DNA of 64,000 nt from contig NZ_KB892740.1 in assembly GCF_000373925.1 (NCBI RefSeq), positions 62,001 through 126,000 of the forward strand, read 5' to 3'. Position numbers and translations under genes: made by a program. Each line of letters opens with the position of its first letter. Position 1 is the first letter of the stretch. Below are positions 1-64,000 of this stretch, one piece after another. The notes under the pieces were generated by a model that was given only the letters and a program-made list of their open reading frames with translations, ran no database searches and had not been told where the DNA came from. Origin of the DNA: Actinopolymorpha alba DSM 45243. GTDB taxonomy: Bacteria; Actinomycetota; Actinomycetes; Propionibacteriales; Actinopolymorphaceae.

Positions 1-299
1 AGTGGATGTTCCGCGCCGAACTGGTCGCGATGCTCGTCGGCCTGGTGGTCACCGTGACCCTGCTCGCGTTGCAACGCTGGGGCGAGGCCACCTGGGTGGG
101 CATCCAGGTGATCGCGTTTTCGACGTCGTACTGGTTCTTCTCCGTACCCCGGGCGACTCTCCTCTGGTTTCCGCTGTGGATGGGACTCGCCGCGCTGGCG
201 GTGCGCTGGACCTGGGTATGGCGGATCTACCTCGTGCTCGCCGTGCCGTTATTCGGAGTGTGGGCGGCGGCGTACCTCACCGGACGATGGTCTGGCTGA
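1..299 (+). CDS. C-terminal end of a multi-pass membrane protein, possibly PIG-V-like mannosyltransferase (partial)
   Basis: The reading frame is open from base 3 and ends at TGA 297-299, so the window cuts into an ongoing gene and the ATG at 6 is probably internal. About 99 residues are visible, almost all hydrophobic, with three to four membrane helices, a short W/F-rich loop (YWFFSVPRATLLWFPLW) and a short polar end. This loop-helix pattern (aromatic, SxPR, then a PLW/PLF helix) resembles the C-terminus of actinobacterial PIG-V-like mannosyltransferases, integral membrane enzymes that use polyprenyl-phosphate-mannose. That family assignment is tentative, as catalytic loops would lie upstream of the window. 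It converges on tyrS with 18 bases between the stops. Confidence 0.5.
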   Translation, partial: WMFRAELVAMLVGLVVTVTLLALQRWGEATWVGIQVIAFSTSYWFFSVPRATLLWFPLWMGLAALAVRWTWVWRIYLVLAVPLFGVWAAAYLTGRWSG

Positions 300-317
300 G
301 CCCCGAACCCGGTCCTC

Positions 318-1568
318 CTACGTCTCCGGCACCTGCGTCTCGGCCCCGGCCGTCCGTAGCCGGAAGAAACCCCGGCGCCCGACGCGGAGCAGCTCCCCGT
401 CAACAGGCTCGAGAACGCCGTCCGGGTCAGACAGGACCCGCTCACCGAGCCGGACGGCGTTCTCCAGCACGAGGCGGCGGGCCGCACTCCGGCTGGCTGA
501 CGGCCGGGCCCGGCAGACGAGGTCGAGCACGGTCACCCGGGGCGTGGTGAGGACGAGGTCGGGCACGTCCGTGGGCTCGCGCCGCTCGGAGAACGTCGCC
601 AGGAACCACTCGCGCTCCTCATCCGCCCGCTCGGCGCCGTGGTAGCGGGCGACGACCGCGTGGGCGAGACCGAGCTTGGCGTCCCGGACCGCACGGCCGC
701 CGCGCTCCAAGGCCTGCCGGGCGTCCTCGACCATCGCGTCCGGGAGCGTCGTGTAGACCTCGAGGTACTCCGGCGTGAGCGTGTCCGGGAGCCGCGTCAG
801 CTTGCCGAACTTCTCCCGCGGCGGATCCGTGAGCGCGACGTAGTTGCCGAGGCTCTTGGACTGCTTCTCGCGGCCGTCGGTCCCGGGCGTGATCTTGGTG
901 GTGATCACCACCTGCGGCGGCGCGCCGAGGCGCTGCTGGTAGTGCCGGCCGAGCATCTCGTTGAACAGCTGGTCGCTGCCGACGATGGTGAGGTCGGAGC
1001 GTACGGCGTAGGAGTCGTAGCCCTGCAGGACGGGGTAGCACAGCTCGTGCATCGCGATCTCGCGCCCGGCCGCGATCCGGCGGCGGAACATGTCCCGGGC
1101 GAGCAGTTGCGCGTGGGTGACGTGGGAGAGGAGTTCGAGCATCCCGGTCGTGGTGAGGCCGGCGTACCACTCGGAGTTCCGGCGTACCTCGAACACCGCG
1201 GGATCGGTGCGAAGCACCAGTCCCACCTGCTCGACGAACGCGGCCGCGTTGCGCTCGATCTCCTCGGGTGGGAGTACCGGGCGGCTCTCGGACCGGCCGG
1301 TCGGATCTCCGACCTGGGTCGTGACGTCGCCCAGCAGGAAGACGACCTTGTGGCCGGCGTCCTGCAGGCGCCGCATCAGCCACAGGTTGACCGCGTGCCC
1401 GAGATGGAGGAACGGCGCGGTGCAGTCGACGCCGTACTTCACTCGGAGTGGGCGGCCGCCGGCCAGCAGGGCGGAGAGTTCGGAGGCACCGACGACCTGG
1501 TCCGTGGTGCGTGCGAGGTCGGCGAAGAGGTGGGCAGCAGCGTCGTCGGACAGCTGGATGGCAGACAT
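318..1568 (-). CDS. tyrS: Tyrosine--tRNA ligase
   Basis: Class I aminoacyl-tRNA synthetase that charges tRNA-Tyr in the cytoplasm. The 416 residues match the usual length. The HIGH motif is HLGH (residues 55-58), the KMSKS loop is KQSKS (235-239), and the tyrosine-pocket signature LQGYDS lies at 181-186 followed by GSDQ (197-200). An S4 RNA-binding domain fills roughly 346-416. Sequence around the HIGH motif (KYGVDCTAPFLHLGH) resembles the TyrRS-2 branch rather than the Bacillus/E. coli TyrS branch. ATG 1568 is preceded by GGAGGA-like sequence at suitable spacing. It is monocistronic; the 5' region up to about 1750 has no convincing T-box. Whether it is the only TyrRS of the organism cannot be told from here. 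Confidence 0.93.
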   Translation of the reverse strand: MSAIQLSDDAAAHLFADLARTTDQVVGASELSALLAGGRPLRVKYGVDCTAPFLHLGHAVNLWLMRRLQDAGHKVVFLLGDVTTQVGDPTGRSESRPVLPPEEIERNAAAFVEQVGLVLRTDPAVFEVRRNSEWYAGLTTTGMLELLSHVTHAQLLARDMFRRRIAAGREIAMHELCYPVLQGYDSYAVRSDLTIVGSDQLFNEMLGRHYQQRLGAPPQVVITTKITPGTDGREKQSKSLGNYVALTDPPREKFGKLTRLPDTLTPEYLEVYTTLPDAMVEDARQALERGGRAVRDAKLGLAHAVVARYHGAERADEEREWFLATFSERREPTDVPDLVLTTPRVTVLDLVCRARPSASRSAARRLVLENAVRLGERVLSDPDGVLEPVDGELLRVGRRGFFRLRTAGAETQVPET

Positions 1569-1770
1569 GTTCGGGAAAATCCTTCGGAGGAGAGCAGCGG
1601 AGCCGCCCGACAGCGGGCAGCACTGAAACCGGCGCGGTTAGCGCCGATATCGCCACTCGGTCCCGAACATGCCCGGGACACTAGCGCACCGACAGTGGAT
1701 CCGCCACGCCTTCACCGTGTTCACCGGACCAGCCTCGTCCCTTGACCGGGGCGCATGGGCTGACTGACAT

Positions 1771-2009
1771 TCAAGGAAGTGTTGGCTGCGCTGGTAGCTG
1801 AGACCGGGCAAGTTGCGCCGCGGTGGCGATTGCCTCAGTGGTGTAGCTCTTGACCAAAATGGTGACGATGTGTTCTTTGCCCGACTTGGCTGGAGACGGA
1901 CCGGTGCGTCTCCAGCCAGGTCGGACGCTTCCAAAAGATCGAGCCGTGGGTTCAGTCCAGCGTCGGCGAGGTGGGCCATGGCCGCATCCAGCAACTCTCG
2001 ATCTGACAT
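1771..2009 (-). pseudogene. Frameshifted remnant of a small unknown gene
   Basis: From ATG 2009 (or an upstream ATG at 2048) the minus strand reads MSDRELLDAAMAHLADAG and continues plausibly to about 1910. Past a perfect 12-bp inverted repeat (1887-1898 / 1907-1918), the continuing frame becomes Ser/Pro/Arg-rich, whereas the neighbouring frame reads KEHIVTILVKSYTTEAIATA and ends cleanly at TGA 1771-1773. The simplest reading is one gene of about 75-80 residues with a frameshift in or near the palindrome. I do not recognise the family. It could instead be two unrelated chance frames. The region 1569-2095 otherwise holds only intergenic DNA between tyrS and the response regulator. Confidence 0.4.
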
Positions 2010-2028
2010 AGCGTCCACTGCACAGCGA

Positions 2029-2063
2029 CGTTCACTAAAAATGAACACCTCGGAAAGTGAACG
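2029..2063. promoter_or_regulatory. Inverted repeat CGTTCACT-N19-AGTGAACG
   Basis: Perfect 8-bp arms at 2029-2036 and 2056-2063 flank an A-rich centre, immediately upstream of the small remnant's ATG at 2009 and just past the end of the response regulator gene. The arrangement suits a dimeric regulator site for the (now broken) small gene; the binding protein is unknown. Confidence 0.3.
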
Positions 2064-2095
2064 CCCAAGCGGGTCCGTCGACCATCACGAAGGGC

Positions 2096-2701
2096 TCAGA
2101 GCCAGTCGTTGTCACGGGCGACGCGGAACGCCTCGGCGCGGCTGGCGACGCCGAGCTTGGCCACCACCGCCGACAGGTGGTTGCGCACGGTCCCGGGGGA
2201 CAGGTTGGTACGCCGGGCGATCACCGCGACCGGCGTGTCGAACTCCGCGAGCCTCAGCACCTCCAGCTCACGCGGGGTCAGCGGGCAGGGCGGCGCGGTC
2301 AGAGCATCGGCGGCGAGTGCCGGGTCGACGTACCTGCTGCCGCCGTACACCCGGCGGATCACGTCGGCAAGCGTGCCACCCGGTGAGCCCTTGGGCAGGA
2401 AGCCCTTCGCCCCCGCGGTGAGAGCCTGCTGCAGGTGCGGTGGCCGGCCGCGGCCGGTGAGGATCACCACCGCGCACGACGGGAGTGCGCGCGCAAGCTC
2501 GGCGGTGACCTCCAGCCCGTCGAGTCCGGGCATCTGCAGGTCGACGACCGCGACGTCTGGCCGGTGGGCGCGGGCAGCCTCGACCGCGCCCACGCCGTCC
2601 GCCGTACGAGCGACAACTTCCAGGTCCTCCTCGAGGTCGAGGAGAGCGGCCAGTGCGTCGCGGATGAGTTCCTCGTCGTCCGCGAGCAGGACCCTGATCA
2701 C
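2096..2701 (-). CDS. NarL/LuxR-type response regulator (DesR-like)
   Basis: Cytoplasmic transcription regulator of a two-component system. The receiver domain (about 1-118) has the acidic pair D8/D9, phosphoacceptor D54 in VVDLQMPGLDG, and the conserved Lys in FLPKG. A LuxR-type helix-turn-helix follows (about 138-195, LTPRELEVLRL ... VRNHLSAVVAKLGV). The length of 201 residues is typical. Its start overlaps the end of the histidine kinase gene by 4 bases (2698-2701), indicating translational coupling and a cognate pair. The order kinase-regulator and the short DesK-like kinase resemble systems that respond to membrane state or cell-envelope stress, but no target can be named from the sequence. 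Confidence 0.92.
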   Translation of the reverse strand: MIRVLLADDEELIRDALAALLDLEEDLEVVARTADGVGAVEAARAHRPDVAVVDLQMPGLDGLEVTAELARALPSCAVVILTGRGRPPHLQQALTAGAKGFLPKGSPGGTLADVIRRVYGGSRYVDPALAADALTAPPCPLTPRELEVLRLAEFDTPVAVIARRTNLSPGTVRNHLSAVVAKLGVASRAEAFRVARDNDWL

Positions 2702-3849
2702 GATGCCGGCACCGTGATCTCGAGCGTGAACACATCGCCGGCCAGGTGGGTATGCAGTGTTCCGCCCACCCCGGCCAGCCGTTCCGCGGCCCCGCGCAAC
2801 CCGGAACTCCGGTCGTCGGAGGCGGCTGCCCGCGCGCCATCGTTCGCGATGGTCATGCGTACCTCCCTAGTGGTGTCCTGGCTGAGCTCGATCGTGCACC
2901 ATCCGGCTGTGCTGTGTCGCAGGACGTTGGTACAGCCTTCCCGCAGGGCCAGAGCGAGCTGCGTGGCCGACTCGGCCGGCAGGTCCACCGCGGCGCGCCG
3001 GACCGTGCAGCGAATCCCCGCATCCCGCAGCACACCCTCCACCGCGAGGAGTTGGTCACCCAGGTCGACTGCCCGGTAGCCGTGCACGGCCTCGCGTACC
3101 TCCGCCAGCGCGGCGACAGACAAGCTCTGCACCTCGGCGGCCTCCCGCGCGGAGCGTTCGGGATCGACGCCGCTGAGCCGTGCGGCGAGTTCGGCCTTGA
3201 GCGCGATCACGGCCAGCCGATGACCGAGGAGGTCGTGGACATCGCGGGCGAACCTGAGGCGTTCCTCCGTGACCGCGAGCCGGGCCAGGGCCTCCCGCCC
3301 GGCTCTGGCCTGCAGGAGCAGGTTCCAGAGCCGGAGGGGCAGCATGATCATGCCGACGATGGAGCCGCCCACGGAGGCGGCGATCAGACCGTGCACCAGG
3401 GGCGACCCGCCAGTCACTGCGCCCACGAGGACTGCCACCAGTACGGCCCCGCCGGCCCCGACCCAGCGGGCGTACCCCGCCAGTAGGAGCGGGGCGAACC
3501 CCGCGGTCGCACCTCCGATCCAGGCCCAGGTGTACCAATCATCCGGGCCGACGGGTGCCACCAGGACGATCGAGAGTACGGATGCCAGGGCGAACCCGCC
3601 CGCGAGCAGGCGGCGGTTCCGCTCGGGGACCGATGGCGTCGCTACGGTGTGGAGGATGGACGCGTACGAGACCGCGAGGATCAGGACGCCGACCACGCCG
3701 AGCCACTGGTGTACCGCATGTGGCTCGTCAATCAGCGCGACCGTCGGCACAATCAGGCAGCCACCCCAGAGCACCCCGACCGACGCGAGGATGGCCCGTC
3801 GCGCGCCACGCACCCGCGGATCGTCGGTCGTGTCGAGGTCCACCGTCAC
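2698..3849 (-). CDS. DesK-like sensor histidine kinase
   Basis: Membrane sensor kinase of 383 residues that autophosphorylates on His and passes phosphate to the overlapping response regulator. About six membrane helices lie in residues 18-178 with no large extracytoplasmic domain. The HisKA_3 box is RDVHDLLGHRLAVIALKAE, with phosphoacceptor H205. The ATPase domain near 290-383 has the N-box residues CTNVLRH and a G-box around SSGLRGAAERL. The start is GTG 3849. The upstream membrane-protein gene ends 37 bases earlier on the same strand, so the three genes may form one operon, the membrane protein possibly being an accessory sensor (inference). Confidence 0.9.
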   Translation of the reverse strand: MTVDLDTTDDPRVRGARRAILASVGVLWGGCLIVPTVALIDEPHAVHQWLGVVGVLILAVSYASILHTVATPSVPERNRRLLAGGFALASVLSIVLVAPVGPDDWYTWAWIGGATAGFAPLLLAGYARWVGAGGAVLVAVLVGAVTGGSPLVHGLIAASVGGSIVGMIMLPLRLWNLLLQARAGREALARLAVTEERLRFARDVHDLLGHRLAVIALKAELAARLSGVDPERSAREAAEVQSLSVAALAEVREAVHGYRAVDLGDQLLAVEGVLRDAGIRCTVRRAAVDLPAESATQLALALREGCTNVLRHSTAGWCTIELSQDTTREVRMTIANDGARAAASDDRSSGLRGAAERLAGVGGTLHTHLAGDVFTLEITVPAS

Positions 3850-3886
3850 CCGCCGATGCTAAGGCGCCGTGGCACGGCCACGACCA

Positions 3887-4720
3887 TCACCAGAACAGCA
3901 CGATGGTGACGGCGATGACCAGGTCGAAGACGGCACACCACTCCGACCACCAGCGAGGAACCACCGCGTCGGCCCGGTGGTGCGCGAAGTCCCACACCGA
4001 GTGGAAGCCCCACCCGGCGGCGATCACCAACGCGGCCGTCGAGGGATCGGCGTTCGCCGCGATCACCGCCAGCACGAGGTAGAGCGCGAGCCCGGCAAGT
4101 TGCAGCGCCAGCATCCGCGAATCCCGCAGCCGACCTCGTACGGCGCCGAAGAACAGGTACCCGGCCGGCAGCACCAGCAGAGCCCATGGCGGCGGCACGA
4201 ATGGGGAGTGCCAGTTGTCGAGGGTTATGGCCAGCGCGATCCAGGTGGGAGCCCGGTGCCCGAGTACGCCGATGACCGGATGGACGGCGTGAGGCCTGTG
4301 GTGGTGGCGCGCGTACTTCCCACGATGCGCGAGCATCGCGACCGCCATCGCCGGCATCATCAGGGCGTGGCCGCCCATCAGGATGTGCTCGCCCGGGAAG
4401 ATGCCGAGCCAGTACGGCACGATCAGCAGGAGGTACGGCACGAACATCGCCGCGCCCATCTCCACGATCCGGGCCCGGCCGTGCCCGCGGTAGAGCATCC
4501 ACACCGTCATCGCCACGGTCATGTCGGTCGCCGCGACCAACCCCGCGAGGTCGGGCCGCTCCAGCGCCTGGTCGAGCCCGAGCCAGGTCAGGACGGCGTT
4601 CCAGATCGGTGCGAGCAGCACCATGCCCACGACCATCGCCACGATCATCTCGACGGCGTGGCGGAAGAAATGGCGCCAGCGCGGCGCCGCGGAAGGTTCT
4701 GCGATCAGCGGAAGAGTCAT
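3887..4720 (-). CDS. Multi-pass membrane protein, unknown function
   Basis: About 277 residues with seven or eight predicted membrane helices. Notable loops are a His-rich turn (KYARHHHRPHAVHP) after a Met-rich helix pair and a C-terminal HSVWDFAHHRADAVVPRWW segment whose clustered His/Asp/Trp could bind metal or haem (inference). I chose ATG 4720 because GAGG stands about 9 bases upstream; an in-frame ATG at 4771 lacks a good ribosome site and would add a Gly/Pro/Arg-rich stretch. It lies just upstream of, and codirectional with, the DesK/DesR-like genes. I recognise the general type from actinomycete genomes but cannot assign a function. Confidence 0.75.
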   Translation of the reverse strand: MTLPLIAEPSAAPRWRHFFRHAVEMIVAMVVGMVLLAPIWNAVLTWLGLDQALERPDLAGLVAATDMTVAMTVWMLYRGHGRARIVEMGAAMFVPYLLLIVPYWLGIFPGEHILMGGHALMMPAMAVAMLAHRGKYARHHHRPHAVHPVIGVLGHRAPTWIALAITLDNWHSPFVPPPWALLVLPAGYLFFGAVRGRLRDSRMLALQLAGLALYLVLAVIAANADPSTAALVIAAGWGFHSVWDFAHHRADAVVPRWWSEWCAVFDLVIAVTIVLFW

Positions 4721-5008
4721 GCCACTGAGCCTCGGGCCGCTGACCCCCAAGCCCCATCCGCGTGGTGTCACGAATCATCCGTGCGTTTCGCACGGCTCAC
4801 CCATGAGCCTTCCTCAAAACCCTTTGGCCCGGGAGCTGACGGCCGATTCAAGAAGAACTTGTCCAGCCTTCGCGGTTCCGGATCGCCGAAACGTCGCCGG
4901 AGCGGCGAGCCATGATCCTTTGAAGGGGCAGCCTCAGGTCTCACTTACCGGACAGCTTGAGCAGGTTCGAGACGCGCCCACTATGCGAGATCGCTCGCGA
5001 GTTGCGGC

Positions 5009-5058
5009 GACTTGGCGGAGGAGTTTCGGCGAAGAAGCCGAGACACCTCCGCCAAGTC
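5009..5058 (-). terminator. Strong stem-loop after the racemase-like gene
   Basis: Perfect 13-bp arms (5009-5021 and 5046-5058) enclose a second short stem (TCGGC/GCCGA). It begins about 77 bases past the stop of the minus-strand gene ending at 5135 and has no T-tract, as is common for actinomycete terminators. The stretch 4721-5134 otherwise holds only the leader of the membrane-protein gene, and I see no gene in it. Confidence 0.45.
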
Positions 5059-5134
5059 GGCTCAGGCTCGGGCGGTTACATCACCAGGCCCCGGTCACAT
5101 CGGTGTGTCCGGGAGTTCGTCCGAAGGTTGCGGG

Positions 5135-6199
5135 TCAGTCGAAGACGACCTGGTCGAACCTCGTAAGCCCCATGCCGACGTTGACCCGCAGCTCGGTGCC
5201 GACCTCGGGCGGAGCCACCGACGCGGGCAGGAACACCACACTGACCTGCATGTGCGGGGGTTCGGCGAACCACCGCCGCTGCCCCGCCACGGTGAACGGC
5301 GACAGTGCCCGGCCGGTGGCTTCGAGCCCGCTCGCAGCCAGGACCTTCGCCCGTGTTCGCAGGTCGGTGACGTGGCTCGGCGCCTCCAGGGCCACACCGT
5401 GTGCGGTGCCGCCACTCACGACGAGCAGGTAACCGTCACCAGGCACTCGCCGCTGCCGGTAACCGAACCGGTCGCCCCGGCGTACCGAATGGACGTCGAG
5501 CACATGCGCCCGCGCCTGATAGGCCTCCCGGTCAGACAGCCACAGCTTGGTGCCGATGCGGGGTCGGATGTCGATGGTGGGATGGCCGGAGCTCAGGGCC
5601 GCCAGCTCAGCGGGGGTGAGGTGGGAAACGAACAACCGGTCGAGCGGAGCGCCGGCCTCCTCGAGCAGGCGGATCCACGCCTCCACCTCCGCGCCGTGAG
5701 CGCCAGTGGTGGTGAGCGGCAGATGGAGTGCCCACCCCTCACACCGCACACCATCGAGCTGCTTGGTGATCATCGGGAGGTCCTCGGGTGGGAACCCGTG
5801 CCGCCGCATCGACGTGAACAGCTCGACGACGATCCGCGGCTTGCCCGGCCCGTCCGCCAGTGTCTGCAGGTCGGCCAGCCGGCTCACCGTGTGGATCAGC
5901 CGTGGGTCCTCGCCCGGTGGCGCGACTCCGAGGGCGGCGTTTCGCGCGACGTCGAACGTCCGGAACGGCACCAGCACGAGGAGGTCACCGGGGAACGCGT
6001 CAGACACCAGTGCGAGCTCGTCGTACGTGCCCACGGCCAGGGTGTCGGCCCCGAGTCGCGCGGCCTCGGCGGCGAGCAGCGCATGACCAAAGCCGTAGCC
6101 GCTGCCCTTCACTACCGTCACGACGCGAGGGTACGACGCGGCGGCCGCGGCGAGTTGGGTACGCCAGCGCTCGGTGTCGACGTGCAGGGTGAGTGCCAT
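5135..6199 (-). CDS. Alanine-racemase-like PLP enzyme
   Basis: Fold-type III PLP enzyme of 354 residues. The PLP lysine is K31 in VVKGSGYGFG, matching the VVKADAYGHG signature of alanine racemase. An N-terminal TIM barrel (about 1-225) is followed by a C-terminal beta domain that includes GYLLVVSGGTAHG. It is divergent from housekeeping Alr (KGSGYGFG in place of KADAYGHG), so its substrate may differ. It lies 9 bases downstream of a FemAB-type gene on the same strand; together they suggest a small operon that makes and attaches a D-amino acid or branch residue to peptidoglycan precursors (inference). ATG 6199 fits family N-termini. A terminator-like hairpin follows the gene. Confidence 0.75.
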   Translation of the reverse strand: MALTLHVDTERWRTQLAAAAASYPRVVTVVKGSGYGFGHALLAAEAARLGADTLAVGTYDELALVSDAFPGDLLVLVPFRTFDVARNAALGVAPPGEDPRLIHTVSRLADLQTLADGPGKPRIVVELFTSMRRHGFPPEDLPMITKQLDGVRCEGWALHLPLTTTGAHGAEVEAWIRLLEEAGAPLDRLFVSHLTPAELAALSSGHPTIDIRPRIGTKLWLSDREAYQARAHVLDVHSVRRGDRFGYRQRRVPGDGYLLVVSGGTAHGVALEAPSHVTDLRTRAKVLAASGLEATGRALSPFTVAGQRRWFAEPPHMQVSVVFLPASVAPPEVGTELRVNVGMGLTRFDQVVFD

Positions 6200-6208
6200 G
6201 GGTGTGTC

Positions 6209-7336
6209 CTACCCTCGACGACGCATGTACAAGTCGAACGCGGAGTAGAGGAGCCGGGAGATCGGCAGGTCCCACTCGCCGACGTACTCCACTGCCTCAC
6301 CGCCGGTGCCGACCTTGAACTGCAGCAGCCCGATGTGTGGGTCGGATTCGTCGAGCGTGTCGGTGATGCCGCGAAGGTCGTACACCCGGGCACCCCCGGC
6401 CAGGGCGTCCCGCATCATCTGCCACTGGATGGCGTTGGACCCACGGACGTCCCGCTTGGCGGTCGACGAGGCGCCGTTTGAGTACCACACGTGGCTGCCC
6501 ACCCGCACGGCCGTTGTCGCCGCGACGAGGTCGCCCTCGTGGTGGGCGAGGTAGAGCTGGATCCGGTCGGGGTCCTCGGCCGACAGCGCGCGGAACATCG
6601 ACGTGAAGTACGACAGCGGTCGCGGCGTGAAGTGGTCGCGCTGCGCGGTGTGGACGTACAACTCGTGGAAGGCGGGGAGATCATCGGCGGTCCCGCGGGT
6701 CACCACGACGCCGGCCTTCGCGGCCTTCTTGATGTTGCGGCGCCACAGTTGGTTCATCCCGGCGAGCAGGGCGTCCTCGTCGCCGTCGAGGGGGAGCTGG
6801 AAGACGTGCCGTGGCTGGCCGGCGGCGAACCCGTTGGTGGTCTCGGCCGGTGGCCGCCAGCCCAGGGCGCGCAGCCGCTCCATCACCGCCGTGCCCGCCT
6901 GGTCGGTGTGGTCGGGCGGAACCTCTCCGAGCGTGCGGTAGGTCCCGGACGCGAGGGCCGCCTTGACGGTCGCGGCGGACCAGCGGCGGGTCACCACCGG
7001 CGCACCCATCCGGATCCCGAACCCGCCCTGCTTGCTGACGTGCTCAGTGAGGGGTCCGAGCCAGCGCCCGAGGTCAGGGTCGGACCAGTCGATCACCGGC
7101 CCCTCAGGCAGATAGGCGAGGGCACGGCGCATCTTGGGCAGCCGGCGGTACAACACCAGCCCGGCGCCGATCACCTTCTCGCCGCCGTCGGCATCATCGA
7201 CCCAGCCGACCGACTCGGCCCGCCATTCCCTCTTGACCACCCCCCATGCGGGGGTCTGGAGGAAGCTGGCGGACTCCCGGGTGTCGAGGAACGCCAGATG
7301 CTCCTCGGGAGTGAGGGTACGAACGCGCAGGACCAC
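6209..7336 (-). CDS. FemAB-family peptidoglycan bridge aminoacyltransferase
   Basis: Cytoplasmic, tRNA-dependent transferase that adds amino acids to the lipid II stem peptide. The 375-residue length fits the family. Two GNAT-like subdomains are visible: the first includes FLQTPAWGVVKREW, the second includes LWRRNIKKAAKAGV and AATTAVRVGSHVWYSNGASS. The C-terminal AIQWQMMRDALAGGARVYDLRG and LLQFKVGTGG are classic FemX/FemAB signatures. Codirectional with, and 9 bases upstream of, the racemase-like gene, hinting at a shared substrate. Start: with frequent GTG/ATG starts here, ATG 7336 gives the canonical N-terminus. Which amino acid is added cannot be read from sequence. Confidence 0.88.
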   Translation of the reverse strand: MVLRVRTLTPEEHLAFLDTRESASFLQTPAWGVVKREWRAESVGWVDDADGGEKVIGAGLVLYRRLPKMRRALAYLPEGPVIDWSDPDLGRWLGPLTEHVSKQGGFGIRMGAPVVTRRWSAATVKAALASGTYRTLGEVPPDHTDQAGTAVMERLRALGWRPPAETTNGFAAGQPRHVFQLPLDGDEDALLAGMNQLWRRNIKKAAKAGVVVTRGTADDLPAFHELYVHTAQRDHFTPRPLSYFTSMFRALSAEDPDRIQLYLAHHEGDLVAATTAVRVGSHVWYSNGASSTAKRDVRGSNAIQWQMMRDALAGGARVYDLRGITDTLDESDPHIGLLQFKVGTGGEAVEYVGEWDLPISRLLYSAFDLYMRRRG

Positions 7337-7463
7337 GCACGCGAGGCTACCGGGCCTGGGCCCGGCTCGCGGCCGGCCCGGGCGGCTCGAGGGCTTCCGC
7401 CACTGACTCGTTACGCGGCGCGCAGGTGGATACGGAGTGTCCCGCCACGGCGTGGTGGCCCGC

Positions 7464-7514
7464 GGCGGTCAGGGTCGTACGGCGGTCAGGGTCGTACGGC
7501 GGTCAGGGTCACGC
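7464..7514. repeat. Three tandem 17-bp repeats (GGCGGTCAGGGTCGTAC)
   Basis: Units at 7464-7480, 7481-7497 and 7498-7514 follow one another without gaps; the third differs in its last bases and contains the stop codon of the endonuclease IV gene (7509-7511). Looks like a slippage-prone tandem repeat at a gene end. Confidence 0.85.
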
Positions 7515-8315
7515 GGTGCCGAGGCGGGCCCGCAGCCAGGCGATGTCAGCGCCCTGTCCTTCGACCAGGCCCGGCGTCTCGACGACGACCGGGGCCCCGG
7601 CCGCCTTGACCACCGCGACCAGGTCATCCTCGGCGATCTTGCCGGCGCCGAGGTTGGCGTGCCGGTCACGCCCGGAGTCGAAGCCGTCCTGAGAGTCGTT
7701 GGCGTGTACGAGATCAATCCGGCCGGTGATCGCCTTGACCCGCTCGACCACCGTCGCCAGCTCCTCACCACCGGCGTGGAAGTGGCAGGTGTCGAGGCAG
7801 AACCCCACCGTGTCGCCGCCGTTGGCCTTCCCCAACGCCGCCCAGAGGCGTTCGAGCCGCTCGAGCCGGCGGGCCATCGCGTTGTCGCCACCAGCGGTGT
7901 TCTCGATGAGGACGGGGCAGGGCATCTCGAGCTGGTCGATGCACTTGCGCCAGTTGTCGAACCCCACCTCGGGATCGTCGTCCTTGAGTACGTGCCCGCC
8001 GTGCACGATCACGCCTCGGGCCCCGATCTTGGCGGCCATGTTGACGGTCTGCTGCAGCAGCTTGCGGGACGGGATGCGGATGCGGTTGTTGGTGGTCGCG
8101 ACGTTGATGACGTACGGCGCGTGCACGTAAAGGTCAACGCCGGCGTCACACGCGGCCGCGGCCAGGCCGGCGGCGCCGTCTTCGTAGGCGACCACCGGGC
8201 CCTTCCAGCCCTGCGGATCGCCCAGAAAGAACTGCACGAGGTCGGCATCCCGCGCCTGCGCCTCGATGATCGGATTCGTCTGGTCGACGTGGGCACCGAG
8301 CAGCAACCTGGTCAT
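7509..8315 (-). CDS. nfo: Endonuclease IV (AP endonuclease)
   Basis: Zn-dependent AP endonuclease/3'-phosphodiesterase of base excision repair, TIM-barrel (AP2Ec) fold, 268 residues, close to the usual 270-285. Metal-ligand motifs are all present in order: HAPYVINVA, VIVHGGH, VLIENTAGG, GFCLDTCHFHAGG, LVHANDSQDGFDSGRDRHANLG and VVETPG. ATG 8315 begins MTRLLLGAHV, the normal family start. It is a single gene on its strand; its 3' end lies in a tandem repeat, and it is divergent from the promoter at 8399. Sugar isomerases share the fold, but the HxHAxxxG-type motifs here are those of the endonuclease. Confidence 0.9.
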   Translation of the reverse strand: MTRLLLGAHVDQTNPIIEAQARDADLVQFFLGDPQGWKGPVVAYEDGAAGLAAAACDAGVDLYVHAPYVINVATTNNRIRIPSRKLLQQTVNMAAKIGARGVIVHGGHVLKDDDPEVGFDNWRKCIDQLEMPCPVLIENTAGGDNAMARRLERLERLWAALGKANGGDTVGFCLDTCHFHAGGEELATVVERVKAITGRIDLVHANDSQDGFDSGRDRHANLGAGKIAEDDLVAVVKAAGAPVVVETPGLVEGQGADIAWLRARLGTA

Positions 8316-8398
8316 GGTCCGACCTTATGAGGCACCACCGACAAGCGGGACAGCCCGGGGTGGGGCTGAACGAAGGAGTGGAGGCAGGCGACTGCCTC

Positions 8399-8439
8399 TT
8401 GACAAGCATTTGTCTCAATGGATTAATTCATTGAGACAA
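8399..8439 (+). promoter_or_regulatory. Promoter covered by a perfect 11-bp palindrome
   Basis: A consensus -35 TTGACA (8399-8404) is followed after 17 bases by ATTAAT (8422-8427, 4 of 6 match to TATAAT). The -10 lies in the centre of a perfect inverted repeat: TTGTCTCAATG (8410-8420), 8-base loop, CATTGAGACAA (8429-8439). It drives the membrane-protein/GntR operon starting at 8486. GntR proteins of the YtrA type commonly repress their own operon, so this is the likely operator of the regulator at 9376 (inference). Confidence 0.75.
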
Positions 8440-8485
8440 TGCGTCGGTATCCGGCCGTCGCGTCCGGGCCGCAGGTGGGGTCGCC

Positions 8486-9376
8486 ATGGGTGGAGTTCGC
8501 GTCGGGATCGTCGTCGCGCTGGTCGTCGTCGTTGCGGTGAGTGCCGTGCGCCTCACCGGAGTGAGGAGCCTCGACCCTGCCGCAGCGCGGGCGCGTCGGC
8601 GTGCCTGGGTCACCAGCGCGGTCGGGTCGCTCGTCGTGCTCTGCGCGCTCGCCGTGCCCTGGCCTGGCGTGGCCGGCGACGTGCGACTGGCCATGGCACC
8701 GGCCGGTGCCGGCGCGGTCGGTGCCCTCGCCGCCGGGGTCGGTGAACGGTTCGCGCCGAGACCGATCCGGCGACAGCGCGTGGCCGTCCTCGGCAGTCGT
8801 GAGGGCACGGGCGCTCGCGCCCTCAAGCGGTGGTACGCCGTCGGGCTCCTCTGCGCCGCAAGCCTGCTCGCGATCGGGGTGCCGACGAGCGCACCCGACG
8901 GACGGTCGTTCGCCCGCACCGTCGGCGACCTCGGTGCCGCGGCGAGCCCCTATCCCGGGCGGGTCTATGCGGTCCCGGTGGTGCTCGCTCTGGCGGTGCT
9001 CGCGGCCGCAACGTGGTGGGCCATGCGCGAGGTCGATGCCCGCCCGGCCCTCGACGACGTGGGTGTCGAGGTCGACCGGGCCGTCCGCGCGGGCTCGCAG
9101 GTCAGGGTCCTGCGCTGGTCGGGCGCCGGGGTGCTCGTGACGACGGCCGGACTGGCGTTGACCATGGGCACCGCGGTCGGCGGTGTCGCGCACTCGCTCC
9201 GCGTCAACGGCGCGAGCACCGCGCGAGCCGGCTTCGACTGGCTGCAGATCGCTGGGATCGGCCTGGTCGGGCTCGGTTGTGTCGCTGTCGTGGCTGCCCT
9301 CGTGGTCCTGCTCTGGAGCGCGCCGGCAGTACCCCATTCGGCGGAGCCGACCCGACCGGTCGACGTCGCCTCGTGA
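8486..9376 (+). CDS. Membrane protein, partner of YtrA-type GntR
   Basis: 296 residues, with about six membrane helices alternating with Arg-rich loops; helix pairs near 3-25/42-62, 66-84/118-136, 160-178/208-230 and 245-273. Family unknown to me; it resembles membrane proteins found beside short GntR regulators (DUF1648-like arrangement), where the pair responds to envelope-active compounds, but no motif proves that. ATG 8486 lies after an AGGTGG-type site. Its TGA (9374-9376) overlaps the ATG of the GntR gene by one base, so the two are translationally coupled and transcribed from the promoter at 8399. Confidence 0.75.
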   Translation: MGGVRVGIVVALVVVVAVSAVRLTGVRSLDPAAARARRRAWVTSAVGSLVVLCALAVPWPGVAGDVRLAMAPAGAGAVGALAAGVGERFAPRPIRRQRVAVLGSREGTGARALKRWYAVGLLCAASLLAIGVPTSAPDGRSFARTVGDLGAAASPYPGRVYAVPVVLALAVLAAATWWAMREVDARPALDDVGVEVDRAVRAGSQVRVLRWSGAGVLVTTAGLALTMGTAVGGVAHSLRVNGASTARAGFDWLQIAGIGLVGLGCVAVVAALVVLLWSAPAVPHSAEPTRPVDVAS

Positions 9377-9750
9377 TGGACGAGCCGCGGATCGTCGTCG
9401 ACCTCGACGCGGCGGAGCCGCCCTTCGAGCAGGTGCGGGCGCAGCTCGCCGGGCTCATCGCGACCGGGCGGCTGCTCCCCGGCGACCGCCTGCCCACAGT
9501 GAGGGCCCTCGCCGCGGACCTCGGTCTCGCGGCCAATACAGTGGCGCGCGCCTACAAGGAGCTCGAGGCTGCCGGGCTGGTCCAGACCCGGCGGCGGGTC
9601 GGCACGACCGTGACCTCCGGTGAGCACACCGCCGACGTCGCCCTGGCCGCGCTCGCCGCCAAGTTCGCGGCAGCCGCGAGGGAGGCCGGGCTTGACACCG
9701 CTGCGGCGATCGACCTCGTCCGGGCCGCTCTGAGGGCCCAGTCGACCTGA
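9376..9750 (+). CDS. GntR-family regulator, YtrA subfamily
   Basis: Short DNA-binding regulator of 124 residues. The winged-helix is at 12-75 (PPFEQVRAQLAGLIATGRL, LPTVRALAADLGLAANTVAR, YKELEAAGLVQTRRRVG). The C-terminal tail has only about 45 residues, mostly helical, which is the YtrA pattern (no FCD or UTRA ligand domain). The start ATG 9376 overlaps the stop of the upstream membrane-protein gene. YtrA-type regulators usually repress transport or membrane-protein operons and their own expression; the perfect palindrome across the -10 at 8410-8439 is the obvious candidate site. Confidence 0.88.
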   Translation: MDEPRIVVDLDAAEPPFEQVRAQLAGLIATGRLLPGDRLPTVRALAADLGLAANTVARAYKELEAAGLVQTRRRVGTTVTSGEHTADVALAALAAKFAAAAREAGLDTAAAIDLVRAALRAQST

Positions 9751-9886
9751 CGCGCGTCCGGCCTCGTGGCGCGCATCGCTCCGCCGGCAGTGCTCGCAGC
9801 ACTCCCTGGTAGCCTTGGCCGCTGGTCCCGTGGATCGCACGTGCCCAATGGCGCGCCACGACCCGGATCCTGACGCAAGCCCTCCT

Positions 9887-9905
9887 GCCACGGAGAGACC
9901 GTGGC
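9887..9905 (+). promoter_or_regulatory. Stem-loop in the rpsF leader
   Basis: GCCACGG (9887-9893), loop AGAGA, CCGTGGC (9899-9905) lies 14 bases upstream of the rpsF ribosome site AGGAGGTGG. Many bacteria regulate rpsF operons by an S6:S18-binding leader RNA, so this hairpin is a candidate, but I could not verify the conserved core. A TAGCCT -10-like element is at 9810-9815 with a weak -35. Confidence 0.35.
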
Positions 9906-9935
9906 CGCCCAAGTCCAGAGGAGGTGGAGTTCCGC

Positions 9936-10226
9936 ATGCGTCGTTATGAAGTCATGGTCATCCTTGACGCCGACCTCGAGGAACGCACCGTTGGCCCGTC
10001 CCTCGACCAATACCTCACGCTTGTCCGCCAAAGTGGCGGCGCCGTCGAGAAGGTCGACGTGTGGGGTCGGCGCCGGCTGGCGTACGACATCAACAAGAAG
10101 TCCGAAGGCATCTATGCCGTCGTCGATCTCTCCTGCGACCCCGCCACGGTTCTGGAGCTCGACCGCCAGCTCACTCTGAACGAGTCGGTGCTGCGGACTA
10201 AAATCATGCGCCCCGACGCCCGCTGA
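9936..10226 (+). CDS. rpsF: 30S ribosomal protein S6
   Basis: Ribosomal protein that pairs with S18 on the 30S platform. Ninety-six residues from ATG 9936, chosen because AGGAGGTGG ends 7-8 bases before it and the product starts [16 protein letters not shown], the standard N-terminus; an upstream in-frame start at 9924 would lie inside the ribosome site. The RNA-binding fold with [17 protein letters not shown] is clear. First gene of rpsF-ssb-rpsR-rplI. Confidence 0.97.
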
Positions 10227-10243
10227 CCCCACGGGAGGCGTTC

Positions 10244-10765
10244 ATGGCAGGCGAAACAGTCATCACCCTTGTCGGCAACCTTGTCGACGACCCCGAGCTG
10301 CGGTTCACCCCGTCCGGTGCCGCGGTAGCCAACTTCCGACTCGCGTCGACGCCGCGCACCTATGACCGGCAGAGCGGTGAGTGGAAGGACGGCGAGACGC
10401 TTTTCCTCACGTGCAACGTGTGGCGCCAGGCGGCTGAGAACGTCGCCGAGTCGCTGCAGCGTGGGATGCGCGTTGTCGTCCAGGGACGGCTGAAGTCACG
10501 GTCGTACGAAACCCGCGAGGGTGAGCGACGCACCGTCTTCGAGGTCGAGGTCGAAGAAGTTGGCCCGAGCCTTCGCAGTGCGACCGCCAAGGTCACCCGG
10601 GCCACCCGGTCCCAGGGTGGCAGCTTCGGCGGCGACGATCCGTGGCAGACGCCCGCCCAGGGTGGCGGCGCTCCGCAGGGCGCGCCCGCCGGCGGTCGTG
10701 ACCCATGGGGCGGTGGTGGTGGCCAGCAGTCCGGCGGCGGCTCGCAGGACGAACCGCCGTTCTGA
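10244..10765 (+). CDS. ssb: Single-stranded DNA-binding protein
   Basis: Tetrameric ssDNA-binding protein for replication and repair, 173 residues. OB-fold in 1-110 ([54 protein letters not shown]), then a Gly/Gln/Pro-rich flexible linker (about 125-165) and the acidic tip DEPPF that binds partner proteins. Placed 17 bases after rpsF, as in most bacteria. ATG 10244 follows GGGAGG. Confidence 0.97.
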
Positions 10766-10842
10766 CCGGCCGAGACACCACTGCCCGTCCGTACATCTGA
10801 CCATTCCCGCATCACGCGGGGCTCTCTTGGAGGAGCACCACG

Positions 10843-11079
10843 ATGGCCAAAGCACCAATCCGTAAGCCCAAGAAGAAGGTCTGTGTCTTCTGCAAGGAGA
10901 AGATCTCCTTCGTCGACTACAAAGACACGACCCTGCTGCGGAAGTTCATCTCCGACCGCGGCAAGATCCGCGCGCGCCGAGTGACCGGTAACTGCACCCA
11001 GCACCAGCGGGACGTCGCGGTCGCGATCAAGAACGCCCGCGAGGTTGCTCTGCTGCCCTACACCAGCACCGCGCGCTGA
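10843..11079 (+). CDS. rpsR: 30S ribosomal protein S18 (zinc-binding type)
   Basis: 78 residues, standard length. It keeps the Cys residues of the C+ form (CVFCKE near 14-19 and GNCTQHQ near 49-55), i.e. the zinc-binding paralogue; actinobacteria often carry a Cys-free copy elsewhere under Zur control. The basic core [19 protein letters not shown] binds 16S rRNA with S6. GGAGG precedes ATG 10843. Confidence 0.97.
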
Positions 11080-11095
11080 CGAGGAGGTCGCACAG

Positions 11096-11542
11096 ATGAA
11101 GCTCATCCTCACGCAGGAGGTCTCGGGCCTCGGCACCCCCGGTGACATTGTCGAGGTCAAGGACGGCTACGGCCGTAACTACCTCGTCCCGCGCGGCCTC
11201 GCCATCCGCTGGACCAAGGGCGGCGAGAAGCAGGTCGCCTCGATCCGCAAGGCGCGCGACGTCCGGGAGATCCGTGACCTCGGGTACGCCAAGGAGGTCA
11301 AGGGTCAGCTCGAGTCGCTCAAGGTCAAGCTGCCGGCGCGGTCCGGCGAGAGCGGCCGGCTGTTCGGCTCGGTGACCGTCAGCGACATCGTGTCGGCGGT
11401 CAAGAGCTCCGGTGGCCCCGACATCGACAAGCGCCGGATCGAGATCGGTACGCCGATCAAGACCCTCGGCTCCCACCAGGTGTCGATTCGTCTGCACCCG
11501 GAGCTGAGCGCGACGCTCGCGATCGAGGTCGTGTCGACCTAA
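11096..11542 (+). CDS. rplI: 50S ribosomal protein L9
   Basis: 148 residues. The N-terminal rRNA-binding domain has [20 protein letters not shown] and [10 protein letters not shown]; the long connecting helix and C-terminal domain ([30 protein letters not shown]) are complete. ATG 11096 is preceded by GAGGAGG at good spacing, 17 bases after the rpsR stop. It ends the ribosomal block; a GC hairpin and a longer inverted repeat follow. Confidence 0.97.
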
Positions 11543-11570
11543 GAGGTCGCACTCACCACGACGACACAGG

Positions 11571-11596
11571 GGGGCGGCTCTCACTCGGGCCGCCCC
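11571..11596 (+). terminator. GC-rich hairpin after rplI
   Basis: GGGGCGGC (11571-11578) pairs with GCCGCCCC (11589-11596) around a 10-base loop, 29 bases past the rplI stop. No T-tract, typical for this GC content. Probable end of the rpsF-rplI transcript. Confidence 0.6.
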
Positions 11597-11617
11597 GCTG
11601 CCTCTCGTACGCCGAGA

Positions 11618-11706
11618 CGGGGTCTGGCAGGACCACACTCCTCCGCCGGACTGCTCGCATGCTCCCTTGATGTCTCGTCGTACGAGTGTGGTCCTGCCAG
11701 ACCCCG
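11618..11706. repeat. Perfect 23-bp inverted repeat, 43-base loop
   Basis: Arms at 11618-11640 and 11684-11706 are exact reverse complements (core GTCTGGCAGGACCACACTC). It lies between rplI and dacB, beyond the hairpin terminator. The whole stretch 11543-11890 contains no gene: after this element come a segment with CTGTGGACAT and TGTGCACAG words, then nested small stems (11844-11851/11862-11869) just ahead of dacB. A second terminator, a structured RNA or a small non-autonomous element are all possible. Confidence 0.8.
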
Positions 11707-11890
11707 CGGGGTCGTCGGGCAGGCTGTGCACAGGTTTGCCCACAGGCCCTCCAATGCTGCTGACCGGCCGAAACAGAGATTTTTCAACAGGTCGGCGGTA
11801 ATGCCTGTGGACATCTGACGCGGTCCCCTTCGGGTGTGATACCTACGAGGAAACCCATGCGTCCTCGTACCCCCGAAGGAGACGCTGTCT

Positions 11891-13513
11891 ATGCGCCTGT
11901 CCACGCGCCACCTCGTTGTTGCCGGGGTCTCGACCCTGAGCCTGCTCGGTGTCTCAGTCGCTCCGTCGGTGGTTCCCTCAGTCCTTCGGGCCGAGCCGAC
12001 GAAGCGCGACCTCGCCGCCGCGCCCGCGTCTGCGACCGCCGCGGACCCGATCGACGGGTTACGCCGCGACCTCGACGCGATCCTCAACCAGCCCGGAGTC
12101 CCGGAGGGCCATGCGTCCGTGCAGGTCCGCACGGCCAGCGGCGAGGTGTTGTACGAACGCGAGGCCAGCGAACGCCTGCTTCCCGCGTCCAACGCGAAGC
12201 TCTTCAGCTCGGCCGCGGCGCTGGAGGTGCTCGGCCCCGACCACCGCCTCACGACCAGCGTGCTCACGGCCGCCGCCCAGACGGGCTCGTCGCTCCGCGG
12301 TGATCTCTACCTGCGCGGCCAGGGCGACCCGACCATGCTCGCGAAGGACTACGACGACCTCGCCGCCAAGGTTGCCGCATCCGGAATCCAGACCGTGACC
12401 GGGAAGCTCGTCGCCGACGACACGTGGTACGACGCGACCCGGCTCGGGAACTCCTGGGGATGGGACGACGAGCCCTATTACTACTCGGGGCAGATCTCCG
12501 CGCTGACAGTTTCGCCCGACCAGGACTACGACGCGGGCACGGTGATCGTCGAAACCCGGCCTGGTGCCAAGGCGGGCGACCCTGCGCGGACGACGGTCGT
12601 GCCGGACACCGGCTACGTCCGCATCGTCAACCAGGCGACCACCGCCGCGTCCGGATCGACGGACATCTCGGTCGAACGCGAGCACGGCACCAACACCATC
12701 GTCGTGTCCGGCACCATCCCGGTGACAGCCAGCGCGAAGCGCACCTGGGCGACCGTGTCGGAGCCGACCGGCTATGCGGCCGACGTGTTCCGCCGCGCCC
12801 TCAAGAAGCACGGCGTGCGCGTGCTCGGTGGCACGTCGTACGCCGCGACCCCGGCCGGCGCGCGGTCCCTGGCAACGCACGAGTCGATGACGCTCGCCCA
12901 GCTTCTCGTGCCCTTCCTGAAGCTGTCGAACAACGGGCACGCCGAGGTCCTGGTCAAGGAGATGGGCCGGAAAGCCTCGGGTAAGGGCACCTGGTCGGCG
13001 GGCCTCACGGCGATGTCGTCGGCGCTCGCCGGGCTGGGCGTCAACACCAACTCGCTCCGGCTGGTGGACGGTTCTGGCCTGTCCCGCCAGGACTTCGTGG
13101 CGCCGCAGCAGATCACCAACCTGCTCATCGGCGCGCGCGGCAAGGCGTGGTTCCCGACGTGGTACGCCGCGCTGCCGATCGCCGGTGAATCCGACCGGTT
13201 CGTGGGCGGGACGCTGCGCAGCCGGATGCCCGACACCGCGGCGGCCGGCAACGTCCACGCCAAGACGGGATCGCTCACGGCCGTGAGTGGCCTGTCCGGG
13301 TACGTCACCTCCGCCGACGGTGAGCCTCTCGTCTTCTCGGTGCTCCAGAACTACTACCTGAACGTGAACGCCAAGCAGGTCGAGGACCAGATCGCGATCC
13401 GGCTCGCGGAGTTCAGCCGGAAGGCGACGAAGACGGTGCGGGGCATTCCCGCCGTTCCTCGGACGGCGTACGGCCCATCCGACGTCGAATGCGCCTGGGT
13501 CAAGGCGTGCTGA
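11891..13513 (+). CDS. dacB: D-alanyl-D-alanine carboxypeptidase, PBP4/DacB type
   Basis: Secreted peptidase family S13 enzyme that trims or cleaves peptidoglycan crosslinks. 540 residues. An N-terminal signal peptide (about 1-34, hydrophobic VVAGVSTLSLLGVSVAPSVV) is followed by the penicillin-binding domain: S100-N-A-K103 in PASNAKLF, SNN at 346-348 (LKLSNNGHAE) and KTG at 458-460 (HAKTGSLT). The large insert between the first two motifs is normal for this family. Two Cys lie near the C-terminus. ATG 11891 follows GAAGGAGA; its leader has nested small palindromes. The next gene encodes another penicillin-recognising fold protein, so the pair may act together in wall maintenance. Confidence 0.93.
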   Translation: MRLSTRHLVVAGVSTLSLLGVSVAPSVVPSVLRAEPTKRDLAAAPASATAADPIDGLRRDLDAILNQPGVPEGHASVQVRTASGEVLYEREASERLLPASNAKLFSSAAALEVLGPDHRLTTSVLTAAAQTGSSLRGDLYLRGQGDPTMLAKDYDDLAAKVAASGIQTVTGKLVADDTWYDATRLGNSWGWDDEPYYYSGQISALTVSPDQDYDAGTVIVETRPGAKAGDPARTTVVPDTGYVRIVNQATTAASGSTDISVEREHGTNTIVVSGTIPVTASAKRTWATVSEPTGYAADVFRRALKKHGVRVLGGTSYAATPAGARSLATHESMTLAQLLVPFLKLSNNGHAEVLVKEMGRKASGKGTWSAGLTAMSSALAGLGVNTNSLRLVDGSGLSRQDFVAPQQITNLLIGARGKAWFPTWYAALPIAGESDRFVGGTLRSRMPDTAAAGNVHAKTGSLTAVSGLSGYVTSADGEPLVFSVLQNYYLNVNAKQVEDQIAIRLAEFSRKATKTVRGIPAVPRTAYGPSDVECAWVKAC

Positions 13514-13637
13514 GCGCGGGAAAGAAATTGTGCGCAGGCGGCAACCCGGTCGACTCGCATTCCCGTTGATCACGTAGGCGCTCCGTTTCCGGGAGGGCAT
13601 GCCCACGTCACCAGCTCATGTCATGGGGGTTCGCACA

Positions 13638-15035
13638 GTGAGAAGTCCTGGCACCGGCCGGCGTGTTGCGGCCGGACTCGCGATGGTTCCGGTTCTTGTC
13701 GGCCTGGCGGCTTTACCGGCCCAAGCAACCGAGGAAGAGCGGCGAGGCGGCCGGCTGGCCGCCGAGTTGCGGGCCGCGGTGGTCGAGCAGAGGTTCTCCG
13801 AGGTGGTCGACTACGACCCGCCGGCGGTGTCGACAGAGCCCGCGGGTGAGCGGTCAGGGCTCGAGCAGAAGGTGTTCCAGGCGCCGGAGAGTTCCGCCGT
13901 ACCCATCGCGCGTACCCCCAACGTGGACGCCGCGGTGATCGAGTTGGACGAGCGGGGGCGTCCGACGGCGGTGGCGAACGTCGTGCTGAGCAAGGACTAT
14001 CCGGATGGCGCGGTGGTGCCGGTCGACGAGAACCTCAGCACCACCGACGTCCGCTGGCGGCGCTGGAACACCGAGGAATGGGACGCTGGTTCGGCAGGTT
14101 CGGAGGACGTCCTGCCCGGGCGGGAGCAGGCTCCTTTGGAGGTCATGTCGCCTTATCCCGCTTCGGTTCTCAAGCTGATGGTGGGTTTCGGCGTGCTCCG
14201 CCTGGTCGATCGTGGCACGGTGCGGCTCGACGACAACTACACCTATGCGCCGGCCAACACCAGTTGCGGCGCCGCGGGCACGGAATCCATCCGGGTGTGG
14301 TTCGACCGGATGATCACCTACTCAGACAACCGATCGACCTGCGCGTTGATCAAGATGATGCACGATCTGGATGTTGTCGACGAACTCAACGCGACTTTCG
14401 GTGAACTCGGGCTGGGCACGCTGCAGGTCCGCGGCACCAACCCGACGACCGGCGGCACCTGGGTCGGCATGTCGATGACGGCCCTGGACACCGCGCGACT
14501 TCTGCTGATCGTGTCGGGGGCACCCGGAAAGCTGTGGAAAACCCCGGCGGGCGAGCCCGTCACGGCTGGGCTCCTGAGCTCGTCGTCGCGGGCGTTCTTC
14601 TACGGCAAACTCGCCGAGCAGGGTCTCAATCACGCGCTGTCCACCACGAACTGGTGTGGACGCTCCTACCCCGCACCGGGAATTCCGCAGCGCGTGTCCA
14701 GCCGCTGGATCAACCCTGACGACGGCACCGTCACCGTCGATGGACGCGTGTATGGCCAGGATGTGCGGCCCTGTAACCGCCGGGCGGAGGTGACGTTCGC
14801 CCACAAGACCGGGCTGACGAACCAAGCTGGCGGCGACGCTGGGATCGTTCACTCCCTGCCATGGGCGCCGAAGCGCCACTACATCGTGGTGGTCTTCACC
14901 AACCTCGGACTGCGGTTCGGTGACGCGTACAAACCGGCGGATCCGCCGGGCATCTATCCGGTTGCCTACACCGAGCGGATCGGAAAGCTGGGTCGGACCA
15001 TCGACGACATCATGACCCGACGCGGTTTCAGGTAA
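13638..15035 (+). CDS. Secreted serine hydrolase of the class A beta-lactamase fold
   Basis: 465 residues from GTG 13638. I chose this start because GGGGG lies 8 bases upstream and the product opens with a signal peptide (VRSPGTGRRVAAGLAMVPVL, cleavage near PAQA-TEEE); ATG 13599 is only one base from its ribosome site and would add a polar tail. Catalytic motifs are complete: S176-V-L-K179, S229-D-N231 and K390-T-G. Residues about 25-150 form an unusual N-terminal region with no recognised domain. Family members include penicillin-degrading enzymes and wall-modifying hydrolases; the motifs alone do not tell which. It follows dacB by 124 bases. Confidence 0.85.
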   Translation: MRSPGTGRRVAAGLAMVPVLVGLAALPAQATEEERRGGRLAAELRAAVVEQRFSEVVDYDPPAVSTEPAGERSGLEQKVFQAPESSAVPIARTPNVDAAVIELDERGRPTAVANVVLSKDYPDGAVVPVDENLSTTDVRWRRWNTEEWDAGSAGSEDVLPGREQAPLEVMSPYPASVLKLMVGFGVLRLVDRGTVRLDDNYTYAPANTSCGAAGTESIRVWFDRMITYSDNRSTCALIKMMHDLDVVDELNATFGELGLGTLQVRGTNPTTGGTWVGMSMTALDTARLLLIVSGAPGKLWKTPAGEPVTAGLLSSSSRAFFYGKLAEQGLNHALSTTNWCGRSYPAPGIPQRVSSRWINPDDGTVTVDGRVYGQDVRPCNRRAEVTFAHKTGLTNQAGGDAGIVHSLPWAPKRHYIVVVFTNLGLRFGDAYKPADPPGIYPVAYTERIGKLGRTIDDIMTRRGFR

Positions 15036-15088
15036 CACCGGCAGGCACGGCATTGGACCGTACGCCTGGACCAACGTGGCGGTGGGAC

Positions 15089-15120
15089 CCGGAATGACCA
15101 CGTATACGTGATCATTCCGG
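15089..15120. repeat. 32-bp near-perfect palindrome (AATGATCACGT family, copy 1)
   Basis: Symmetric about CACGTATACGTG with one mismatched pair in 16 (15098/15111). It sits between the convergent serine hydrolase (ends 15035) and MATE (ends 15134) genes and can act as a hairpin on both strands. A run of 12 G (15119-15130) abuts it. Related palindromes are at 49439-49470 and 60157-60186. Confidence 0.85.
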
Positions 15121-15133
15121 GGGGGGGGGGACT

Positions 15134-16480
15134 TCAGGAGGCGGAGCGTCCCACGGAGGCGCCGGTGACCAACCAGGCGTGGCCGCGTTCTCGTACGACG
15201 AGGGTGACCAGGCGCGCGACCATGAACCCACCGAACGCCCACCAGAGTGCGACCAGTCCCGCGTTCGTGACGAACACCAGCCCGCACAGCGGGAGGAACG
15301 CGACGAGCGTCCACAGGCCGGCGTACGCCAGGTAGCGGCCGTCGCCGGCACCGATGAGGACGCCGTCGAGGACGAACACGACGCCGGCGACGGGCTCGAA
15401 CACCGCGAAGACCAGCACCACCTGCCCGAGGAGGGCTCGCACCTCCTGGTCGCTGGTGAAGAACGGGATGTAGAGCGGCTGGGTCGCCACCATAACGACG
15501 GCGAAGACCGCTCCCGCCGCGAATCCCCACTCGACCATCCGCCGGGTGGCCGCGCGGGTTCCCGTGACGTCTGAGCCGCCGAGATACCTCCCCACGATGG
15601 CCTGGCCCGCGATGGCGATCGCGTCGAGGGCGATCGCGAGGGCGTTCCAGATCGTGAAGGCAACCTGGTGCGCGGCCAGCGATGAATCCCCGAACGACGT
15701 GGCCACGTAGACGGTGGCCACGATCGCGACCCGGAGGGTGAGCGTCCTGACGATCAGCGGGGCACCCGCGTGCGCGGACGCCCGGATGCCTCGCGGGTCC
15801 GGGCGCAGGGACGCGCCGTTGCGCCGTGCGCCGCGGACCACCACGATGACGAGGGCGATCGCGCCGCCCGTCTGTGCGAGGACGGTTCCCCAGGCCGAGC
15901 CGGCGATGCCCCACCCGAACCCGTAGACGAAGAGCAGGTTGAGCCCGACGTTCGCGAGGTACGACGCGCCGGCCACCCACAGCGGCGTCCTGGTGTCCTG
16001 GAGGCCACGCAGCACGCCGGTTCCGGCGAAGGTGAGCAGGAGTGCCGGCATACCGAGGACCGCGATGCGCAGGTAGGTGACGGCGTACTCGTGGACGGCG
16101 GGCGAGGGGTCGAACGCCGAGATCACAGTCGGTGCGACGACCAGCCCGATGACCGCGAGGACGAGACCGAGGCCGAGGGCGAGCCAGAGTCCGTCGATAC
16201 CGAGCGCAAGCGCGGTCCGCCGATCGCCCGCCCCGACCTGCCGGGCGACGGCGCCGGTGGTGGCGTACGCGAGGAAGACGCACAGCCCGACCAGGGTCTG
16301 GAGGGCGGTGCCGGCCAGGGCGAGACCGGCGAGTTGGGGTGTGCCCAGGTGGCCGACGATGGCGGAGTCGGCGAGGAGGTAGAGCGGCTCGGCGACGAGG
16401 GCGCCGAACGCCGGGACCGCGAGGCGGAGGATCTCGCCGTCATGCGGGCTGCGGAGGCGGGGTCGCCATCGTGATGACAC
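15134..16480 (-). CDS. MATE-family efflux transporter (DinF-like)
   Basis: Cation-coupled multidrug exporter with twelve membrane helices in 448 residues, the normal size. Family features include the opening EILRLAVPAFGALVAEPLYLLADSAIVGHLG and the second-half repeat. I chose GTG 16480, which gives VSSRWRPRLR and has CAGGAG 8 bases upstream; longer in-frame extensions are Arg/Pro-rich and run into the DnaA-box region. It is divergent from dnaB, with which it shares a 428-bp intergenic region, and convergent with the serine hydrolase. Substrates unknown. Confidence 0.9.
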   Translation of the reverse strand: MSSRWRPRLRSPHDGEILRLAVPAFGALVAEPLYLLADSAIVGHLGTPQLAGLALAGTALQTLVGLCVFLAYATTGAVARQVGAGDRRTALALGIDGLWLALGLGLVLAVIGLVVAPTVISAFDPSPAVHEYAVTYLRIAVLGMPALLLTFAGTGVLRGLQDTRTPLWVAGASYLANVGLNLLFVYGFGWGIAGSAWGTVLAQTGGAIALVIVVVRGARRNGASLRPDPRGIRASAHAGAPLIVRTLTLRVAIVATVYVATSFGDSSLAAHQVAFTIWNALAIALDAIAIAGQAIVGRYLGGSDVTGTRAATRRMVEWGFAAGAVFAVVMVATQPLYIPFFTSDQEVRALLGQVVLVFAVFEPVAGVVFVLDGVLIGAGDGRYLAYAGLWTLVAFLPLCGLVFVTNAGLVALWWAFGGFMVARLVTLVVRERGHAWLVTGASVGRSAS

Positions 16481-16566
16481 AGGTGCGGCTCCTGGGGAGC
16501 GGGGTTGTCGCGGAGGGGAGCGGGGCGGAGCACGGGCGGCCCGGGGGCGTCCGGCCCTATCCTGCC

Positions 16567-16772
16567 TTGTCCCCAGCTGTGGATACGTAGCCGGTGACCA
16601 GCAGGCGAGAAATTGCACCCCACAGATTTGTGTCCACAGTGTGGGGACGTCGAATGTGCAGGTCAGGCGCCAGATTGTCCCCACCCACAAGCTTCATCCA
16701 CAAAGAAATCCCCAGCCTGTGCACACGGAATCCCCAGGTTCTCCGGCAGTCACCCACAGATGTTGTGGACGA
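16567..16772. promoter_or_regulatory. Cluster of six DnaA-box-like sites upstream of dnaB
   Basis: Nine-mers matching TTRTCCACA at 8 of 9 positions lie at 16567-16575 (+), 16578-16586 (-), 16630-16638 (+), 16675-16683 (+), 16694-16702 (+) and 16764-16772 (-). Weaker TGTGCACA/CCCACAG words lie between. No coding region is evident in 16481-16908 apart from the MATE and dnaB starts. DnaA binding here could regulate dnaB or titrate DnaA; dnaA/dnaN are not present, so this is unlikely to be the classical oriC. Confidence 0.65.
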
Positions 16773-16908
16773 CGAAGTTCTCTGCCAGCGGCTCCTGCGC
16801 GTAGCCTCGTACCTTCCATCGGGCCGCGCCGAAGCGAGGTGTCGGTGGTCGGCGCTAGAACGTCCATTGGATGTTCGTGACGGGTGGAACCACGGAGGGT
16901 CTGCGGCA

Positions 16909-19770
16909 GTGAGTGTGAGTGAGTTTGCCGGCCCGCGTGCGGTCGAAGGCGTTACCGATCGGATGCCACCGCAGGATCTCACCGCCGAGCAGTGTGTCCT
17001 CGGCAGCATGCTCCTCTCGAAGGACTCGATCGCGGACGTGGTCGAAGAGATCCGAGGCCCCGACTTCTACCGGCCCGCTCACGAAACCGTCTATGAGGCG
17101 ATCCTCGACCTCTACGGCCGGGGTGAGCCCGCGGATGCGGTCACGGTCGCGGCGGAGTTGCAGCGCAGGGGTGAGCTCGCCCGGATCGGCGGTGCACCAT
17201 ACATCCACACCCTGATCGCGTCCGTGCCCTCCGCCGCCAACGCCGGCTACTACGCCGCGATTGTGCGGGAGAAGGCGATCCTGCGGCGCCTGGTCGAGGC
17301 GGGCACCAAGATCACCCAGCTCGGCTACGCCGGTGACGGAGAGGTCGACGACGTGGTCGACCGGGCACAGGCCGAGATCTACGGCGTCACCGAGAAGCGC
17401 AGCAGCGAAGACTATGCGGTGCTCGGCGAGATCATGGAGTCCGCGCTCGACGAGATCGAGGCGATCGGCTCGCGCGGCGGGCAGATGGTCGGCGTCCCCA
17501 CCGGCTTCACCGACCTCGACTCGCTCACCAACGGCCTGCACCCCGGCCAGCTGATCGTGGTGGCTGCGAGACCTGGGGTTGGCAAGGCGCTCGCCCTGGA
17601 TACGCCTCTCCCCACACCGACCGGTTGGACGACGATGGGAGAGGTAGCGGTCGGCGACGAACTGATGGGCCCGGATGGCAAGCCCACGAGGGTGATCGCG
17701 GCCACTGACATCATGCTCGGGCGACCGTGTTATGAGGTTGAGTTCTCTGATGGCACGGTGATCATCGCAGACGCCGAGCACCAGTGGAGAACCACAACGC
17801 GAGCGAGCCGCAGGCAGGCAGCAGAGACCAAGCGCACGCTGCACTGGCCAGCCCTTTCAGTGAAACGCGTGAAGGACGCGCAGAAAGCTACGGTTGGAGG
17901 GACGGACAACCTCATCTCGCATCGAGAAGCTGTGGGCTTGGTCGGCGACGGGTTCGAGCACGTCCTCCATACGGTCTGCGCGGGCCTGAGGTGGCAGACG
18001 GTTCCCCGAAGCATCGTTGTTGGCGCAAACCGGAGTTTCCTGCGGCAGACCCAGGTCTACCCCCGACAGGACCTGCCGCAGGCGCTCTTCGAGCGGGTGA
18101 CTCGACCTAAGAATGCTGCCACCACGGCAGTGCACAAGGAGATAGTCACAACTCAGGAAATCTACGCATCGCTACGCTGCGCCAATGGACGGCTGAACCA
18201 TGCGGTGGCCAATGCAGCTTCGCTGACCTTGGTGGAGCAAGAACTCATGCTGCCCCCCTACATGCTTGGGGCATGGCTCGGTGACGGGAGTTCGTATAAC
18301 GCGCAGTTCACCACCGACGATCCTGAGATCGTGGCGTATATCGAGCAGGAAGGGTTACGGGTCACGCCGAACGGCCCCCGCCTGTACACGATCAGCCTTC
18401 CTGCTTCGCCGCCTGTTGCCGAGCGTCTCTGCGTCGTGTGCGGCCACTCCTTCCGGCCCAAGTACACCCAGGCAAAGACCTGCGGTTGGGGCTGCGCAGC
18501 ACGCTCAAGAAATATGGCTCGGTCTGCTCTAGTGAGCTGCCCGGACTGCGGTGGGCCCCTATCCGGTATGGTCCGGTGCCGGATGTGCAGCAAGCACCAC
18601 GGGTCGGTGAAAGCTAGTCTGCGGACCCTCGGATTGCTGAGGAACAAGCACATACCGGTCGAATACCTACGTTCGTCTGAGGCACAGCGTCGCGCGCTAC
18701 TGGCCGGACTTCTTGACACCGACGGCACCGTGACCGGTGGTGGACAAGTCCAGTTCAGCGTGGTCAACGAGCAGTTGGCTTTGGATACCTACGAGTTGGT
18801 GGTCAGTCTCGGATACAGGTGCTCGATGACGACGAAGCGCGTCAACGGTCGAAACGAGGCGTCGTCAACGGCCTACATCCTCACCTTCAGCACCTGTGAT
18901 GACGTGTTCCGTCTGAAGCGCAAGAACACCTTGCACAGGCAGCGTAGGGCAAGTAGCACCACGCGATCGAGTTCCCGTTACATCGTCGATGTGCGCCCCG
19001 TGCCAAGCGTTCCCGTGCGATGTGTGCAGGTGGACAATGAAGATCACCTGTACCTTGCCAGCCGGGCAATGATCCCGACCCACAATTCCATCCTTGCTCT
19101 GAACTTCGCCCGTGCGGCTTCTATTCAGAATAGCCTCGCGTCGGTCATCTTCTCGCTGGAAATGGGCCGTACCGAAATCACGATGCGGCTTCTCTCCGCC
19201 GAATCGCGGGTGCCGCTGCAGCACATGCGTCAGGGCTCGATGAGTGATGACGACTGGGCTCGGCTCGCCCGCAAGATGGGGGAGGTGTCGGGCGCGCCAC
19301 TCTATATCGACGACTCACCAAACATGACGTTGATGGAGATTCGCGCGAAATGCCGGCGTCTTCGCCAGCGTCACGATCTCCGGCTGATTATTCTCGACTA
19401 CCTCCAGCTGATGACGTCAGGTAAGCGCGTCGAAAGCCGTCAGGTTGAGGTCTCGGAATTCTCCCGAAACCTCAAGTTGTTGGCCAAGGAACTCGGAGTT
19501 CCGGTCGTCGCGCTGTCGCAGCTCAACCGTGGTCCGGAGCAGCGCACCGACAAACGCCCAATGCTTTCCGACCTTCGCGAGAGCGGTTCAATTGAACAAG
19601 ATGCAGACATGGTCATCCTTTTACACCGTGAGGATGCGTACGAACGGGAATCGTCGCGCCCGGGTGAAGCTGACTTCATTGTGGCCAAGCACCGTAATGG
19701 CCCGACCGCTGAGATCACGGTCGCATTCCAGGGCCACTACCAGCGTTTCGTCGACATGGCGCAGGGTTAA
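16909..19770 (+). CDS. dnaB: Replicative DNA helicase DnaB, interrupted by an intein
   Basis: Hexameric helicase of the replication fork. GTG 16909 is chosen: GGAGG is 10 bases upstream and the product starts VSVSEFAGPRAVEGVTDRMP, before the DnaB N-domain (PPQDLTAEQCVLGSML). The precursor is 953 residues; removing the 500-residue intein leaves 453, the normal DnaB size. Walker A is rebuilt as ARPGVGK(226)|SILALNFARA; the C-extein has the Walker B region LIILDYLQLM, LSQLNRG and the C-terminal AKHRNGPT. N-extein codons nearly all end in G/C, while the C-extein uses more A/T-ending codons. The Nudix gene follows after 9 bases. Without splicing the ATPase site would be destroyed, so protein splicing is essential. 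Confidence 0.96.
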   Translation: MSVSEFAGPRAVEGVTDRMPPQDLTAEQCVLGSMLLSKDSIADVVEEIRGPDFYRPAHETVYEAILDLYGRGEPADAVTVAAELQRRGELARIGGAPYIHTLIASVPSAANAGYYAAIVREKAILRRLVEAGTKITQLGYAGDGEVDDVVDRAQAEIYGVTEKRSSEDYAVLGEIMESALDEIEAIGSRGGQMVGVPTGFTDLDSLTNGLHPGQLIVVAARPGVGKALALDTPLPTPTGWTTMGEVAVGDELMGPDGKPTRVIAATDIMLGRPCYEVEFSDGTVIIADAEHQWRTTTRASRRQAAETKRTLHWPALSVKRVKDAQKATVGGTDNLISHREAVGLVGDGFEHVLHTVCAGLRWQTVPRSIVVGANRSFLRQTQVYPRQDLPQALFERVTRPKNAATTAVHKEIVTTQEIYASLRCANGRLNHAVANAASLTLVEQELMLPPYMLGAWLGDGSSYNAQFTTDDPEIVAYIEQEGLRVTPNGPRLYTISLPASPPVAERLCVVCGHSFRPKYTQAKTCGWGCAARSRNMARSALVSCPDCGGPLSGMVRCRMCSKHHGSVKASLRTLGLLRNKHIPVEYLRSSEAQRRALLAGLLDTDGTVTGGGQVQFSVVNEQLALDTYELVVSLGYRCSMTTKRVNGRNEASSTAYILTFSTCDDVFRLKRKNTLHRQRRASSTTRSSSRYIVDVRPVPSVPVRCVQVDNEDHLYLASRAMIPTHNSILALNFARAASIQNSLASVIFSLEMGRTEITMRLLSAESRVPLQHMRQGSMSDDDWARLARKMGEVSGAPLYIDDSPNMTLMEIRAKCRRLRQRHDLRLIILDYLQLMTSGKRVESRQVEVSEFSRNLKLLAKELGVPVVALSQLNRGPEQRTDKRPMLSDLRESGSIEQDADMVILLHREDAYERESSRPGEADFIVAKHRNGPTAEITVAFQGHYQRFVDMAQG
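17587..19086 (+). other. Class 3 DnaB intein with LAGLIDADG homing endonuclease
   Basis: 500 residues inserted directly after the Walker A lysine; residue numbers are within the intein. It begins with Ala (ALALDTPLPTPTG) rather than Cys or Ser, and has the WCT set that marks class 3 inteins: W67 (AEHQW), C479 (VRCVQVDNEDHLY) and T498 in PTHN, ending H499-N500 before extein Ser. Block C (MLGAWLGDG) and block E (LLAGLLDTDG) of a LAGLIDADG endonuclease are intact, so homing may still be possible. Between them lie two Cys clusters: C282/C285/C299/C303 and C318/C321/C331/C334. Base composition is lower in GC than the N-extein, consistent with transfer. Confidence 0.93.
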
Positions 19771-19779
19771 CGCGGTGTC

Positions 19780-20229
19780 GTGGATAGTAGACGTGAGGGC
19801 GTGAGCGACCGGCGCAGGGTGGGAGCGGTTATCGTCCGCGACCAGAGCGTTCTCATGGTGCGTCAACGCGGAGTTGGCCCGTCCGGGCGGCACGACGGAC
19901 CGGAGTACTGGACCTTGCCGGGTGGTGGCATCGAGCAGCACGAGGATGTCGAGGCTGCACTCATCCGGGAGGTCAGGGAAGAAGTGGGCCTGACTGTCCG
20001 CGCGGCTCGCTATCTTCGTGACCTGCCCTATCCGTCAACGACCACTGCCTACTACTGGGTGGATGTCGACGGCGGCGAGCCCGTGCTCGGCGTTGACGAC
20101 GACCTCGACTGCGGATGCCCGCGGATGGTCGGTCTCGACTGGGTACCCATGCCGTCCGTGCGGTCAGAGACCGGTGGCCTGCCGATCGCGCCGCTGATCT
20201 ACGCCTGGGCACGCGACGGGTCGAGTTGA
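19780..20229 (+). CDS. Nudix hydrolase
   Basis: Hydrolyses a nucleoside diphosphate linked to another moiety; substrate unknown. 149 residues. The Nudix box is complete: GGGIEQHEDVEAALIREVREEVGL. Residues after the box are Asp/Gly-rich with CGCPRMVGLDWVP. The start is uncertain: GTG 19780 and GTG 19801 are both in frame, and neither has a well-spaced ribosome site. It begins 9 bases after dnaB and probably shares its transcript. Confidence 0.88.
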   Translation: MDSRREGVSDRRRVGAVIVRDQSVLMVRQRGVGPSGRHDGPEYWTLPGGGIEQHEDVEAALIREVREEVGLTVRAARYLRDLPYPSTTTAYYWVDVDGGEPVLGVDDDLDCGCPRMVGLDWVPMPSVRSETGGLPIAPLIYAWARDGSS

Positions 20230-20263
20230 CCCTCGACAAGGTCGAGGTCCCAGACTTCTAGCC

Positions 20264-21322
20264 GTGTCAGCGTTGATGTCGATCGGTGAGTTCGCCCGGG
20301 CCACCGGGCTTGCGGTCAGCACCCTGCGTTTCTACGACTCGGTCGGAGTGCTTGTGCCCGAGCACGTGGACCCGGCTACGTCCCATCGCCGGTACGGCCG
20401 TACCCAGGTAGCCACCGGCCGCCTCGTTGCCCGCCTGCGACGGGTAGGCCTACCCGTCGCTTCGATCCGAACGATCGTCTGCGACATCGATGACAGGGTG
20501 CTCATCCAGGCCGTGCTCGACGAGCACCTTCAGCGGTTGGAGGAGGGGTTCGAGGCCGCGCGTACCGAGCTTGCTCTGCTGACGAACGACCTCACGGATC
20601 CGGAGGGCTTCTCTGCCGCACGCTTCATGACAGATGCCAGGCGCCTGGCGCGCGCCCTTCGGTCTGTCATGTTCGCCCTCCCGGCAGCGCCAGAGTCTGG
20701 CTTGTCAGCCGTCCTGATTGACGTGTCTGGTGATGAGGCCAGGTTGGTGGCAACCGACAGGTACCGGCTCGCGACCTCGGTGGTTCCCCTCGCACGTGGA
20801 ACGAACGCTCAGGCTCGATGTGCCGTGGCCCAGTCAGACCTGGCTGGAGTTCTGGCGTTCCTCGGCAATGTCACTGACCTTGACGTCACGATCGGAGATC
20901 ATCAGCTGCGCCTTGAGGATGGCGAAGAGTCACTCGCGGTGCTCCTCGCTGATGCCGAGTTCCCGAACTACCACGTAGTCCTGAACTCTCTCGACAGCCC
21001 GGCCCACAGCGCCACGATGGATCGTGACTCGCTGCGCGACCTGCTGGAATCAGCTTCGTACCTTCGAGGCGTAGGTCCCGAGAACACCGAGGCCAGGGTC
21101 GTCACTTTGTATTCCAGTCCGGAAGGTTTTGTGAGCACCGAGCCGGCTACCCCGGACCAGGCGCCCATCGTTGTCAACTACGAGTTCCTGCTTCAAGCCG
21201 TGGAGGCGGGGCCCGGCGAGCAACTACAGCTCGACTTCTCCACGCCGATCGCTCCGCTCGCGATCCGCTTCAGCGACGAGCCACGTACTTTCTCCATGCT
21301 CATGCCGACTCGGATCGCATGA
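20264..21322 (+). CDS. MerR-type regulator fused to two DnaN (sliding clamp) domains
   Basis: 352 residues. Residues 5-75 are a MerR winged helix (MSIGEFARATGLAVSTLRFY ... RRYGRTQVATGRLVARLRRVG), 76-118 a helical dimerisation segment. From about 120 the sequence matches domains II and III of the DNA polymerase III beta clamp: FMTDARRLARALRSVMFALP, LVATDRYRLA (161-170), EFPNYHVVL (232-240), PIVVNYEFLLQAVE and the terminal SMLMPTR (344-350), which corresponds to the MPxR end of DnaN. In DnaN these two stretches line the pocket that binds clamp-interacting peptides. Domain I is absent. GTG 20264 and ATG 20276 are both possible starts. Its stop overlaps the MFS exporter start by 4 bases, so the two are translationally coupled. 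Role as effector-sensing activator of the exporter is inference. Confidence 0.85.
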   Translation: MSALMSIGEFARATGLAVSTLRFYDSVGVLVPEHVDPATSHRRYGRTQVATGRLVARLRRVGLPVASIRTIVCDIDDRVLIQAVLDEHLQRLEEGFEAARTELALLTNDLTDPEGFSAARFMTDARRLARALRSVMFALPAAPESGLSAVLIDVSGDEARLVATDRYRLATSVVPLARGTNAQARCAVAQSDLAGVLAFLGNVTDLDVTIGDHQLRLEDGEESLAVLLADAEFPNYHVVLNSLDSPAHSATMDRDSLRDLLESASYLRGVGPENTEARVVTLYSSPEGFVSTEPATPDQAPIVVNYEFLLQAVEAGPGEQLQLDFSTPIAPLAIRFSDEPRTFSMLMPTRIA

Positions 21323-22554
21323 GTCAGCGGCTGACGACGGAGCAGGATCAAAGGGGAGCCATCCCGCGCACCTACTGGTGGTGGCTCGGTGCGCTCGCCT
21401 TCTCCCTCCTCGGTGCACAAATCCAGGCGCTGGCACTCAGTTGGACGGCTGGTGCGACGAGCGGCTCGTTGGCAGGGTTGGTTCTCACCGCCTTCACCGT
21501 GCCACGGTTGGTGCTCATTCTGGTAGGTGGCTCGATGGCCGACCACCTGGGCCCACTCCGGGTCATGATCACCTCCGATGCGGTGATGCTCCTCGCCACG
21601 GCCGGACTCGCCATTGCTGTCTGGGTTGCCGGGACGCCGCCCTGGCTCCTGATCGTGATCGCCGGTCTTGTCGGCGTGGCTGACGCGTTCTATACGCCGG
21701 CATCGGGGGTGATGCCGCGCCTGTTAGTTCCAGGGCCGTCACTCGGTCGGGCGATGGCAGCCCGTCAGAGCGTGGGACAGATCGCCAACGCTGTGGGGCC
21801 CGCTGCCGGCGGTGCGGTCGCCGCCACCTGGGGGCTGGCCGCTGCTGCCGGGCTGAATGCTGCCTCGTTCACGCTGATACTTCTTACGTTGTGGGCTTTA
21901 CGTCGCCGGCTGCGCGGACCGTCGAGCGATTCGCACGAAGCGCCGAGGTTCATACGTCAGGCTCTGGACGGTCTGCGTATCTGCGCCCGTGACCCGCTCC
22001 TGCGCTCCCTCCTGATGCTTACCCTCGCCGCGGCCGCTGTGTTGCTGCCGGTGACGTCGGTCCTCACGCCACTACTGGTACGCGCACACGGCTGGTCTGC
22101 CGTCTCAGCTGGTCAGATTGTGGGGCTGCAGGCAAGCGGAGCCGGCGTGGTCGCGGTTGTGGTGATGCTTCGCGGATGTCTGCCGAGACCGGGTGTCGTG
22201 TCCGCGCTTGGGCTTGCCTGCGCAGGCATTGCGACCTGTGGAATGGCTGTCGCACCAGACTTCTGGGTGGTGGCCGGGGCGGCATTCGTCGCCGGTGTAT
22301 CAGTAGGGACCTTTGGTACGCATCTGGGCCCGCTCGTTCTCGCATCCGCGCCGGCCAGCCATGTGGCCCGGGTCCAGGCAGTGCTCGTCCTCGTCCAAAC
22401 CCTGCCGTTGCCGGTCACGCTGAACCTCCTCGGCAGGGCGGCGGACCACCTCGGTCCACAGGTTGCCATCCTGTTCTGCGGCGTTGTCTCGGCCATCACA
22501 GGTGTAGGCGCAGCATCATTGGCGAGCATTCGCACCGCTCGAATTCCGACCTGA
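21319..22554 (+). CDS. MFS exporter (EntS-like), coupled to the MerR-clamp gene
   Basis: Twelve-helix major facilitator transporter of 411 residues, MFS_3/enterobactin-exporter type. Landmarks are ALAFSLLGAQIQALALSWTA in the first helix, GGSMADHLGPLRVM (loop 2-3 motif A) and DAFYTPASGVMPRLL. ATG 21319 overlaps the stop of the MerR-DnaN fusion (ATGA), so export is tied to that regulator. Substrates unknown; small molecules or siderophores are typical for the family. Codon use is somewhat less GC-biased than in the housekeeping genes before dnaB. Confidence 0.88.
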   Translation: MSQRLTTEQDQRGAIPRTYWWWLGALAFSLLGAQIQALALSWTAGATSGSLAGLVLTAFTVPRLVLILVGGSMADHLGPLRVMITSDAVMLLATAGLAIAVWVAGTPPWLLIVIAGLVGVADAFYTPASGVMPRLLVPGPSLGRAMAARQSVGQIANAVGPAAGGAVAATWGLAAAAGLNAASFTLILLTLWALRRRLRGPSSDSHEAPRFIRQALDGLRICARDPLLRSLLMLTLAAAAVLLPVTSVLTPLLVRAHGWSAVSAGQIVGLQASGAGVVAVVVMLRGCLPRPGVVSALGLACAGIATCGMAVAPDFWVVAGAAFVAGVSVGTFGTHLGPLVLASAPASHVARVQAVLVLVQTLPLPVTLNLLGRAADHLGPQVAILFCGVVSAITGVGAASLASIRTARIPT

Positions 22555-22605
22555 CGCTAGGTCCGGTTCAGGCGTTGGTTGATGTCGATCAAATCGCCTC
22601 AGCTA

Positions 22606-23142
22606 TTACGCGCGGGGTTTCGCGTTGCGGAGGCGAATGCCGCTGAATTCGAGGGTGCTGGTGATGACGGCGTCCCAGAATTCCCAGAGATTGTCGAGTA
22701 TCCGCAACTGTATGCCGGCCTTCTGATGGAGTTGGAGCAGGTTACCGACTCGCTCGGGCGGGCCAAGGGGCTCAACAGGCACCGTCGAGACGACCGCATG
22801 CGGAAGTGGCTCGCCGATCGGGCGGAAATCCGCGGCCGAGAAGCGATAGGCATAAAGCTCCACCGTCTGCAATCCCTCGAGCCAGTCGTACTCAATCGCA
22901 TGGACACGTTCGCCGCACCCCACGCCGATGATGCGGTCACGGTCGTCAGCCGAGGTCCGGGCGCTGGCCCAGGCCATCGCGCGGGGGCATTGCCGGGGAA
23001 ACCAGTAGTCAGGCGCCCGGGGGTCGTCGACCGCCCAGACGTACGCCCCAGATCGCTGGGAGGAGGGGGCGACGCGGGGAACGAACCTGGTGATCGTCGG
23101 GTCTTCGGAGAAATGCAACACCTCCGTGGGCTTTGGTCGCAT
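22606..23142 (-). CDS. DUF6886-like protein
   Basis: 178 residues, soluble. The N-terminus EVLHFSEDPTITRFVPRVA and YVWAVDDPRAPDYWFPRQCPR are typical of the conserved family annotated as DUF6886, which is found across actinobacteria and has no known function. Cys/Trp/Asp residues in the second motif are conserved-looking. ATG 23142 follows AGGGAG. It converges on the MFS gene with 51 bases between stops. Confidence 0.75.
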   Translation of the reverse strand: MRPKPTEVLHFSEDPTITRFVPRVAPSSQRSGAYVWAVDDPRAPDYWFPRQCPRAMAWASARTSADDRDRIIGVGCGERVHAIEYDWLEGLQTVELYAYRFSAADFRPIGEPLPHAVVSTVPVEPLGPPERVGNLLQLHQKAGIQLRILDNLWEFWDAVITSTLEFSGIRLRNAKPRA

Positions 23143-23238
23143 GCTCCCTGTCTATCGACACCAGGCAGCGCACCGCCAGACCTGAGCGGGAAGGGCGCCA
23201 GCCCGGCCGGCCTCCTCGCCGATCAAGCCTCCAGCCGG

Positions 23239-23646
23239 TCAGCGGCGCGCGAACGCCATCGGATCGTCGGCGTCCACGATCTCCTTGCCGAGCGGGAAGA
23301 GCGACACCGGAACCAGCTTGAAATTGGCCAGCCCGAGCGGGATTCCGATGATGGTGAGGCACTGCGCGATCCCGGTCAGGATGTGCGCGAGGGCGAGCCA
23401 CCAGCCGGCGAGGATCACCCACAGGATGTTGCCCAGCAAGGAGCCGGCTCCGCTGCCCGGCTTGTTCACCAGCCTGCGCCCGAACGGCCACAGCGCGAAG
23501 TTCGCCATCCGGAACGCCGCCACGCCGAACGGGATGGTGATGATCAGGATGCAGAGCACCAGTCCGGCGACGGCGTAGCCGACCGCGAGCCAGAAGCCGC
23601 CGAAGACGAGCCAGATCACGTTCAGAAGCAGCCGCACAACTTCCAC
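23239..23646 (-). CDS. YccF-domain inner membrane protein
   Basis: 135 residues with two YccF repeats, each a pair of helices (VIWLVFGGFWLAVGYAVAG ... IPFGVAAFRMANFALWPFG and ILWVILAGWWLALAHILTG ... IGIPLGLANFKLVPVSLFPLG). The small membrane family has no settled function. ATG 23646; divergent from the SRPBCC operon with a palindrome in the 117-bp space between them. Confidence 0.88.
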   Translation of the reverse strand: MEVVRLLLNVIWLVFGGFWLAVGYAVAGLVLCILIITIPFGVAAFRMANFALWPFGRRLVNKPGSGAGSLLGNILWVILAGWWLALAHILTGIAQCLTIIGIPLGLANFKLVPVSLFPLGKEIVDADDPMAFARR

Positions 23647-23688
23647 CGTAGCCGCCCTGGCCGTGATCCATCAGCGATCGCGACGTAC

Positions 23689-23708
23689 GCGCAACTCAAT
23701 AGTTGCGC
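23689..23708. promoter_or_regulatory. Palindrome GCGCAACT-N4-AGTTGCGC (ArsR operator candidate)
   Basis: Perfect 8-bp arms 55 bases upstream of the SRPBCC gene. A second, imperfect repeat of the right arm (ATGTGCAAC, near 23721-23729) makes overlapping sites. ArsR-type regulators in SRPBCC operons bind such GTTGC/GCAAC palindromes, so this is the likely autoregulatory site of the ArsR protein at 24236. Confidence 0.6.
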
Positions 23709-23763
23709 ATCGACGGAGTGATGTGCAACCATGAGGTAGCACGTCAACGAGAGGAATCGCACC

Positions 23764-24210
23764 ATGATCCCGGAAAAGATCGAGCGAGAGATCGTCATCG
23801 CGGCACCCGTCGAGCGAGTGTGGGCGGTGATCACGGAGGCGGAGCACATTGCGGGGTGGTTCGGCGACGCGGGCGCGGAGCTTGACGAGCTTCGCCCTGG
23901 CGGCAAGATGATCATGACCTGGAAGGAGTACGGCCGGGCGCCAGCGGTCATCGAGAAGGTTGACCCGCCGCACTTCTTCTCCTGGCGGTGGACCAGTGGT
24001 GGCCCGGAGCCGACCGCGGACAACTCCACGCTGGTGGAGTTCGGCCTGAGCCCCGAAGGTGACGGAACCCGCCTCCGGGTGGTCGAGAGCGGATTCCGCG
24101 ATCTACCCGTCTCGGAGGAAGACCAGGCCAGCCGGGTTGCCGGCAACACCGAGGGCTGGTTCCTGGAGCTCAACGAACTTCAGGCGTACGCCGAACAGCT
24201 GACACACTGA
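23764..24210 (+). CDS. SRPBCC (AHSA1-like) domain protein
   Basis: 148 residues, a single START/Bet v1-like ligand-binding domain: EREIVIAAPVERVWAVITE, HIAGWFGD, RPGGKMIMTWKEYG and a C-terminal GWFLELNELQAYAEQL helix. Members bind hydrophobic ligands; no catalytic residue can be named. ATG 23764 follows GAGAGGAA. First gene of an SRPBCC-ArsR-VOC operon (25 and 62 bases between genes). Confidence 0.9.
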   Translation: MIPEKIEREIVIAAPVERVWAVITEAEHIAGWFGDAGAELDELRPGGKMIMTWKEYGRAPAVIEKVDPPHFFSWRWTSGGPEPTADNSTLVEFGLSPEGDGTRLRVVESGFRDLPVSEEDQASRVAGNTEGWFLELNELQAYAEQLTH

Positions 24211-24235
24211 CCCCCCGCACGAGGACGGAGGCGTG

Positions 24236-24577
24236 ATGACCGACAGGGCTGACGAGTCCGGCAGGGCCGCCGAGGTCGACGAGGTGATCGTCGCCCTGGC
24301 AGACCCCACCCGGCGGCGCATCCTCGACGTCATCGCGGCGCATGGTGAGGCGACCGCGACCACGCTCGCGGCTGAGCTCCCCGTGTCGCGTCAGGCCGTC
24401 GTCAAACACCTCGCGGTCCTCGACCGGTCCGGCCTGGTTCAAGGCCGCCGGCAGGGCCGCGAGGTTCTGTACGCCGTACGCCCGGACCGGCTCGACGCCA
24501 CTGCCCGGTGGATGGCTGGGCTCGCGGCGAAGTGGGAGGCCCGGCTGGCGGGGATCAAGCGTCTCGCCGAACGATGA
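24236..24577 (+). CDS. ArsR-family transcriptional regulator
   Basis: 113 residues. The winged helix is clear (VIVALADPTRRRILDVIAAH, ATTLAAELPVSRQAVVKHLA, LDRSGLVQGRRQGREVLYAV). No metal-binding Cys pair is present, which places it in the non-metal group that travels with SRPBCC genes. ATG 24236 lies after GGAGG; GTG 24233 is the alternative. Probably represses the operon through the palindrome at 23689. Confidence 0.9.
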   Translation: MTDRADESGRAAEVDEVIVALADPTRRRILDVIAAHGEATATTLAAELPVSRQAVVKHLAVLDRSGLVQGRRQGREVLYAVRPDRLDATARWMAGLAAKWEARLAGIKRLAER

Positions 24578-24639
24578 GTTTCGGCGTGATCCCCGGTCGG
24601 TAGGAGGAGAAGGCTCCGACCGACGAAAAGAGGGTCACG

Positions 24640-25047
24640 ATGTCCAGAAAGACCTTCGTCAACCTGCCCGTGAAAGACCTGGCGAAGACGATCGAGTTCT
24701 TCAACGCACTTGGGTTCTCGTTCAACCAGCAGTTCACGAGCCCACAGACCGCCTGCCTGATCATCAGCGAGGACGCCTACGCGATGCTGCACGTGGAGCC
24801 GTCCTTCAAGGAGTTCACCGGGAAGGACCTCACCGACACGTCGAAGAGCGCGGAGGTGATCGTGGGCCTGTCAGCCGAGAGCCGCGAGGAGGTCGACGCC
24901 CTGGTCAACAAGGTGGTCGCGGCCGGCGGGCAGGCCCTGGGCGAAGCCCAGGATCAGGGGTTCATGTACATGCGGGGGTTCCGTGACCTCGACGGCCACC
25001 AGTGGTCGTTCATCTACATGGACATGTCCGCGACCCCGGGGCAGTGA
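24640..25047 (+). CDS. VOC-family (glyoxalase-like) protein
   Basis: 135 residues with two beta-alpha-beta-beta-beta units of the vicinal oxygen chelate fold: KTFVNLPVKDLAKTIEFFNALGFSF ... AYAMLHVEP and SAESREEVDALVNKVVAAGGQ ... DLDGHQWSFIYMD. Metal-ligand positions are only partly kept (His in MLHVE and Glu absent in the last strand), so enzymatic activity is uncertain. ATG 24640. Third gene of the ArsR operon; converges with the acyltransferase. Confidence 0.88.
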   Translation: MSRKTFVNLPVKDLAKTIEFFNALGFSFNQQFTSPQTACLIISEDAYAMLHVEPSFKEFTGKDLTDTSKSAEVIVGLSAESREEVDALVNKVVAAGGQALGEAQDQGFMYMRGFRDLDGHQWSFIYMDMSATPGQ

Positions 25048-25064
25048 GAAGCACCAACTGGCCG

Positions 25065-26300
25065 TCAGGTCGAGACGGTGGAGTGCCGCGCCTTCCGGCG
25101 CAGGAACGGCCGCTCCACGAAGCGGTACGACAGGAACGCAAGGATCAGCGTCCCTCCCACGACCAGCATGTCGCGTATCTGCGGCACGAGCCCGAGCCCA
25201 CCCACGAACGCCAGGATCGGGTAGTGCCACAGGTAGGCCCCATAACTGAGCCGCTGGCCCACCCACGCCAGCGGCTTCAGGGCGAGCAACTGGGCAAGGG
25301 GATGCCGGTGGTCCAGCACGAGCGCGGCCAGTACCGTCACGGTGAGCACGCCCACGCCCGCGAACCCGATCGTGTACCACGCCTGGGTCCAGCCGTCCCG
25401 CCAGCCGGTGACCGGCATCTTCCACACCACCAGGGCGAGGATGCCGGCGGCCGGCCAGGCCAGCCACCGTGACCAGAGACGTATCCGGTCGAGCAGCGTC
25501 GGAGCGTCCCGCAGATGCCACAGCAGGAGGGCCAGGGCGCAGCCGAGCAGCAGCTGGTCCGCCCGGGTGTCGAGACCGTTGTAGATCCGATGGGCGGCGT
25601 TCTCGTCCCACAGAATCACCCGGATCACCGTCGGCAGCACGCACAGTCCCGCGACGACGCCGAGGACCGTGCCGGACCGCAGCCGGGTGAGCAGGGCGCG
25701 CAGCAGCAGCGGCCATCCGAGATAGAACTGCTCCTCGATCGCGAGCGACCAGGTGTGCGGCAGAGACCCTGTGACGTCGGAGTACTGACCGGGTTGGGCG
25801 GCACGGACGATGTTGACGACGTACGTCGCGGCGAGTAACGCGGCGAGCCATTGTCCTTCGAAGGCGTCGACGGGAGTCGCGAGCGCGAGGACGGCGATGA
25901 CCCCGCACAGGACCAGCAGCGCCGGCATGAGCCGCAGGAATCGTCGGGCATAGAAGCGCCCGAACGCCACGGAGCCAGTCTGGCTGAACTCCGCGAGCAG
26001 GAGTTGGGTGATCACGAACCCGCTGATCCCGAAGAACACGTCCACCCCGACCGAGCCGCCCGGGATGGCGTCCGGATACAGGTGGTAGATCACCACGGTC
26101 GACGCGGCCACCGCGCGGAGGCCGTCGAGGCTCGGCGTACGACCTGGGGCGTGCGGCGGGCGCGCGGTGTTTCTCCGCTGCTCCTCGCCCCCGCGCTCGT
26201 CCCGGGTGAGTACGGGCGGCCCGGTCGTTGCCGGTGTGGTGTGCGTGATGTGCGGTCTTGAGGCGGTCAGGGCTGGCGGTGTCGCGGGGGCAGAGCTCAT
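25065..26300 (-). CDS. Acyltransferase family 3 membrane protein
   Basis: 411 residues with about ten membrane helices. The family signature is near residue 55: PSLDGLRAVAASTVVIYHLY, then SVGVDVFFGISGFVITQLLL, FYARRFLRLMPALL and the loop LPHTWSLAIEEQFYLGWPLL, with the catalytic-type His in VVIYHL. Such proteins O-acylate cell-surface polysaccharides or macrolide-like sugars. ATG 26300 is chosen because the first 50 residues are already low-complexity (TTPATTGPP); further upstream in-frame sequence is not protein-like. Confidence 0.9.
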   Translation of the reverse strand: MSSAPATPPALTASRPHITHTTPATTGPPVLTRDERGGEEQRRNTARPPHAPGRTPSLDGLRAVAASTVVIYHLYPDAIPGGSVGVDVFFGISGFVITQLLLAEFSQTGSVAFGRFYARRFLRLMPALLVLCGVIAVLALATPVDAFEGQWLAALLAATYVVNIVRAAQPGQYSDVTGSLPHTWSLAIEEQFYLGWPLLLRALLTRLRSGTVLGVVAGLCVLPTVIRVILWDENAAHRIYNGLDTRADQLLLGCALALLLWHLRDAPTLLDRIRLWSRWLAWPAAGILALVVWKMPVTGWRDGWTQAWYTIGFAGVGVLTVTVLAALVLDHRHPLAQLLALKPLAWVGQRLSYGAYLWHYPILAFVGGLGLVPQIRDMLVVGGTLILAFLSYRFVERPFLRRKARHSTVST

Positions 26301-26393
26301 CGCGTCCGACCGTGCCAACCGAGTCTGTACGCAACCCGAGACGAACCTGAAAAGAACCTGAACCTCCGCTCCGTCCCCGTCCGGACGGGTCGC

Positions 26394-26429
26394 TTGTAGC
26401 AAACCAGTTGGACCAGATATGGTCCCAAC
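26394..26429 (+). promoter_or_regulatory. Promoter and GntR-type operator of the sugar operon
   Basis: TTGTAG (26394-26399) and TATGGT (26418-26423), 18 bases apart, make a plausible promoter. The -10 overlaps GGACCA-GATA-TGGTCC (26410-26425), extended by GTT/AAC on the outside. HutC-type GntR proteins (DasR, NagR) recognise TGGTCTAGACCA-like sites, so this fits the HutC-type regulator at 31476. Confidence 0.5.
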
Positions 26430-26465
26430 GGTCCAGGTGGTCCCTATTGCCGTGGAGGTGGGTTG

Positions 26466-27290
26466 GTGCGCGTACGACCGACGGTGTTCCCGGACCAGTT
26501 CGCGCTCGGTCACGCCCTGGCGACCCGGATCGCGGACGGCATCGAGGCTGCGACGAGCGAGGGGCGCCGGTACGTCCTCGGCTGCCCTGGCGGGCGTAGC
26601 GCGATGACGACGTATGCCGGCCTCGCCAGCCTCGTCATCCACCGCCGGCTCGACCTGTCCGGGCTCGTGATCGCGATGATGGACGAGTACGTCGACCTCG
26701 ACGAGGCGTCGGGGACATTCGCGCCGATCGCGGACCACCTCCAGCACAGCTGCCGAGGGTTCGGCCGGGAGATCATCGCGGCGCCGCTCTCCGCGGCCGC
26801 GGGGCCAGGCCGGGGCATCGCCACCGAACACCTGTGGGTGCCCGACCCGGCTGATCCACAGGCGTACGACCGCGCGCTCGCGGCGGTTGGCGGCGTCGAC
26901 CTCTTCATCCTCGCGTCAGGCGCCTCCGACGGGCACGTCGCCTTCAACCCGCCGGGCACTCCGGCGGACTCGACGACCAGGGTGGTGCCGCTGGTGGAGA
27001 GCACCCGGCGGGACAACCTCGCGACGTTCCCGCACCTCGAGACGGTCGACCGGGTGCCAAGGCACGGCGTGACGGTCGGCGTCGACACGATCCGCCGGCA
27101 CTCCAAACGCGCGGTCATGATCGTCCACGGCGCCGACAAGCGGACGGCGGCCGCCCGGCTCGCCGGCGCGGAGGGTTACGACCGGGACTGGCCCGCGACA
27201 GTGTTCACCGAGTGTGCGCAGCCGGAGTTGTTCGTCGACGCGGCGGCCGCACCGGGCGGAAGCGAATCACCCGACATCACCAGGTCCTGA
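26466..27290 (+). CDS. NagB-like glucosamine-6-phosphate isomerase/6-phosphogluconolactonase family
   Basis: 274 residues from GTG 26466, 7 bases after GGAGG; TTG 26463 is too close. The NagB/RpiA fold is visible: GRRYVLGCPGGRSAMTTYAG, VIAMMDEYVDLD (the MDEY motif with catalytic Asp), LFILASGASDGHVAFNPPG (the G-x-DGH loop) and a C-terminal metal-independent end. The sequence is divergent from true NagB, so ring-opening of an amino-sugar phosphate is likely but not certain. First gene of the operon with the GH4 enzyme and BadF-type kinase, 11 bases from the next gene. Confidence 0.85.
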   Translation: MRVRPTVFPDQFALGHALATRIADGIEAATSEGRRYVLGCPGGRSAMTTYAGLASLVIHRRLDLSGLVIAMMDEYVDLDEASGTFAPIADHLQHSCRGFGREIIAAPLSAAAGPGRGIATEHLWVPDPADPQAYDRALAAVGGVDLFILASGASDGHVAFNPPGTPADSTTRVVPLVESTRRDNLATFPHLETVDRVPRHGVTVGVDTIRRHSKRAVMIVHGADKRTAAARLAGAEGYDRDWPATVFTECAQPELFVDAAAAPGGSESPDITRS

Positions 27291-27301
27291 GGAGGAGATC
27301 G

Positions 27302-28603
27302 ATGGCCCGGATCAAGCTGGCCTACCTGGGTGGCGGCTCGACGCGCGCCGCCGGCACGATGGCGTCGTTCGTTCATCACGGCGCGGAGTTCGACGGCTCG
27401 GAGGTCGTGCTGATCGACCTGGACGCCGACCGCCTGGCCCTGATCAAGAAGCTCGCCGACAAGTTGGCTGCCCGGGCCGGACTGGACCTGGTCGTCACCG
27501 CGACCACCGACCGTCGGGAGGGCCTACGCGACTGTGACGCGGTGCTCTCCAGTTTCCGGCCCGGCGGTTTCGAGGCCCGTGCCCTCGACGAACGCATTCC
27601 GCTGAAGCACGGCGTGATCGGCCAGGAGACCCAGGGGCCGGGCGGCTTCTTCATGGCGTTACGTTCGATCGCCGTCATGCGGGACGTGGCCGAGGACCTC
27701 GCCGCCGTCGCGCCCGGGGCGAGGATCTTCAACTACACCAACCCGGTCAACATCGTGGCGCAGGCGATGACGACCTACACCGACATCCCGATCGTCTCGC
27801 TGTGCGAGGGGCCGATCATCTTCCCGCGGATCGTCGCCGAAGGTGCCGGACTCGACCCGGACCTGCTCGACACGACCATGGTCGGCATCAACCACAACTG
27901 CTGGACGACCGCACACACCTATGACGGCAAGGATCTGATTCCGTTGCTGCGGGACGCCTACGAGGCACGCCGTGGCGACCCGTCCATGAGCGAGGAAACC
28001 CGGCGCCTCCTGCGGCTCGCGGTCACGATGGAGTCGGTGCCGTCGTACTACTTCCTCAACTACTACTTCCGCGACGAGGTCCTGCGCCGGCTGCAGGCCA
28101 GCCCGCGCACCCGCGCCGAGGACATCATGGCGGAGGTCCCGGGGTACTGGCAGCACTACACCGAGCAGGCGGCGTCGGAGGCACCGGAGCTCGACCCGGC
28201 CCGCTCCCGTGGGGGCATCCACGAACTCGAACTCGCCATCGACGCCATGAACGCGTTCTACAACGACACCGGCGAAGTCCTCCCCGTCAACCTGCCGAAC
28301 ACCGGTGGCGCCCTGCCCGGCTTCGACGACGACGTCGTGGTCGAAGTGCCGACCCGGGTGGACGCGACCGGCTTCACCGCCCTACCGCAGCAGCCCCTGC
28401 CGCACGCGGTCCGCGGACTCGTCCAGGCACTCGCCGAGCATCAGGTCCTCGCCGCGAAGGCCGCCTGGGAAGGCGACAAGCACGACGGCATCCGGGCGCT
28501 CGCGGCCCATCCGCTGGTGCCCTCTTTGCCGGTGGCCGAGGAGCTGTACACCGAGCTGGCCTACGCCCACGCGGCCTACCTGCCGAGCCGGCTTCTCCCG
28601 TAG
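27302..28603 (+). CDS. Glycoside hydrolase family 4 (6-phospho-beta-glucosidase type)
   Basis: NAD- and Mn-dependent hydrolase that works by oxidation-elimination. 433 residues. ATG 27302 follows GGAGG (GAGGAGATCG). Key parts: the Rossmann loop KLAYLGGGSTRAAG, the FNYTNPVNIVAQAM motif, the Cys in SLCEGP and GINHNCW with His, which bind Mn and substrate. Substrate could be a phosphorylated or free disaccharide. The next gene starts without a gap, so the enzymes act in the same pathway with the downstream kinase. Confidence 0.9.
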   Translation: MARIKLAYLGGGSTRAAGTMASFVHHGAEFDGSEVVLIDLDADRLALIKKLADKLAARAGLDLVVTATTDRREGLRDCDAVLSSFRPGGFEARALDERIPLKHGVIGQETQGPGGFFMALRSIAVMRDVAEDLAAVAPGARIFNYTNPVNIVAQAMTTYTDIPIVSLCEGPIIFPRIVAEGAGLDPDLLDTTMVGINHNCWTTAHTYDGKDLIPLLRDAYEARRGDPSMSEETRRLLRLAVTMESVPSYYFLNYYFRDEVLRRLQASPRTRAEDIMAEVPGYWQHYTEQAASEAPELDPARSRGGIHELELAIDAMNAFYNDTGEVLPVNLPNTGGALPGFDDDVVVEVPTRVDATGFTALPQQPLPHAVRGLVQALAEHQVLAAKAAWEGDKHDGIRALAAHPLVPSLPVAEELYTELAYAHAAYLPSRLLP

Positions 28604-29665
28604 ATGAGCGAGCTCTATCTCGGGGTCGACGCCGGCAACAGCAAGACGGTGGCGCTCGTCTGCGACCGGGCGGGGCAGGTGGTGGGGTACGCCCGCACCG
28701 GCAACGGTGACATCTACGGCGCCGCGTCTGCGGAGGCGGCCGTCGAGGCGGTCCTCGGCGCTGTCAAGTCTGCCTTGACGATGGCGGGCGCACCGGGCGC
28801 CGAGGTGGTCAGCGCGGCCTTCCGGCTCGCCGGCGTGGACTGGCCGGAGGATCACGCGTTCTGGGTGAAGGCGCTCGCCCGCAGGGCCCACCCCCACCAG
28901 GTGGATCCGGCCCCCACGGGCTTCGCCCGCAGGGCCCACCCCCACCTCCCCGACCTCGGCCGGATCTCGATCGCCAACGACGGGTTCGCCGCCATCCGGT
29001 GCGGTGAACCCAGCGGGATCGGTGTCGCGGTCGTGGACGGCACCGGCTCGGCGGTGGCGGGACGCGGACCGGAGGGCGCCGAGTGGAGCATGAGCTTCTG
29101 GATCCAGGACGCGCACGGTGCCGGGGGCCTGGTCTCCGCCGCGCTGCGTGCCGTCTATCGCGCCGAACTCGGCCTCGCTCCACCCACCAGTCTCACCGCC
29201 CGGCTGCTCACCTTCTTCGGGCAGGGCGACGTTGAGGCGATGCTGCACGCCTTGACCCGCCGGGAAGGCGGGGCCGGCTACCAGCAGGCCTCCGCCGCGC
29301 GCCAGGTCGCAGGCGCCGCCCTCGACGGTGATGAGGTCGCCCTCGCCATCGTGCACGCGCACGGTGAACACCTCGCGGACTATGCCCGGGTCACCGCCCA
29401 GCGGGTCGGCTTCCGCCCCGGCGTCGACGGCGTACCCGTCGTGCTCGCCGGCTCGGTCCTATGTGCCGAGAAGTCGCCGGTGGCGGCGGCCCTGGTCGCC
29501 GCGCTCGCCGCGCGCTTTCCGGAGGCGTCGCCGCGACTGGCCCGGCTCTCGCCGGTCTCGGGTGCCGCCCTCGACGCGCTTGCCGAGGGCGGCGTACCCC
29601 TCACCCCGGGCGTGCTCGATCGGCTCGTCGACACCGCACCACCGCCCGACTTTCTTCTGACATGA
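28604..29665 (+). CDS. BadF/BadG/BcrA-type kinase (N-acetylglucosamine kinase-like)
   Basis: Actin-fold sugar kinase of 353 residues. Phosphate-1 loop LYLGVDAGNSKTVALV, phosphate-2 VVDGTGSAVAGRG, and an adenosine-like motif VLAGSVLCAEKSP. Residues about 91-116 carry an extra RRAHPHQVDPAPTGFA segment that results from a 24-bp direct repeat 48 bases apart; the reading frame is kept. ATG 28604 starts directly after the GH4 stop codon. The IS200/IS605 element begins shortly after its stop codon, which itself looks intact. Confidence 0.88.
   Translation: MSELYLGVDAGNSKTVALVCDRAGQVVGYARTGNGDIYGAASAEAAVEAVLGAVKSALTMAGAPGAEVVSAAFRLAGVDWPEDHAFWVKALARRAHPHQVDPAPTGFARRAHPHLPDLGRISIANDGFAAIRCGEPSGIGVAVVDGTGSAVAGRGPEGAEWSMSFWIQDAHGAGGLVSAALRAVYRAELGLAPPTSLTARLLTFFGQGDVEAMLHALTRREGGAGYQQASAARQVAGAALDGDEVALAIVHAHGEHLADYARVTAQRVGFRPGVDGVPVVLAGSVLCAEKSPVAAALVAALAARFPEASPRLARLSPVSGAALDALAEGGVPLTPGVLDRLVDTAPPPDFLLT
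28875..28946 (+). repeat. 24-bp direct repeat, 48-bp period, inside the kinase gene
   Basis: Copies at 28875-28898 and 28923-28946 are identical. The intervening DNA (CCACCAGGTGG and GGGCTTCGCCC parts) is GC-rich and partly self-complementary. The period is a multiple of three, adding 16 residues without breaking the frame. Confidence 0.9.
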
Positions 29666-29685
29666 ACCACTCCTTTCGGCGCAGG

Positions 29686-29706
29686 CCCCGGACTTCAGTC
29701 CCGGGG
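29686..29706. repeat. Left-end hairpin of the IS605-type element
   Basis: CCCCGGACT-TC-AGTCCCGGGG with one bulged C. Subterminal hairpins of this kind are bound as single strands by TnpA dimers in the IS200/IS605 family. Confidence 0.75.
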
Positions 29707-29723
29707 TTAGCCGGACCCGCTCG

Positions 29724-30133
29724 TTAGAGCGATCGTGTTTGGTTTCGATGTACTGCTTGATGATCGACAGGGGTGCCCCTCCAGCGGAGATGGCGAAGTA
29801 GGAGGGAGTCCAGAAGCGTCCGTGCTCTGTTGCAGCGCCCTGTGTAGTCCCCGCGCATTCTGCGGGCGGACGCGCCTTCAACCGGCGCACGAGCGCGCTG
29901 ATCGCGAGGGCGGGTGGGTACCGGATGAGGAGGTGCACGTGGTCGGCTTCGCCGTTGAACTCCACCAACTCTGCCCCCAGTACGTCGCACACCTCACGGA
30001 TGGTGGTCTCGCAGTCGCGCAGCATCGCGTTGTCGAGCACGCGCCTGCGGTACTTGGTCACGAACACGAGGTGGGCGTACAACAGCTACACACTGTGCCG
30101 AGTGGAGTGGTAGTCGGCGTTGTTGTTCCGCAC
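29724..30133 (-). pseudogene. tnpA: tnpA, Y1 (HUH) transposase, degenerate
   Basis: Reading from GTG 30133 the protein starts VRNNNADYHSTRHSV, then meets an in-frame TAG (30086-30088) where a Tyr codon is expected, and continues LLYAHLVFVTKYRRRVLD. The HUH motif (HVHLLI) and the catalytic Tyr (IIKQYIE) are recognisable. Two internal segments only make sense in another frame: GASARRMRGDYTGRCNRAR (about 29820-29882) and the end NQTRSL with stop at 29724-29726. So the gene has one nonsense codon and at least three indels, and cannot make active transposase. Confidence 0.85.
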
Positions 30134-30164
30134 GGTTGTCGGTGTCTCCGTCTAGCGTGGTCAT

Positions 30165-31403
30165 GTGGCGCTGGCCAGGTACAGGTACCGGATCGAGCCG
30201 ACAGCCCAGCAGCGGGCGATGTTGGCTCGGATCTTCGGGTGCGCCCGGACGGTGTTCAACGACGCCATCCGCTGCCGCGACGACGCCCACAAGGCCGGGG
30301 AGAAGGTCTCGAACACCGAGGTGCAGCGTCGGGTGATCACCCTGGCGAAGCGGACTGCGGAGCGGGAGTGGCTGGCGCAGGTGCCGTCGGTGGCGCTGGT
30401 GCAGTCCGTGCAGGATTCCCACCGTGCCTACCGCAACTGGTTCGACTCCATGGCGAAGCGTCGCAAGGGCGGCCTGGTGGGTCGGCCGCGGTTGAAGTCC
30501 CGCAAGGACAACCGGCAGTCGTTCCGACTCACCCGCAACGGGTTCAGTCTCCACCCGAACGGAACCTTGTTCCTGGCGAAGGTCGGCGAGGTGCGGGTGC
30601 GCTGGTCCAGGGACCTGCCGTGCGCTGCGTCGTCGGTCACGATCATCCGGGAGCCCGACGGCCACTACTACGCCTCGTTCGTCGTAGAACGGTCTGCGGA
30701 GCCACTCTCAGCATTGGATCAGGAGAGTGGTGTGGATGTCGGTCTCACCCGGCTGGCGACCACGGCGGACACGAATGGTGGACGCATCGACATCGTGAAC
30801 CCGAAGCATCTGAGGCGGAAGCAGCGCAAACTCGCGCGGCTGGAGCGGGAGAAGTCGCGCCGGGTGAAGGGGTCGGCGAACCGGGACAAGACCCGGCGCA
30901 AGGTCGCCGTCCAGCACGCCAAGGTCGCCCGCGCACGTCGGGACTATCACCACAAGCGGGCCCTCGATCTGGTTCGCGAGAACCAAGTGATCCATGTCGA
31001 GGACCTCAACATCACCGGGATGGTCGCCAATCGGCGACTGGCCCGCGCCATTCACGATGCCGGGTGGGCACAGTTCCTCCGGCTTATCACCGAGAAGGCC
31101 AACCACTACGGCCGGTCGGTACAGAAGGTGTCTCGGTGGCTGCCGTCCTCGAAGACGTGCAGCCAGTGCGGACACCTCATGGAATCCATGCCGTTGCAGA
31201 TCCGCGAGTGGACCTGCCCCGCCTGCGGCGTCCTGCACGACCGGGACTACAACGCAGCACTCAACATCCTCGCCGCAGGGCGTGCGGAGAGGGAAAACGC
31301 CTGTGGAACCGACGTAAGACCACCTACACCCAAGGTGGCGGTCGGTGATGAAGCAGGAAGCAGCGGAAAGCCGCGAGGCACGACCGCACCACAAGCGGCG
31401 TAG
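30165..31403 (+). CDS. tnpB: TnpB RNA-guided nuclease (IS605 orfB)
   Basis: 412 residues, normal TnpB size and uninterrupted. N-terminal OrfB helix-turn-helix region (ALARYRYRIEPTAQQRAML ... CARTVFNDAI), then the split RuvC-like nuclease with catalytic acids in GVDVGLTRLAT (D), IHVEDLNI (E) and HDRDYNAALNI (D), and a zinc ribbon CSQCG ... CPACG. TnpB proteins are programmed by an omega (re)RNA from the element's right end and cleave DNA next to a TAM. Since TnpA is dead, this copy persists without its own transposase. The last 40 residues are low-complexity and overlap the guide-RNA region. Confidence 0.93.
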   Translation: MALARYRYRIEPTAQQRAMLARIFGCARTVFNDAIRCRDDAHKAGEKVSNTEVQRRVITLAKRTAEREWLAQVPSVALVQSVQDSHRAYRNWFDSMAKRRKGGLVGRPRLKSRKDNRQSFRLTRNGFSLHPNGTLFLAKVGEVRVRWSRDLPCAASSVTIIREPDGHYYASFVVERSAEPLSALDQESGVDVGLTRLATTADTNGGRIDIVNPKHLRRKQRKLARLEREKSRRVKGSANRDKTRRKVAVQHAKVARARRDYHHKRALDLVRENQVIHVEDLNITGMVANRRLARAIHDAGWAQFLRLITEKANHYGRSVQKVSRWLPSSKTCSQCGHLMESMPLQIREWTCPACGVLHDRDYNAALNILAAGRAERENACGTDVRPPTPKVAVGDEAGSSGKPRGTTAPQAA

Positions 31404-31445
31404 CCGCACCGGAATCCCCGGACTTCAGACCGGGGAGCACGTCAA
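31260..31445 (+). ncRNA. Predicted omega (right-end) guide RNA of TnpB
   Basis: In the IS605 family the guide RNA scaffold covers the tnpB 3' end plus the right end, and the guide is read from DNA just past the element. Here it would end with the hairpin 31416-31435 and TCAA 31442-31445, and the guide would be the bases from 31446 onward, within the GntR gene start. The 5' boundary is a guess. Confidence 0.45.
31416..31435. repeat. Right-end hairpin of the IS605-type element
   Basis: CCCCGG and CCGGGG arms (31416-31421 / 31430-31435) enclose ACTTCAGA, matching the left-end hairpin core; TCAA follows 6 bases later. Confidence 0.75.
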
Positions 31446-31475
31446 ATGAGCCACTCGCTTGCTAGCGTCACCGGC

Positions 31476-32222
31476 GTGAGGACGGGAACGGAGACGGGCT
31501 CCGGCACGGCCGCCCAGCTGGCGTACTCCCAGCTCGCGGACGCGCTGCGGCGCGGCGTTTACGGCAACGGCACCCGGCTTCCGGGTGAGCGTGACCTCGC
31601 GGCCCACCTGGGTGTGAGCCGTACGACGCTGCGCCAGGCGCTCGGCCGGCTCGCCGACGAAGGGCAGCTGGAGCGGTCGTCTCAGCGCGGGTGGTTCGTT
31701 CCCCGGCGGGTCGTAGGCGAGCCGCCGAGTGTGCTGCAGAGTTTCAGTGAGATGGCGCGGGCGCGTGGTCTGCGTCCCTCGTCGCACATCCTGGCGCGGT
31801 CCACCCGGCCGGCGACGTTCGACGAGGCGGACCGGCTGCGGATCGCTCCGTCCTCGACGGTGCTCGAGATCCACCGGGTACGCGGCATGGACGCGGTACC
31901 GGTCTGCGTCGACACCACGGTGCTGGTCGCGGCGCGGGTCGGGGGCCTGGTCGACGCCGACCTGGAGGACCGTTCCCTGTACGAAGCCCTGGAAGCCGTG
32001 TGCGGCGTGGTGGTCGCACGGAGTTCGTACGCCGTCCAGGCGCGGGCGGCCGACCGGCGGTCCGCCCGCCTGCTCCAGGTCGCGGAGGGATCCCCGGTGC
32101 TGGTCGGGCAGGAGGTCACCTACGACAGCGCCGAGGTGCCGGTGTTGACGAGTACGACGGTGTATCGCGGCGACGCGTACCGCTTCCAGGCTGACCTTTA
32201 CCGTCCGCTGCGCGGCGTCTGA
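31476..32222 (+). CDS. GntR-family regulator, HutC/UTRA subfamily
   Basis: About 248 residues from GTG 31476; an in-frame ATG at 31446 abuts the mobile-element end and could also be used. Winged helix: QLADALRRGVYGNGTRLPGE, LAAHLGVSRTTLRQALGRL, DEGQLERSSQRGWFV. The UTRA ligand domain (about 80-240) ends SPVLVGQEVTYDSAEVPVL ... YRGDAYRFQADLYRPL. HutC regulators with sugar-phosphate ligands control amino-sugar or glucoside genes. Its natural partner is the operon at 26466-29665, now separated from it by the IS element, which may also have removed or replaced its native leader. Confidence 0.9.
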   Translation: MRTGTETGSGTAAQLAYSQLADALRRGVYGNGTRLPGERDLAAHLGVSRTTLRQALGRLADEGQLERSSQRGWFVPRRVVGEPPSVLQSFSEMARARGLRPSSHILARSTRPATFDEADRLRIAPSSTVLEIHRVRGMDAVPVCVDTTVLVAARVGGLVDADLEDRSLYEALEAVCGVVVARSSYAVQARAADRRSARLLQVAEGSPVLVGQEVTYDSAEVPVLTSTTVYRGDAYRFQADLYRPLRGV

Positions 32223-32257
32223 GTAGATCCTGGCTCACGGCCCGCGCTCGCTGGCGG

Positions 32258-32896
32258 TCAACCCGGCGCGGCGCCGCTGAGCAGGCTCCGGACCAGGTCT
32301 CTGGCAAACCGCTCAACCGACTGCTCCACCGCGTGCTCGCCGACGAATTGGGCCAGGAAGGCGTGCTGGAAGCAAGCGCCGAGCAGGAGCGCCGCGCCGG
32401 CTTCCGGGCGTACGGACCTGGAGATCCGCCCCAGCCGCTGCTCCGCCCGGAGGTATCCCGCCAGCGCGGTGTTGGCGAGGTGCGGGCCCAGGCCAGCGGC
32501 GCGAAGCCCGTCCCGGTGCCGCGCGAGCAACACCGGCTCGGAGAACACCGACGCCATCATGGGAATGCTCTGCTCGTAGAACGGCACCGCCTTCCGCGCG
32601 ATGTCCTCCAGAGTGGCGCGGACGCTGCCGTGTCCCGCGCGTGCCGGAAGGTCGGCGAGGGTCTCGATGAAGCCCGACGGCAGGCGTTCACGCATGACAC
32701 AGAAGAAGAGTTCTTCCTTGTCGCGGAAATGCTTGTAGAGCGTGGCTTCGGAATAGCCGGCGGCGCGGGCGATCTCCTTGGTCGTCGTGTGGGCGAGCCC
32801 GCGGGTCGCCATCACCTCGGCCGCCGCGGCCACGATCCGGTCTCTGGTCGGCGGTCGAGAGGGGCTCTGGGGCTGGGGGTGTCTTGGTGTGGTCAT
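32258..32896 (-). CDS. TetR-family repressor
   Basis: 212 residues. TetR helix-turn-helix at about 18-65: TRDRIVAAAAEVMATRG, TTTKEIARAAGYSEATLYKHFRDKEELF. The C-terminal ligand domain has SVRATLEDIARKAVPFYEQ and a helical end. Divergent from an NAD(P)-binding gene with two palindromes in the 137-bp space, so it probably represses that gene and itself. Start ATG 32896. Confidence 0.92.
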   Translation of the reverse strand: MTTPRHPQPQSPSRPPTRDRIVAAAAEVMATRGLAHTTTKEIARAAGYSEATLYKHFRDKEELFFCVMRERLPSGFIETLADLPARAGHGSVRATLEDIARKAVPFYEQSIPMMASVFSEPVLLARHRDGLRAAGLGPHLANTALAGYLRAEQRLGRISRSVRPEAGAALLLGACFQHAFLAQFVGEHAVEQSVERFARDLVRSLLSGAAPG

Positions 32897-32974
32897 GGTT
32901 CGGGCGGTCCCGTCCCCTTCCTCCGGATGCTCAATAGTCGCGCGACTCCTGTGACCAGGATGCCTTGACAGGGT

Positions 32975-33015
32975 GGTGAGTGTTCACTCACCCTAGTGGT
33001 GAGTAAGCACTCACC
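32975..33015. promoter_or_regulatory. Two tandem TetR-type operators
   Basis: GGTGAGTG-TT-CACTCACC (32975-32992, perfect) and GGTGAGT-AAGC-ACTCACC (32998-33015, perfect), centres 23 bp apart. A TTGACA -35 (32965-32970) stands just ahead. Located directly upstream of the SDR-like gene at 33034 and divergent TetR gene. Confidence 0.75.
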
Positions 33016-33033
33016 AACCCGAGGAGGTCAAGG

Positions 33034-33669
33034 GTGCGCCTCACGATCTTCGGCGCGACGGGCGGCACCGGCCGGCAGTTGGTCGAACGCGCCCTGGCGG
33101 ACGGCCACGAGGTGACAGCGGTCGCCCGGAAGCCCGAGAACTTCCCACTCGTCAACGAACACTTGCGGGTCGTGCGCGGTGACGTCCTCGACTCCGCGTC
33201 GGTCGAGGCCGCGGTGAAGGGGGCGGACGCCGTGTTGTCGGCGCTCGGGCCGCGTTCTCGGAAGGACCCACCGGTCTGCGGTCCTGGCGTCGCCAACATC
33301 CTGGCCGCGATGACGTCCGCCGGCATCCGCCGGTTCGTCGGCATCAGCGCCGCGCCGGTCCCGGTCCACGATCCGGGCGACCGGCTGCTCTACCGCCTCA
33401 CTGCCAAGAAGATCCTGCGCGCGCTGTTGAAGGACGCGTACGCCGACATGGCGCGGATGGAGGACGAAGCGCGGCGCAGCGGCCTGGACTGGACGATCGT
33501 GCGGCCGCCCGCCCTCAACGACAAGCCGGCATCCGGCCGATATCGCACGGCCCTGGGCCGCAACCTACCTGGCGGCTACTTCATCTCCCGGGCCGACCTG
33601 GCCGCGGAAATGCTGCGCTCGTTGAAGGATCCCCAGACCATCGGCACGACAGTCGGGATCGCCTACTGA
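33034..33669 (+). CDS. NAD(P)-binding NmrA/BlvrB-like oxidoreductase
   Basis: 211 residues, atypical short-chain dehydrogenase fold. Dinucleotide loop RLTIFGATGGTGRQLVERAL, ADAVLSALGPRS, a HWRIYRQRG-type pattern WTIVRPPALNDKP near the C-terminus. No YxxxK pair at the usual place, so it may be a flavin/NAD(P)H reductase or sensor protein. GTG 33034 follows GAGGAGG. Expression is probably released when the divergent TetR repressor leaves the tandem operators. Confidence 0.88.
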   Translation: MRLTIFGATGGTGRQLVERALADGHEVTAVARKPENFPLVNEHLRVVRGDVLDSASVEAAVKGADAVLSALGPRSRKDPPVCGPGVANILAAMTSAGIRRFVGISAAPVPVHDPGDRLLYRLTAKKILRALLKDAYADMARMEDEARRSGLDWTIVRPPALNDKPASGRYRTALGRNLPGGYFISRADLAAEMLRSLKDPQTIGTTVGIAY

Positions 33670-33722
33670 GCGGAGAACGTCTCGAGACCCGTCATCGATG
33701 ACTGAAACGGAAAGAGACTCAC

Positions 33723-34142
33723 ATGACGATCAGTAACAGGAGCGTTGTCCGGCGCTTCTACGACGAGGTACTCAACCATGACAAGCCCGAGGTCGCTGAC
33801 GAGATCGTCGCGCCCGACTTCGTGGTGCACGGCGGTCTGCCCAACCAGGCCACCGGTCCCGAGGCCTTGAAGGCGACCGGCCGGATGCTGCGGTCCGGGT
33901 TCGCTGACCTACGCTTCACGATCGATGATCTGGTTGCCGAAGGCGACCGGGTAGCCGTGCGTTGGACGATGGAAGCCACGCACACCGGTGACTACTTCGG
34001 GATCCCGGCGACCGGGCGGTCCATCGACCTGCACGCCATCGTGATCTTCCGGGTCGTCAATGGCCAGTTGACAGAGCTGTGGCCGCTCGTCGACCACCCC
34101 AGCCTGCGCCGCCAGCTCGAAGCACCCGCGGTCGCATCGTAG
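33723..34142 (+). CDS. SnoaL-like ester cyclase/polyketide cyclase fold protein
   Basis: 139 residues, NTF2-like cone fold: VVRRFYDEVLNHDKPEVADEI, FADLRFTIDDLVAEGDRVAV, WTMEATHTGDYFGIPATGRS and VNGQLTELWPLVDHPSLRRQ. SnoaL-type proteins cyclise polyketide esters or act as steroid-isomerase-like enzymes; many genomic ones are unassigned. ATG 33723 with an AAAGAG site. Sits 53 bases after the SDR-like gene, likely the same transcript. Confidence 0.88.
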   Translation: MTISNRSVVRRFYDEVLNHDKPEVADEIVAPDFVVHGGLPNQATGPEALKATGRMLRSGFADLRFTIDDLVAEGDRVAVRWTMEATHTGDYFGIPATGRSIDLHAIVIFRVVNGQLTELWPLVDHPSLRRQLEAPAVAS

Positions 34143-34170
34143 TGATCAGCGCGGGCGAAAGGCGAGTGTG

Positions 34171-34992
34171 ATGCGGCGCAGGACTGTCGTGTGGTCGATT
34201 GTCGCGGCTGTGGCGGTGGGGCTGGCTATCTCTGGCACCGTTGCCTATCAGGCGCTGCTGCGCCCTCCAGACAGTTCTCTGCGGGAGTTCTTGGACCAGA
34301 ACCACCGGGATCCCGCCGCGCAGGTGGTCGTGGTGGCGGGCGACAGCCTGACCCATGGAACGCTGAGCGCCGACTTTGTGGCAATGCTCAAGAACGACCT
34401 GGACAGCAAGGGATACGAGTTCGTCAATGCGGGAGCCAACGGGAACACCGTGGCGGACCTGCTCGGGCGCCTGGACGACATCGTCGACGCCAAGCCTGAC
34501 CAGGTTGTTCTCCTTATCGGCGCCAACGACCTGCGCATACTCGACCCGGACGAAAAGACGCCAGCGGTGTTCCGCGCGGGCCTGGATCGGGTTCTCGGCC
34601 GGCTGCGGGCCGAAACGAAGGCCCGGCTTGCCGTGTTGTCGGTCCCGCCGCTTGGCGAGGATTCCGACAGCGCCCTCAACCAAGCGGTTGTGCGCCACAA
34701 CAAGGTCCTCGCCGACATCGCGAAGAAGCACGGTGCGGCGTACCTCCCGCTCAACGAGCGCCTGACCGAAATACTCCGAGCCGAACGCACGCAGCCGGGC
34801 GAGCCTTACCAGCTACGGTTCAGCGTCCTGGTGGGTAACGCGTTCCGGCGCTATCTACTCCGCCAGAGTTGGGACGAGATCGCCGCACAGCACAGCCTCC
34901 TGGTGCTCACCGACAACATCCACCTGAGCGATCGGGGCGCTCGGGTGGTCGGTGACCTGGTTACGGATTGGCTGCTGGCGAAGGAGGAGTAG
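34171..34992 (+). CDS. Membrane-anchored or secreted SGNH/GDSL hydrolase
   Basis: About 273 residues. An N-terminal hydrophobic stretch (VVWSIVAAVAVGLAISGTVA) acts as signal or anchor. SGNH blocks are complete: AGDSLTHG (Ser), NAGANGNT (Gly), IGANDLR (Asn) and TDNIHLSDRG (Asp/His). The enzyme hydrolyses an ester outside the membrane; the substrate could be an acylated surface sugar or lipid. ATG 34171 follows an AGGCGAG-type site; GTG 34168 is possible. Confidence 0.9.
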   Translation: MRRRTVVWSIVAAVAVGLAISGTVAYQALLRPPDSSLREFLDQNHRDPAAQVVVVAGDSLTHGTLSADFVAMLKNDLDSKGYEFVNAGANGNTVADLLGRLDDIVDAKPDQVVLLIGANDLRILDPDEKTPAVFRAGLDRVLGRLRAETKARLAVLSVPPLGEDSDSALNQAVVRHNKVLADIAKKHGAAYLPLNERLTEILRAERTQPGEPYQLRFSVLVGNAFRRYLLRQSWDEIAAQHSLLVLTDNIHLSDRGARVVGDLVTDWLLAKEE

Positions 34993-35007
34993 CAGTATCC
35001 CCTTGGG

Positions 35008-36138
35008 CTAGGGCTCGGAGACGAGGGCTGCTTCGACCTGGGCGCCCAGCGCGAGCAGCTCCTCTTCGGCGTACGCCGCGCCGACCAGCTGTAGTGAGGC
35101 GGGCAGCGCTCCGTCGGCGCGGGGTACGGGCAGCGCCAGCGCGGGAAGGCCGGTGAGGTTGAACGGCACGGTGAGGTAGGTCTTCCCGGCGCGTTCGCCG
35201 AGTCGCGGCGGCTCCACCGCCATTGTCGGCAGGGCCAGCACGCTGTGCGCGGCGAGGATCCCGTCGAGCCGAGCGGTGGCGGCCCGGCCGATCCGTCGGC
35301 AGGCGACCACGCGGGCGGCCGGGATCCCGCTGTCGTTCCTGATGTCGGTGGCGTTCCGCTCCTCGAGCCGGTCGGCGCGGTCGAGGAGGTGGCGGTGCGC
35401 CCAGTGCCCCTCGGCCCCCGCGAGGTCGTAGGCGGCTTGGAGCCAGGTGGACCAGTCTGGCAACTCGACGTCCGTGCTGACGAAGCCGGCGGCCGCGAGC
35501 GCCCGGTCGACCGCGGCGTCGATGCTGGGGTCGACGCCCGGCAGCCGTATCCGCGCAGCCGTCAGTGGAACGCCATCCCGCCCGGCCGGGGTGAAGCCCG
35601 GCTCGAGCATCCGCATCCCTACGACCGCGCCGGCCACGTCGCGGGCGAGCGGGCCCACCGTGTCGAGAGTGCGGGAGAACTCAAAGACGCCATGGGTAGG
35701 AATCCGGCCCGCGGTCGTCTTGAGACCGACGATCCCGCAGCAGGCGGCGGGCACGCGTACCGACCCGCCCGTGTCGGTGCCGTATCCCACGTCCGCCTCG
35801 TCGACGGCGACGGCGACGGCCGATCCGCTGGAGGAACCACCGGGGATACGGGTCGGGTCCAGCGGGTTGGCGGGAGTGCCCGTCCACGGATTGATGCCGT
35901 CGGCGTGCCGGCAGAGTTCGACGAGGTTGGTCTTGCCGACGATGCGGGCACCTTGACGGCGGGCGTGGACGACGACGGGCGCGTCCTGGGTGGCGGGTTC
36001 GGCGTCCTCCGCGATAGCTCGGCATCCGACGGTCGTCGGCGTACCAGCGACGTCGATGCAGTCCTTCACGGCGATGCGCGGGCCGTCGCCGGTGGTGTCG
36101 AAGCGGAGCAACCAGGTGGCGTTCACCGGGCCGATCAT
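35008..36138 (-). CDS. Amidase signature (AS) enzyme
   Basis: 376 residues, shorter than the usual 450-500. The Ser-cisSer-Lys triad is visible: K25 in RIAVKDCIDVAG, Ser in GGSSSGSAVAVAVDEAD, and the catalytic Ser in YGTDTGGSVRVPAACCG. The C-terminal PFNLTGLPALALPVP is typical. Hydrolyses an amide bond in the cytoplasm; the relatives include GatA-like and aryl-acylamidases, and substrate is unknown. ATG 36138; divergent from the tricorn gene. Confidence 0.9.
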   Translation of the reverse strand: MIGPVNATWLLRFDTTGDGPRIAVKDCIDVAGTPTTVGCRAIAEDAEPATQDAPVVVHARRQGARIVGKTNLVELCRHADGINPWTGTPANPLDPTRIPGGSSSGSAVAVAVDEADVGYGTDTGGSVRVPAACCGIVGLKTTAGRIPTHGVFEFSRTLDTVGPLARDVAGAVVGMRMLEPGFTPAGRDGVPLTAARIRLPGVDPSIDAAVDRALAAAGFVSTDVELPDWSTWLQAAYDLAGAEGHWAHRHLLDRADRLEERNATDIRNDSGIPAARVVACRRIGRAATARLDGILAAHSVLALPTMAVEPPRLGERAGKTYLTVPFNLTGLPALALPVPRADGALPASLQLVGAAYAEEELLALGAQVEAALVSEP

Positions 36139-36242
36139 GCCGGTTCCTGACCGGTCCGCGACAGGTCTGGTCGGGAGCGCTGGATGTCGTGGGATCGGAC
36201 TAGGCTCACCCCACGCGCGTTACAGGGAGGGGAACCCAACGT

Positions 36243-39200
36243 ATGGTCGCGCCCGACGAGCCGAGCTACCTGCGATTTCCGACCATCTGTGGTGACAGCG
36301 TGGTGTTTGTCACCGATGACGACCTGTGGAGCACCTCGGTCGACGGTGGCCGCGCCTGGCGGCTGACCGCCGGCGTCGCCGAGGCGCGCCGGCCGCGGCT
36401 TTCACCGGACGGGAGTTCGATCGCGTTCGTCGGCGAGGAGGAGGGCCCGGGCGAGATCTACGTGATGCCGGCGACCGGCGGCACGGCCCGGCGGCTGACG
36501 TTCGAGGCGGCGATCAGCACGGTCGCCGGATGGATTGACAACGACACGATCGCGTACGCCACCACCGCCGGCCGGCCCATCCGGGGCGACTTCCGGTTGC
36601 GCCGCGTGAGCGTGCACGGCGGTCCGTCCGAGGAGCTGCCGGTCGGCCAGGCGCAGTCGATCTCCTACGGCCCCGGCGGTGGGGTCGTTCTCGGGCGCAA
36701 CACCAGCGATCCGGCGAGGTGGAAGCGCTACCGCGGCGGCACCGCCGGCGATCTGTGGGTCGACCCGACGGGCGCGGGGGAGTTCCGCCGGCTGGTCGCC
36801 CTCGACGGCAACCTCGCGAGTCCCTGCTGGGTGGGGGAGCGGATCTTCTTCCTGTCCGATCACGAGGGCGTCGGCAACGTCTACTCCTGTACGCCGGAAG
36901 GCGACGACCTACGCCGGCACTCCGACCACGAGGACTACTACGCGCGCAACCTCGCCACCGACGGCACCCGACTCGTCTATCACTGCGCGGGCGACATCTA
37001 CCTCCTTGATCCGGCTGAGGACGAGCCCAGGCAGATCCCGGTCTGGGTCGGTAGCTCGCGCACCCAGCGCAACCGGCAGTTCGTCTCTGCGGGCGACTAC
37101 CTCGACTCCGCCACCCTTGGTCCTGACGGGAGCGACCTGGCGATCACCGCACGCGGCAAGGCGTTCTCGTTCGCTCACTGGGAGGGCGCCGTCCGCCAGC
37201 ACGGCGAACCCGACGGTGTGCGCTACCGCCTCCTGACCTGGCTCGGCGACCACGAGCGGTTGGTCGCGGCGGCGAGTGACGATCGGGAGGAGGAACGCCT
37301 CGTCGTCCTGACCGCGGACGGCACCGCGTCGCCGCGGTGGCTCGACGACCTCGACGTCGGGCGGGTGGTCGAGTTGGCCGTCTCGCCGCACTCCGACGAG
37401 ATAGCGCTGACCAACCACCGGCACGAACTCCTCCTGGTCGACCTCGGCGCCGAGGAGCCCGCGGTCCGCCGCCTCGACCACAGTGCGTACGCCGCGATCG
37501 GCGAGGTGATCTGGGCGCCCGATGGTCGTTGGCTGGCCTACGCGCGGCCCGACACCGCACAGACCCGGGGGATCACGATCTGCCGGGTCGAGACGGGCGA
37601 GACCTGGCCGGTGTCCCGCCCGGTCCTGCGTGACTACTCGCCGAGCTTCGACCCGGAGGGCAAGTACCTCTACTTCCTCGGCCAGCGCGACTTCAACCCG
37701 GTCCACGACGCGCTGCAGTTCGGGGCCGGCTTCCCGCTCGGCTCCCGACCATACGTCGTGACGCTGCGGCGCGACCTGGGTTCGCCGTTCGTTCCGGAGC
37801 CCCGTCCGCTGGTGAGTGAGGCCGCCGCCGCCCAGAAGAAGGGCGAGGAGGAAAACAAGGCGGAAGAGGAACGCAAGACCGAAGAGGAGCACAAGCCCGA
37901 GGGCGAGCCGGAGCGGCCCACGCCGGTCGAGATCGACATCGACGGGATCACCGACCGGATCCTGGCGTTCCCCGTTTCCGAAGGCCGCTACCAGCGGATC
38001 GTCGGCGTTCAGGGCAAGGCGTTGTTCTCCGGCTGGCCGGTGCAAGGGAGCCTTGACGACGCGGCGTACGAAGTCCACCCGGCCAGGGCCGTCCTTGACG
38101 TCTACGACTTCGAGACCCAGCGGAAGGAACGCCTGATCGACGGCATCTCCGACTTCTGGCTCGACCGCCGCGGCCAGACCCTCCTCTATCAGGCGGGCGA
38201 GCGGCTGCGGGTGCTCAAGGCGGGCGAGAAGGCGTCGGACGACGGTGACGACCCCCGCCGCGCGACCGGTTGGATCGATCTCGGCAGGGTGAAGGTCTCG
38301 GTCCGGCCGGGCGCCGAATGGCGTCAGATGTTCCGCGAGACGTGGCGGCTGCAGCGCGATCACTTCTGGGTCGAGGACATGTCGGGTGTCGCGTGGGACC
38401 AGATCTACGCGCGCTATCTCCCGCTCGTGGATCGGGTGTCCACCAGGTCGGAGCTGTCTGACCTCATCTGGGAGCTGCAGGGCGAGCTCGGCACGTCACA
38501 CGCCTACGAGATAGGCGGGGCGTATCGCCAGGGACCCCACTACCGGCAGGGGTTCCTGGGTGTCGACTGGGCTTTCGATGCCGAGAGCGGTCGCTACCGG
38601 ATCGGCCGGATCGTGGGCGGCGACCGCTGGGACCCCGAGGCCACCTCGCCTCTGAACCGTCCCGGTGTCGATATCGCGGTGGGCGACGTCGTTCTCGCGA
38701 TCAACGGCCAGCCGATCGGGACCGCATCCGACGGCTCGCACCTTCCGCCGGGTGAGCCGCTGGTCAACCAGGCCGACGAGGAGGTGCAGCTGACGGTCGT
38801 CCGCGGCGACGGCGACCCGCGCACGGTGAGCGCGCGGGCAGTTGGTGCGGAGATGGCCGGACGCTACCGCGACTGGGTGGAGGCCAACCGCGCGTACGTC
38901 GCCGACCGCACTGGCGGCCGGGTGGGCTACCTCCATATCCCCGACATGGGTACGCGGGGGTTCGCGGAGTTCCACCGGGGATTCCTCCGCGAGTTCGACC
39001 ACGAGTCGCTGATCATCGACGTTCGCTTCAACGGCGGCGGCAACGTCTCGGCCCTGCTGCTGGAGAAGCTGGCGCGGCGGCGGCTGGGATACGACTTCTC
39101 CCGGTGGACGCAACCCGAGCCGTACCCTCAGGAGTCGCCGCGCGGCCCGTTGATCGCCCTCACCAACGAGCAGGCCGGCTCCGACGGCGACATCTTCTGT

Positions 39201-39584
39201 CACGCGTTCAAGATGCTGAAGCTGGGCCCGCTGATCGGCAAGCGAACCTGGGGCGGCGTGATCGGTATCTGGCCGCGGCACGCCCTCGCCGACGGCACGG
39301 TCACCACCCAGCCGGAGTTCTCGTTCGCGTTCGACGACGTGGGCTGGCGGGTCGAAAACTACGGCACTGACCCTGACATCGAGGTCGACATCGCGCCGCA
39401 GGACTACGCCAGCGGAGACGACCCGCAGCTCGACCGGGCGATCGAGGTGGCGCTCGCCGAGCTTGTCGCCCACCCGCCGCACGCCCCCAGGGCCGTCGAA
39501 CGCATCCCGCTGACCCAGCCGGCCCTCAGCCCGAGGGTGGCTGGAGCCCGGGGAGCTGGCGACGCCACCCCGGAGGACCTGTGA
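36243..39584 (+). CDS. Tricorn protease homologue
   Basis: Large cytoplasmic serine protease (S41) of 1113 residues that degrades peptides released by the proteasome or other proteases. N-terminal six- and seven-bladed beta-propellers (about 1-620) with repeated [10 protein letters not shown] and [10 protein letters not shown] motifs, a highly charged Glu/Lys linker (about 528-560), the C1 domain, a PDZ domain (about 770-870, [14 protein letters not shown]) and the catalytic C2 domain. Catalytic residues: H753 (GTSHAYE) and S980-D981 in [11 protein letters not shown] 36243 with GGGAGGGG upstream. Its TGA overlaps the Uma2 start. Confidence 0.93.
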
Positions 39585-40135
39585 CCGTTCTGCATCTCGA
39601 GTACAGATCACGCTGGACGGTCGCTGATCTGGAGCAGATCCCGGCCGAGTTCCGAGCCGAGCTTGTCAACGGTGCCCTCGTCCTGAACCCCGCCCGTAGC
39701 AAGCGGCATCAGCTTCTCATTCACCGACTGATCGATCAGGTCGAGTCGCAGCTGCCTGAGGGCTGGGTATGCACGTCTGACTTTGATGTGATCTTCGCGG
39801 ATGATCACACCAGGCGGCCAGGCATGGCGGTCGTCCGTGAGGCCAGCTTCGATGTAAACCCCACGCCTCCGTCCGAAATCGCGATCATCGTCGAAATCGT
39901 TTCTCCTGGCTCGGAGGGCCCTGACCGTAACGACAAGCCGGAGGAGTACGCGGCCGCTGGCATCCCCGTGTACTGGCGGATCGAGACCAGGGGAACCCTC
40001 GCTCTCGTCGCGTACGAGTTGGTAGGAGACACCTATCTCGAGCACTCTCCAGCGACCGACATCTTCACCACCCGTCAGCCGTGGCCCGTGCGGATCGACG
40101 TTCCCGATCTGGGCCGGATCGGTCCCAAGCGCTAG
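39581..40135 (+). CDS. Uma2-family (DUF820) nuclease-fold protein, probably inactive
   Basis: 184 residues, PD-(D/E)XK fold of the Uma2 family. The strand motif [20 protein letters not shown] keeps Glu and Lys and [14 protein letters not shown] is typical. However, the usual RPD of the metal-binding strand reads RRPG (G81), a single-base change from Asp. The loss of this acid would weaken or abolish nuclease activity. GTG 39581 overlaps the tricorn stop by 4 bases. Uma2 genes are usually orphan and multicopy; the function remains unclear. Confidence 0.82.
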
Positions 40136-40164
40136 CTCGTGGCCGCTGGGTTTGTGAGGGACCC

Positions 40165-40689
40165 TCAGGGAGTCTCGGACTTGTCCGAAGGAACGACACC
40201 CGCGTGCGCGGGGAACTGTCGGACAAGTCGTTGGTCCTGTGCGCTGTGGGCCCCCACCACTGCCCGGAAGTGATCCCGCGCCCCCGGCACGAACATCAGG
40301 GCCACCGCACCGACAACCGCGGCGACGTGCACACCCCGGCTCAGGGCGAAGAGAATCGAGAGCACCCCGGCGTTCTCGAAAGCGCCCTGGGGGGTTCCTT
40401 CGACCAGCCACGAAATCGGCTCGATCACCAGCGCGAGGGTGCCGATGCCGCCGATGATGAGCGTGAGCACGAGCCGGGCCACCTGACTGCCGCGTCGCAT
40501 CGCGCCGGCGAGGATCAGCGTCGCGGCGAAGACGATCAGCCAGAGCCCGGCCCTGGTGCCCAGCCCGTCGCCGTAGGAACGACTGGTCCACGAGTCGACC
40601 AGGACCAGGACAGTTTCGACAATGCCCGCGCTGATCGCCGCGATCCACAGTCGGAATGACCACTGGACACTTGCGGGGACGGCCCTGGA
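40165..40689 (-). CDS. Four-helix membrane protein, unknown function
   Basis: 174 residues from GTG 40689, with GGAAGG at proper spacing; the longer GTG 40731 start lacks a good site. Four membrane helices (WSFRLWIAAISAGIVETVLV, LWLIVFAATLILAGAM, LTLIIGGIGTLALVIE, VHVAAVVGAVALMFV). The C-terminal 30 residues are polar. No motif recognised. Converges on the Uma2 gene with 29 bases between. Confidence 0.7.
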   Translation of the reverse strand, partial: SRAVPASVQWSFRLWIAAISAGIVETVLVLVDSWTSRSYGDGLGTRAGLWLIVFAATLILAGAMRRGSQVARLVLTLIIGGIGTLALVIEPISWLVEGTPQGAFENAGVLSILFALSRGVHVAAVVGAVALMFVPGARDHFRAVVGAHSAQDQRLVRQFPAHAGVVPSDKSETP

Positions 40690-40820
40690 CACGATGATCC
40701 TTCCACTGGAAAGTGTTCTGTCACCGTCCACCCTGCGCCCGGGCGTACAGCACCGTCACTCCGGCAGGCCACCCAATCGACCCCAGGGAGATCCCTGACA
40801 GGACCCGCCGGAAGGGGCGC

Positions 40821-41771
40821 TCAGCCGCACTCCAGAAGGTCACGGGCGGAGGAACGGAAGTCGGTGAGGATCTGCTCGGCCCAGCCCTCCGAAAGGCTTT
40901 CGGTCCCGCGCCAGGCCGGCTTGTCGACAAGGTGGAAGCGCAGGTTGCCGATGGACTCGATCACCCGAAGCCACGGCAGCGCCGAGAGGTCGGCGGACCC
41001 GATCGTCCGGACGCTCCGGTAGCCCGCGGCGAAGGCATCGGCGAACGCCGTGGACAGGCAGGAGGTGAGGTCGCCCGCGCGCCATCCCACGGCGGCGAGG
41101 TCGAAGTCGTGGATCGTCAGGCCCTCGCCAGTCAGGTGTACGTTGTCCAGCGTCACGTCACCGTGCCGGATACCCCAGTCGAGGCCGAGTGCGGCGAGTT
41201 CGGTCATCCGCTGGCGGGCGAGTCCGCCGAGTTCCTTGACCAGAGCCTGGTCCTCGGGCTGGTTGGCGAGTTCCGGAAGGACCTGGGCGAGGGGTTCGTC
41301 GAGGGTGAGCTCGAGCCCGAAGGCCCGGCGAGAATGGGTCGTCCGAAAGTCCTCCGTCGCGCGGTGAAGCCGTGCCAGCAGGGCACCGTACGCGTGGTAG
41401 AGCTCGTCGTTCAACGGCGGCCGAGGTTTGTCTCCGTCGACGTACTCGGTCAGACCGAAGGGGCGGATCCCCTCGGGAGCGTCGAATTCACCGACGAGAG
41501 AGCCGCTGGTCAGCGGGACCACCCGGGCGACACTGATCCCCGAGGCAGCGAGGTGGGAGACGAGGTCGAACTCCCAGGCAACCTCGTCGGTCGACCAGCC
41601 GCCGGCGTGGTAGACCTTCAGCACGAAGCGCCCGTCCGCGCCGGTGAGGTCATAGACGTCGTTGACGAACGACCGCAGCAGCCGGCACTCGCGTACGTCG
41701 AGGCCGTACGCCCTCCGTACGAGGTCGCCAATCGCAGCGGGCTGGGGGATCGAACGCAGGACGTGGACCAT
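40821..41771 (-). CDS. Aminoglycoside phosphotransferase-fold kinase (homoserine-kinase-like)
   Basis: 316 residues, APH/choline-kinase fold. ATP lysine in FVLKVYHAGG, catalytic loop IRHGDVTLDNVHL and metal-binding IHDFDLAAVGWRAGDL. It resembles the homoserine kinase type II/Ser-Thr kinase branch that phosphorylates small molecules. I start at ATG 41771 because the family N-terminus begins about there. No drug-resistance role is implied by the sequence. Codirectional with the FAD/Fe-S gene that ends 74 bases upstream. Confidence 0.85.
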   Translation of the reverse strand: MVHVLRSIPQPAAIGDLVRRAYGLDVRECRLLRSFVNDVYDLTGADGRFVLKVYHAGGWSTDEVAWEFDLVSHLAASGISVARVVPLTSGSLVGEFDAPEGIRPFGLTEYVDGDKPRPPLNDELYHAYGALLARLHRATEDFRTTHSRRAFGLELTLDEPLAQVLPELANQPEDQALVKELGGLARQRMTELAALGLDWGIRHGDVTLDNVHLTGEGLTIHDFDLAAVGWRAGDLTSCLSTAFADAFAAGYRSVRTIGSADLSALPWLRVIESIGNLRFHLVDKPAWRGTESLSEGWAEQILTDFRSSARDLLECG

Positions 41772-41845
41772 GCCGCCCGACGCTAGGTAAAGCGGCCCGC
41801 AGATGTCCACGCGATTTGTCAGGAGGCTGAGAGGCCGCGGTGCCG

Positions 41846-44776
41846 TCACGAGGCCGGGGGCCGACTTTCCCTGCTGTCCGCGTCGACGCCGAGGGCCCGC
41901 GCGGCGATCTGTGCCAGGTGGGCCGGCTCGCGTTCACCTGCCTGGCGTACCTGCGTACGGCAACTGAACCCGTCGGCCAGCAGCACCGTTCCGTCGTCGG
42001 CCGCCCGGACGGCGGGGAGCAGTACCCGTTCCGCGCACGCCATGGAGACGTCGTAGTGCCCCTTCTCGAAGCCGAAGTTTCCGGCGAGGCCGCAGCACCC
42101 GGAGTCGAGTACCTCCGCCTCGACGCCGAGGGCGGCCAGCACCCGACGGTCGGCGGTGAAGCCGAGGTCGGCGTGCTGGTGGCAGTGCACCTGGACGAGT
42201 GCGCGCTGGCCGGGCCGGCGTACGTCGAGGTCGCCGGCGCGCTCGGCGAGGAGTTCGGCGAACGTCTTCGTCTGGCGCTTCAGAGTCGCCGCGTCTGCGT
42301 CGTCGGGAAGGAGTTCGGTCAGCTCGCCGCGGAACAACGCCGTGCAGCTCGGCTCCAGCCCGACGACGGGTACACCCGCGTCCAGCCAGGGCTTGAGCGT
42401 CTTCAGAGTTCTACGGAGGACCCGCTTGGCGACACCGAGTTGGCCGGTCGACACCCAGGTCAGCCCGCAGCACACCGGACGGTCGGGGATCTCGACCCGG
42501 TAGCCGAGGGATTCGAGGACTGCCACCGCATCCATCCCGAGGTCCGGGTCGAAGGCGTTGGTGAAGGAGTCGGGCCAGAGCAGCACCCGCGGAGCGTCGG
42601 CGGGCAGGACCTTCGCGGGCGCGGGACGTCGCCGGAACCAGCGTACGAACGTCCGCGGAGCGAACGCCGGGATGTCGCGCTCCGGTGCGATCCCGCCGAG
42701 CTTCTTCGCGAGGGCGGCGAGCGGCCGGACCCGGGTCGCGGCGTTGATCAGCCGAGCGAACGGCGCGGCCAACCGCAGCCACAGCGGCAAGAACCCCATC
42801 GAGTAATGCGAAGCCGGCCGGACGCGTCCCGCGTAGTGCTTGCTCAGGAACTCCGCCTTGTAGCTGGCCATGTCAACGTTGACTGGACAGTCGGTCTTGC
42901 AGCCCTTGCAGGACAGGCAGAGGTCGAGCGCCTCCCGCACCTCCGGCGAACGCCAGCCATCCTTGATGACCTCGCCGTTCGCCATCTCGAACAGCAACCG
43001 CGCCCGCCCCCGCGTGGAGTGCATCTCCTCACGGGTCGCGCGATAGCTCGGACACATCACGCCGCCCTCTGCGGAGACGCACTTCCCGACGCCCATGCAA
43101 CGCCGGGTCGCGCCGAAGAAGCCGTCCTTGTCGTGGGCGAACGCGAGCGTCGTGCCGGCCTGGATCGTCGGCGGCGCGACGAAAACGCGCAGGTCCTCGT
43201 CGAGCTTGGCGGGTTCGACGATGCGCCGGGGGTTCATCAGGTCGCCGGGATCCCAGGCGGCCTTGAACTCCCGGAACGCGGTGAGGATCTCCGGCGGGTA
43301 CATCCGGTCGAGCAGCTCCGACCGGGCCTGCCCGTCACCGTGCTCGCCGGACAATGACCCGCCGTGTGAGGTGACGAGATCCGCGGCGTCCTCCATGAAC
43401 CGCCGGAATCCCTGGACCCCCTTCTCTGACAGCAGGTCGAAGTCGATCCGCACGTGGATGCAGCCGTCGCCGAAGTGCCCGTAGTAGATGCCCTTCCGGC
43501 CGTGCTCCTTCAGCAGCCCGTCGAAACCGCGGAGGTACGCACCGAGCCGCTGCGGCGGGACCGCCGCGTCCTCCCAACCGGGGTAGGCCTCGCTGCCGTC
43601 CGGCAGTCTCGTCGTACTCCCGGCACCCTCCTCGCGGACCCGCCACAGCGCCTTCATGTGGGCGGGGTCGCTGACCACCAGGCTGGTGGCGCCGTGCGAC
43701 CGCATCACCCGGGCCACGGTCTGCGCGCCTTGTTCGGCCTCGGCGAGCGTGTCACCGCCGGTTTCGACGTACAGCCACGCGCCGCCCGGCGGGAGCGACT
43801 CGAGCACCGGGTTGGCGGGGTTGCGGGAACGCACGATGCTGACGATCTCCGCGTCCACGCTCTCGATGGTGAGCGGGTGCAGGTCGAGCAGGGGTACGAC
43901 GTTGTCGGCGGCGATGAACTGGTCAGGGAATCCCAACACCGCAAGCGCCCGGGCCGCTGGCGCTTCGACCAGCTGGACCTCGGCTTCGAGCAACGTGGCG
44001 CAGGTGCCTTCGGTGCCGACCAGTGCCTTCGCCAGGTCGAACCCCTGCGCCGGGAGCAGTTGGTCGAGGTTGTAGCCGGAGACGCGGCGAGTCAGGTCCG
44101 GGAAGGTCGTTTCCACCAGGGAGGCGTAGCGGTCGCGGAGTGCCCGCAGGTCGCGGTACAGCCGGCCGATCCGTCCGGGATCGTCGCAAAGTCGTGCCAG
44201 CTCGTCCTCGGGCGTGGGTCCGGCGGTGAGCCGCGTACCGTCGGTGAGCACCACGTCCAGCGAGGCGACGTTGTCGACGGTCTTGCCCCAGGCCACCGAG
44301 TGTGAGCCGCAGGCGTTGTTGCCGATCATCCCGCCGAGGGTGCAGCGGTTGTGGGTCGACGGATCCGGACCAAACGTCAGCCCGTGCGCACCGGCCGCCT
44401 TCCGCAGATCGTCCAGGACGACGCCGGGTTGGACCCGAGCGCGCCGGCTCTCGGGATCGATGGCGAGGACGTTGTTGAGGTGCCGGCTGAAGTCGAGCAC
44501 GACCGCGGTGTTGATGGCCTGGCCGCCGATGCTGGTGCCGGCGCCGCGCGGCAGGATGGGTACGCCGAGCCGATGGCAGACGTCAAGTGTGGCGAGTACG
44601 TCCTCGACGTCGCGGGGTTGGACGACACCGATCGGCGGGTGGCGGTAGTTGGAGGCGTCCGCGGCATACATCGCGCGGCTCGCCGAGTCGAACCGCACGG
44701 CTCCCCGGACGACCTTCGCGAGTTCGTCCCGCAGCGGCTGGGTCTGGGCGGCCTCGGCCTTGGTGGCGCTCTGCAC
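41846..44776 (-). CDS. FAD-linked oxidase / Fe-S oxidoreductase fusion (D-lactate dehydrogenase-like)
   Basis: 976 residues from GTG 44776 (ATG 44854 is also possible; its N-terminal extension is low-complexity). N-terminal PCMH-type FAD domain (GVPILPRGAGTSIGGQAINT ... TLGGMIGNNACGSHS), then an FAD-oxidase C domain (HFGDGCIHVRIDFD, SGEHGDGQARSELL), a ferredoxin-like segment with CLSCKGCKTDCP and MGVGKCV, and two CCG cysteine-rich units (PVCCGLTW, SGCCGLAGNFG). The same layout is known from GlcD-GlpC-type and quinone-linked D-lactate or 2-hydroxyglutarate dehydrogenases. It probably oxidises a 2-hydroxyacid at the membrane. Divergent from the ornithine-cyclodeaminase-like gene. Confidence 0.9.
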   Translation of the reverse strand: MQSATKAEAAQTQPLRDELAKVVRGAVRFDSASRAMYAADASNYRHPPIGVVQPRDVEDVLATLDVCHRLGVPILPRGAGTSIGGQAINTAVVLDFSRHLNNVLAIDPESRRARVQPGVVLDDLRKAAGAHGLTFGPDPSTHNRCTLGGMIGNNACGSHSVAWGKTVDNVASLDVVLTDGTRLTAGPTPEDELARLCDDPGRIGRLYRDLRALRDRYASLVETTFPDLTRRVSGYNLDQLLPAQGFDLAKALVGTEGTCATLLEAEVQLVEAPAARALAVLGFPDQFIAADNVVPLLDLHPLTIESVDAEIVSIVRSRNPANPVLESLPPGGAWLYVETGGDTLAEAEQGAQTVARVMRSHGATSLVVSDPAHMKALWRVREEGAGSTTRLPDGSEAYPGWEDAAVPPQRLGAYLRGFDGLLKEHGRKGIYYGHFGDGCIHVRIDFDLLSEKGVQGFRRFMEDAADLVTSHGGSLSGEHGDGQARSELLDRMYPPEILTAFREFKAAWDPGDLMNPRRIVEPAKLDEDLRVFVAPPTIQAGTTLAFAHDKDGFFGATRRCMGVGKCVSAEGGVMCPSYRATREEMHSTRGRARLLFEMANGEVIKDGWRSPEVREALDLCLSCKGCKTDCPVNVDMASYKAEFLSKHYAGRVRPASHYSMGFLPLWLRLAAPFARLINAATRVRPLAALAKKLGGIAPERDIPAFAPRTFVRWFRRRPAPAKVLPADAPRVLLWPDSFTNAFDPDLGMDAVAVLESLGYRVEIPDRPVCCGLTWVSTGQLGVAKRVLRRTLKTLKPWLDAGVPVVGLEPSCTALFRGELTELLPDDADAATLKRQTKTFAELLAERAGDLDVRRPGQRALVQVHCHQHADLGFTADRRVLAALGVEAEVLDSGCCGLAGNFGFEKGHYDVSMACAERVLLPAVRAADDGTVLLADGFSCRTQVRQAGEREPAHLAQIAARALGVDADSRESRPPAS

Positions 44777-44868
44777 GGCTCCGAGCCTTGCATGCGGCGG
44801 GCCGGGGTGCTCGAGGCGGGTGGCGGTGCCGGCTTCGCGGCCCGGTGACGGCATGGTCCACTTCTGCG

Positions 44869-45831
44869 GTGACGCTTCTCCTCAACCGCTCTGACCTTGC
44901 GTGGGTGCTCGACGTGGAGGTCTGCCTGGACGCTCTGCGGCGAGGATTCGCGGCGAACCAACCCGCCATATCGCCGCAACGGGTGCGTACCAACCTGCCG
45001 GGTCCGGGTACCGCGACCACGTTGATCCCGGGCCTGGTCGACGGCGTACCCGCCTACACGGTGAAGGTCAACGCGAAGTTTCCCGCGGCGAAGCCGGCAC
45101 TGCGCGGCGTGGTCTGCCTGCACGATCTCGGGTCCGGTGAGCTGCTCGCCGTCCTCGACTCCGCGACGGTGACCGCCTGGCGTACCGGCCTGGCCGCCGC
45201 GCTCGGCACCGACCTGCTGGCCAGGCCGGACGCCGACCAGGTGGGCGTGATCGGCGCCGGTGCCCAGGCGAGTCTCGTCGTGCGCGGGCTGGCGCGGCTG
45301 CGGACGATCCGCCGGTTGGTGGTGTGTGACCTGGACGGCGAACGCGCCCGGACCTTCGGGGCGCCCGGGCTGCCAGCTGACCTCCACGCGGAGGTGCGTG
45401 CGGAGGTGCGTGCGGAGCCGGCCGCGGTGGCGGCCGAGTGCGGGATCGTCGTCCTCGCCACCTGGTCACGTACGCCGCTGCTGTCGCGGAGCGAGGTGCC
45501 CGCCGGCCGCCACCTCACCTCCCTTGGTGCGGACGAGCCAGGCAAGGTGGAGTTGGCAGCGGACCTCCTCCGGTCGTCGCGGGTGATCGTGGACGACGTG
45601 CATCTCGCGGCCGCCGCCGGTGCTCTGGGCAACGCCGGCCTCGGGCCTGAGCACGCCACCGGCACGATGGCCGACCTGATCGCCGGCCGGCTCGCGGGAC
45701 GGGTCAGCCCGCACGACATCACGGTGTACGCGCCGGTGGGGCTGCCGTGGCAGGACCTCGCGGTGTCGTGGGTGGCGTACCAACGTGCCCGCGAGCTGGA
45801 CATCGGTACGCCGTACGACTGGCTCGGTTAG
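44869..45831 (+). CDS. Ornithine cyclodeaminase/mu-crystallin family protein
   Basis: 320 residues from GTG 44869. Features include GVPAYTVKVNAKFPAAKPA with the substrate Lys, the Rossmann motif VGVIGAGAQASLVVRGLARL, and VVLATWSRTPLLSRSEVP. A small tandem (AEVRAEVRAEP) is seen in the middle. Family members are NAD-dependent: ornithine cyclodeaminase, alanine dehydrogenase, or imine reductases; the exact reaction cannot be named. Overlaps the upstream area of the divergent oxidoreductase gene. Confidence 0.88.
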   Translation: MTLLLNRSDLAWVLDVEVCLDALRRGFAANQPAISPQRVRTNLPGPGTATTLIPGLVDGVPAYTVKVNAKFPAAKPALRGVVCLHDLGSGELLAVLDSATVTAWRTGLAAALGTDLLARPDADQVGVIGAGAQASLVVRGLARLRTIRRLVVCDLDGERARTFGAPGLPADLHAEVRAEVRAEPAAVAAECGIVVLATWSRTPLLSRSEVPAGRHLTSLGADEPGKVELAADLLRSSRVIVDDVHLAAAAGALGNAGLGPEHATGTMADLIAGRLAGRVSPHDITVYAPVGLPWQDLAVSWVAYQRARELDIGTPYDWLG

Positions 45832-45946
45832 CGCGTCCCCGGCCGCGCACGCCCTCGCAAACTTGACCTCAAGTCCGGTCGAGGTTCTAGCGTCTCGTTG
45901 ACGCGATCACGACCGATGCGCTGAGTCAGCCCGGCCGCCGGGAGTT

Positions 45947-46014
45947 GTTGATCAACGGTCCCGTATTCGGACAGCTCAGGCGGGGGCTGCCCGATTCGGG
46001 GACCGTTGATCAAC
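45947..46014. repeat. 16-bp inverted repeat built on GTTGATCAAC, at a convergent junction
   Basis: Arms at 45947-45962 and 45999-46014 are exact reverse complements; each begins with the self-palindrome GTTGATCAAC followed by GGTCCC. It lies between the convergent ornithine-cyclodeaminase-like and trpE genes and resembles in design, though not in full sequence, the AATGATCACGT palindromes. Probable bidirectional terminator or protein-binding repeat. Confidence 0.8.
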
Positions 46015-46034
46015 TCGGCGGGACCGTTGGGCCG

Positions 46035-48260
46035 TCAGCGCAGCGAGACCGGGGCCTTCGTACGACTCAACGCGAGCGCGTTCGCCACGACCCGGTGGCC
46101 GGCTCGGCCGCCCGCGCTGAGGATCGACTCGGGGTGGAACTGCACCGCCCACCGCCGGCGTACCGGATCCTCGATCGTCATCGCGACCTCCGCGCCACTC
46201 GGATCAAGCAGCACGCCGGTCACCTCGAAGCCGGACACCTGGTCGGGCGTGGCGTAGAGCGAGTGGTAGCGCCCGGCCACGAACTCCTCCCCGAGCCCGG
46301 CCAGCAGACCGCTCCCGTTCAGGACGCGGACCTCGCCCGGCCGGCCATGAGCGGGATAAGGCAGGACCTCGAGCTGGCCGCCGTCGTACTCCACCATCGC
46401 CTGCAGGCCGAGGCACACCCCGAACATCGGCAGCGACCGCGCCTCCACCGCCCGCAAAAGCCCCGCGCAGTCGAAGTCGGACGGCCGCCCTGGCCCGGGT
46501 GAGAGGACGACGAGATCGGGCGCCAGCTCGTCGAGGAGGCGTTCGGCGAACCCGAACCGCAGCGTCGTCACCGCCGCACCCTGCTGCCGGAAGTAGTCCC
46601 CGAGCGTGTGGACGAACGAATCCTGGTGGTCGACCAGCAGGACCCGAAGGCCGTTGCCAGGAAGGGATTCTGCCGAGAGGGAAGCGGCGGCGTACGCCCG
46701 CCCGTGGCCGGCTGTTCCCGACTCGACGGACGGCGTGGACGGGGTGGACAGTGCGTCAAGGAGAGCTTGCGCCTTGAGCAGGGTTTCGCGTTCCTCCTCC
46801 TCCGGGTCGGAGTCGTACAACAAGGTGGCGCCGACGCGTACGGCCGCGATGCCGTCTTCGACCTGCGCCGTCCGCAAGCTCAGCCCGGTGTTCATCGAGC
46901 CGTCGAAACCGACGAAGCCCACCGCTCCGCCGTACCACCGCCGCGGCGCGTCTTCGTGCTCCTCGATGAACCGCATCGCCCACTGCTTCGGCGCACCCGT
47001 CACCGTCACCGCCCACATGTGGGTGAGGAAAGCGTCGAACGCGTCCCGGCCCGGCAACAGCTTGCCCTCGATGTGGTCGACCGTGTGGATGAGGCGACTG
47101 TAAAGCTCGATTTGACGCCGCCCGATCACCCGCACAGAGCCTGGTACGCATACCCGCGACTTGTCGTTGCGGTCGACGTCGGTGCACATGGTGAGCTCGG
47201 ACTCGTCCTTGGAGGAGTTCAGCAGCGTCTGGATCTGCCGCGCGTCCTCCAGCGGATCAGCGCCCCGCCGGATCGTGCCGGCGATGGGGCAGGTCTCCAC
47301 TCGGTCGCCGGTGACCCGCACGTACATTTCCGGCGACGCGCCGACCAGGTATTCGCCCGCGCCAAGGTTGAAGACGAATTCGTACGGCGCGGGGTTGCTG
47401 GTACGCAGGCGTTCGTAGAACGCGGCCGGTGAGTCGCACGGTCCGGAGACGAGGTGGCTGGGTGTGACCTCGAAGAGATCGCCGCGACGGAAGTATTCCC
47501 GGGCTTCCCTGACCACCTGCGCGTACTGGCCCGGTGTCGGCGCGGGTGGGAGCGGTCGGGCGGTGGGGGCCGGGGTGGGTGCGGTGGTGCGCGCCAATCC
47601 GGTGGTACGTGTCGTGGCCGCCGTGGCCGGTTCGTGGTCGGGGATCTCGAAGTCGTACGAGTGCCGCAGACACGTCTCCCGCTTGCGGTCGAGGACCAGA
47701 ATCTCGTCAGGGAGGTGAAGGACGAAATCCCGTAACGGATCGGTCGTGCGATCGTGGTGCGGGCGCAGCGGCTCGAACTGAAAAGCCAGGTCGTAGCCAT
47801 AGGCGCCGTACAACCCGAGGTGCGGATCCTCAGCGCTGGCGAACAACCCGACGATCGCCCGCAGCGTGGTGAAGACCGTCGGCTGCCGGCTTCGATCCTC
47901 CTCCGCGAAGGTCTCCTCGGATGGGGGGACGAACACCTCCGTACGCTCCGGACCGCTCGCGATGATTTCGCCAGTTTTCGTCATCACCGCGCTGATCGTG
48001 GGAAGAAGGACCCGACCACGGGCGTTGAGCGCGACCGCCTCGACTCGCCGGCCGCGGGCGACGATCTCGATGGGTGGGTTGAGGTACGCCAGATGCCAGC
48101 GGCTGTAGCGGCCCGGATAGTCGACGCCGGAACTCAGGATCCCGCCCCGCCGGCCGTCGATGTCAGCGGCCATGGCCTGGAGTTCCGTCTCGTCCGTCGA
48201 CGTGGTCGTGCGGAGGATGCTGATGCCGCCGGCGGTCAGATAGCGTGCCGTGCTGTCCAT
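46035..48260 (-). CDS. trpE: Anthranilate synthase, fused TrpE-TrpG
   Basis: Converts chorismate and glutamine to anthranilate, first step of tryptophan synthesis. 741 residues. TrpE part (about 1-510): SELTMCTDVDRNDKSRVC, VTGAPK and the N-terminal Trp-sensing domain. Glutaminase part (about 540-741): SPGPGRP, the nucleophile Cys in FGVCLGLQA, and His/Glu in VQFHPES. The two are joined by a Thr/Ser/Pro-rich linker. This fusion (TrpE-clade 3) is known from rhizobia and some actinomycetes. ATG 48260 follows AAGGAAGG at correct distance; upstream is the attenuator with the leader peptide trpL, so long in-frame extensions are not coding. Similar enzymes exist for secondary metabolism (PhzE) but the attenuator supports the tryptophan role. 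Confidence 0.92.
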   Translation of the reverse strand: MDSTARYLTAGGISILRTTTSTDETELQAMAADIDGRRGGILSSGVDYPGRYSRWHLAYLNPPIEIVARGRRVEAVALNARGRVLLPTISAVMTKTGEIIASGPERTEVFVPPSEETFAEEDRSRQPTVFTTLRAIVGLFASAEDPHLGLYGAYGYDLAFQFEPLRPHHDRTTDPLRDFVLHLPDEILVLDRKRETCLRHSYDFEIPDHEPATAATTRTTGLARTTAPTPAPTARPLPPAPTPGQYAQVVREAREYFRRGDLFEVTPSHLVSGPCDSPAAFYERLRTSNPAPYEFVFNLGAGEYLVGASPEMYVRVTGDRVETCPIAGTIRRGADPLEDARQIQTLLNSSKDESELTMCTDVDRNDKSRVCVPGSVRVIGRRQIELYSRLIHTVDHIEGKLLPGRDAFDAFLTHMWAVTVTGAPKQWAMRFIEEHEDAPRRWYGGAVGFVGFDGSMNTGLSLRTAQVEDGIAAVRVGATLLYDSDPEEEERETLLKAQALLDALSTPSTPSVESGTAGHGRAYAAASLSAESLPGNGLRVLLVDHQDSFVHTLGDYFRQQGAAVTTLRFGFAERLLDELAPDLVVLSPGPGRPSDFDCAGLLRAVEARSLPMFGVCLGLQAMVEYDGGQLEVLPYPAHGRPGEVRVLNGSGLLAGLGEEFVAGRYHSLYATPDQVSGFEVTGVLLDPSGAEVAMTIEDPVRRRWAVQFHPESILSAGGRAGHRVVANALALSRTKAPVSLR

Positions 48261-48322
48261 CTCGGTGAGCCTTCCTTGGGTCAAGCCCGCACCGGAGGAT
48301 TCGTGCCGTCGTACGACAGAAA

Positions 48323-48346
48323 GCGACCGCCGGTGAGGGCGGTCGC
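48323..48346 (-). terminator. Trp attenuator terminator hairpin
   Basis: In the minus-strand transcript GCGACCGCC (rc of 48338-48346) pairs with GGCGGTCGC (rc of 48323-48331), loop of 6, and is followed by TTTCTG. It lies between trpL and trpE. An alternative pairing region (GGCGGCCGCC near 48372-48382) is available to act as the anti-terminator side. Confidence 0.8.
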
Positions 48347-48382
48347 ATTGTCGAAGCGTGGGGTACGCGAGAGGGCGGCCGC

Positions 48383-48424
48383 CTAGAGGCGGCGCCACCA
48401 CTGAAGCTGAGGGCGCGTACGCAT
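48383..48424 (-). CDS. trpL: Trp leader peptide (MRTRPQLQWWRRL)
   Basis: A 13-residue leader open frame, too short for ordinary gene calling, with two adjacent Trp codons just before its stop (TAG at 48383-48385). It lies 123 bases upstream of trpE and 37 bases ahead of the terminator hairpin. Ribosome stalling at the Trp-Trp pair would allow the anti-terminator fold, as in classical trp attenuation and as known from Streptomyces and Corynebacterium. A TATGCT -10 element (rc of 48432-48437) is located 7 bases upstream of the ATG, so the leader may be translated from a leaderless mRNA. Confidence 0.85.
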   Translation of the reverse strand: MRTRPQLQWWRRL

Positions 48425-48431
48425 GGGCGGC

Positions 48432-48437
48432 AGCATA
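48432..48437 (-). promoter_or_regulatory. -10 element of the trpL-trpE promoter
   Basis: TATGCT on the minus strand; the expected start is at or next to A of the trpL ATG (48424). No good -35 is seen at 17-18 bases, so strength is unclear. Confidence 0.45.
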
Positions 48438-48476
48438 GCCCGGTGGTGCCGGAGCCGGGAAGTACGGTTCGTCGGC

Positions 48477-49133
48477 ATGACCGAGCCTTCGTACGTGACC
48501 GCGGCCCGCCTGGCCTATGACACCGTGGCCGTCGACTACGCCAAACTGCTGCGCGACGAACTCGCCGCCAAGCCAGTCGACCGCGCACAGCTTGGCACCT
48601 TCGCCGAACTCGTGCTGGCCGACGGTGCCGGTCCGGTCGCCGACATCGGTTGTGGACCCGGCCGGGTGGCGGCACACCTGCACTCGCTCGGGCTGGAAGT
48701 CTTCGGGATCGACCTGTCGCCGGGGATGATCGCGGTCGCGCGCGAAACATATCCAGCGCTGCGGTTCGACGAAGGCTCGATGATTGCGCTGGACCTGGCC
48801 GACGGCCAGCTTGGCGGCGTCGTCGCGTGGTACTCCATCATCCACACCCCGCCGGAGCGACTGCCGGTGATCTTTGCCGAGTTCCACCGGGTGCTCCGGC
48901 CTGGCGGTTACCTGCAGCTTGCGTTCCAGGCCGGCGACGAGGTGGTGCACCTGGAGCAGGCGTACGGCCACTCGCTCTCCCTCGACGCCTATCGGCTGTC
49001 ACCCGACCGCATCGCCGACCTGGCGACGCAGGCCGGGTTTGCCCTGCACACCCGCGTGCTCCGCGAACGCATCCCACCCGAGAAGACCAGGCAGGCTTAC
49101 CTCCTGGTCCGCAAGCCCGGCGGCAGCATCTGA
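48477..49133 (+). CDS. Class I SAM-dependent methyltransferase
   Basis: 218 residues from ATG 48477. SAM-binding motif I VADIGCGPGRVAAHLHSLG, motif II GIDLSPGMIAVARE, post-motif WYSIIHTPPERLPV and FHRVLRPGGYLQLAFQAG. Methyltransf_11/25 family; small-molecule methylation is likely but the substrate is unknown. Divergent from trpL/trpE. A longer in-frame start at 48423 would overlap trpL and is not favoured. Confidence 0.9.
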   Translation: MTEPSYVTAARLAYDTVAVDYAKLLRDELAAKPVDRAQLGTFAELVLADGAGPVADIGCGPGRVAAHLHSLGLEVFGIDLSPGMIAVARETYPALRFDEGSMIALDLADGQLGGVVAWYSIIHTPPERLPVIFAEFHRVLRPGGYLQLAFQAGDEVVHLEQAYGHSLSLDAYRLSPDRIADLATQAGFALHTRVLRERIPPEKTRQAYLLVRKPGGSI

Positions 49134-49205
49134 GCTGGTCTGTGCGCTTGGTGTCGCGGGCTTTTGTCGACCCACCTGCGCCAGGTCGGGCGTGCTGCGG
49201 GCGGC

Positions 49206-49331
49206 GTCTCACATTGTGTACGTCTTCTGCGGTACGAGGCAGGGCATGTTCCCACCAGGCAAGGCAAATATGCCTAGTGAGGTGAGGACTTGCCGCGTGA
49301 GGTCCGCCAAAGGGTGTACACAATGTGAGAC
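49206..49331. mobile_element. MITE-like element, 126 bp with perfect 16-bp terminal inverted repeats
   Basis: GTCTCACATTGTGTAC (49206-49221) and its exact reverse complement (49316-49331) flank 94 bases with smaller hairpins such as AGGCA-AATA-TGCCT. No target duplication is evident at the borders. It is part of the non-coding stretch 49134-49483 between convergent genes; the rest of that stretch is the palindromic array at 49381-49470. Confidence 0.55.
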
Positions 49332-49380
49332 AGAAGCCTGACCTTCTCACTATCCGATACAGCCAGGTCGTAAGGATCCA

Positions 49381-49470
49381 AATGATCACGTATACGTGGC
49401 TCGTGCCTGCCTTGCATGGCACCGACACCACGTGAGGCAGGCAATGATCACGTTTACGTGATCATTGCCT
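49381..49470. repeat. Nested AATGATCACGT palindromes (copy 2) at a convergent junction
   Basis: One box AATGATCACGT at 49381-49391, then a stem formed by GCCTGCCT and AGGCAGGC, and finally a perfect palindrome with 15-bp arms (49439-49453 and 49456-49470, centre TT). The stem's 3' arm abuts the palindrome. Same plan as the element at 60093-60188. It lies between the methyltransferase (ends 49133) and Nramp-like (ends 49484) genes. Confidence 0.85.
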
Positions 49471-49483
49471 TCACGCGCTAGCT

Positions 49484-50881
49484 TCAGCCGATGGCGAAGC
49501 CGAAGACGTTCACGAACGTGTACGCGCCAAGCAGGCCGATGGCAATGGTGCTGATCACCAGCAGCACGTTGAACGCCCTACCCCCGTACAACCGCGAATC
49601 CACCTCGGTCCGCCGCAAATACCACACCGCGACTGCCACCGCGAGCAGGAAGATCCCCGTCATCACCCCACCGATCTGCACCATCACGACAGGAGAGCTG
49701 ATCAGCAGGTACGCCGCACCCCAGATCAGCGGCAGGCCGACGATGAACCGCTTGATCCGCCGCTCCCGAGCCTGCGGGTCAGACCAGTCAAGGACGCCGA
49801 AGGTCGCGAGCACATTGACGTACATCCGTGACCAGCTTGGGATGGCCGCCCACAGCGTGGATCCGAGCACGGCGATCGCGCCGATCAGGAACGTCACGGT
49901 GGCCCATTCGCCGAGGGTGTCGGTGTACATCCGCGAGAGCGTTGTCAACATCTCATTGCCCTGAGGCTTGAGCCCCTGCGGATGCAGCACGGCCGCGCCC
50001 ATGATGAAGAACGCCAGCGTCGAGAAGGTGTAGATCACCCAGGAAACTAAGGCGTCCTTGTACATCACCCGGATCCAGCCGTTGGCCCGGCGTACCCACG
50101 CGTCGCTGCCGTCCGGCGGTCCGACCCAGCGGGCATAGCCTTTCTCCACGCACCAGTAGGTGTAGAAGGTGATTTCGTCGGCGCCGACTCCGGTGATCCC
50201 GAACATCGCGACCGCCGCGCCCAAGGCGCCGACCGGAATCCCCAGGGCGAGCCCTTCGAGCAGATCCCCGCCCTCATAGGCGAACGGCGTGAACGGCAGC
50301 CCGAACGCGATCGCCACCGTGAGGACGGAGAAGATCACCACCATGACGAAGGCGCCGCGTTCGATCAGGCTGTAGCGGCTGGAGTACAGCATCGCGATGC
50401 TGCCCACCACGATGATGGCGGTCCAGATGGCCAGAGACGTCGCGCCCAATGGTTCGCCGAACGGCAGGAGCACGCTGCACGCGACCGCGACGCCGCCGAT
50501 GATGCCGCCAAGTTGCAGGACTTTCGACAGCGCCAGCAGGATCCACAGCAGGTTGACCCACCCGACTCGGCCGAAGCGCGGCGGGATCCGGTTGTAGCCG
50601 GTGAGTGCGGGCTGTCCGGTGGAGATCGTCCAGCGGGCAAGCTCGATCTGCACGGCCACCTTGACGGTGGTGGAGACGATGACCATCCACAAAAGTGCGA
50701 AGCCTGCTTGGGCTCCGAGCGTCGTGGTGGCGATCAGCTCACCTGATCCGACGATCGAGGCGCTGACGATCAGGCCGGGTCCGAGGTACCGCAGGCTCGC
50801 TCCCCAGCCCTTCGGCGGTTCCTTGATCCCGTCGGCCGTGAGGTGGTACGGATCGGCGGCGGGCCGGGTGTCGATGGCCAT
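49484..50881 (-). CDS. Nramp/SLC11-related membrane transporter
   Basis: 465 residues from ATG 50881 (GGAGG 6-7 bases upstream; ATG 50908 is less good). About eleven helices. Family match is clear through GPGLIVSASIVGSGELIATT and GAQAGFALLWMVI, but the canonical DPGN of helix 1 in metal-selective Nramps is replaced (SIVGSG), as in the Nramp-related branch that does not follow the Mn/Fe rule. Substrate therefore unknown; a divalent metal or other ion/substrate is possible. Divergent from an aldo/keto reductase with tandem palindromic sites between them. Confidence 0.85.
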   Translation of the reverse strand: MAIDTRPAADPYHLTADGIKEPPKGWGASLRYLGPGLIVSASIVGSGELIATTTLGAQAGFALLWMVIVSTTVKVAVQIELARWTISTGQPALTGYNRIPPRFGRVGWVNLLWILLALSKVLQLGGIIGGVAVACSVLLPFGEPLGATSLAIWTAIIVVGSIAMLYSSRYSLIERGAFVMVVIFSVLTVAIAFGLPFTPFAYEGGDLLEGLALGIPVGALGAAVAMFGITGVGADEITFYTYWCVEKGYARWVGPPDGSDAWVRRANGWIRVMYKDALVSWVIYTFSTLAFFIMGAAVLHPQGLKPQGNEMLTTLSRMYTDTLGEWATVTFLIGAIAVLGSTLWAAIPSWSRMYVNVLATFGVLDWSDPQARERRIKRFIVGLPLIWGAAYLLISSPVVMVQIGGVMTGIFLLAVAVAVWYLRRTEVDSRLYGGRAFNVLLVISTIAIGLLGAYTFVNVFGFAIG

Positions 50882-51054
50882 GGAAAGCCTCCGCTCGGAA
50901 GACAACACTGCCTTTGCCGCGGCTTTGCCCTGACGTGACCAACGACGTTAGGTGAGCACCTCCGACGTCTGCACGTCTGACGACCGGGGTTGGTCACCAG
51001 CCTGGACGGAGCTGCGGGGTTCCCGCCATCCGGACTCGCCCGCTCAAGCTACTA

Positions 51055-51095
51055 CTTGACACATCGCGTCAAGTAGCTTGACACTCCTCGTCAAG
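51055..51095. promoter_or_regulatory. Two tandem operators CTTGAC-N7-GTCAAG
   Basis: Perfect sites at 51055-51073 and 51077-51095, 22 bp apart, i.e. on the same DNA face. They contain TTGACA hexamers usable as -35 elements in both directions. Located in the 262-bp space between the divergent Nramp-like gene and aldo/keto reductase. No regulator gene adjoins it, so the binding protein is encoded elsewhere or is one of the LacI/GntR proteins nearby. Confidence 0.7.
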
Positions 51096-51143
51096 GACGA
51101 ACGTCGCGGCGCCGACTGCGCGCGCCATTGAGGGAGGTCAGTC

Positions 51144-52223
51144 GTGGAGTACGAACTGCTGGGGCGAAGCGGCGCCGTGGTGTCGAGATTCGGCCTGGGT
51201 GCCATGGGGTTTGGTGACGACCCCGACGAGGAGACGGCCTTCGCCCTGCTCGACGGGTTCGTCGCCGCTGGCGGCACGCTGGTCGACACCGCGGACGTCT
51301 ACGGCGACGGCCGGTCCGAGCAGGTCGTGGGTCGCTGGCTCGCCAGCCGACCAGCTGACGTGACGACCCGCCTCACGATCGCCACCAAAGGCCGGTATCC
51401 GTCGTGGGCCGCCAACGACCCCGCCGCCGGTGGCCTGTCGCGCCAGCATCTCTCGCGTGCGTTGGACGCATCGTTGCGCCGCCTCGGAGTCGAGACCATC
51501 GACCTCTACCAGGCGCACGCCTGGGATCCGCTGACACCGCTGGAGGAGACTCTGGCGTTCCTGGACGCCGCGGTACGCCAGGGCAAGATCCGCTATTACG
51601 GTCTCTCGAACTTCACCGGGTGGCAGCTGCAGAAGACCGTCGAGCGGGCCGCCGGGTCAGAGCTGGAACGTCCGGTGACCCTGCAGCTGCAGTACAACCT
51701 GCTGGCTCGCCAGGTCGAGTGGGAGATCACGCCGTCCGCCACGGACGCGGGGCTCGGGCTGCTGCCGTGGTCACCGCTCGCGGGCGGCCTGTTGACGGGG
51801 AAGTACGAACAATCGGTCGCTCCCGCGCAGGGGACCCGCTTCGCCGCTGAGGCGGCGTCGGGGTTCGGCAGCTACTTCCGTTCCTACAGCGGTGACGAAC
51901 GAACCTGGACGATCCTCGGCACGCTGCGCGAGGTCGCCGCGGAACGCGGGGTCACACCGGCCGAGGTCGCGCTGGCGTGGGTGGCCGACCGGCCCGGCGT
52001 CTCCGCGGTGATCGTGGGCGCGCGGACGCTCGACCAGCTTGACCAGAACCTCCGCGCCGCCGAACTCCATCTCGACCCCGAGGAGACGGCTCGCCTCGAC
52101 AGCGTGAGCGAGCCGGCGGCCGCCGATTATCCGTACGGCGCCTTCGGAAGCTTCCAGCGCAGCCGCACCATCGGTCCGCGGCCGGTAATCCCACCCGAAT
52201 TGCTTGCCGAGACGACCGCGTAA
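51144..52223 (+). CDS. Aldo/keto reductase
   Basis: 359 residues, NADPH-dependent reductase with TIM-barrel. Catalytic tetrad: Asp and Tyr in VDTADVYGDGRS, Lys in TIATKGRYP, His in LYQAHAWDP. The C-terminal ADRPGVSAVIVGARTLDQLD binds NADPH. Its substrate is unknown, and sugar- or aldehyde-reducing relatives are common. GTG 51144 follows GAGGGAGG. Divergent from the Nramp-like gene and probably controlled by the tandem operators at 51055. Confidence 0.92.
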   Translation: MEYELLGRSGAVVSRFGLGAMGFGDDPDEETAFALLDGFVAAGGTLVDTADVYGDGRSEQVVGRWLASRPADVTTRLTIATKGRYPSWAANDPAAGGLSRQHLSRALDASLRRLGVETIDLYQAHAWDPLTPLEETLAFLDAAVRQGKIRYYGLSNFTGWQLQKTVERAAGSELERPVTLQLQYNLLARQVEWEITPSATDAGLGLLPWSPLAGGLLTGKYEQSVAPAQGTRFAAEAASGFGSYFRSYSGDERTWTILGTLREVAAERGVTPAEVALAWVADRPGVSAVIVGARTLDQLDQNLRAAELHLDPEETARLDSVSEPAAADYPYGAFGSFQRSRTIGPRPVIPPELLAETTA

Positions 52224-52248
52224 GGCCGCAAAGGGTCCCCGCCGCGGC

Positions 52249-53139
52249 TCAGGGCAGCGGACTCTCGAGCAGAGCGCGGACCTCATCGTCGGTCGGGATA
52301 CCTGACCGCCCGTCGATGGCGCGGCAGGAGAGCGCAGCCGCCGCATTGGCGTACCTCGCCGCGTCGGGCAACCCGAGCCCTCGGTCGACGGCGAGCACAA
52401 GGGCCCCGTGGAAGACGTCCCCGGCACCGAGCGTGCTCACCACGTCGACGGTGAACGCCGGCACCCGCACGTGCGTTCCCGCATGCTCGGCGACGAACGC
52501 TCCGTCTGGCCCGTCGGTCGCGACCACGCGGCGGGCACCGTCGGCGAGCGCCCGGGCGAGCAGATCGGGGGCGGGCAGCTCGCCGTACGCCCGGCGCAGC
52601 GACGGGATCGTCGGCCCGTAGAGATCGACGCCCGCTGGTGTGAAGCCGTCGATCGGATTGCCCGCGTCAACCGAGAGTTGCGGGCCCCGGTGCGCGGCCA
52701 CGAGGGCGTGGACCAACGGCCACCCGATGTGGTCGGCGTGCACCCAGGCCGCGCCCGCGATCAGCTCCCGGGCGCGGCCAACGGGGAGGTCGAACGCCGG
52801 GATCGGCCGGGTGCAGATGGCGCGGGTACCCGTCGACTGGTCGACCAGGACCACGCTCGCCCCGCCGGAGCCGGCCGGCACGGGTACGACGCCGGAGAGG
52901 TCGACGCCTTCACGGGTCAGGTCGGCCCGGATGCGCTCGCCGGTCTCGTCGTCGGCCACGGGTCCGATGAAGGCCACGTCACCACCGAGCCGGGCGGCGG
53001 CCACCGCGGCGGTCGCGGAGTTGCCGCCACCCGCGTGGACGACGGCGCGGGCGAGGAAACGCTCGTCAGGGGCGGGGAGGTGGGGTACGACGGCGATCGT
53101 GTCGGCGTTCACCGATCCCACGAACACAAGTCGGCTCAT
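52249..53139 (-). CDS. PfkB-family carbohydrate kinase (ribokinase-like)
   Basis: 296 residues. N-terminal RLVFVGSVNADTIAVVPHLP and VHAGGGNSATAAVAAARLGG, C-terminal signature VSTLGAGDVFHGALVLAVD with catalytic Asp. Phosphorylates a sugar; PfkB enzymes next to a YihT/LacD-like aldolase phosphorylate keto-sugars such as sulfofructose or tagatose-6-phosphate. ATG 53139. It lies 100 bases downstream of the aldolase gene on the same strand. Confidence 0.9.
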   Translation of the reverse strand: MSRLVFVGSVNADTIAVVPHLPAPDERFLARAVVHAGGGNSATAAVAAARLGGDVAFIGPVADDETGERIRADLTREGVDLSGVVPVPAGSGGASVVLVDQSTGTRAICTRPIPAFDLPVGRARELIAGAAWVHADHIGWPLVHALVAAHRGPQLSVDAGNPIDGFTPAGVDLYGPTIPSLRRAYGELPAPDLLARALADGARRVVATDGPDGAFVAEHAGTHVRVPAFTVDVVSTLGAGDVFHGALVLAVDRGLGLPDAARYANAAAALSCRAIDGRSGIPTDDEVRALLESPLP

Positions 53140-53165
53140 GAGCGTCCTCGCTCCGCTCCGGGCGT

Positions 53166-53240
53166 GGCGCTGTGCTTGAGGATTCGCTCGCTGCGCTCGC
53201 TGCGCTCGCTCACGGCGCTGTGCTGAACGATTCGCTCGCT
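53166..53240. repeat. 27-bp imperfect direct repeat plus GCGCTCGCT tandem between two genes
   Basis: GGCGCTGTGCTTGAGGATTC-type units at 53166-53192 and 53214-53240, separated by three short CGCTCGCTG repeats. Located between the aldolase stop (53240-53242) and the kinase start. The right copy overlaps the aldolase stop codon. Confidence 0.75.
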
Positions 53241-54217
53241 CATGAGCCGACCTCCGTCCAGGGACGCGCGCTGGTGGACACGAGTGCCGAGAGTTCGCGC
53301 AGGTAGGGGACCGACTCGTCCCGCAGCGTGCGCCCGCGGTCGGCCGTGCCTAGGGCGTTCGTCCACAGCGCCCGGCCGGCGAGCAGTCCGGACGCGCCGC
53401 CCTGGCAGCAGGCTTCGACCGCGGTAGGAAAGTCGGCCCGCTCGACGTGGGAGGAGAGCACCACCCACGGGCACGGGATCGAGGCGGTGAGCCGGGCCGC
53501 CGCCTCGGTGATCCGCCCGGCGTCCCCGCGCCCGAAGTAGGGCACCTCCGCCTTGTAGAGGTCTGGCTCAAGCGCACCCAACTCCCGGGCGCACCGCAGA
53601 AGCGTCGCCTCTCGATCGAACGACCCGCCGCCACCGGACTGGGCCGGCCGGACGACACCTTCGACGATGCTGAGCAGCCCGGCGTCCCGGCACGCGGTGA
53701 CGAACCGCGCCGCGTCCGCGAGCCGCTCGTCGACGCGGTCGTCGTCCCGCCACGCGATGAGGAGCTTCGCCGCCGCGACGCCCCGGCCGGCGTACCCCAC
53801 CAGATCGAGCCCGGTGTCGAACGCCGCGTCCCCCACGATCTCGCCTGGTCGTGGCGACAGGCGGTCGGCGGCGACGATCCGGCCAGGCGCCCCGACCGAC
53901 TCGCCCCGGGATACGGCGTGCGGCGGGCGAGCGAGCAGGTAGGGATTGGTAAGGATGGTCGAACCGTACGCCGGGTCGACGAGAAACCCGGACGCCTCCG
54001 GGCCGAGCGCGCGAGCGACGTCCAGCTTGAACGCCCGCAGCTCGTCATCCTCGACCGTGTCCGGCGTACGCCCGGACGTGTCCGCGAGCATGCCGCGCAG
54101 CGACTCGCGTTGGTCCATGGCCACCATGACGAAGGTGCCGTCGGGCCGGGCCAGCCGGGCGAGCGTCGAACTCTGGGATGCGGACGCAGGCGCAGGTGCG
54201 GGCGCGGATTCGGGCAT
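53240..54217 (-). CDS. YihT/LacD-like class I aldolase
   Basis: 325 residues from ATG 54217 with AAGGAG upstream. Opening LARPDGTFVMVAMDQRESLR matches sulfofructosephosphate aldolase (YihT) and tagatose-bisphosphate aldolase (LacD). The Schiff-base Lys should be in YKAEVPYFG (DLYKAEVP) of the barrel; also LLIAWRDDD and PWVVLSSHVERADF. It cleaves a phosphorylated ketose into two three-carbon units. Paired with the PfkB kinase, giving a kinase-aldolase module. Which ketose is not decided by the sequence; there is no neighbouring transporter or isomerase that would settle it. A LacI-type site lies near its start. Confidence 0.82.
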   Translation of the reverse strand: MPESAPAPAPASASQSSTLARLARPDGTFVMVAMDQRESLRGMLADTSGRTPDTVEDDELRAFKLDVARALGPEASGFLVDPAYGSTILTNPYLLARPPHAVSRGESVGAPGRIVAADRLSPRPGEIVGDAAFDTGLDLVGYAGRGVAAAKLLIAWRDDDRVDERLADAARFVTACRDAGLLSIVEGVVRPAQSGGGGSFDREATLLRCARELGALEPDLYKAEVPYFGRGDAGRITEAAARLTASIPCPWVVLSSHVERADFPTAVEACCQGGASGLLAGRALWTNALGTADRGRTLRDESVPYLRELSALVSTSARPWTEVGS

Positions 54218-54231
54218 CGGGCTCCTTCGGG

Positions 54232-54245
54232 TGGGATCGTTTCCA
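54232..54245. promoter_or_regulatory. LacI-type operator candidate TGGGATCGTTTCCA
   Basis: Centred on CG with 5 of 7 symmetric pairs (including flanking G/C), 15-28 bases upstream of the aldolase ATG. LacI/GalR proteins bind such TGG..CG..CCA sites; the LacI regulator at 56362 is a candidate. The stretch 54218-54439 holds no gene. Confidence 0.35.
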
Positions 54246-54439
54246 CGGGAACCGAAGCAGAGCGCCCACAAGCGGGTCAACTTAAGGATTCCCAGTCTGT
54301 CCGAGACCGGCGCGACCCCTCGTCCATGTCCGTTTCCTCAACAAGGATGTCCGTCAAGCCCCTGCGTTCCAGGGCCGGTGCGCGCCTAGCGTCAAAGCGT
54401 CGGCACCACCACGAGATCAACCCCGAAATGGGAGGAACG

Positions 54440-55210
54440 ATGGTCGACGACTCGTTGCTCGCGTCCTATGCCAAGGCGTACGCCGAGGAAGGCTACGTAC
54501 TCGTCAAAGGACTGCTCGACAAGGCGGAGGCGAAGGCCTACCGCGAGGAGTCTCATGCCCTCATCGAACGCCTCAACCGCGACGCCGACCCCACCTGGGG
54601 CAGCGCCCGCGAACTCACCATGGGCCGCCAGACCGAGCTGAAGCACTGCCATGACGTGCAGTTCTATTCGGGGGCCTTCGCCCGCCTGATCGTGGACCCA
54701 CGGTTCACCGACGTGGCCGCCGCGGTGATGGGCACCCCCAACGTGCAGTTGCACCACACCAAGCTGTTCGTGAAGCCGCCGGAGAAGGGCTCGCCCTTCC
54801 CGTTGCACCAGGACCACCCGTTCTTCCCGCACGCGAAGCACTCGATGGGCGCCGCGATCCTCCACTTCGACGACGCGCCGCTCGCCAAGGGCTGCGTGCG
54901 GGTGGTGCCGGGTAGCCACCTGAACGGTCCGCTGGCCCACGCGGAGGACGGCGGCTGGCACCTGCCGTTCTCGGAATGGCCGCTGGAGAAATCAGTGCCG
55001 TGTGAGGCGGAGGCCGGCGACGTCCTCTTCTTCACCTACCTCACCGTGCATGGCTCGGGAGTCAACACCACGTCTGACGCCCGCACCACCCTGCTGGTGC
55101 AGTACCGCGATCCCGCCGACCCGCCCACGGTGGACACGCACCAGTCGCTCGGGCAGGGAATGATCCTGCGCGGAATCGATCCGACCGTACGCGGAGGATC
55201 GGCCGGGTGA
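54440..55210 (+). CDS. Phytanoyl-CoA dioxygenase (PhyH) family protein
   Basis: 256 residues, Fe(II)/2-oxoglutarate-dependent oxygenase fold. The metal triad is visible: HxD in PFPLHQDHPFF and the distal His in TYLTVHGSGVNTTS, plus the 2OG-binding Arg in DARTTLLVQYRDP. Opening LASYAKAYAEEGYVLVKGLL is typical. ATG 54440 with GGAGGA just upstream. Its stop overlaps the AraC gene start by 4 bases; PhyH-AraC pairs are frequent in sugar-degrading actinomycetes and Paenibacillus. Substrate unknown. Confidence 0.9.
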   Translation: MVDDSLLASYAKAYAEEGYVLVKGLLDKAEAKAYREESHALIERLNRDADPTWGSARELTMGRQTELKHCHDVQFYSGAFARLIVDPRFTDVAAAVMGTPNVQLHHTKLFVKPPEKGSPFPLHQDHPFFPHAKHSMGAAILHFDDAPLAKGCVRVVPGSHLNGPLAHAEDGGWHLPFSEWPLEKSVPCEAEAGDVLFFTYLTVHGSGVNTTSDARTTLLVQYRDPADPPTVDTHQSLGQGMILRGIDPTVRGGSAG

Positions 55211-56220
55211 GCCGGTCGGGCGCTCCTCCCGCACCGGTTGGCGGCGAGCGTCGGGACCTCCAACGCCTCGCTCAGCTGACGTGGGGAGATGGCGCCCGCC
55301 TCAGCGTGGACGTGGCCGCCCATCGGGTGGAGTTCCTTTACTGGGGATTCTTCGAGCCGCGGCCCTGGCGTAATTACCTGCACGCCCATTCGTTCTTCGA
55401 GGTGTGCTACGCCTACTCAGGGCACGGGACGTTTAGGACGGGTGGTCAGGACCACCTCGTCGAGGCCGGGACGCTCTTCATCGCGCGTCCCGGCGACGTC
55501 CACGAGATCGTTTCCAGTGATGACGATCCGCTGAGCATTCATTTCTGGTCCTACACCCTGGTGCCCGCGGCGCGTGGCACGGGCCAGGGAGACTCGGCGG
55601 GGCGGGCGATCCGCGCACACGGCCGCGAACTCCTCGAGGCCTTCGCCGACCCCGCCGCGCCGGTCTGCTCGACCTCCGCCGGCCGCGTACCCGCCCTTCT
55701 CGAACTCCTCACCGGCGAGGCGGCGCGGCCGGGTCCGGCCTACGACGACGTGCTCCGAGGCCTCGCGCGCACGCTTGTCATCGACACCGCGCGGGCAGTG
55801 GTCGACGATCCCGCGCTCGCTCCGCACCCCGACGGTTCGCCGCTCGGCGACGAACAGCTGGCCCGGACCATGGTGCGCTATCTGCAGGACAACTACGACC
55901 GTCCGGTGGCGGTGCGCGACCTCGCGGCGCAGGTTCATCTGAGCGAACGGCACGCGAACCGGCTGTTTCGCGGGTTCACGGGTACGACGATCCACGCCTA
56001 TCTCGTCCGGCATCGGCTTGAGATCGCCGCCCAGCGGCTGCTCGAACACGGCCCGTCGGGAAAGCAGGTCTCCATCGCGGAGATCGCGCGGTCATCTGGC
56101 TATCCCGACGTACGTCATTTCACGACGGCGTTCCGCCAGCACTGGGGGGTCACGCCCGGCATATTTCGGGCAGGAGATGGTACGGCTCATCTGAAAACAG
56201 CGGAAGAGGATATGAGCTGA
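55207..56220 (+). CDS. AraC-family transcription regulator
   Basis: 337 residues. An N-terminal cupin-like sensor domain (about 20-130: FEVCYAYSGHGTFRTGGQD, LEV-type strands and GTLFIARPGDVHEIV) and a C-terminal double helix-turn-helix (about 230-325: VRDLAAQVHLSERHANRLF, SIAEIARSSGYPDVRHFTTA, FRQHWGVTPGIFR). GTG 55207 overlaps the PhyH stop, so the two proteins are made together; the regulator likely senses the substrate or product of the PhyH enzyme. Confidence 0.92.
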   Translation: MSRSGAPPAPVGGERRDLQRLAQLTWGDGARLSVDVAAHRVEFLYWGFFEPRPWRNYLHAHSFFEVCYAYSGHGTFRTGGQDHLVEAGTLFIARPGDVHEIVSSDDDPLSIHFWSYTLVPAARGTGQGDSAGRAIRAHGRELLEAFADPAAPVCSTSAGRVPALLELLTGEAARPGPAYDDVLRGLARTLVIDTARAVVDDPALAPHPDGSPLGDEQLARTMVRYLQDNYDRPVAVRDLAAQVHLSERHANRLFRGFTGTTIHAYLVRHRLEIAAQRLLEHGPSGKQVSIAEIARSSGYPDVRHFTTAFRQHWGVTPGIFRAGDGTAHLKTAEEDMS

Positions 56221-56361
56221 AAGTTGCCCGACTCCCAAGGAAAACGTTGACGCTCGACAGGGGCGCTGGCTACCTTCCGTTGAATCGGTTCGCGGCGGCT
56301 GTGGCGTCCCCGCGAGTTTCTTCAGGGCCGCGAGGGCGCGGTTCCTTTTCTGGGAGGTGAA

Positions 56362-57438
56362 GTGGTTCACGCGAATCAGCGTGCCAATGGGGGTTCGACT
56401 GATCTTTTTCCTGTCCGTACAACGCTCTCCGATGTCGCGGCGCGGGCCGGGGTCTCACGGTCAACGGCGTCGCGGGCTCTGACCGGCCGCGGGTATGCGG
56501 CGCCAGCGGTCAGGGATCGGGTGCTCGCGGCTGCCGAGGAGCTCGGATATGTTCCCGACGCGAATGCCCGCAGCCTCAAGGCGCGGCACACGCCCACGGT
56601 CGGGGTCATGGTGTCCGATCTCCGTAACCCGTTCTATGCCGAGGTCGCGGCAGGTGCGGCAAGTGTGCTGCGCGGACAGGGCTACACGATCGTGCTCGTC
56701 GACGACGCTCGCAGCGATCTCGAGGAAATGGCCGCGGCGCGCACCTTCGTCGCGATGCGGGTCGCGGGTGTCCTGCTGACGCCGGTTTCGGCCGCACCGA
56801 GCCAGCTCATCCTGAAGCAGGGCGTGCCGGTCATCGAGATGGACCAGCAGTTCTCCCGGGGCGAATGCGACGCCGTGTTGGTCGACAACGTGACCGCGGC
56901 GCGCGAGCTCACCGAGCACCTGATCGGCCTCGGCCACCGGCGGGTCACGATGGTCACCAACGAGACCGAATGGACCACCGGAGCAGGACGCCTCAAGGGA
57001 TACCTGAAGGCATTCGAGAACGCCAGCCGGCCGGTCAGCGATGACGCGGTCCTGTGCTGCGGGTATGAACCCGACCAGATCGAGAAGCTCATCGTGGAGC
57101 TGCTGTCGGCGCGCCGCCGTCCGACGGCGGTCTTCGCGACCAACAACCTGCTCGCCGAGGCGGTGTGGCGGCAGGCGACCAAGCTCGGGTTGCGGATTCC
57201 TGACGACCTGTCGTTCGTGGCGTTCGACGATTCTCCGTGGATGAGCATGGTGGAGCCAGGCATCACGACGGTGGCGCAGCCCTCGATCGAGCTTGGTGCC
57301 CGGGCGGCGCAGCTGTTACTGAACCGCATGACCAAGCCCGGACGCCCCCGCACCGCGCGGCTGGACTGTCCTCTGATCGTGCGCGCCTCGACGGCTCGCC
57401 TGAGCCGTCGCCGGCGCCCCGCGGCCGTGGCCTCGTGA
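56362..57438 (+). CDS. LacI-family repressor
   Basis: 358 residues. Helix-turn-helix at about 20-70: TLSDVAARAGVSRSTASRAL, VRDRVLAAAEELGYVPDANA; then the periplasmic-binding-protein-like domain TVGVMVSDLRNPFYAEVAAG, GVPVIEMDQQF, TAVFATNNLLAEAVWRQA and a C-terminal GITTVAQPSIELGARAAQLL. GTG 56362 follows GGGAGGTGA; the first 16 residues are an N-terminal extension. An AACGTT-centred weak palindrome (56243-56248) lies upstream as a possible autoregulatory site. Targets likely include nearby sugar genes. Confidence 0.92.
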   Translation: MVHANQRANGGSTDLFPVRTTLSDVAARAGVSRSTASRALTGRGYAAPAVRDRVLAAAEELGYVPDANARSLKARHTPTVGVMVSDLRNPFYAEVAAGAASVLRGQGYTIVLVDDARSDLEEMAAARTFVAMRVAGVLLTPVSAAPSQLILKQGVPVIEMDQQFSRGECDAVLVDNVTAARELTEHLIGLGHRRVTMVTNETEWTTGAGRLKGYLKAFENASRPVSDDAVLCCGYEPDQIEKLIVELLSARRRPTAVFATNNLLAEAVWRQATKLGLRIPDDLSFVAFDDSPWMSMVEPGITTVAQPSIELGARAAQLLLNRMTKPGRPRTARLDCPLIVRASTARLSRRRRPAAVAS

Positions 57439-57440
57439 GC

Positions 57441-57593
57441 TCAGAGGTCCCTCAACCCCGCTCCGCACGAGATCAAGACGCTCGTCATTCCTGTCGACCC
57501 GGAGTTGCCCGTGGTCGAGACTGATCTGTTGGAAATCCACCAACCGGCCGACCCCGCGATCACAGCCAGCGAGCCGGAGGTGACCACCAGCAT
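57441..57593 (-). CDS. Possible 50-residue membrane peptide in the LacI-SIS gap
   Basis: The 333-bp gap 57439-57771 has no ordinary gene. On the minus strand ATG 57593 opens MLVVTSGSLAVIAGSAGWW, one membrane helix, followed by a Ser/Thr/Gly-rich tail and TGA 57441-57443. A short upstream frame on the same strand (ending EVTAIIAVFMELC) overlaps its start by TGATG. A palindrome ACCGCGAT-G-ATCGCGGT lies at 57612-57628. It may be a gene remnant or non-coding DNA; no family recognised. Confidence 0.2.
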   Translation of the reverse strand: MLVVTSGSLAVIAGSAGWWISNRSVSTTGNSGSTGMTSVLISCGAGLRDL

Positions 57594-57771
57594 CAGCAAA
57601 GCTCCATGAACACCGCGATGATCGCGGTAACCTCACCGGGCCGGGTGGTGCCGTCGATCCGCAACACCGTTGGCGGGTTGGGCTTGTTACGGCAGCCGCC
57701 AGCAGGATCGTGGGCGCCTGTCGCGGGCCCGACCGCAAGAGAGCGTGAGGTAGGCGTGGGGACGATGTGCG

Positions 57772-58380
57772 ATGCGTGATCTGCTGGCCCGGCAGCTGGC
57801 CGACCATGTCGAGACGGCCCGGTCGGTGGAGTCGCTTCTGCCGTTGGTGGCCGACCTCGGCGAACTCCTGTGTACGACGTTCGACCGAGGCGGCCGGCTC
57901 TACACCTTCGGCAACGGCGGCAGCGCGGCGGATGCGCAGCACCTTGCCGCCGAACTCGTCGGGCGTTACCGGCGGGAGCGGCCACCACTCCCCGCCGCGG
58001 CGTTCAGCGTCGATCCGTCCGTGGTGACCTGCATCGGCAACGGCTACTCCTTCGACGACGTCTTCGCCCGCCAGGCCACGGCGTGGGCCCGGCCCAGTGA
58101 CGTCGTGGCCGGCTTCACGACGAGCGGGCGCTCACCCAACGTTGTCCGCGGCCTCTCGGCGGCTCGCGACGTCGGTGCGACCACGGTGCTGTTCGCGGCC
58201 GGCGACGGTGGCGAGGCGGTGCGGTACGCCGACCTCGCGCTCCTCGTGCCCTCGCTGACGACGGCCCGCACCCAGGAGATGCACCTGCTCCTTCTCCACC
58301 TGGTGAGCGAGTGGGTCGACGCGTGGGCGGCCGGCGAGGCCGACGCACACGGCAACAGCCTCGAAGTCGCCGTCAGCTGA
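57772..58380 (+). CDS. SIS-domain isomerase (phosphoheptose isomerase-like, GmhA)
   Basis: 202 residues. SIS fold with GRLYTFGNGGSAADAQHLAA ELVGRY, AAFSVDPSVVTCIGNGYSFD, VVAGFTTSGRSPNVVRGL and RTQEMHLLLLHLVSEW, all typical of GmhA, which turns sedoheptulose 7-phosphate into glycero-manno-heptose 7-phosphate. In the absence of other heptose genes here the precise substrate is uncertain. ATG 57772 has a weak ribosome site (GTGGGGACG). Stands alone. Confidence 0.88.
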   Translation: MRDLLARQLADHVETARSVESLLPLVADLGELLCTTFDRGGRLYTFGNGGSAADAQHLAAELVGRYRRERPPLPAAAFSVDPSVVTCIGNGYSFDDVFARQATAWARPSDVVAGFTTSGRSPNVVRGLSAARDVGATTVLFAAGDGGEAVRYADLALLVPSLTTARTQEMHLLLLHLVSEWVDAWAAGEADAHGNSLEVAVS

Positions 58381-58419
58381 GCCTCGTTGCATGGGGTCGG
58401 CTGCTTGCTCGACGCGAGT

Positions 58420-58902
58420 TCAGCGCTGGCGCAGGCGTTCCCGGACTGACGCGACGGTGACACCGCCATCGGGATGTTTCGCCAGTTTGCCCCGCCTGAT
58501 CAGGTCGTGGACCCCCTGGCGGGTCATGCCGAGCATCGCTCCGGCGACGGCGTATGTCACGGCGGCCGCGGTCGGATGGCCCACCCGCCGCGCGGTGACC
58601 TGGCCGAGCGGGGTCTGCCACCACTCGGCCGGCGGGTCGAATGCCGTGTCGCTCGGGAAGAGCGTGCTGACCAGGCGGATGAGCGTCTGAGTGGCCAGCA
58701 GGTCGTCGGGGCCGAGGAGTTCGGCGGCCCACGTGTCGGCCTGCCGGCGGGCCTTCCTGCGTAGCTGCTCCAGTTGTGAGCTGTTGTCGAGCAGGATCTC
58801 CAGCGGGTCGAAGAGCCGGCTCTCGAGCACGCGGGTGAGATGCTCGGCGAGCTCTTCGGCGTCGGCGGTGGTCCGTGCGCTGACCGTCGGCGTTGCTGCC
58901 AT
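58420..58902 (-). CDS. HTH-containing DNA-binding protein (antitoxin/excisionase-like)
   Basis: 160 residues from ATG 58902, preceded by GAGGGAGG; ATG 58920 would remove the spacing. N-terminal helical, acidic region (DAEELAEHLTRVLESRLFD), then Arg-rich helix RRKARRQADTWAAELLG, and a C-terminal helix-turn-helix AVAGAMLGMTRQGVHDLIRR GKLAKH with VASVRERL. Such C-terminal HTH units occur in MerR/excisionase-like and antitoxin proteins. No toxin gene adjoins. Unknown role. Confidence 0.7.
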   Translation of the reverse strand: MAATPTVSARTTADAEELAEHLTRVLESRLFDPLEILLDNSSQLEQLRRKARRQADTWAAELLGPDDLLATQTLIRLVSTLFPSDTAFDPPAEWWQTPLGQVTARRVGHPTAAAVTYAVAGAMLGMTRQGVHDLIRRGKLAKHPDGGVTVASVRERLRQR

Positions 58903-59090
58903 CGTCGCCTCCCTCGCCAATCACCGGATCCACACAGGTTGACGGGCAGTGTCAAGATACCTGCGGCGTCATGTCAAGGGCCCGGAACACCCCCTGTGAT
59001 GATGGCGTTCTGGCCAGGTGGGCGCTGCCCGGCGGCCGTAACGCCGGTCGGGCTTGTCATCGATGATCAGCGACGAAAGGACCTCGCATC

Positions 59091-60077
59091 ATGCGGACCA
59101 CCACTCTCGGCAGGGGCGGCGCGGAGGTCGGGCGGATCGGCCTGGGATGCATGGGAATGTCCTGGGCGTACGACGAGGCCGGGCGGGACGACACCGAGTC
59201 GATCAAGGTGATCCGCCGCGCGATCGACCTCGGCGTGACGCTGATCGACACCGCCGACGCCTACGGTCCGTTCTCCAACGAACAGCTGGTCGGCCGGGCC
59301 CTTCGGGGACGTCGCGATGAGGTGGTCCTCGCCACCAAGGTCGGACTGATGCCCGACGGCGAGCGCACGCTGCACCGTAACGCGCGGCCGGAGTACATCC
59401 GGGGCGCCATCGACGGCAGCCTGGCCCGCCTCGGAGTGGATTACGTCGATCTCTACCAGCTACACCGGGTCGACCCGGCCGTACCGCTGGCGGAGAGCTG
59501 GGGCGCGCTGGCCGACCTCGTGGCGGCCGGCAAGGTCCGGGCGATCGGGCTTTCGGAGGCGACGGTCGACGAGATCAGGGAAGCCCACGCCATCCATCCG
59601 GTGGCGAGCGTCCAGTCGGAGCTGTCGTTGTGGACGCGGGACCGGCTCGCCGACGTCGTGCCCTACACCGAGGAGCACGGCATCGCGTTCCTGCCGTTCT
59701 CGCCTCTGGGGCGGGGGTTCCTCACCGGCCGGATCACCTCCGCCGAGCAGCTGGCCGAGGGTGACATGCGACGCAAGCTGCCGAGGTTCCAGGGAGCGGC
59801 GTTCGAGGCCAACCAGGCCCTGGTGGAGAAGGTGACGGCTCTGGCCGAGCGGTTGGGCGTGACGCCGGGCCAGGTCGCCCTCGCGTGGGTGGTCGCGCAG
59901 GGGGAGTACGTCGTACCCATCCCGGGCACGAAGCGGTTGCGGTACCTCGAGGAGAACGCCGCGGCCGGAGACGTCGACCTGCCCGCCGACGCGCTCGCCG
60001 AACTCGACGCGCTACCCGCAGCGGTGGGTGATCGCTACGGCACCGCGATCGCCGGAGCCACGGTCAGCCCCCGCTGA
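59091..60077 (+). CDS. Aldo/keto reductase, AKR13-like
   Basis: 328 residues. Opening RTTTLGRGGAEVGRIGLGCM, catalytic Asp/Tyr in LIDTADAYGPFSNE, Lys in VVLATKVGLM, His in LYQLHRVDP; NADPH site AQGEYVVPIPGTKRLRYLEE. The GCMGMSWAYD motif is that of the 'aldo/keto reductase general' family acting on aldehydes and ketones. ATG 59091, preceded by GAAAGGAC. Ends at a convergent junction that contains the third palindromic element. Confidence 0.92.
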   Translation: MRTTTLGRGGAEVGRIGLGCMGMSWAYDEAGRDDTESIKVIRRAIDLGVTLIDTADAYGPFSNEQLVGRALRGRRDEVVLATKVGLMPDGERTLHRNARPEYIRGAIDGSLARLGVDYVDLYQLHRVDPAVPLAESWGALADLVAAGKVRAIGLSEATVDEIREAHAIHPVASVQSELSLWTRDRLADVVPYTEEHGIAFLPFSPLGRGFLTGRITSAEQLAEGDMRRKLPRFQGAAFEANQALVEKVTALAERLGVTPGQVALAWVVAQGEYVVPIPGTKRLRYLEENAAAGDVDLPADALAELDALPAAVGDRYGTAIAGATVSPR

Positions 60078-60092
60078 CAACATGGCGGCGGA

Positions 60093-60188
60093 CCGGGAAT
60101 GATCACGTTTGCTCGGCAAATCCCCACGATGCAAGCTCAATTCACCGCGCATCGTGGGGAATGATCACGTAAACGTGATCATTCCCGG
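60093..60188. repeat. Nested AATGATCACGT palindromes (copy 3) at a convergent junction
   Basis: Outer 18-bp perfect inverted repeat (60093-60110 / 60171-60188); inside it a stem TCCCCACGATG (60121-60131) / CATCGTGGGGA (60150-60160); and an inner perfect palindrome with 14-bp arms (60157-60170 / 60173-60186, centre AA). The right arm can pair with either the first or the second left copy, so alternative folds exist. Between convergent aldo/keto reductase and ferredoxin genes. Confidence 0.88.
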
Positions 60189-60203
60189 CCCCATGCGGGC
60201 TCG

Positions 60204-60407
60204 CTAGTCCTCGTCCGGGACCACTTCGATGGTGCCGGACGGGCAGAGGGATTCGGCTTGCTTGGCCGCCTCGTGGCGGTCGGGCGCGGGTTCGGGGTTG
60301 AGCAGCACCACGCAGCCGTCGTCCTCACTCTGGTCGAAGAGGTCGGGTGCGGTGAGGACGCACATGCCGGCGCCGATGCAGCGTTCCCGGTGGATCTCGA
60401 TTCTCAT
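60204..60407 (-). CDS. [3Fe-4S]-type ferredoxin, P450 partner
   Basis: 67 residues from ATG 60407 (GAGGAA upstream). Cysteines: CIGAGMCV near residue 10 and CPSGTI near the end, i.e. the C-x5-C ... C pattern of single-cluster [3Fe-4S] ferredoxins from actinomycetes. It follows the cytochrome P450 gene by 85 bases and most likely donates electrons to it. Only the last 67 residues of the larger frame are coding. Confidence 0.9.
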   Translation of the reverse strand: MRIEIHRERCIGAGMCVLTAPDLFDQSEDDGCVVLLNPEPAPDRHEAAKQAESLCPSGTIEVVPDED

Positions 60408-60492
60408 GATTCGTTCCTCTACCAGCTTCGGCCTACCTACCACGCGGACCATTTCGTCGTACCACACCGACGACTCTCCCCGGCACGCGGTC

Positions 60493-61698
60493 CTACCACG
60501 CGACCGGCAGATGGTGGACTCCGTAGATTGCCATGTCGGTACGCAGTGGCACCTCGTCGGGAGCGACGGCGAGGCGCAGGGTCGGGAAGCGCCGGAACAG
60601 TTCGCGGTAGCCGATCCGCATCTCGATCCGGGCCAGTTGCTGGCCGAGGCATTGGTGGATGCCGTGCCCGAACGCCACATGCCCAGCCGCCGACCTGGTG
60701 ACGTCGAGCGCCTCCGGGTGGTCGAAGCGGTCGGGATCGCGGTTGGCGAGCGGTATCGAGATGACGACCGTCTCGCCGGCCTTCACCAACTGGCCGTCCA
60801 CCTCGACGTCCTCCAGGGCCGCACGCACGGTGCCGAACTGAACGATGGAGAGATACCTCAGCAGTTCCTCGACGGCACCCTCGATCAGGTCGGGATCCTT
60901 GCGGAGCGCGGCCAGCTGGTCCGGGCGCTGGAGCAGCGCGAAGGTCCCGAGCGCCAGCATGTTCGCGGTGGTCTCATGGCCGGCGAGGAGCAGCAGCGTC
61001 GAGATGCCGACAAGCTCGTCGTCGTTCAGCTCGGTGTCCCGGATCAGCCCGCTGATCAGCGCGTCGTCCGGGTTCGTCCGCTTGCTGAGGACCAGGTCGC
61101 GGAGGAGGTCGTTGACCGCCTCCATCGCCGCCACCCGCTCATCAGGGGGCGACGTGAGGCGGAGCAGTGTCGAGGTGTCCTTCTGGAACTTCTCGCGGTA
61201 GGAGTACGGAACGCCGAGGAGTTCACAGATCACCAGGGACGGGATCGGCAGCGAGAACGCTGGTACCAGATCGACGGGTGGGCCGTGCTCCTCCATCGCG
61301 TCGAGGTGTTCGGTGGTGATCTGCTCGATGCGGGGCTCCAGGGCCTTCATCCGCCGGACCGTGAACTGCCCCGTCAGTAGATGGCGGTACCTCGTGTGCT
61401 CGGGCGGATCCATTCGGATGAAGCTGCCTGGCCGGGTCTTGCGGGGTATCTTCTCGACCCCGGGGACCGGGATGGGCTGGTGGATGAGTTCGATACGGGA
61501 GCTGAACCGCCGGTCGGCGAGGACGGTCCGGGCCGCCGCCTGACTGGTGACCACCCACCCCAGATGACCGTCGGGGAAGGCGAGCCTGCTGATAGGACCG
61601 TGCTGCCGTAGCTCTCCCAACTCCGGTGGCGGGTCGAACGGACAACCGCTCGCCCGGGCGGTGGGCAGTGTGGTCGCAGTGGACAGCTTGTCTGGCAT
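60493..61698 (-). CDS. Cytochrome P450 (CYP105-like)
   Basis: Soluble heme monooxygenase of 401 residues. I-helix [14 protein letters not shown]-helix EELLRYLS (ExxR), and heme loop [18 protein letters not shown] with Cys ligand; also [11 protein letters not shown] in the substrate side. Class I bacterial P450 using a ferredoxin, here the downstream gene. TetR gene just upstream on the same strand (18 bases) may control the cluster. Could oxidise a xenobiotic or the product of the neighbouring polyketide genes (inference). Confidence 0.94.
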
Positions 61699-61716
61699 CG
61701 TGTGTTCCCCCTTGTG

Positions 61717-62412
61717 TCACGTCGTCGTGCCGGATCCCTGCTCCGTTTCGTTGGCGGGAAGGCTCTGCAGATATCTCTCGAATCCACGACGGACCAGGCT
61801 GGACAGGTCCTCGCCGAACAACCGCGGGTCGACGATCTCCAGGAACGCCTGGACGAGCCGTGGCACCGTTTCCGGTGTCAGGCTGTCGCTGCCGAGGGCG
61901 CGGGACACGTGTGCGTGGAAGGCGAGGACGCCGAGCCTCATCGCCACGAACACCGCCGCGAGAGCGCGCGGATCCGAATGCTGGGCGTGCCCGTCGTCCG
62001 CGAGCTTGGTGAGGTACTCCTCGGTGAGATCCACCATGTGGTCGAAGAGTTCGGTCGCCGATTCCGGGTCGTCGACCATGACGCGCGCGAGGTACCGGAC
62101 CACGGGTGGCGCGCTCTGGTAGATCGCGGCGAGGAACGCCGGATCGCCGAGCCCCTTTTCGTCGATGCCCTCCTTGGCGTGCCGCTGGACGAACTCCAGG
62201 ACGTAGGCGTCGCAGGCCTCGCGGAGGCGTTCCTTGGAGCCGAAGTGGTGCTGGACCAGCGCCGCGGAGACACCCGCCTCGGCTGCGATACCCCGGATCG
62301 TCGCGCCCCTGATCCCGTGTTCGGCGAACTGCAGGAGGGCCGCGTCCCGGATCCGGGCGCGGGCGGTGAGGTCGTCGACCGACCGGTTGCGCGACGGATG
62401 CGTTGAACGCAT
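61717..62412 (-). CDS. TetR-family repressor
   Basis: 231 residues. HTH at about 17-62: ARIRDAALLQFAEHGIRGAT, GIAAEAGVSAALVQHHFGSKERL. The C-terminal domain has VRYLARVMVDDPESATELFD and a helical end. 18 bases upstream of the P450 gene on the same strand, and divergent from the type III polyketide synthase, with overlapping CTGTTCAG/CTGTACAG palindromes between. ATG 62412. Confidence 0.92.
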   Translation of the reverse strand: MRSTHPSRNRSVDDLTARARIRDAALLQFAEHGIRGATIRGIAAEAGVSAALVQHHFGSKERLREACDAYVLEFVQRHAKEGIDEKGLGDPAFLAAIYQSAPPVVRYLARVMVDDPESATELFDHMVDLTEEYLTKLADDGHAQHSDPRALAAVFVAMRLGVLAFHAHVSRALGSDSLTPETVPRLVQAFLEIVDPRLFGEDLSSLVRRGFERYLQSLPANETEQGSGTTT

Positions 62413-62430
62413 GTACAGCAGACTAAACCG

Positions 62431-62457
62431 CTGTTCAGCCCTCTGTACAGACGTTCA
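62431..62457. promoter_or_regulatory. TetR operator candidate (CTGTTCAG and CTGTACAG)
   Basis: CTGTTCAG 62431-62438, TCTGTACAGA (perfect palindrome) 62442-62451 and a third GTTCAG (62453-62458) lie with about 12-bp spacing in the divergent region between the TetR gene and the polyketide synthase. Confidence 0.55.
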
Positions 62458-62496
62458 GTATCGCCGGATTCCTCCGGTAGGTGGGGAGTCCGCGTC

Positions 62497-62502
62497 TACG
62501 AT
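62497..62502 (+). promoter_or_regulatory. -10 element TACGAT of the polyketide synthase gene
   Basis: TACGAT ends 6 bases before GTG 62509, and no ribosome site is visible upstream, so a leaderless transcript starting at the GTG is likely. Confidence 0.5.
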
Positions 62503-62508
62503 GCATTG

Positions 62509-63573
62509 GTGACGCGCATCGCCTCCGTGCACGGGGTGCCCGCCCCATACCGGTACGCCCAGCGCGAGCTCACTGACGCCTTCGCCCGGTTAAGCGACCT
62601 TCATGGCACCCGTCGGCAGGCCCTCGAGCGGTTCCACACCAGTTCGACGGTCCAGGCCCGCCACCTCGCCCTACCGCTGGACGACTACCCGCGGCTCCAC
62701 GGATTCGGTGCTGCGAACGACGCCTTCATCGCCAGCGCTCTCGACCTGGGCGGTGAGGCGATCACGGGGGCGCTGGCCGACGCGGGGATTTCCGCGGACG
62801 AGGTGGACCTGTTGGCGTTCACGAGTACGACAGGAGTCGCCGCACCCTCGATCGACGCGCGGCTCGTCCAGCGCCTGGGGCTGCGGCCGGACGTCAAACG
62901 GCTCCCGCTGTTCGGGCTCGGCTGCGCCGGTGGCGCGGCCGGCCTGGCCCGGGTGCACGACTACCTGACTGGTTGGCCCGAGCAGGTGGCGGTCCTTCTC
63001 TCGGTCGAGCTGTGCTCGCTGACGCTGCAGCGCGCGGACGTGTCGGTGGCGAACCTGGTCGCGAGTGCGTTGTTCAGTGACGGCGCGGCGGCGGTGGTGA
63101 TGACGGGTGAACGCCGTACGCCCGTGACGCCCGCGCGCGGGCCGCGCGTGGTCGCGACCCGAAGCCAGCTCTACCCCGACAGCGAGCGGGTGATGGCGTG
63201 GAACGTGAGCGACTCGGGGTTCCGGATCGTGCTGGGCGCGGAGGTCCCGGACGTCGTACGCGCGTATCTCGGCGGGGACGTACGCGCCTTCCTGGCCGAC
63301 CACGACCTGAAGCTGGAGGACATCACGACCTGGGTCTGCCATCCTGGCGGGCCGAAGGTGCTCGACGCGGTGGCGGAGACGCTCGGCCTGCCCGCCGATG
63401 CGCTCGACGTGACCTGGCATTCGCTCGCCACGATCGGGAACCTGTCGTCCGCGTCGGTGCTCTTCGTTCTCCGGGACACTCTGGCGCGGGGCCGCACCGA
63501 GCCGGGTACGCCCGGCGTACTCCTCGCGTTGGGTCCCGGTTTCTGCTCCGAACTCGTGCTCCTCGAATGGTGA
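62509..63573 (+). CDS. Type III polyketide synthase
   Basis: 354 residues, homodimeric chalcone-synthase-like enzyme that extends acyl-CoA with malonyl units. Catalytic triad Cys139 (FGLGCAGGAAG), His278 (WVCHPGGPKVLDA) and Asn311 (IGNLSSASVLF). N-terminus RIASVHGVPAPYRYAQRELT is of the bacterial alkylresorcinol/alkylpyrone branch (as SrsA, ArsB-like). GTG 62509 appears leaderless. Followed after 7 bases by a methyltransferase, as in the Streptomyces srsA-srsB cluster; the product is likely a phenolic or pyrone lipid. Confidence 0.92.
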   Translation: MTRIASVHGVPAPYRYAQRELTDAFARLSDLHGTRRQALERFHTSSTVQARHLALPLDDYPRLHGFGAANDAFIASALDLGGEAITGALADAGISADEVDLLAFTSTTGVAAPSIDARLVQRLGLRPDVKRLPLFGLGCAGGAAGLARVHDYLTGWPEQVAVLLSVELCSLTLQRADVSVANLVASALFSDGAAAVVMTGERRTPVTPARGPRVVATRSQLYPDSERVMAWNVSDSGFRIVLGAEVPDVVRAYLGGDVRAFLADHDLKLEDITTWVCHPGGPKVLDAVAETLGLPADALDVTWHSLATIGNLSSASVLFVLRDTLARGRTEPGTPGVLLALGPGFCSELVLLEW

Positions 63574-63580
63574 TCCGACC

Positions 63581-64000
63581 GTGAGTGGGTACGCCCTCTA
63601 CGCCGTGCTCGTCGGCGCGGTCGTCATCCAGCGGCTGGTCGAAGTCGCGGTCTCCCGACGCAATGCCGCCTGGACCTTGCGCCAGGGTGGGGTGGAGTTC
63701 GGGGGCCGACACTTTCCGCTGCTGGTGGTGTTGCACGTCGGGCTCCTGGCCGGTTGCCTGGGCGAACCCGTTCTGGCGGACCGGCCCTTCATCCCGTTGC
63801 TCGGCTGGCCGATGTTCGGGTTGGTGGTGGCCGCCGGAGCGCTGCGCTGGTGGTGCGTCGCCACCCTTGGCCGGCGCTGGAACCACCGCATCATCGTCGT
63901 GCCCGGGCGTGCGCCGGTGGCGCGGGGTTCCTACCGATACCTACGGCATCCCAACTACCTCGCGGTCGTCGTCGAGGGCCTCGCGCTGCCGCTGGTGCAC
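63581..64000 (+). CDS. Isoprenylcysteine carboxyl methyltransferase-family protein (partial)
   Basis: GTG 63581 starts 7 bases after the polyketide synthase and the frame is open to the window end (140 residues visible). Membrane helices alternate with SRRNAAWTLRQGGVEFGGRH, LGRRWNHRIIVVPGRAPVA and YRYLRHPNYLAVVVEG, the ICMT signature with SAM-site His/Asn. In the Streptomyces srs operon an enzyme of this family O-methylates the alkylresorcinol made by the type III synthase, so the same role is expected. The C-terminus is outside the window. Confidence 0.88.
   Translation, partial: MSGYALYAVLVGAVVIQRLVEVAVSRRNAAWTLRQGGVEFGGRHFPLLVVLHVGLLAGCLGEPVLADRPFIPLLGWPMFGLVVAAGALRWWCVATLGRRWNHRIIVVPGRAPVARGSYRYLRHPNYLAVVVEGLALPLVH

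Follow-up and report, generated by a model that had tools for sequence, protein, structure and literature searches.

Helicase loading limits replication initiation. DnaA is already known at dnaB, the gene for the replicative helicase, in mycobacteria (PMC7738170), and is predicted there in Caulobacter (PMC8203912). Mycobacterium tuberculosis DnaA bound five regions in vitro, of which one lies upstream of dnaB and one adjoins the non-coding RNA RVnc0040, and the homologous five regions were bound in vivo in M. smegmatis (PMC7738170). In M. tuberculosis, the variant DnaA I282T showed reduced binding upstream of dnaB, and dnaB was uniquely under-expressed (PMC7738170). The dnaB gene of Caulobacter crescentus has predicted boxes and is a member of the DnaA regulon (PMC8203912). 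Here we describe the region upstream of dnaB in Actinopolymorpha alba and compare it with dnaB loci and origins across the Actinomycetes.

Results

A Cluster of DnaA-Box-like Sites Precedes dnaB

The window is the whole 64,000-nucleotide stretch that was analysed, positions 62001-126000 of contig C34 in a genome of 7.98 Mb and 127 contigs. A first-pass annotation had reported six 8/9 matches to TTRTCCACA at 16567-16772 in front of dnaB, and all six were confirmed at these positions. The features of the region are as follows.

15137-16480, minus strand: MATE-family transporter gene, divergent from dnaB
16567-16575, plus strand: DnaA-box-like site TTGTCCCCA, 8/9; not conserved in the genus
16578-16586, minus strand: DnaA-box-like site GTATCCACA, 8/9; not conserved in the genus
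16630-16638, plus strand: DnaA-box-like site GTGTCCACA, 8/9; first of a 64-66 bp pair; TCCACA core in 8/8 family genomes
16658-16666, plus strand: GCAGGTCAG motif, 19 nt past the CCACA of box 16630; motif also in oriC
16675-16683, plus strand: DnaA-box-like site TTGTCCCCA, 8/9; not conserved in the genus
16694-16702, plus strand: DnaA-box-like site TCATCCACA, 8/9; 64 bp after box 16630; TCCACA core in 8/8 family genomes
16709-16759, strand not assigned: further conserved box-like words ATCCCCAG, TGTGCACA, TCCCCAG and ACCCACAG, from the family alignment
16764-16772, minus strand: DnaA-box-like site TCGTCCACA, 8/9; last box before the predicted promoter; weaker in relatives
16778-16807, plus strand: predicted dnaB promoter TTCTCT-18-TAGCCT, its -35 starting 6 bp past the last box
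16909-19770, plus strand: dnaB, replicative helicase, intein-bearing; GGAGGG at 16894-16899

The chance expectation of about 0.1 matches given for uniform base composition is right and, if anything, conservative. At the genome's own rate, 0.030 matches are expected in 206 bp, compared to the six found (Poisson P(≥6) ~1e-12; roughly 2e-7 once all genome positions are allowed for). The whole 7.98 Mb genome contains 1148 8/9 matches versus 987 for a reversed control pattern, indicating that the motif is hardly enriched genome-wide, whereas the local cluster is extreme. Counting clusters elsewhere had been proposed as a check. A scan for TCCMCA cores over 526 kb (126 kb of C34 and 400 kb of C1) gave 10 per 300 bp in the dnaB region, 8 in oriC, and 3 at the next best position, leaving the dnaB region and oriC as the only comparable clusters. 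These clustering statistics rule out chance or a composition artefact as the source of the array. The organism's own oriC (L001:1080-1330, corresponding to C34:27.04-27.29 kb) contains only two 8/9 boxes, fewer than the dnaB region, together with many degenerate boxes.

The open frame has its first GTG at 16594, but the start codon of dnaB is most likely GTG 16909: an alignment of eight genomes of the family shows a conserved start made up of GGAGG and GTG 16909. A coding explanation of the array was rejected, for although the frame is open from GTG 16594, the family alignment contains indels and its conservation falls mainly in box words. A search for an RNA leader gave zero Rfam matches in 16300-17100.

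Several side features of the locus were observed. The dnaB intein spans 17587-19086 (500 residues) and sits at the P-loop (GVGK/ALALD...MIPTHN/S, slashes marking its ends); it has LAGLIDADG homing-endonuclease matches and alanine as its first residue. Long open frames in several related dnaB genes suggest inteins there as well. The gene 3' of dnaB (20264-21322) encodes a protein that combines a MerR-type DNA-binding domain with a part resembling the DNA polymerase III beta clamp; across 130 related loci, none was found with a gene of this kind near dnaB. In Streptomyces dnaB leaders (L027-L081), the inverted repeats GCCGTGCC...GGCACGGC and GTCCGC...GCGGAC are conserved directly 5' of the ribosome-binding site and possibly represent a leader structure.

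The Array Is Conserved at dnaB across Actinomycetes

Among named relatives, Actinopolymorpha rutila and A. pittospori are the nearest, at 91-92% identity across the N-terminal part of DnaB. Sites 16567, 16578, and 16675, i.e., 3/6, are absent from other Actinopolymorpha, and site 16764 appears in relatives only in the weaker TGTGTAC/TGTGCAT form; sites 16630 and 16694 each retain the TCCACA core throughout the eight-genome family sample. Conservation extends beyond the six listed sites to GTGGGGA-, TCCCCAG-, TGTGCACA-, and CCCACAG-type words in the family alignment. Class-wide, the 7-mers TCCCCAG and GTGCACA are enriched ~20-fold. Comparison with related genomes, which the first-pass annotation had suggested, bears out the array as a whole, which is conserved, although single members turn over: about half of the boxes are not kept within the genus.

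At 80 dnaB loci from other genomes (Kribbella, Jiangella, Nocardioidaceae, Streptomyces, Embleya, Microlunatus, and others), 300 boxes lie upstream of dnaB versus 114 in 774 kb of flanks, a 49-fold difference. Because this set is rich in Streptomyces, we drew an even class sample of 50 genomes. Boxes were present upstream of dnaB in 49/50 (159 boxes in 32.5 kb versus 45 in 243 kb of flanks, 26-fold), the sole genome with zero 8/9 boxes being L114. Among 30 genomes from other classes of the phylum, 21 are without boxes upstream of dnaB, and exceptions such as L157, L162, and L165 raise the average there to 6-fold.

The cluster is still present at 29 dnaB loci without a MATE neighbour (mean of 3.1 boxes), and at two loci where the MATE gene is kilobases away, it is still found at dnaB. 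We therefore conclude that the cluster belongs to dnaB, and its assignment to the MATE gene was rejected, since dnaB keeps the boxes when the neighbour differs. In nearly all genomes, dnaB lies 23-130 kb from dnaA, so oriC proximity and regulation are not separable by this comparison. The only candidate for a displaced dnaB (G008; at least 473 kb from dnaA, 8 boxes) is a draft assembly whose congeners are normal, and we do not take it as proof.

Boxes Are Phased with a -10-like Hexamer

A same-strand spacing of 65 ± 1 bp occurs 41 times in 59 class sequences (at most 16 times in any of 300 randomisations), with 11-12 bp in second place, and same-strand spacings overall have a 10.9-bp period (R of 0.71 versus a null maximum of 0.28). 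Downstream of the last box, the -10-like hexamer TA[CG][CG][CG]T (TASSST) was found 35 times versus 3.4 expected, a ~10-fold excess to be read with the hexamer class having been chosen after viewing the alignments and the sequences sharing descent. The hexamer peaks at 28-32, 41-43, 50-54, and 63 bp past the last box, i.e., at helical-turn distances, and one at ~29 bp puts the start of the -35 element ~5 bp past the box. The Streptomyces consensus, TTGGCT-17-TACCGT, lies immediately 3' of TGTGGATAACC. A simple sigma-70 scan, which covers GC-rich promoters poorly, gave no match. This arrangement, boxes followed by a predicted promoter, is what one would expect for an activator bound upstream.

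A Motif Is Common to the dnaB Region and oriC

In 58 dnaB upstream regions, CAGGTCA occurs 24 times on the sense strand (2.6 expected), whereas the opposite strand has only two copies. The motif (one mismatch allowed), preceded at 18-36 bp by a box core, is found in 24/63 upstream regions, 0/63 on the reverse strand, and 2/342 flank segments. When 25 genomes were searched for CCACA-N(14..25)-GCAGGTCAG, 13 dnaB regions had exactly N19 and one had N20; outside dnaB regions, the N19 spacing of CCACA and GCAGGTCAG occurs in only five places. The class oriC consensus reads TAGTAGG-gcGGTGGA-AC-TGTGGATAAC-(about 12)-GCAGGTCAG, and the organism's own oriC contains TGTGGATAAGAAGGATTTCTGCAGGTCAG at C34:27.1 kb. 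Both here and in three further genomes, a strict oriC-type pattern matches oriC alone. Variants of the form CAGCTCAG are found in the oriC of L200, L208, and L212; no GCAGGTCAG was called in the oriC of L196, L198, L199, L206, and L209, and none was recovered from the dnaB upstream regions of the Mycobacterium-like and allied genomes examined (L116, L122, L125).

A box-N19-GCAGGTCAG cluster of the same build was also observed elsewhere, at L214:5134-5424 and L217:4969-5262 (both plus strand), with extra boxes and a GTTGAC...TAGCGT/TAGGTT promoter-like site. It precedes a conserved hairpin RNA of ~80 nt (folding z of -4.2 and -5.4), beside a gene for a YgjP-like metallopeptidase. This RNA has no Rfam match, for which reason we rejected 6C sRNA as its identity. 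Action of 6C sRNA on dnaB mRNA has been reported in M. smegmatis (PMC8628891).

GCAGGTCAG may be used by a putative second factor or by DnaA itself in an oriC-like geometry. MtrA is a candidate binder; a paper on S. venezuelae lists oriC, dnaA, and dnaN, with dnaB unmentioned and no motif printed in its text. The MerR/beta-clamp-like protein was rejected as a binder, given that its gene is found near dnaB at 0/130 loci. Among the matches listed for the literal GCAGGTCAG with oriC or DnaA, there is no report on a chromosomal origin. We offer, as a tentative though serious possibility, that GCAGGTCAG, placed beside boxes at a near-fixed distance in both oriC and the dnaB region, is bound by an actinomycete factor not yet described (or marks a special DnaA contact); it would tie origin firing to helicase synthesis, and in at least two genomes a third such site precedes the undescribed hairpin RNA.

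Discussion

The region is probably the upstream control region of dnaB, with a DnaA oligomer on the phased array mainly activating dnaB transcription. A cooperative DnaA oligomer would occupy the phased boxes, which lie at about -342 to -137 relative to the start codon, and the array would adjoin the promoter, with the -35 element a few bases past the last box. Bound DnaA would mainly activate transcription, so that helicase supply would track active DnaA. That DnaA regulates dnaB, which the first-pass annotation had suggested as an alternative to titration, is well supported by the class-wide, dnaB-tied conservation, by boxes in phase with a conserved promoter-like element, and by the mycobacterial binding and expression data (PMC7738170); it probably does so as an activator. 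The mycobacterial data, C. crescentus dnaB, and the box geometry together make activation by a DnaA oligomer the best-supported reading, and we infer both that DnaA activates rather than represses and that this is valid in A. alba.

In several bacteria, DnaA switches between activating and repressing its own gene, and it could repress dnaB or hold its expression constant by such switching. The last boxes adjoin the predicted -35 element, which oligomers could occlude; against this, the boxes lie upstream of the predicted promoter at phased distances, and weaker DnaA I282T binding accompanied lower, not higher, dnaB expression (PMC7738170). We regard this explanation as improbable. Somewhat less so, but still unlikely, is a DnaA titration or inactivation locus near oriC, comparable to E. 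coli datA or the high-affinity S. coelicolor clusters, in which the array would sequester DnaA after early duplication and delay re-initiation, any effect on dnaB being secondary. We retain it because dnaB nearly always lies 23-130 kb from dnaA, a position that would suit such a locus, as would the six 8/9 boxes here compared to two in the organism's own oriC. Against it stand the phasing of the boxes relative to a promoter-like element, their persistence at dnaB despite a changed neighbour, and the dnaB under-expression that accompanies loss of DnaA binding in M. tuberculosis (PMC7738170).

The boxes and GCAGGTCAG common to oriC and the dnaB region might also suggest a second, origin-like unwinding site. 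TAGTAG (the DnaA-trio) is present in 0/58 dnaB upstream regions versus 7/21 oriC regions, however, making the dnaB region an unlikely origin. In A. alba, its lowest 40-bp GC is 0.475 versus 0.40 in oriC, the class medians (0.475 and 0.45) being close. We consider a second origin very improbable.

If activation of dnaB by DnaA is correct, its class-wide occurrence would build a link between initiator activity and helicase supply into the Actinomycetes, including mycobacteria. In our literature search, with most subscription papers outside its reach, we came across neither the class-wide arrangement, phased and composite, nor the motif common with oriC. GCAGGTCAG is the most novel element of the region, and a short DNA probe carrying this common motif could provide a handle on a possibly missed actinomycete origin factor.

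Comparison with Known Systems

Escherichia coli datA, which acts with IHF on DnaA-ATP, is likewise a DnaA-box cluster outside oriC; here, the array precedes a predicted promoter. The Streptomyces coelicolor extra-oriC clusters H24, H69, and D78 (J. Bacteriol. 2006) reportedly lie within an oriC-centred segment and were studied as titration/timing sites. Cosmid H24 may cover the dnaB upstream region, which we treat as a lead only. Actinomycete oriC (the dnaA-dnaN intergenic region) likewise contains boxes, with GCAGGTCAG beside a box, but differs in having two core boxes in tandem and, in part of the genomes, the TAGTAG trio; the dnaB region is without the trio and has a different box-to-motif distance.

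We know of no phased array or co-motif at dnaB of C. crescentus, which belongs to another phylum. This gene likewise has predicted boxes upstream, and its expression is DnaA-dependent (Hottes 2005, reviewed in PMC8203912). Mycobacterium-like and allied genomes differ from the present locus in their box sequences and in that GCAGGTCAG was not recovered upstream of dnaB (L116, L122, L125) or in the L206 oriC. The M. tuberculosis dnaB upstream region (Rv0057 region) and its M. smegmatis homologue nevertheless concern the same gene in the same bacterial class, and DnaA binds there in vitro and in vivo (PMC7738170).
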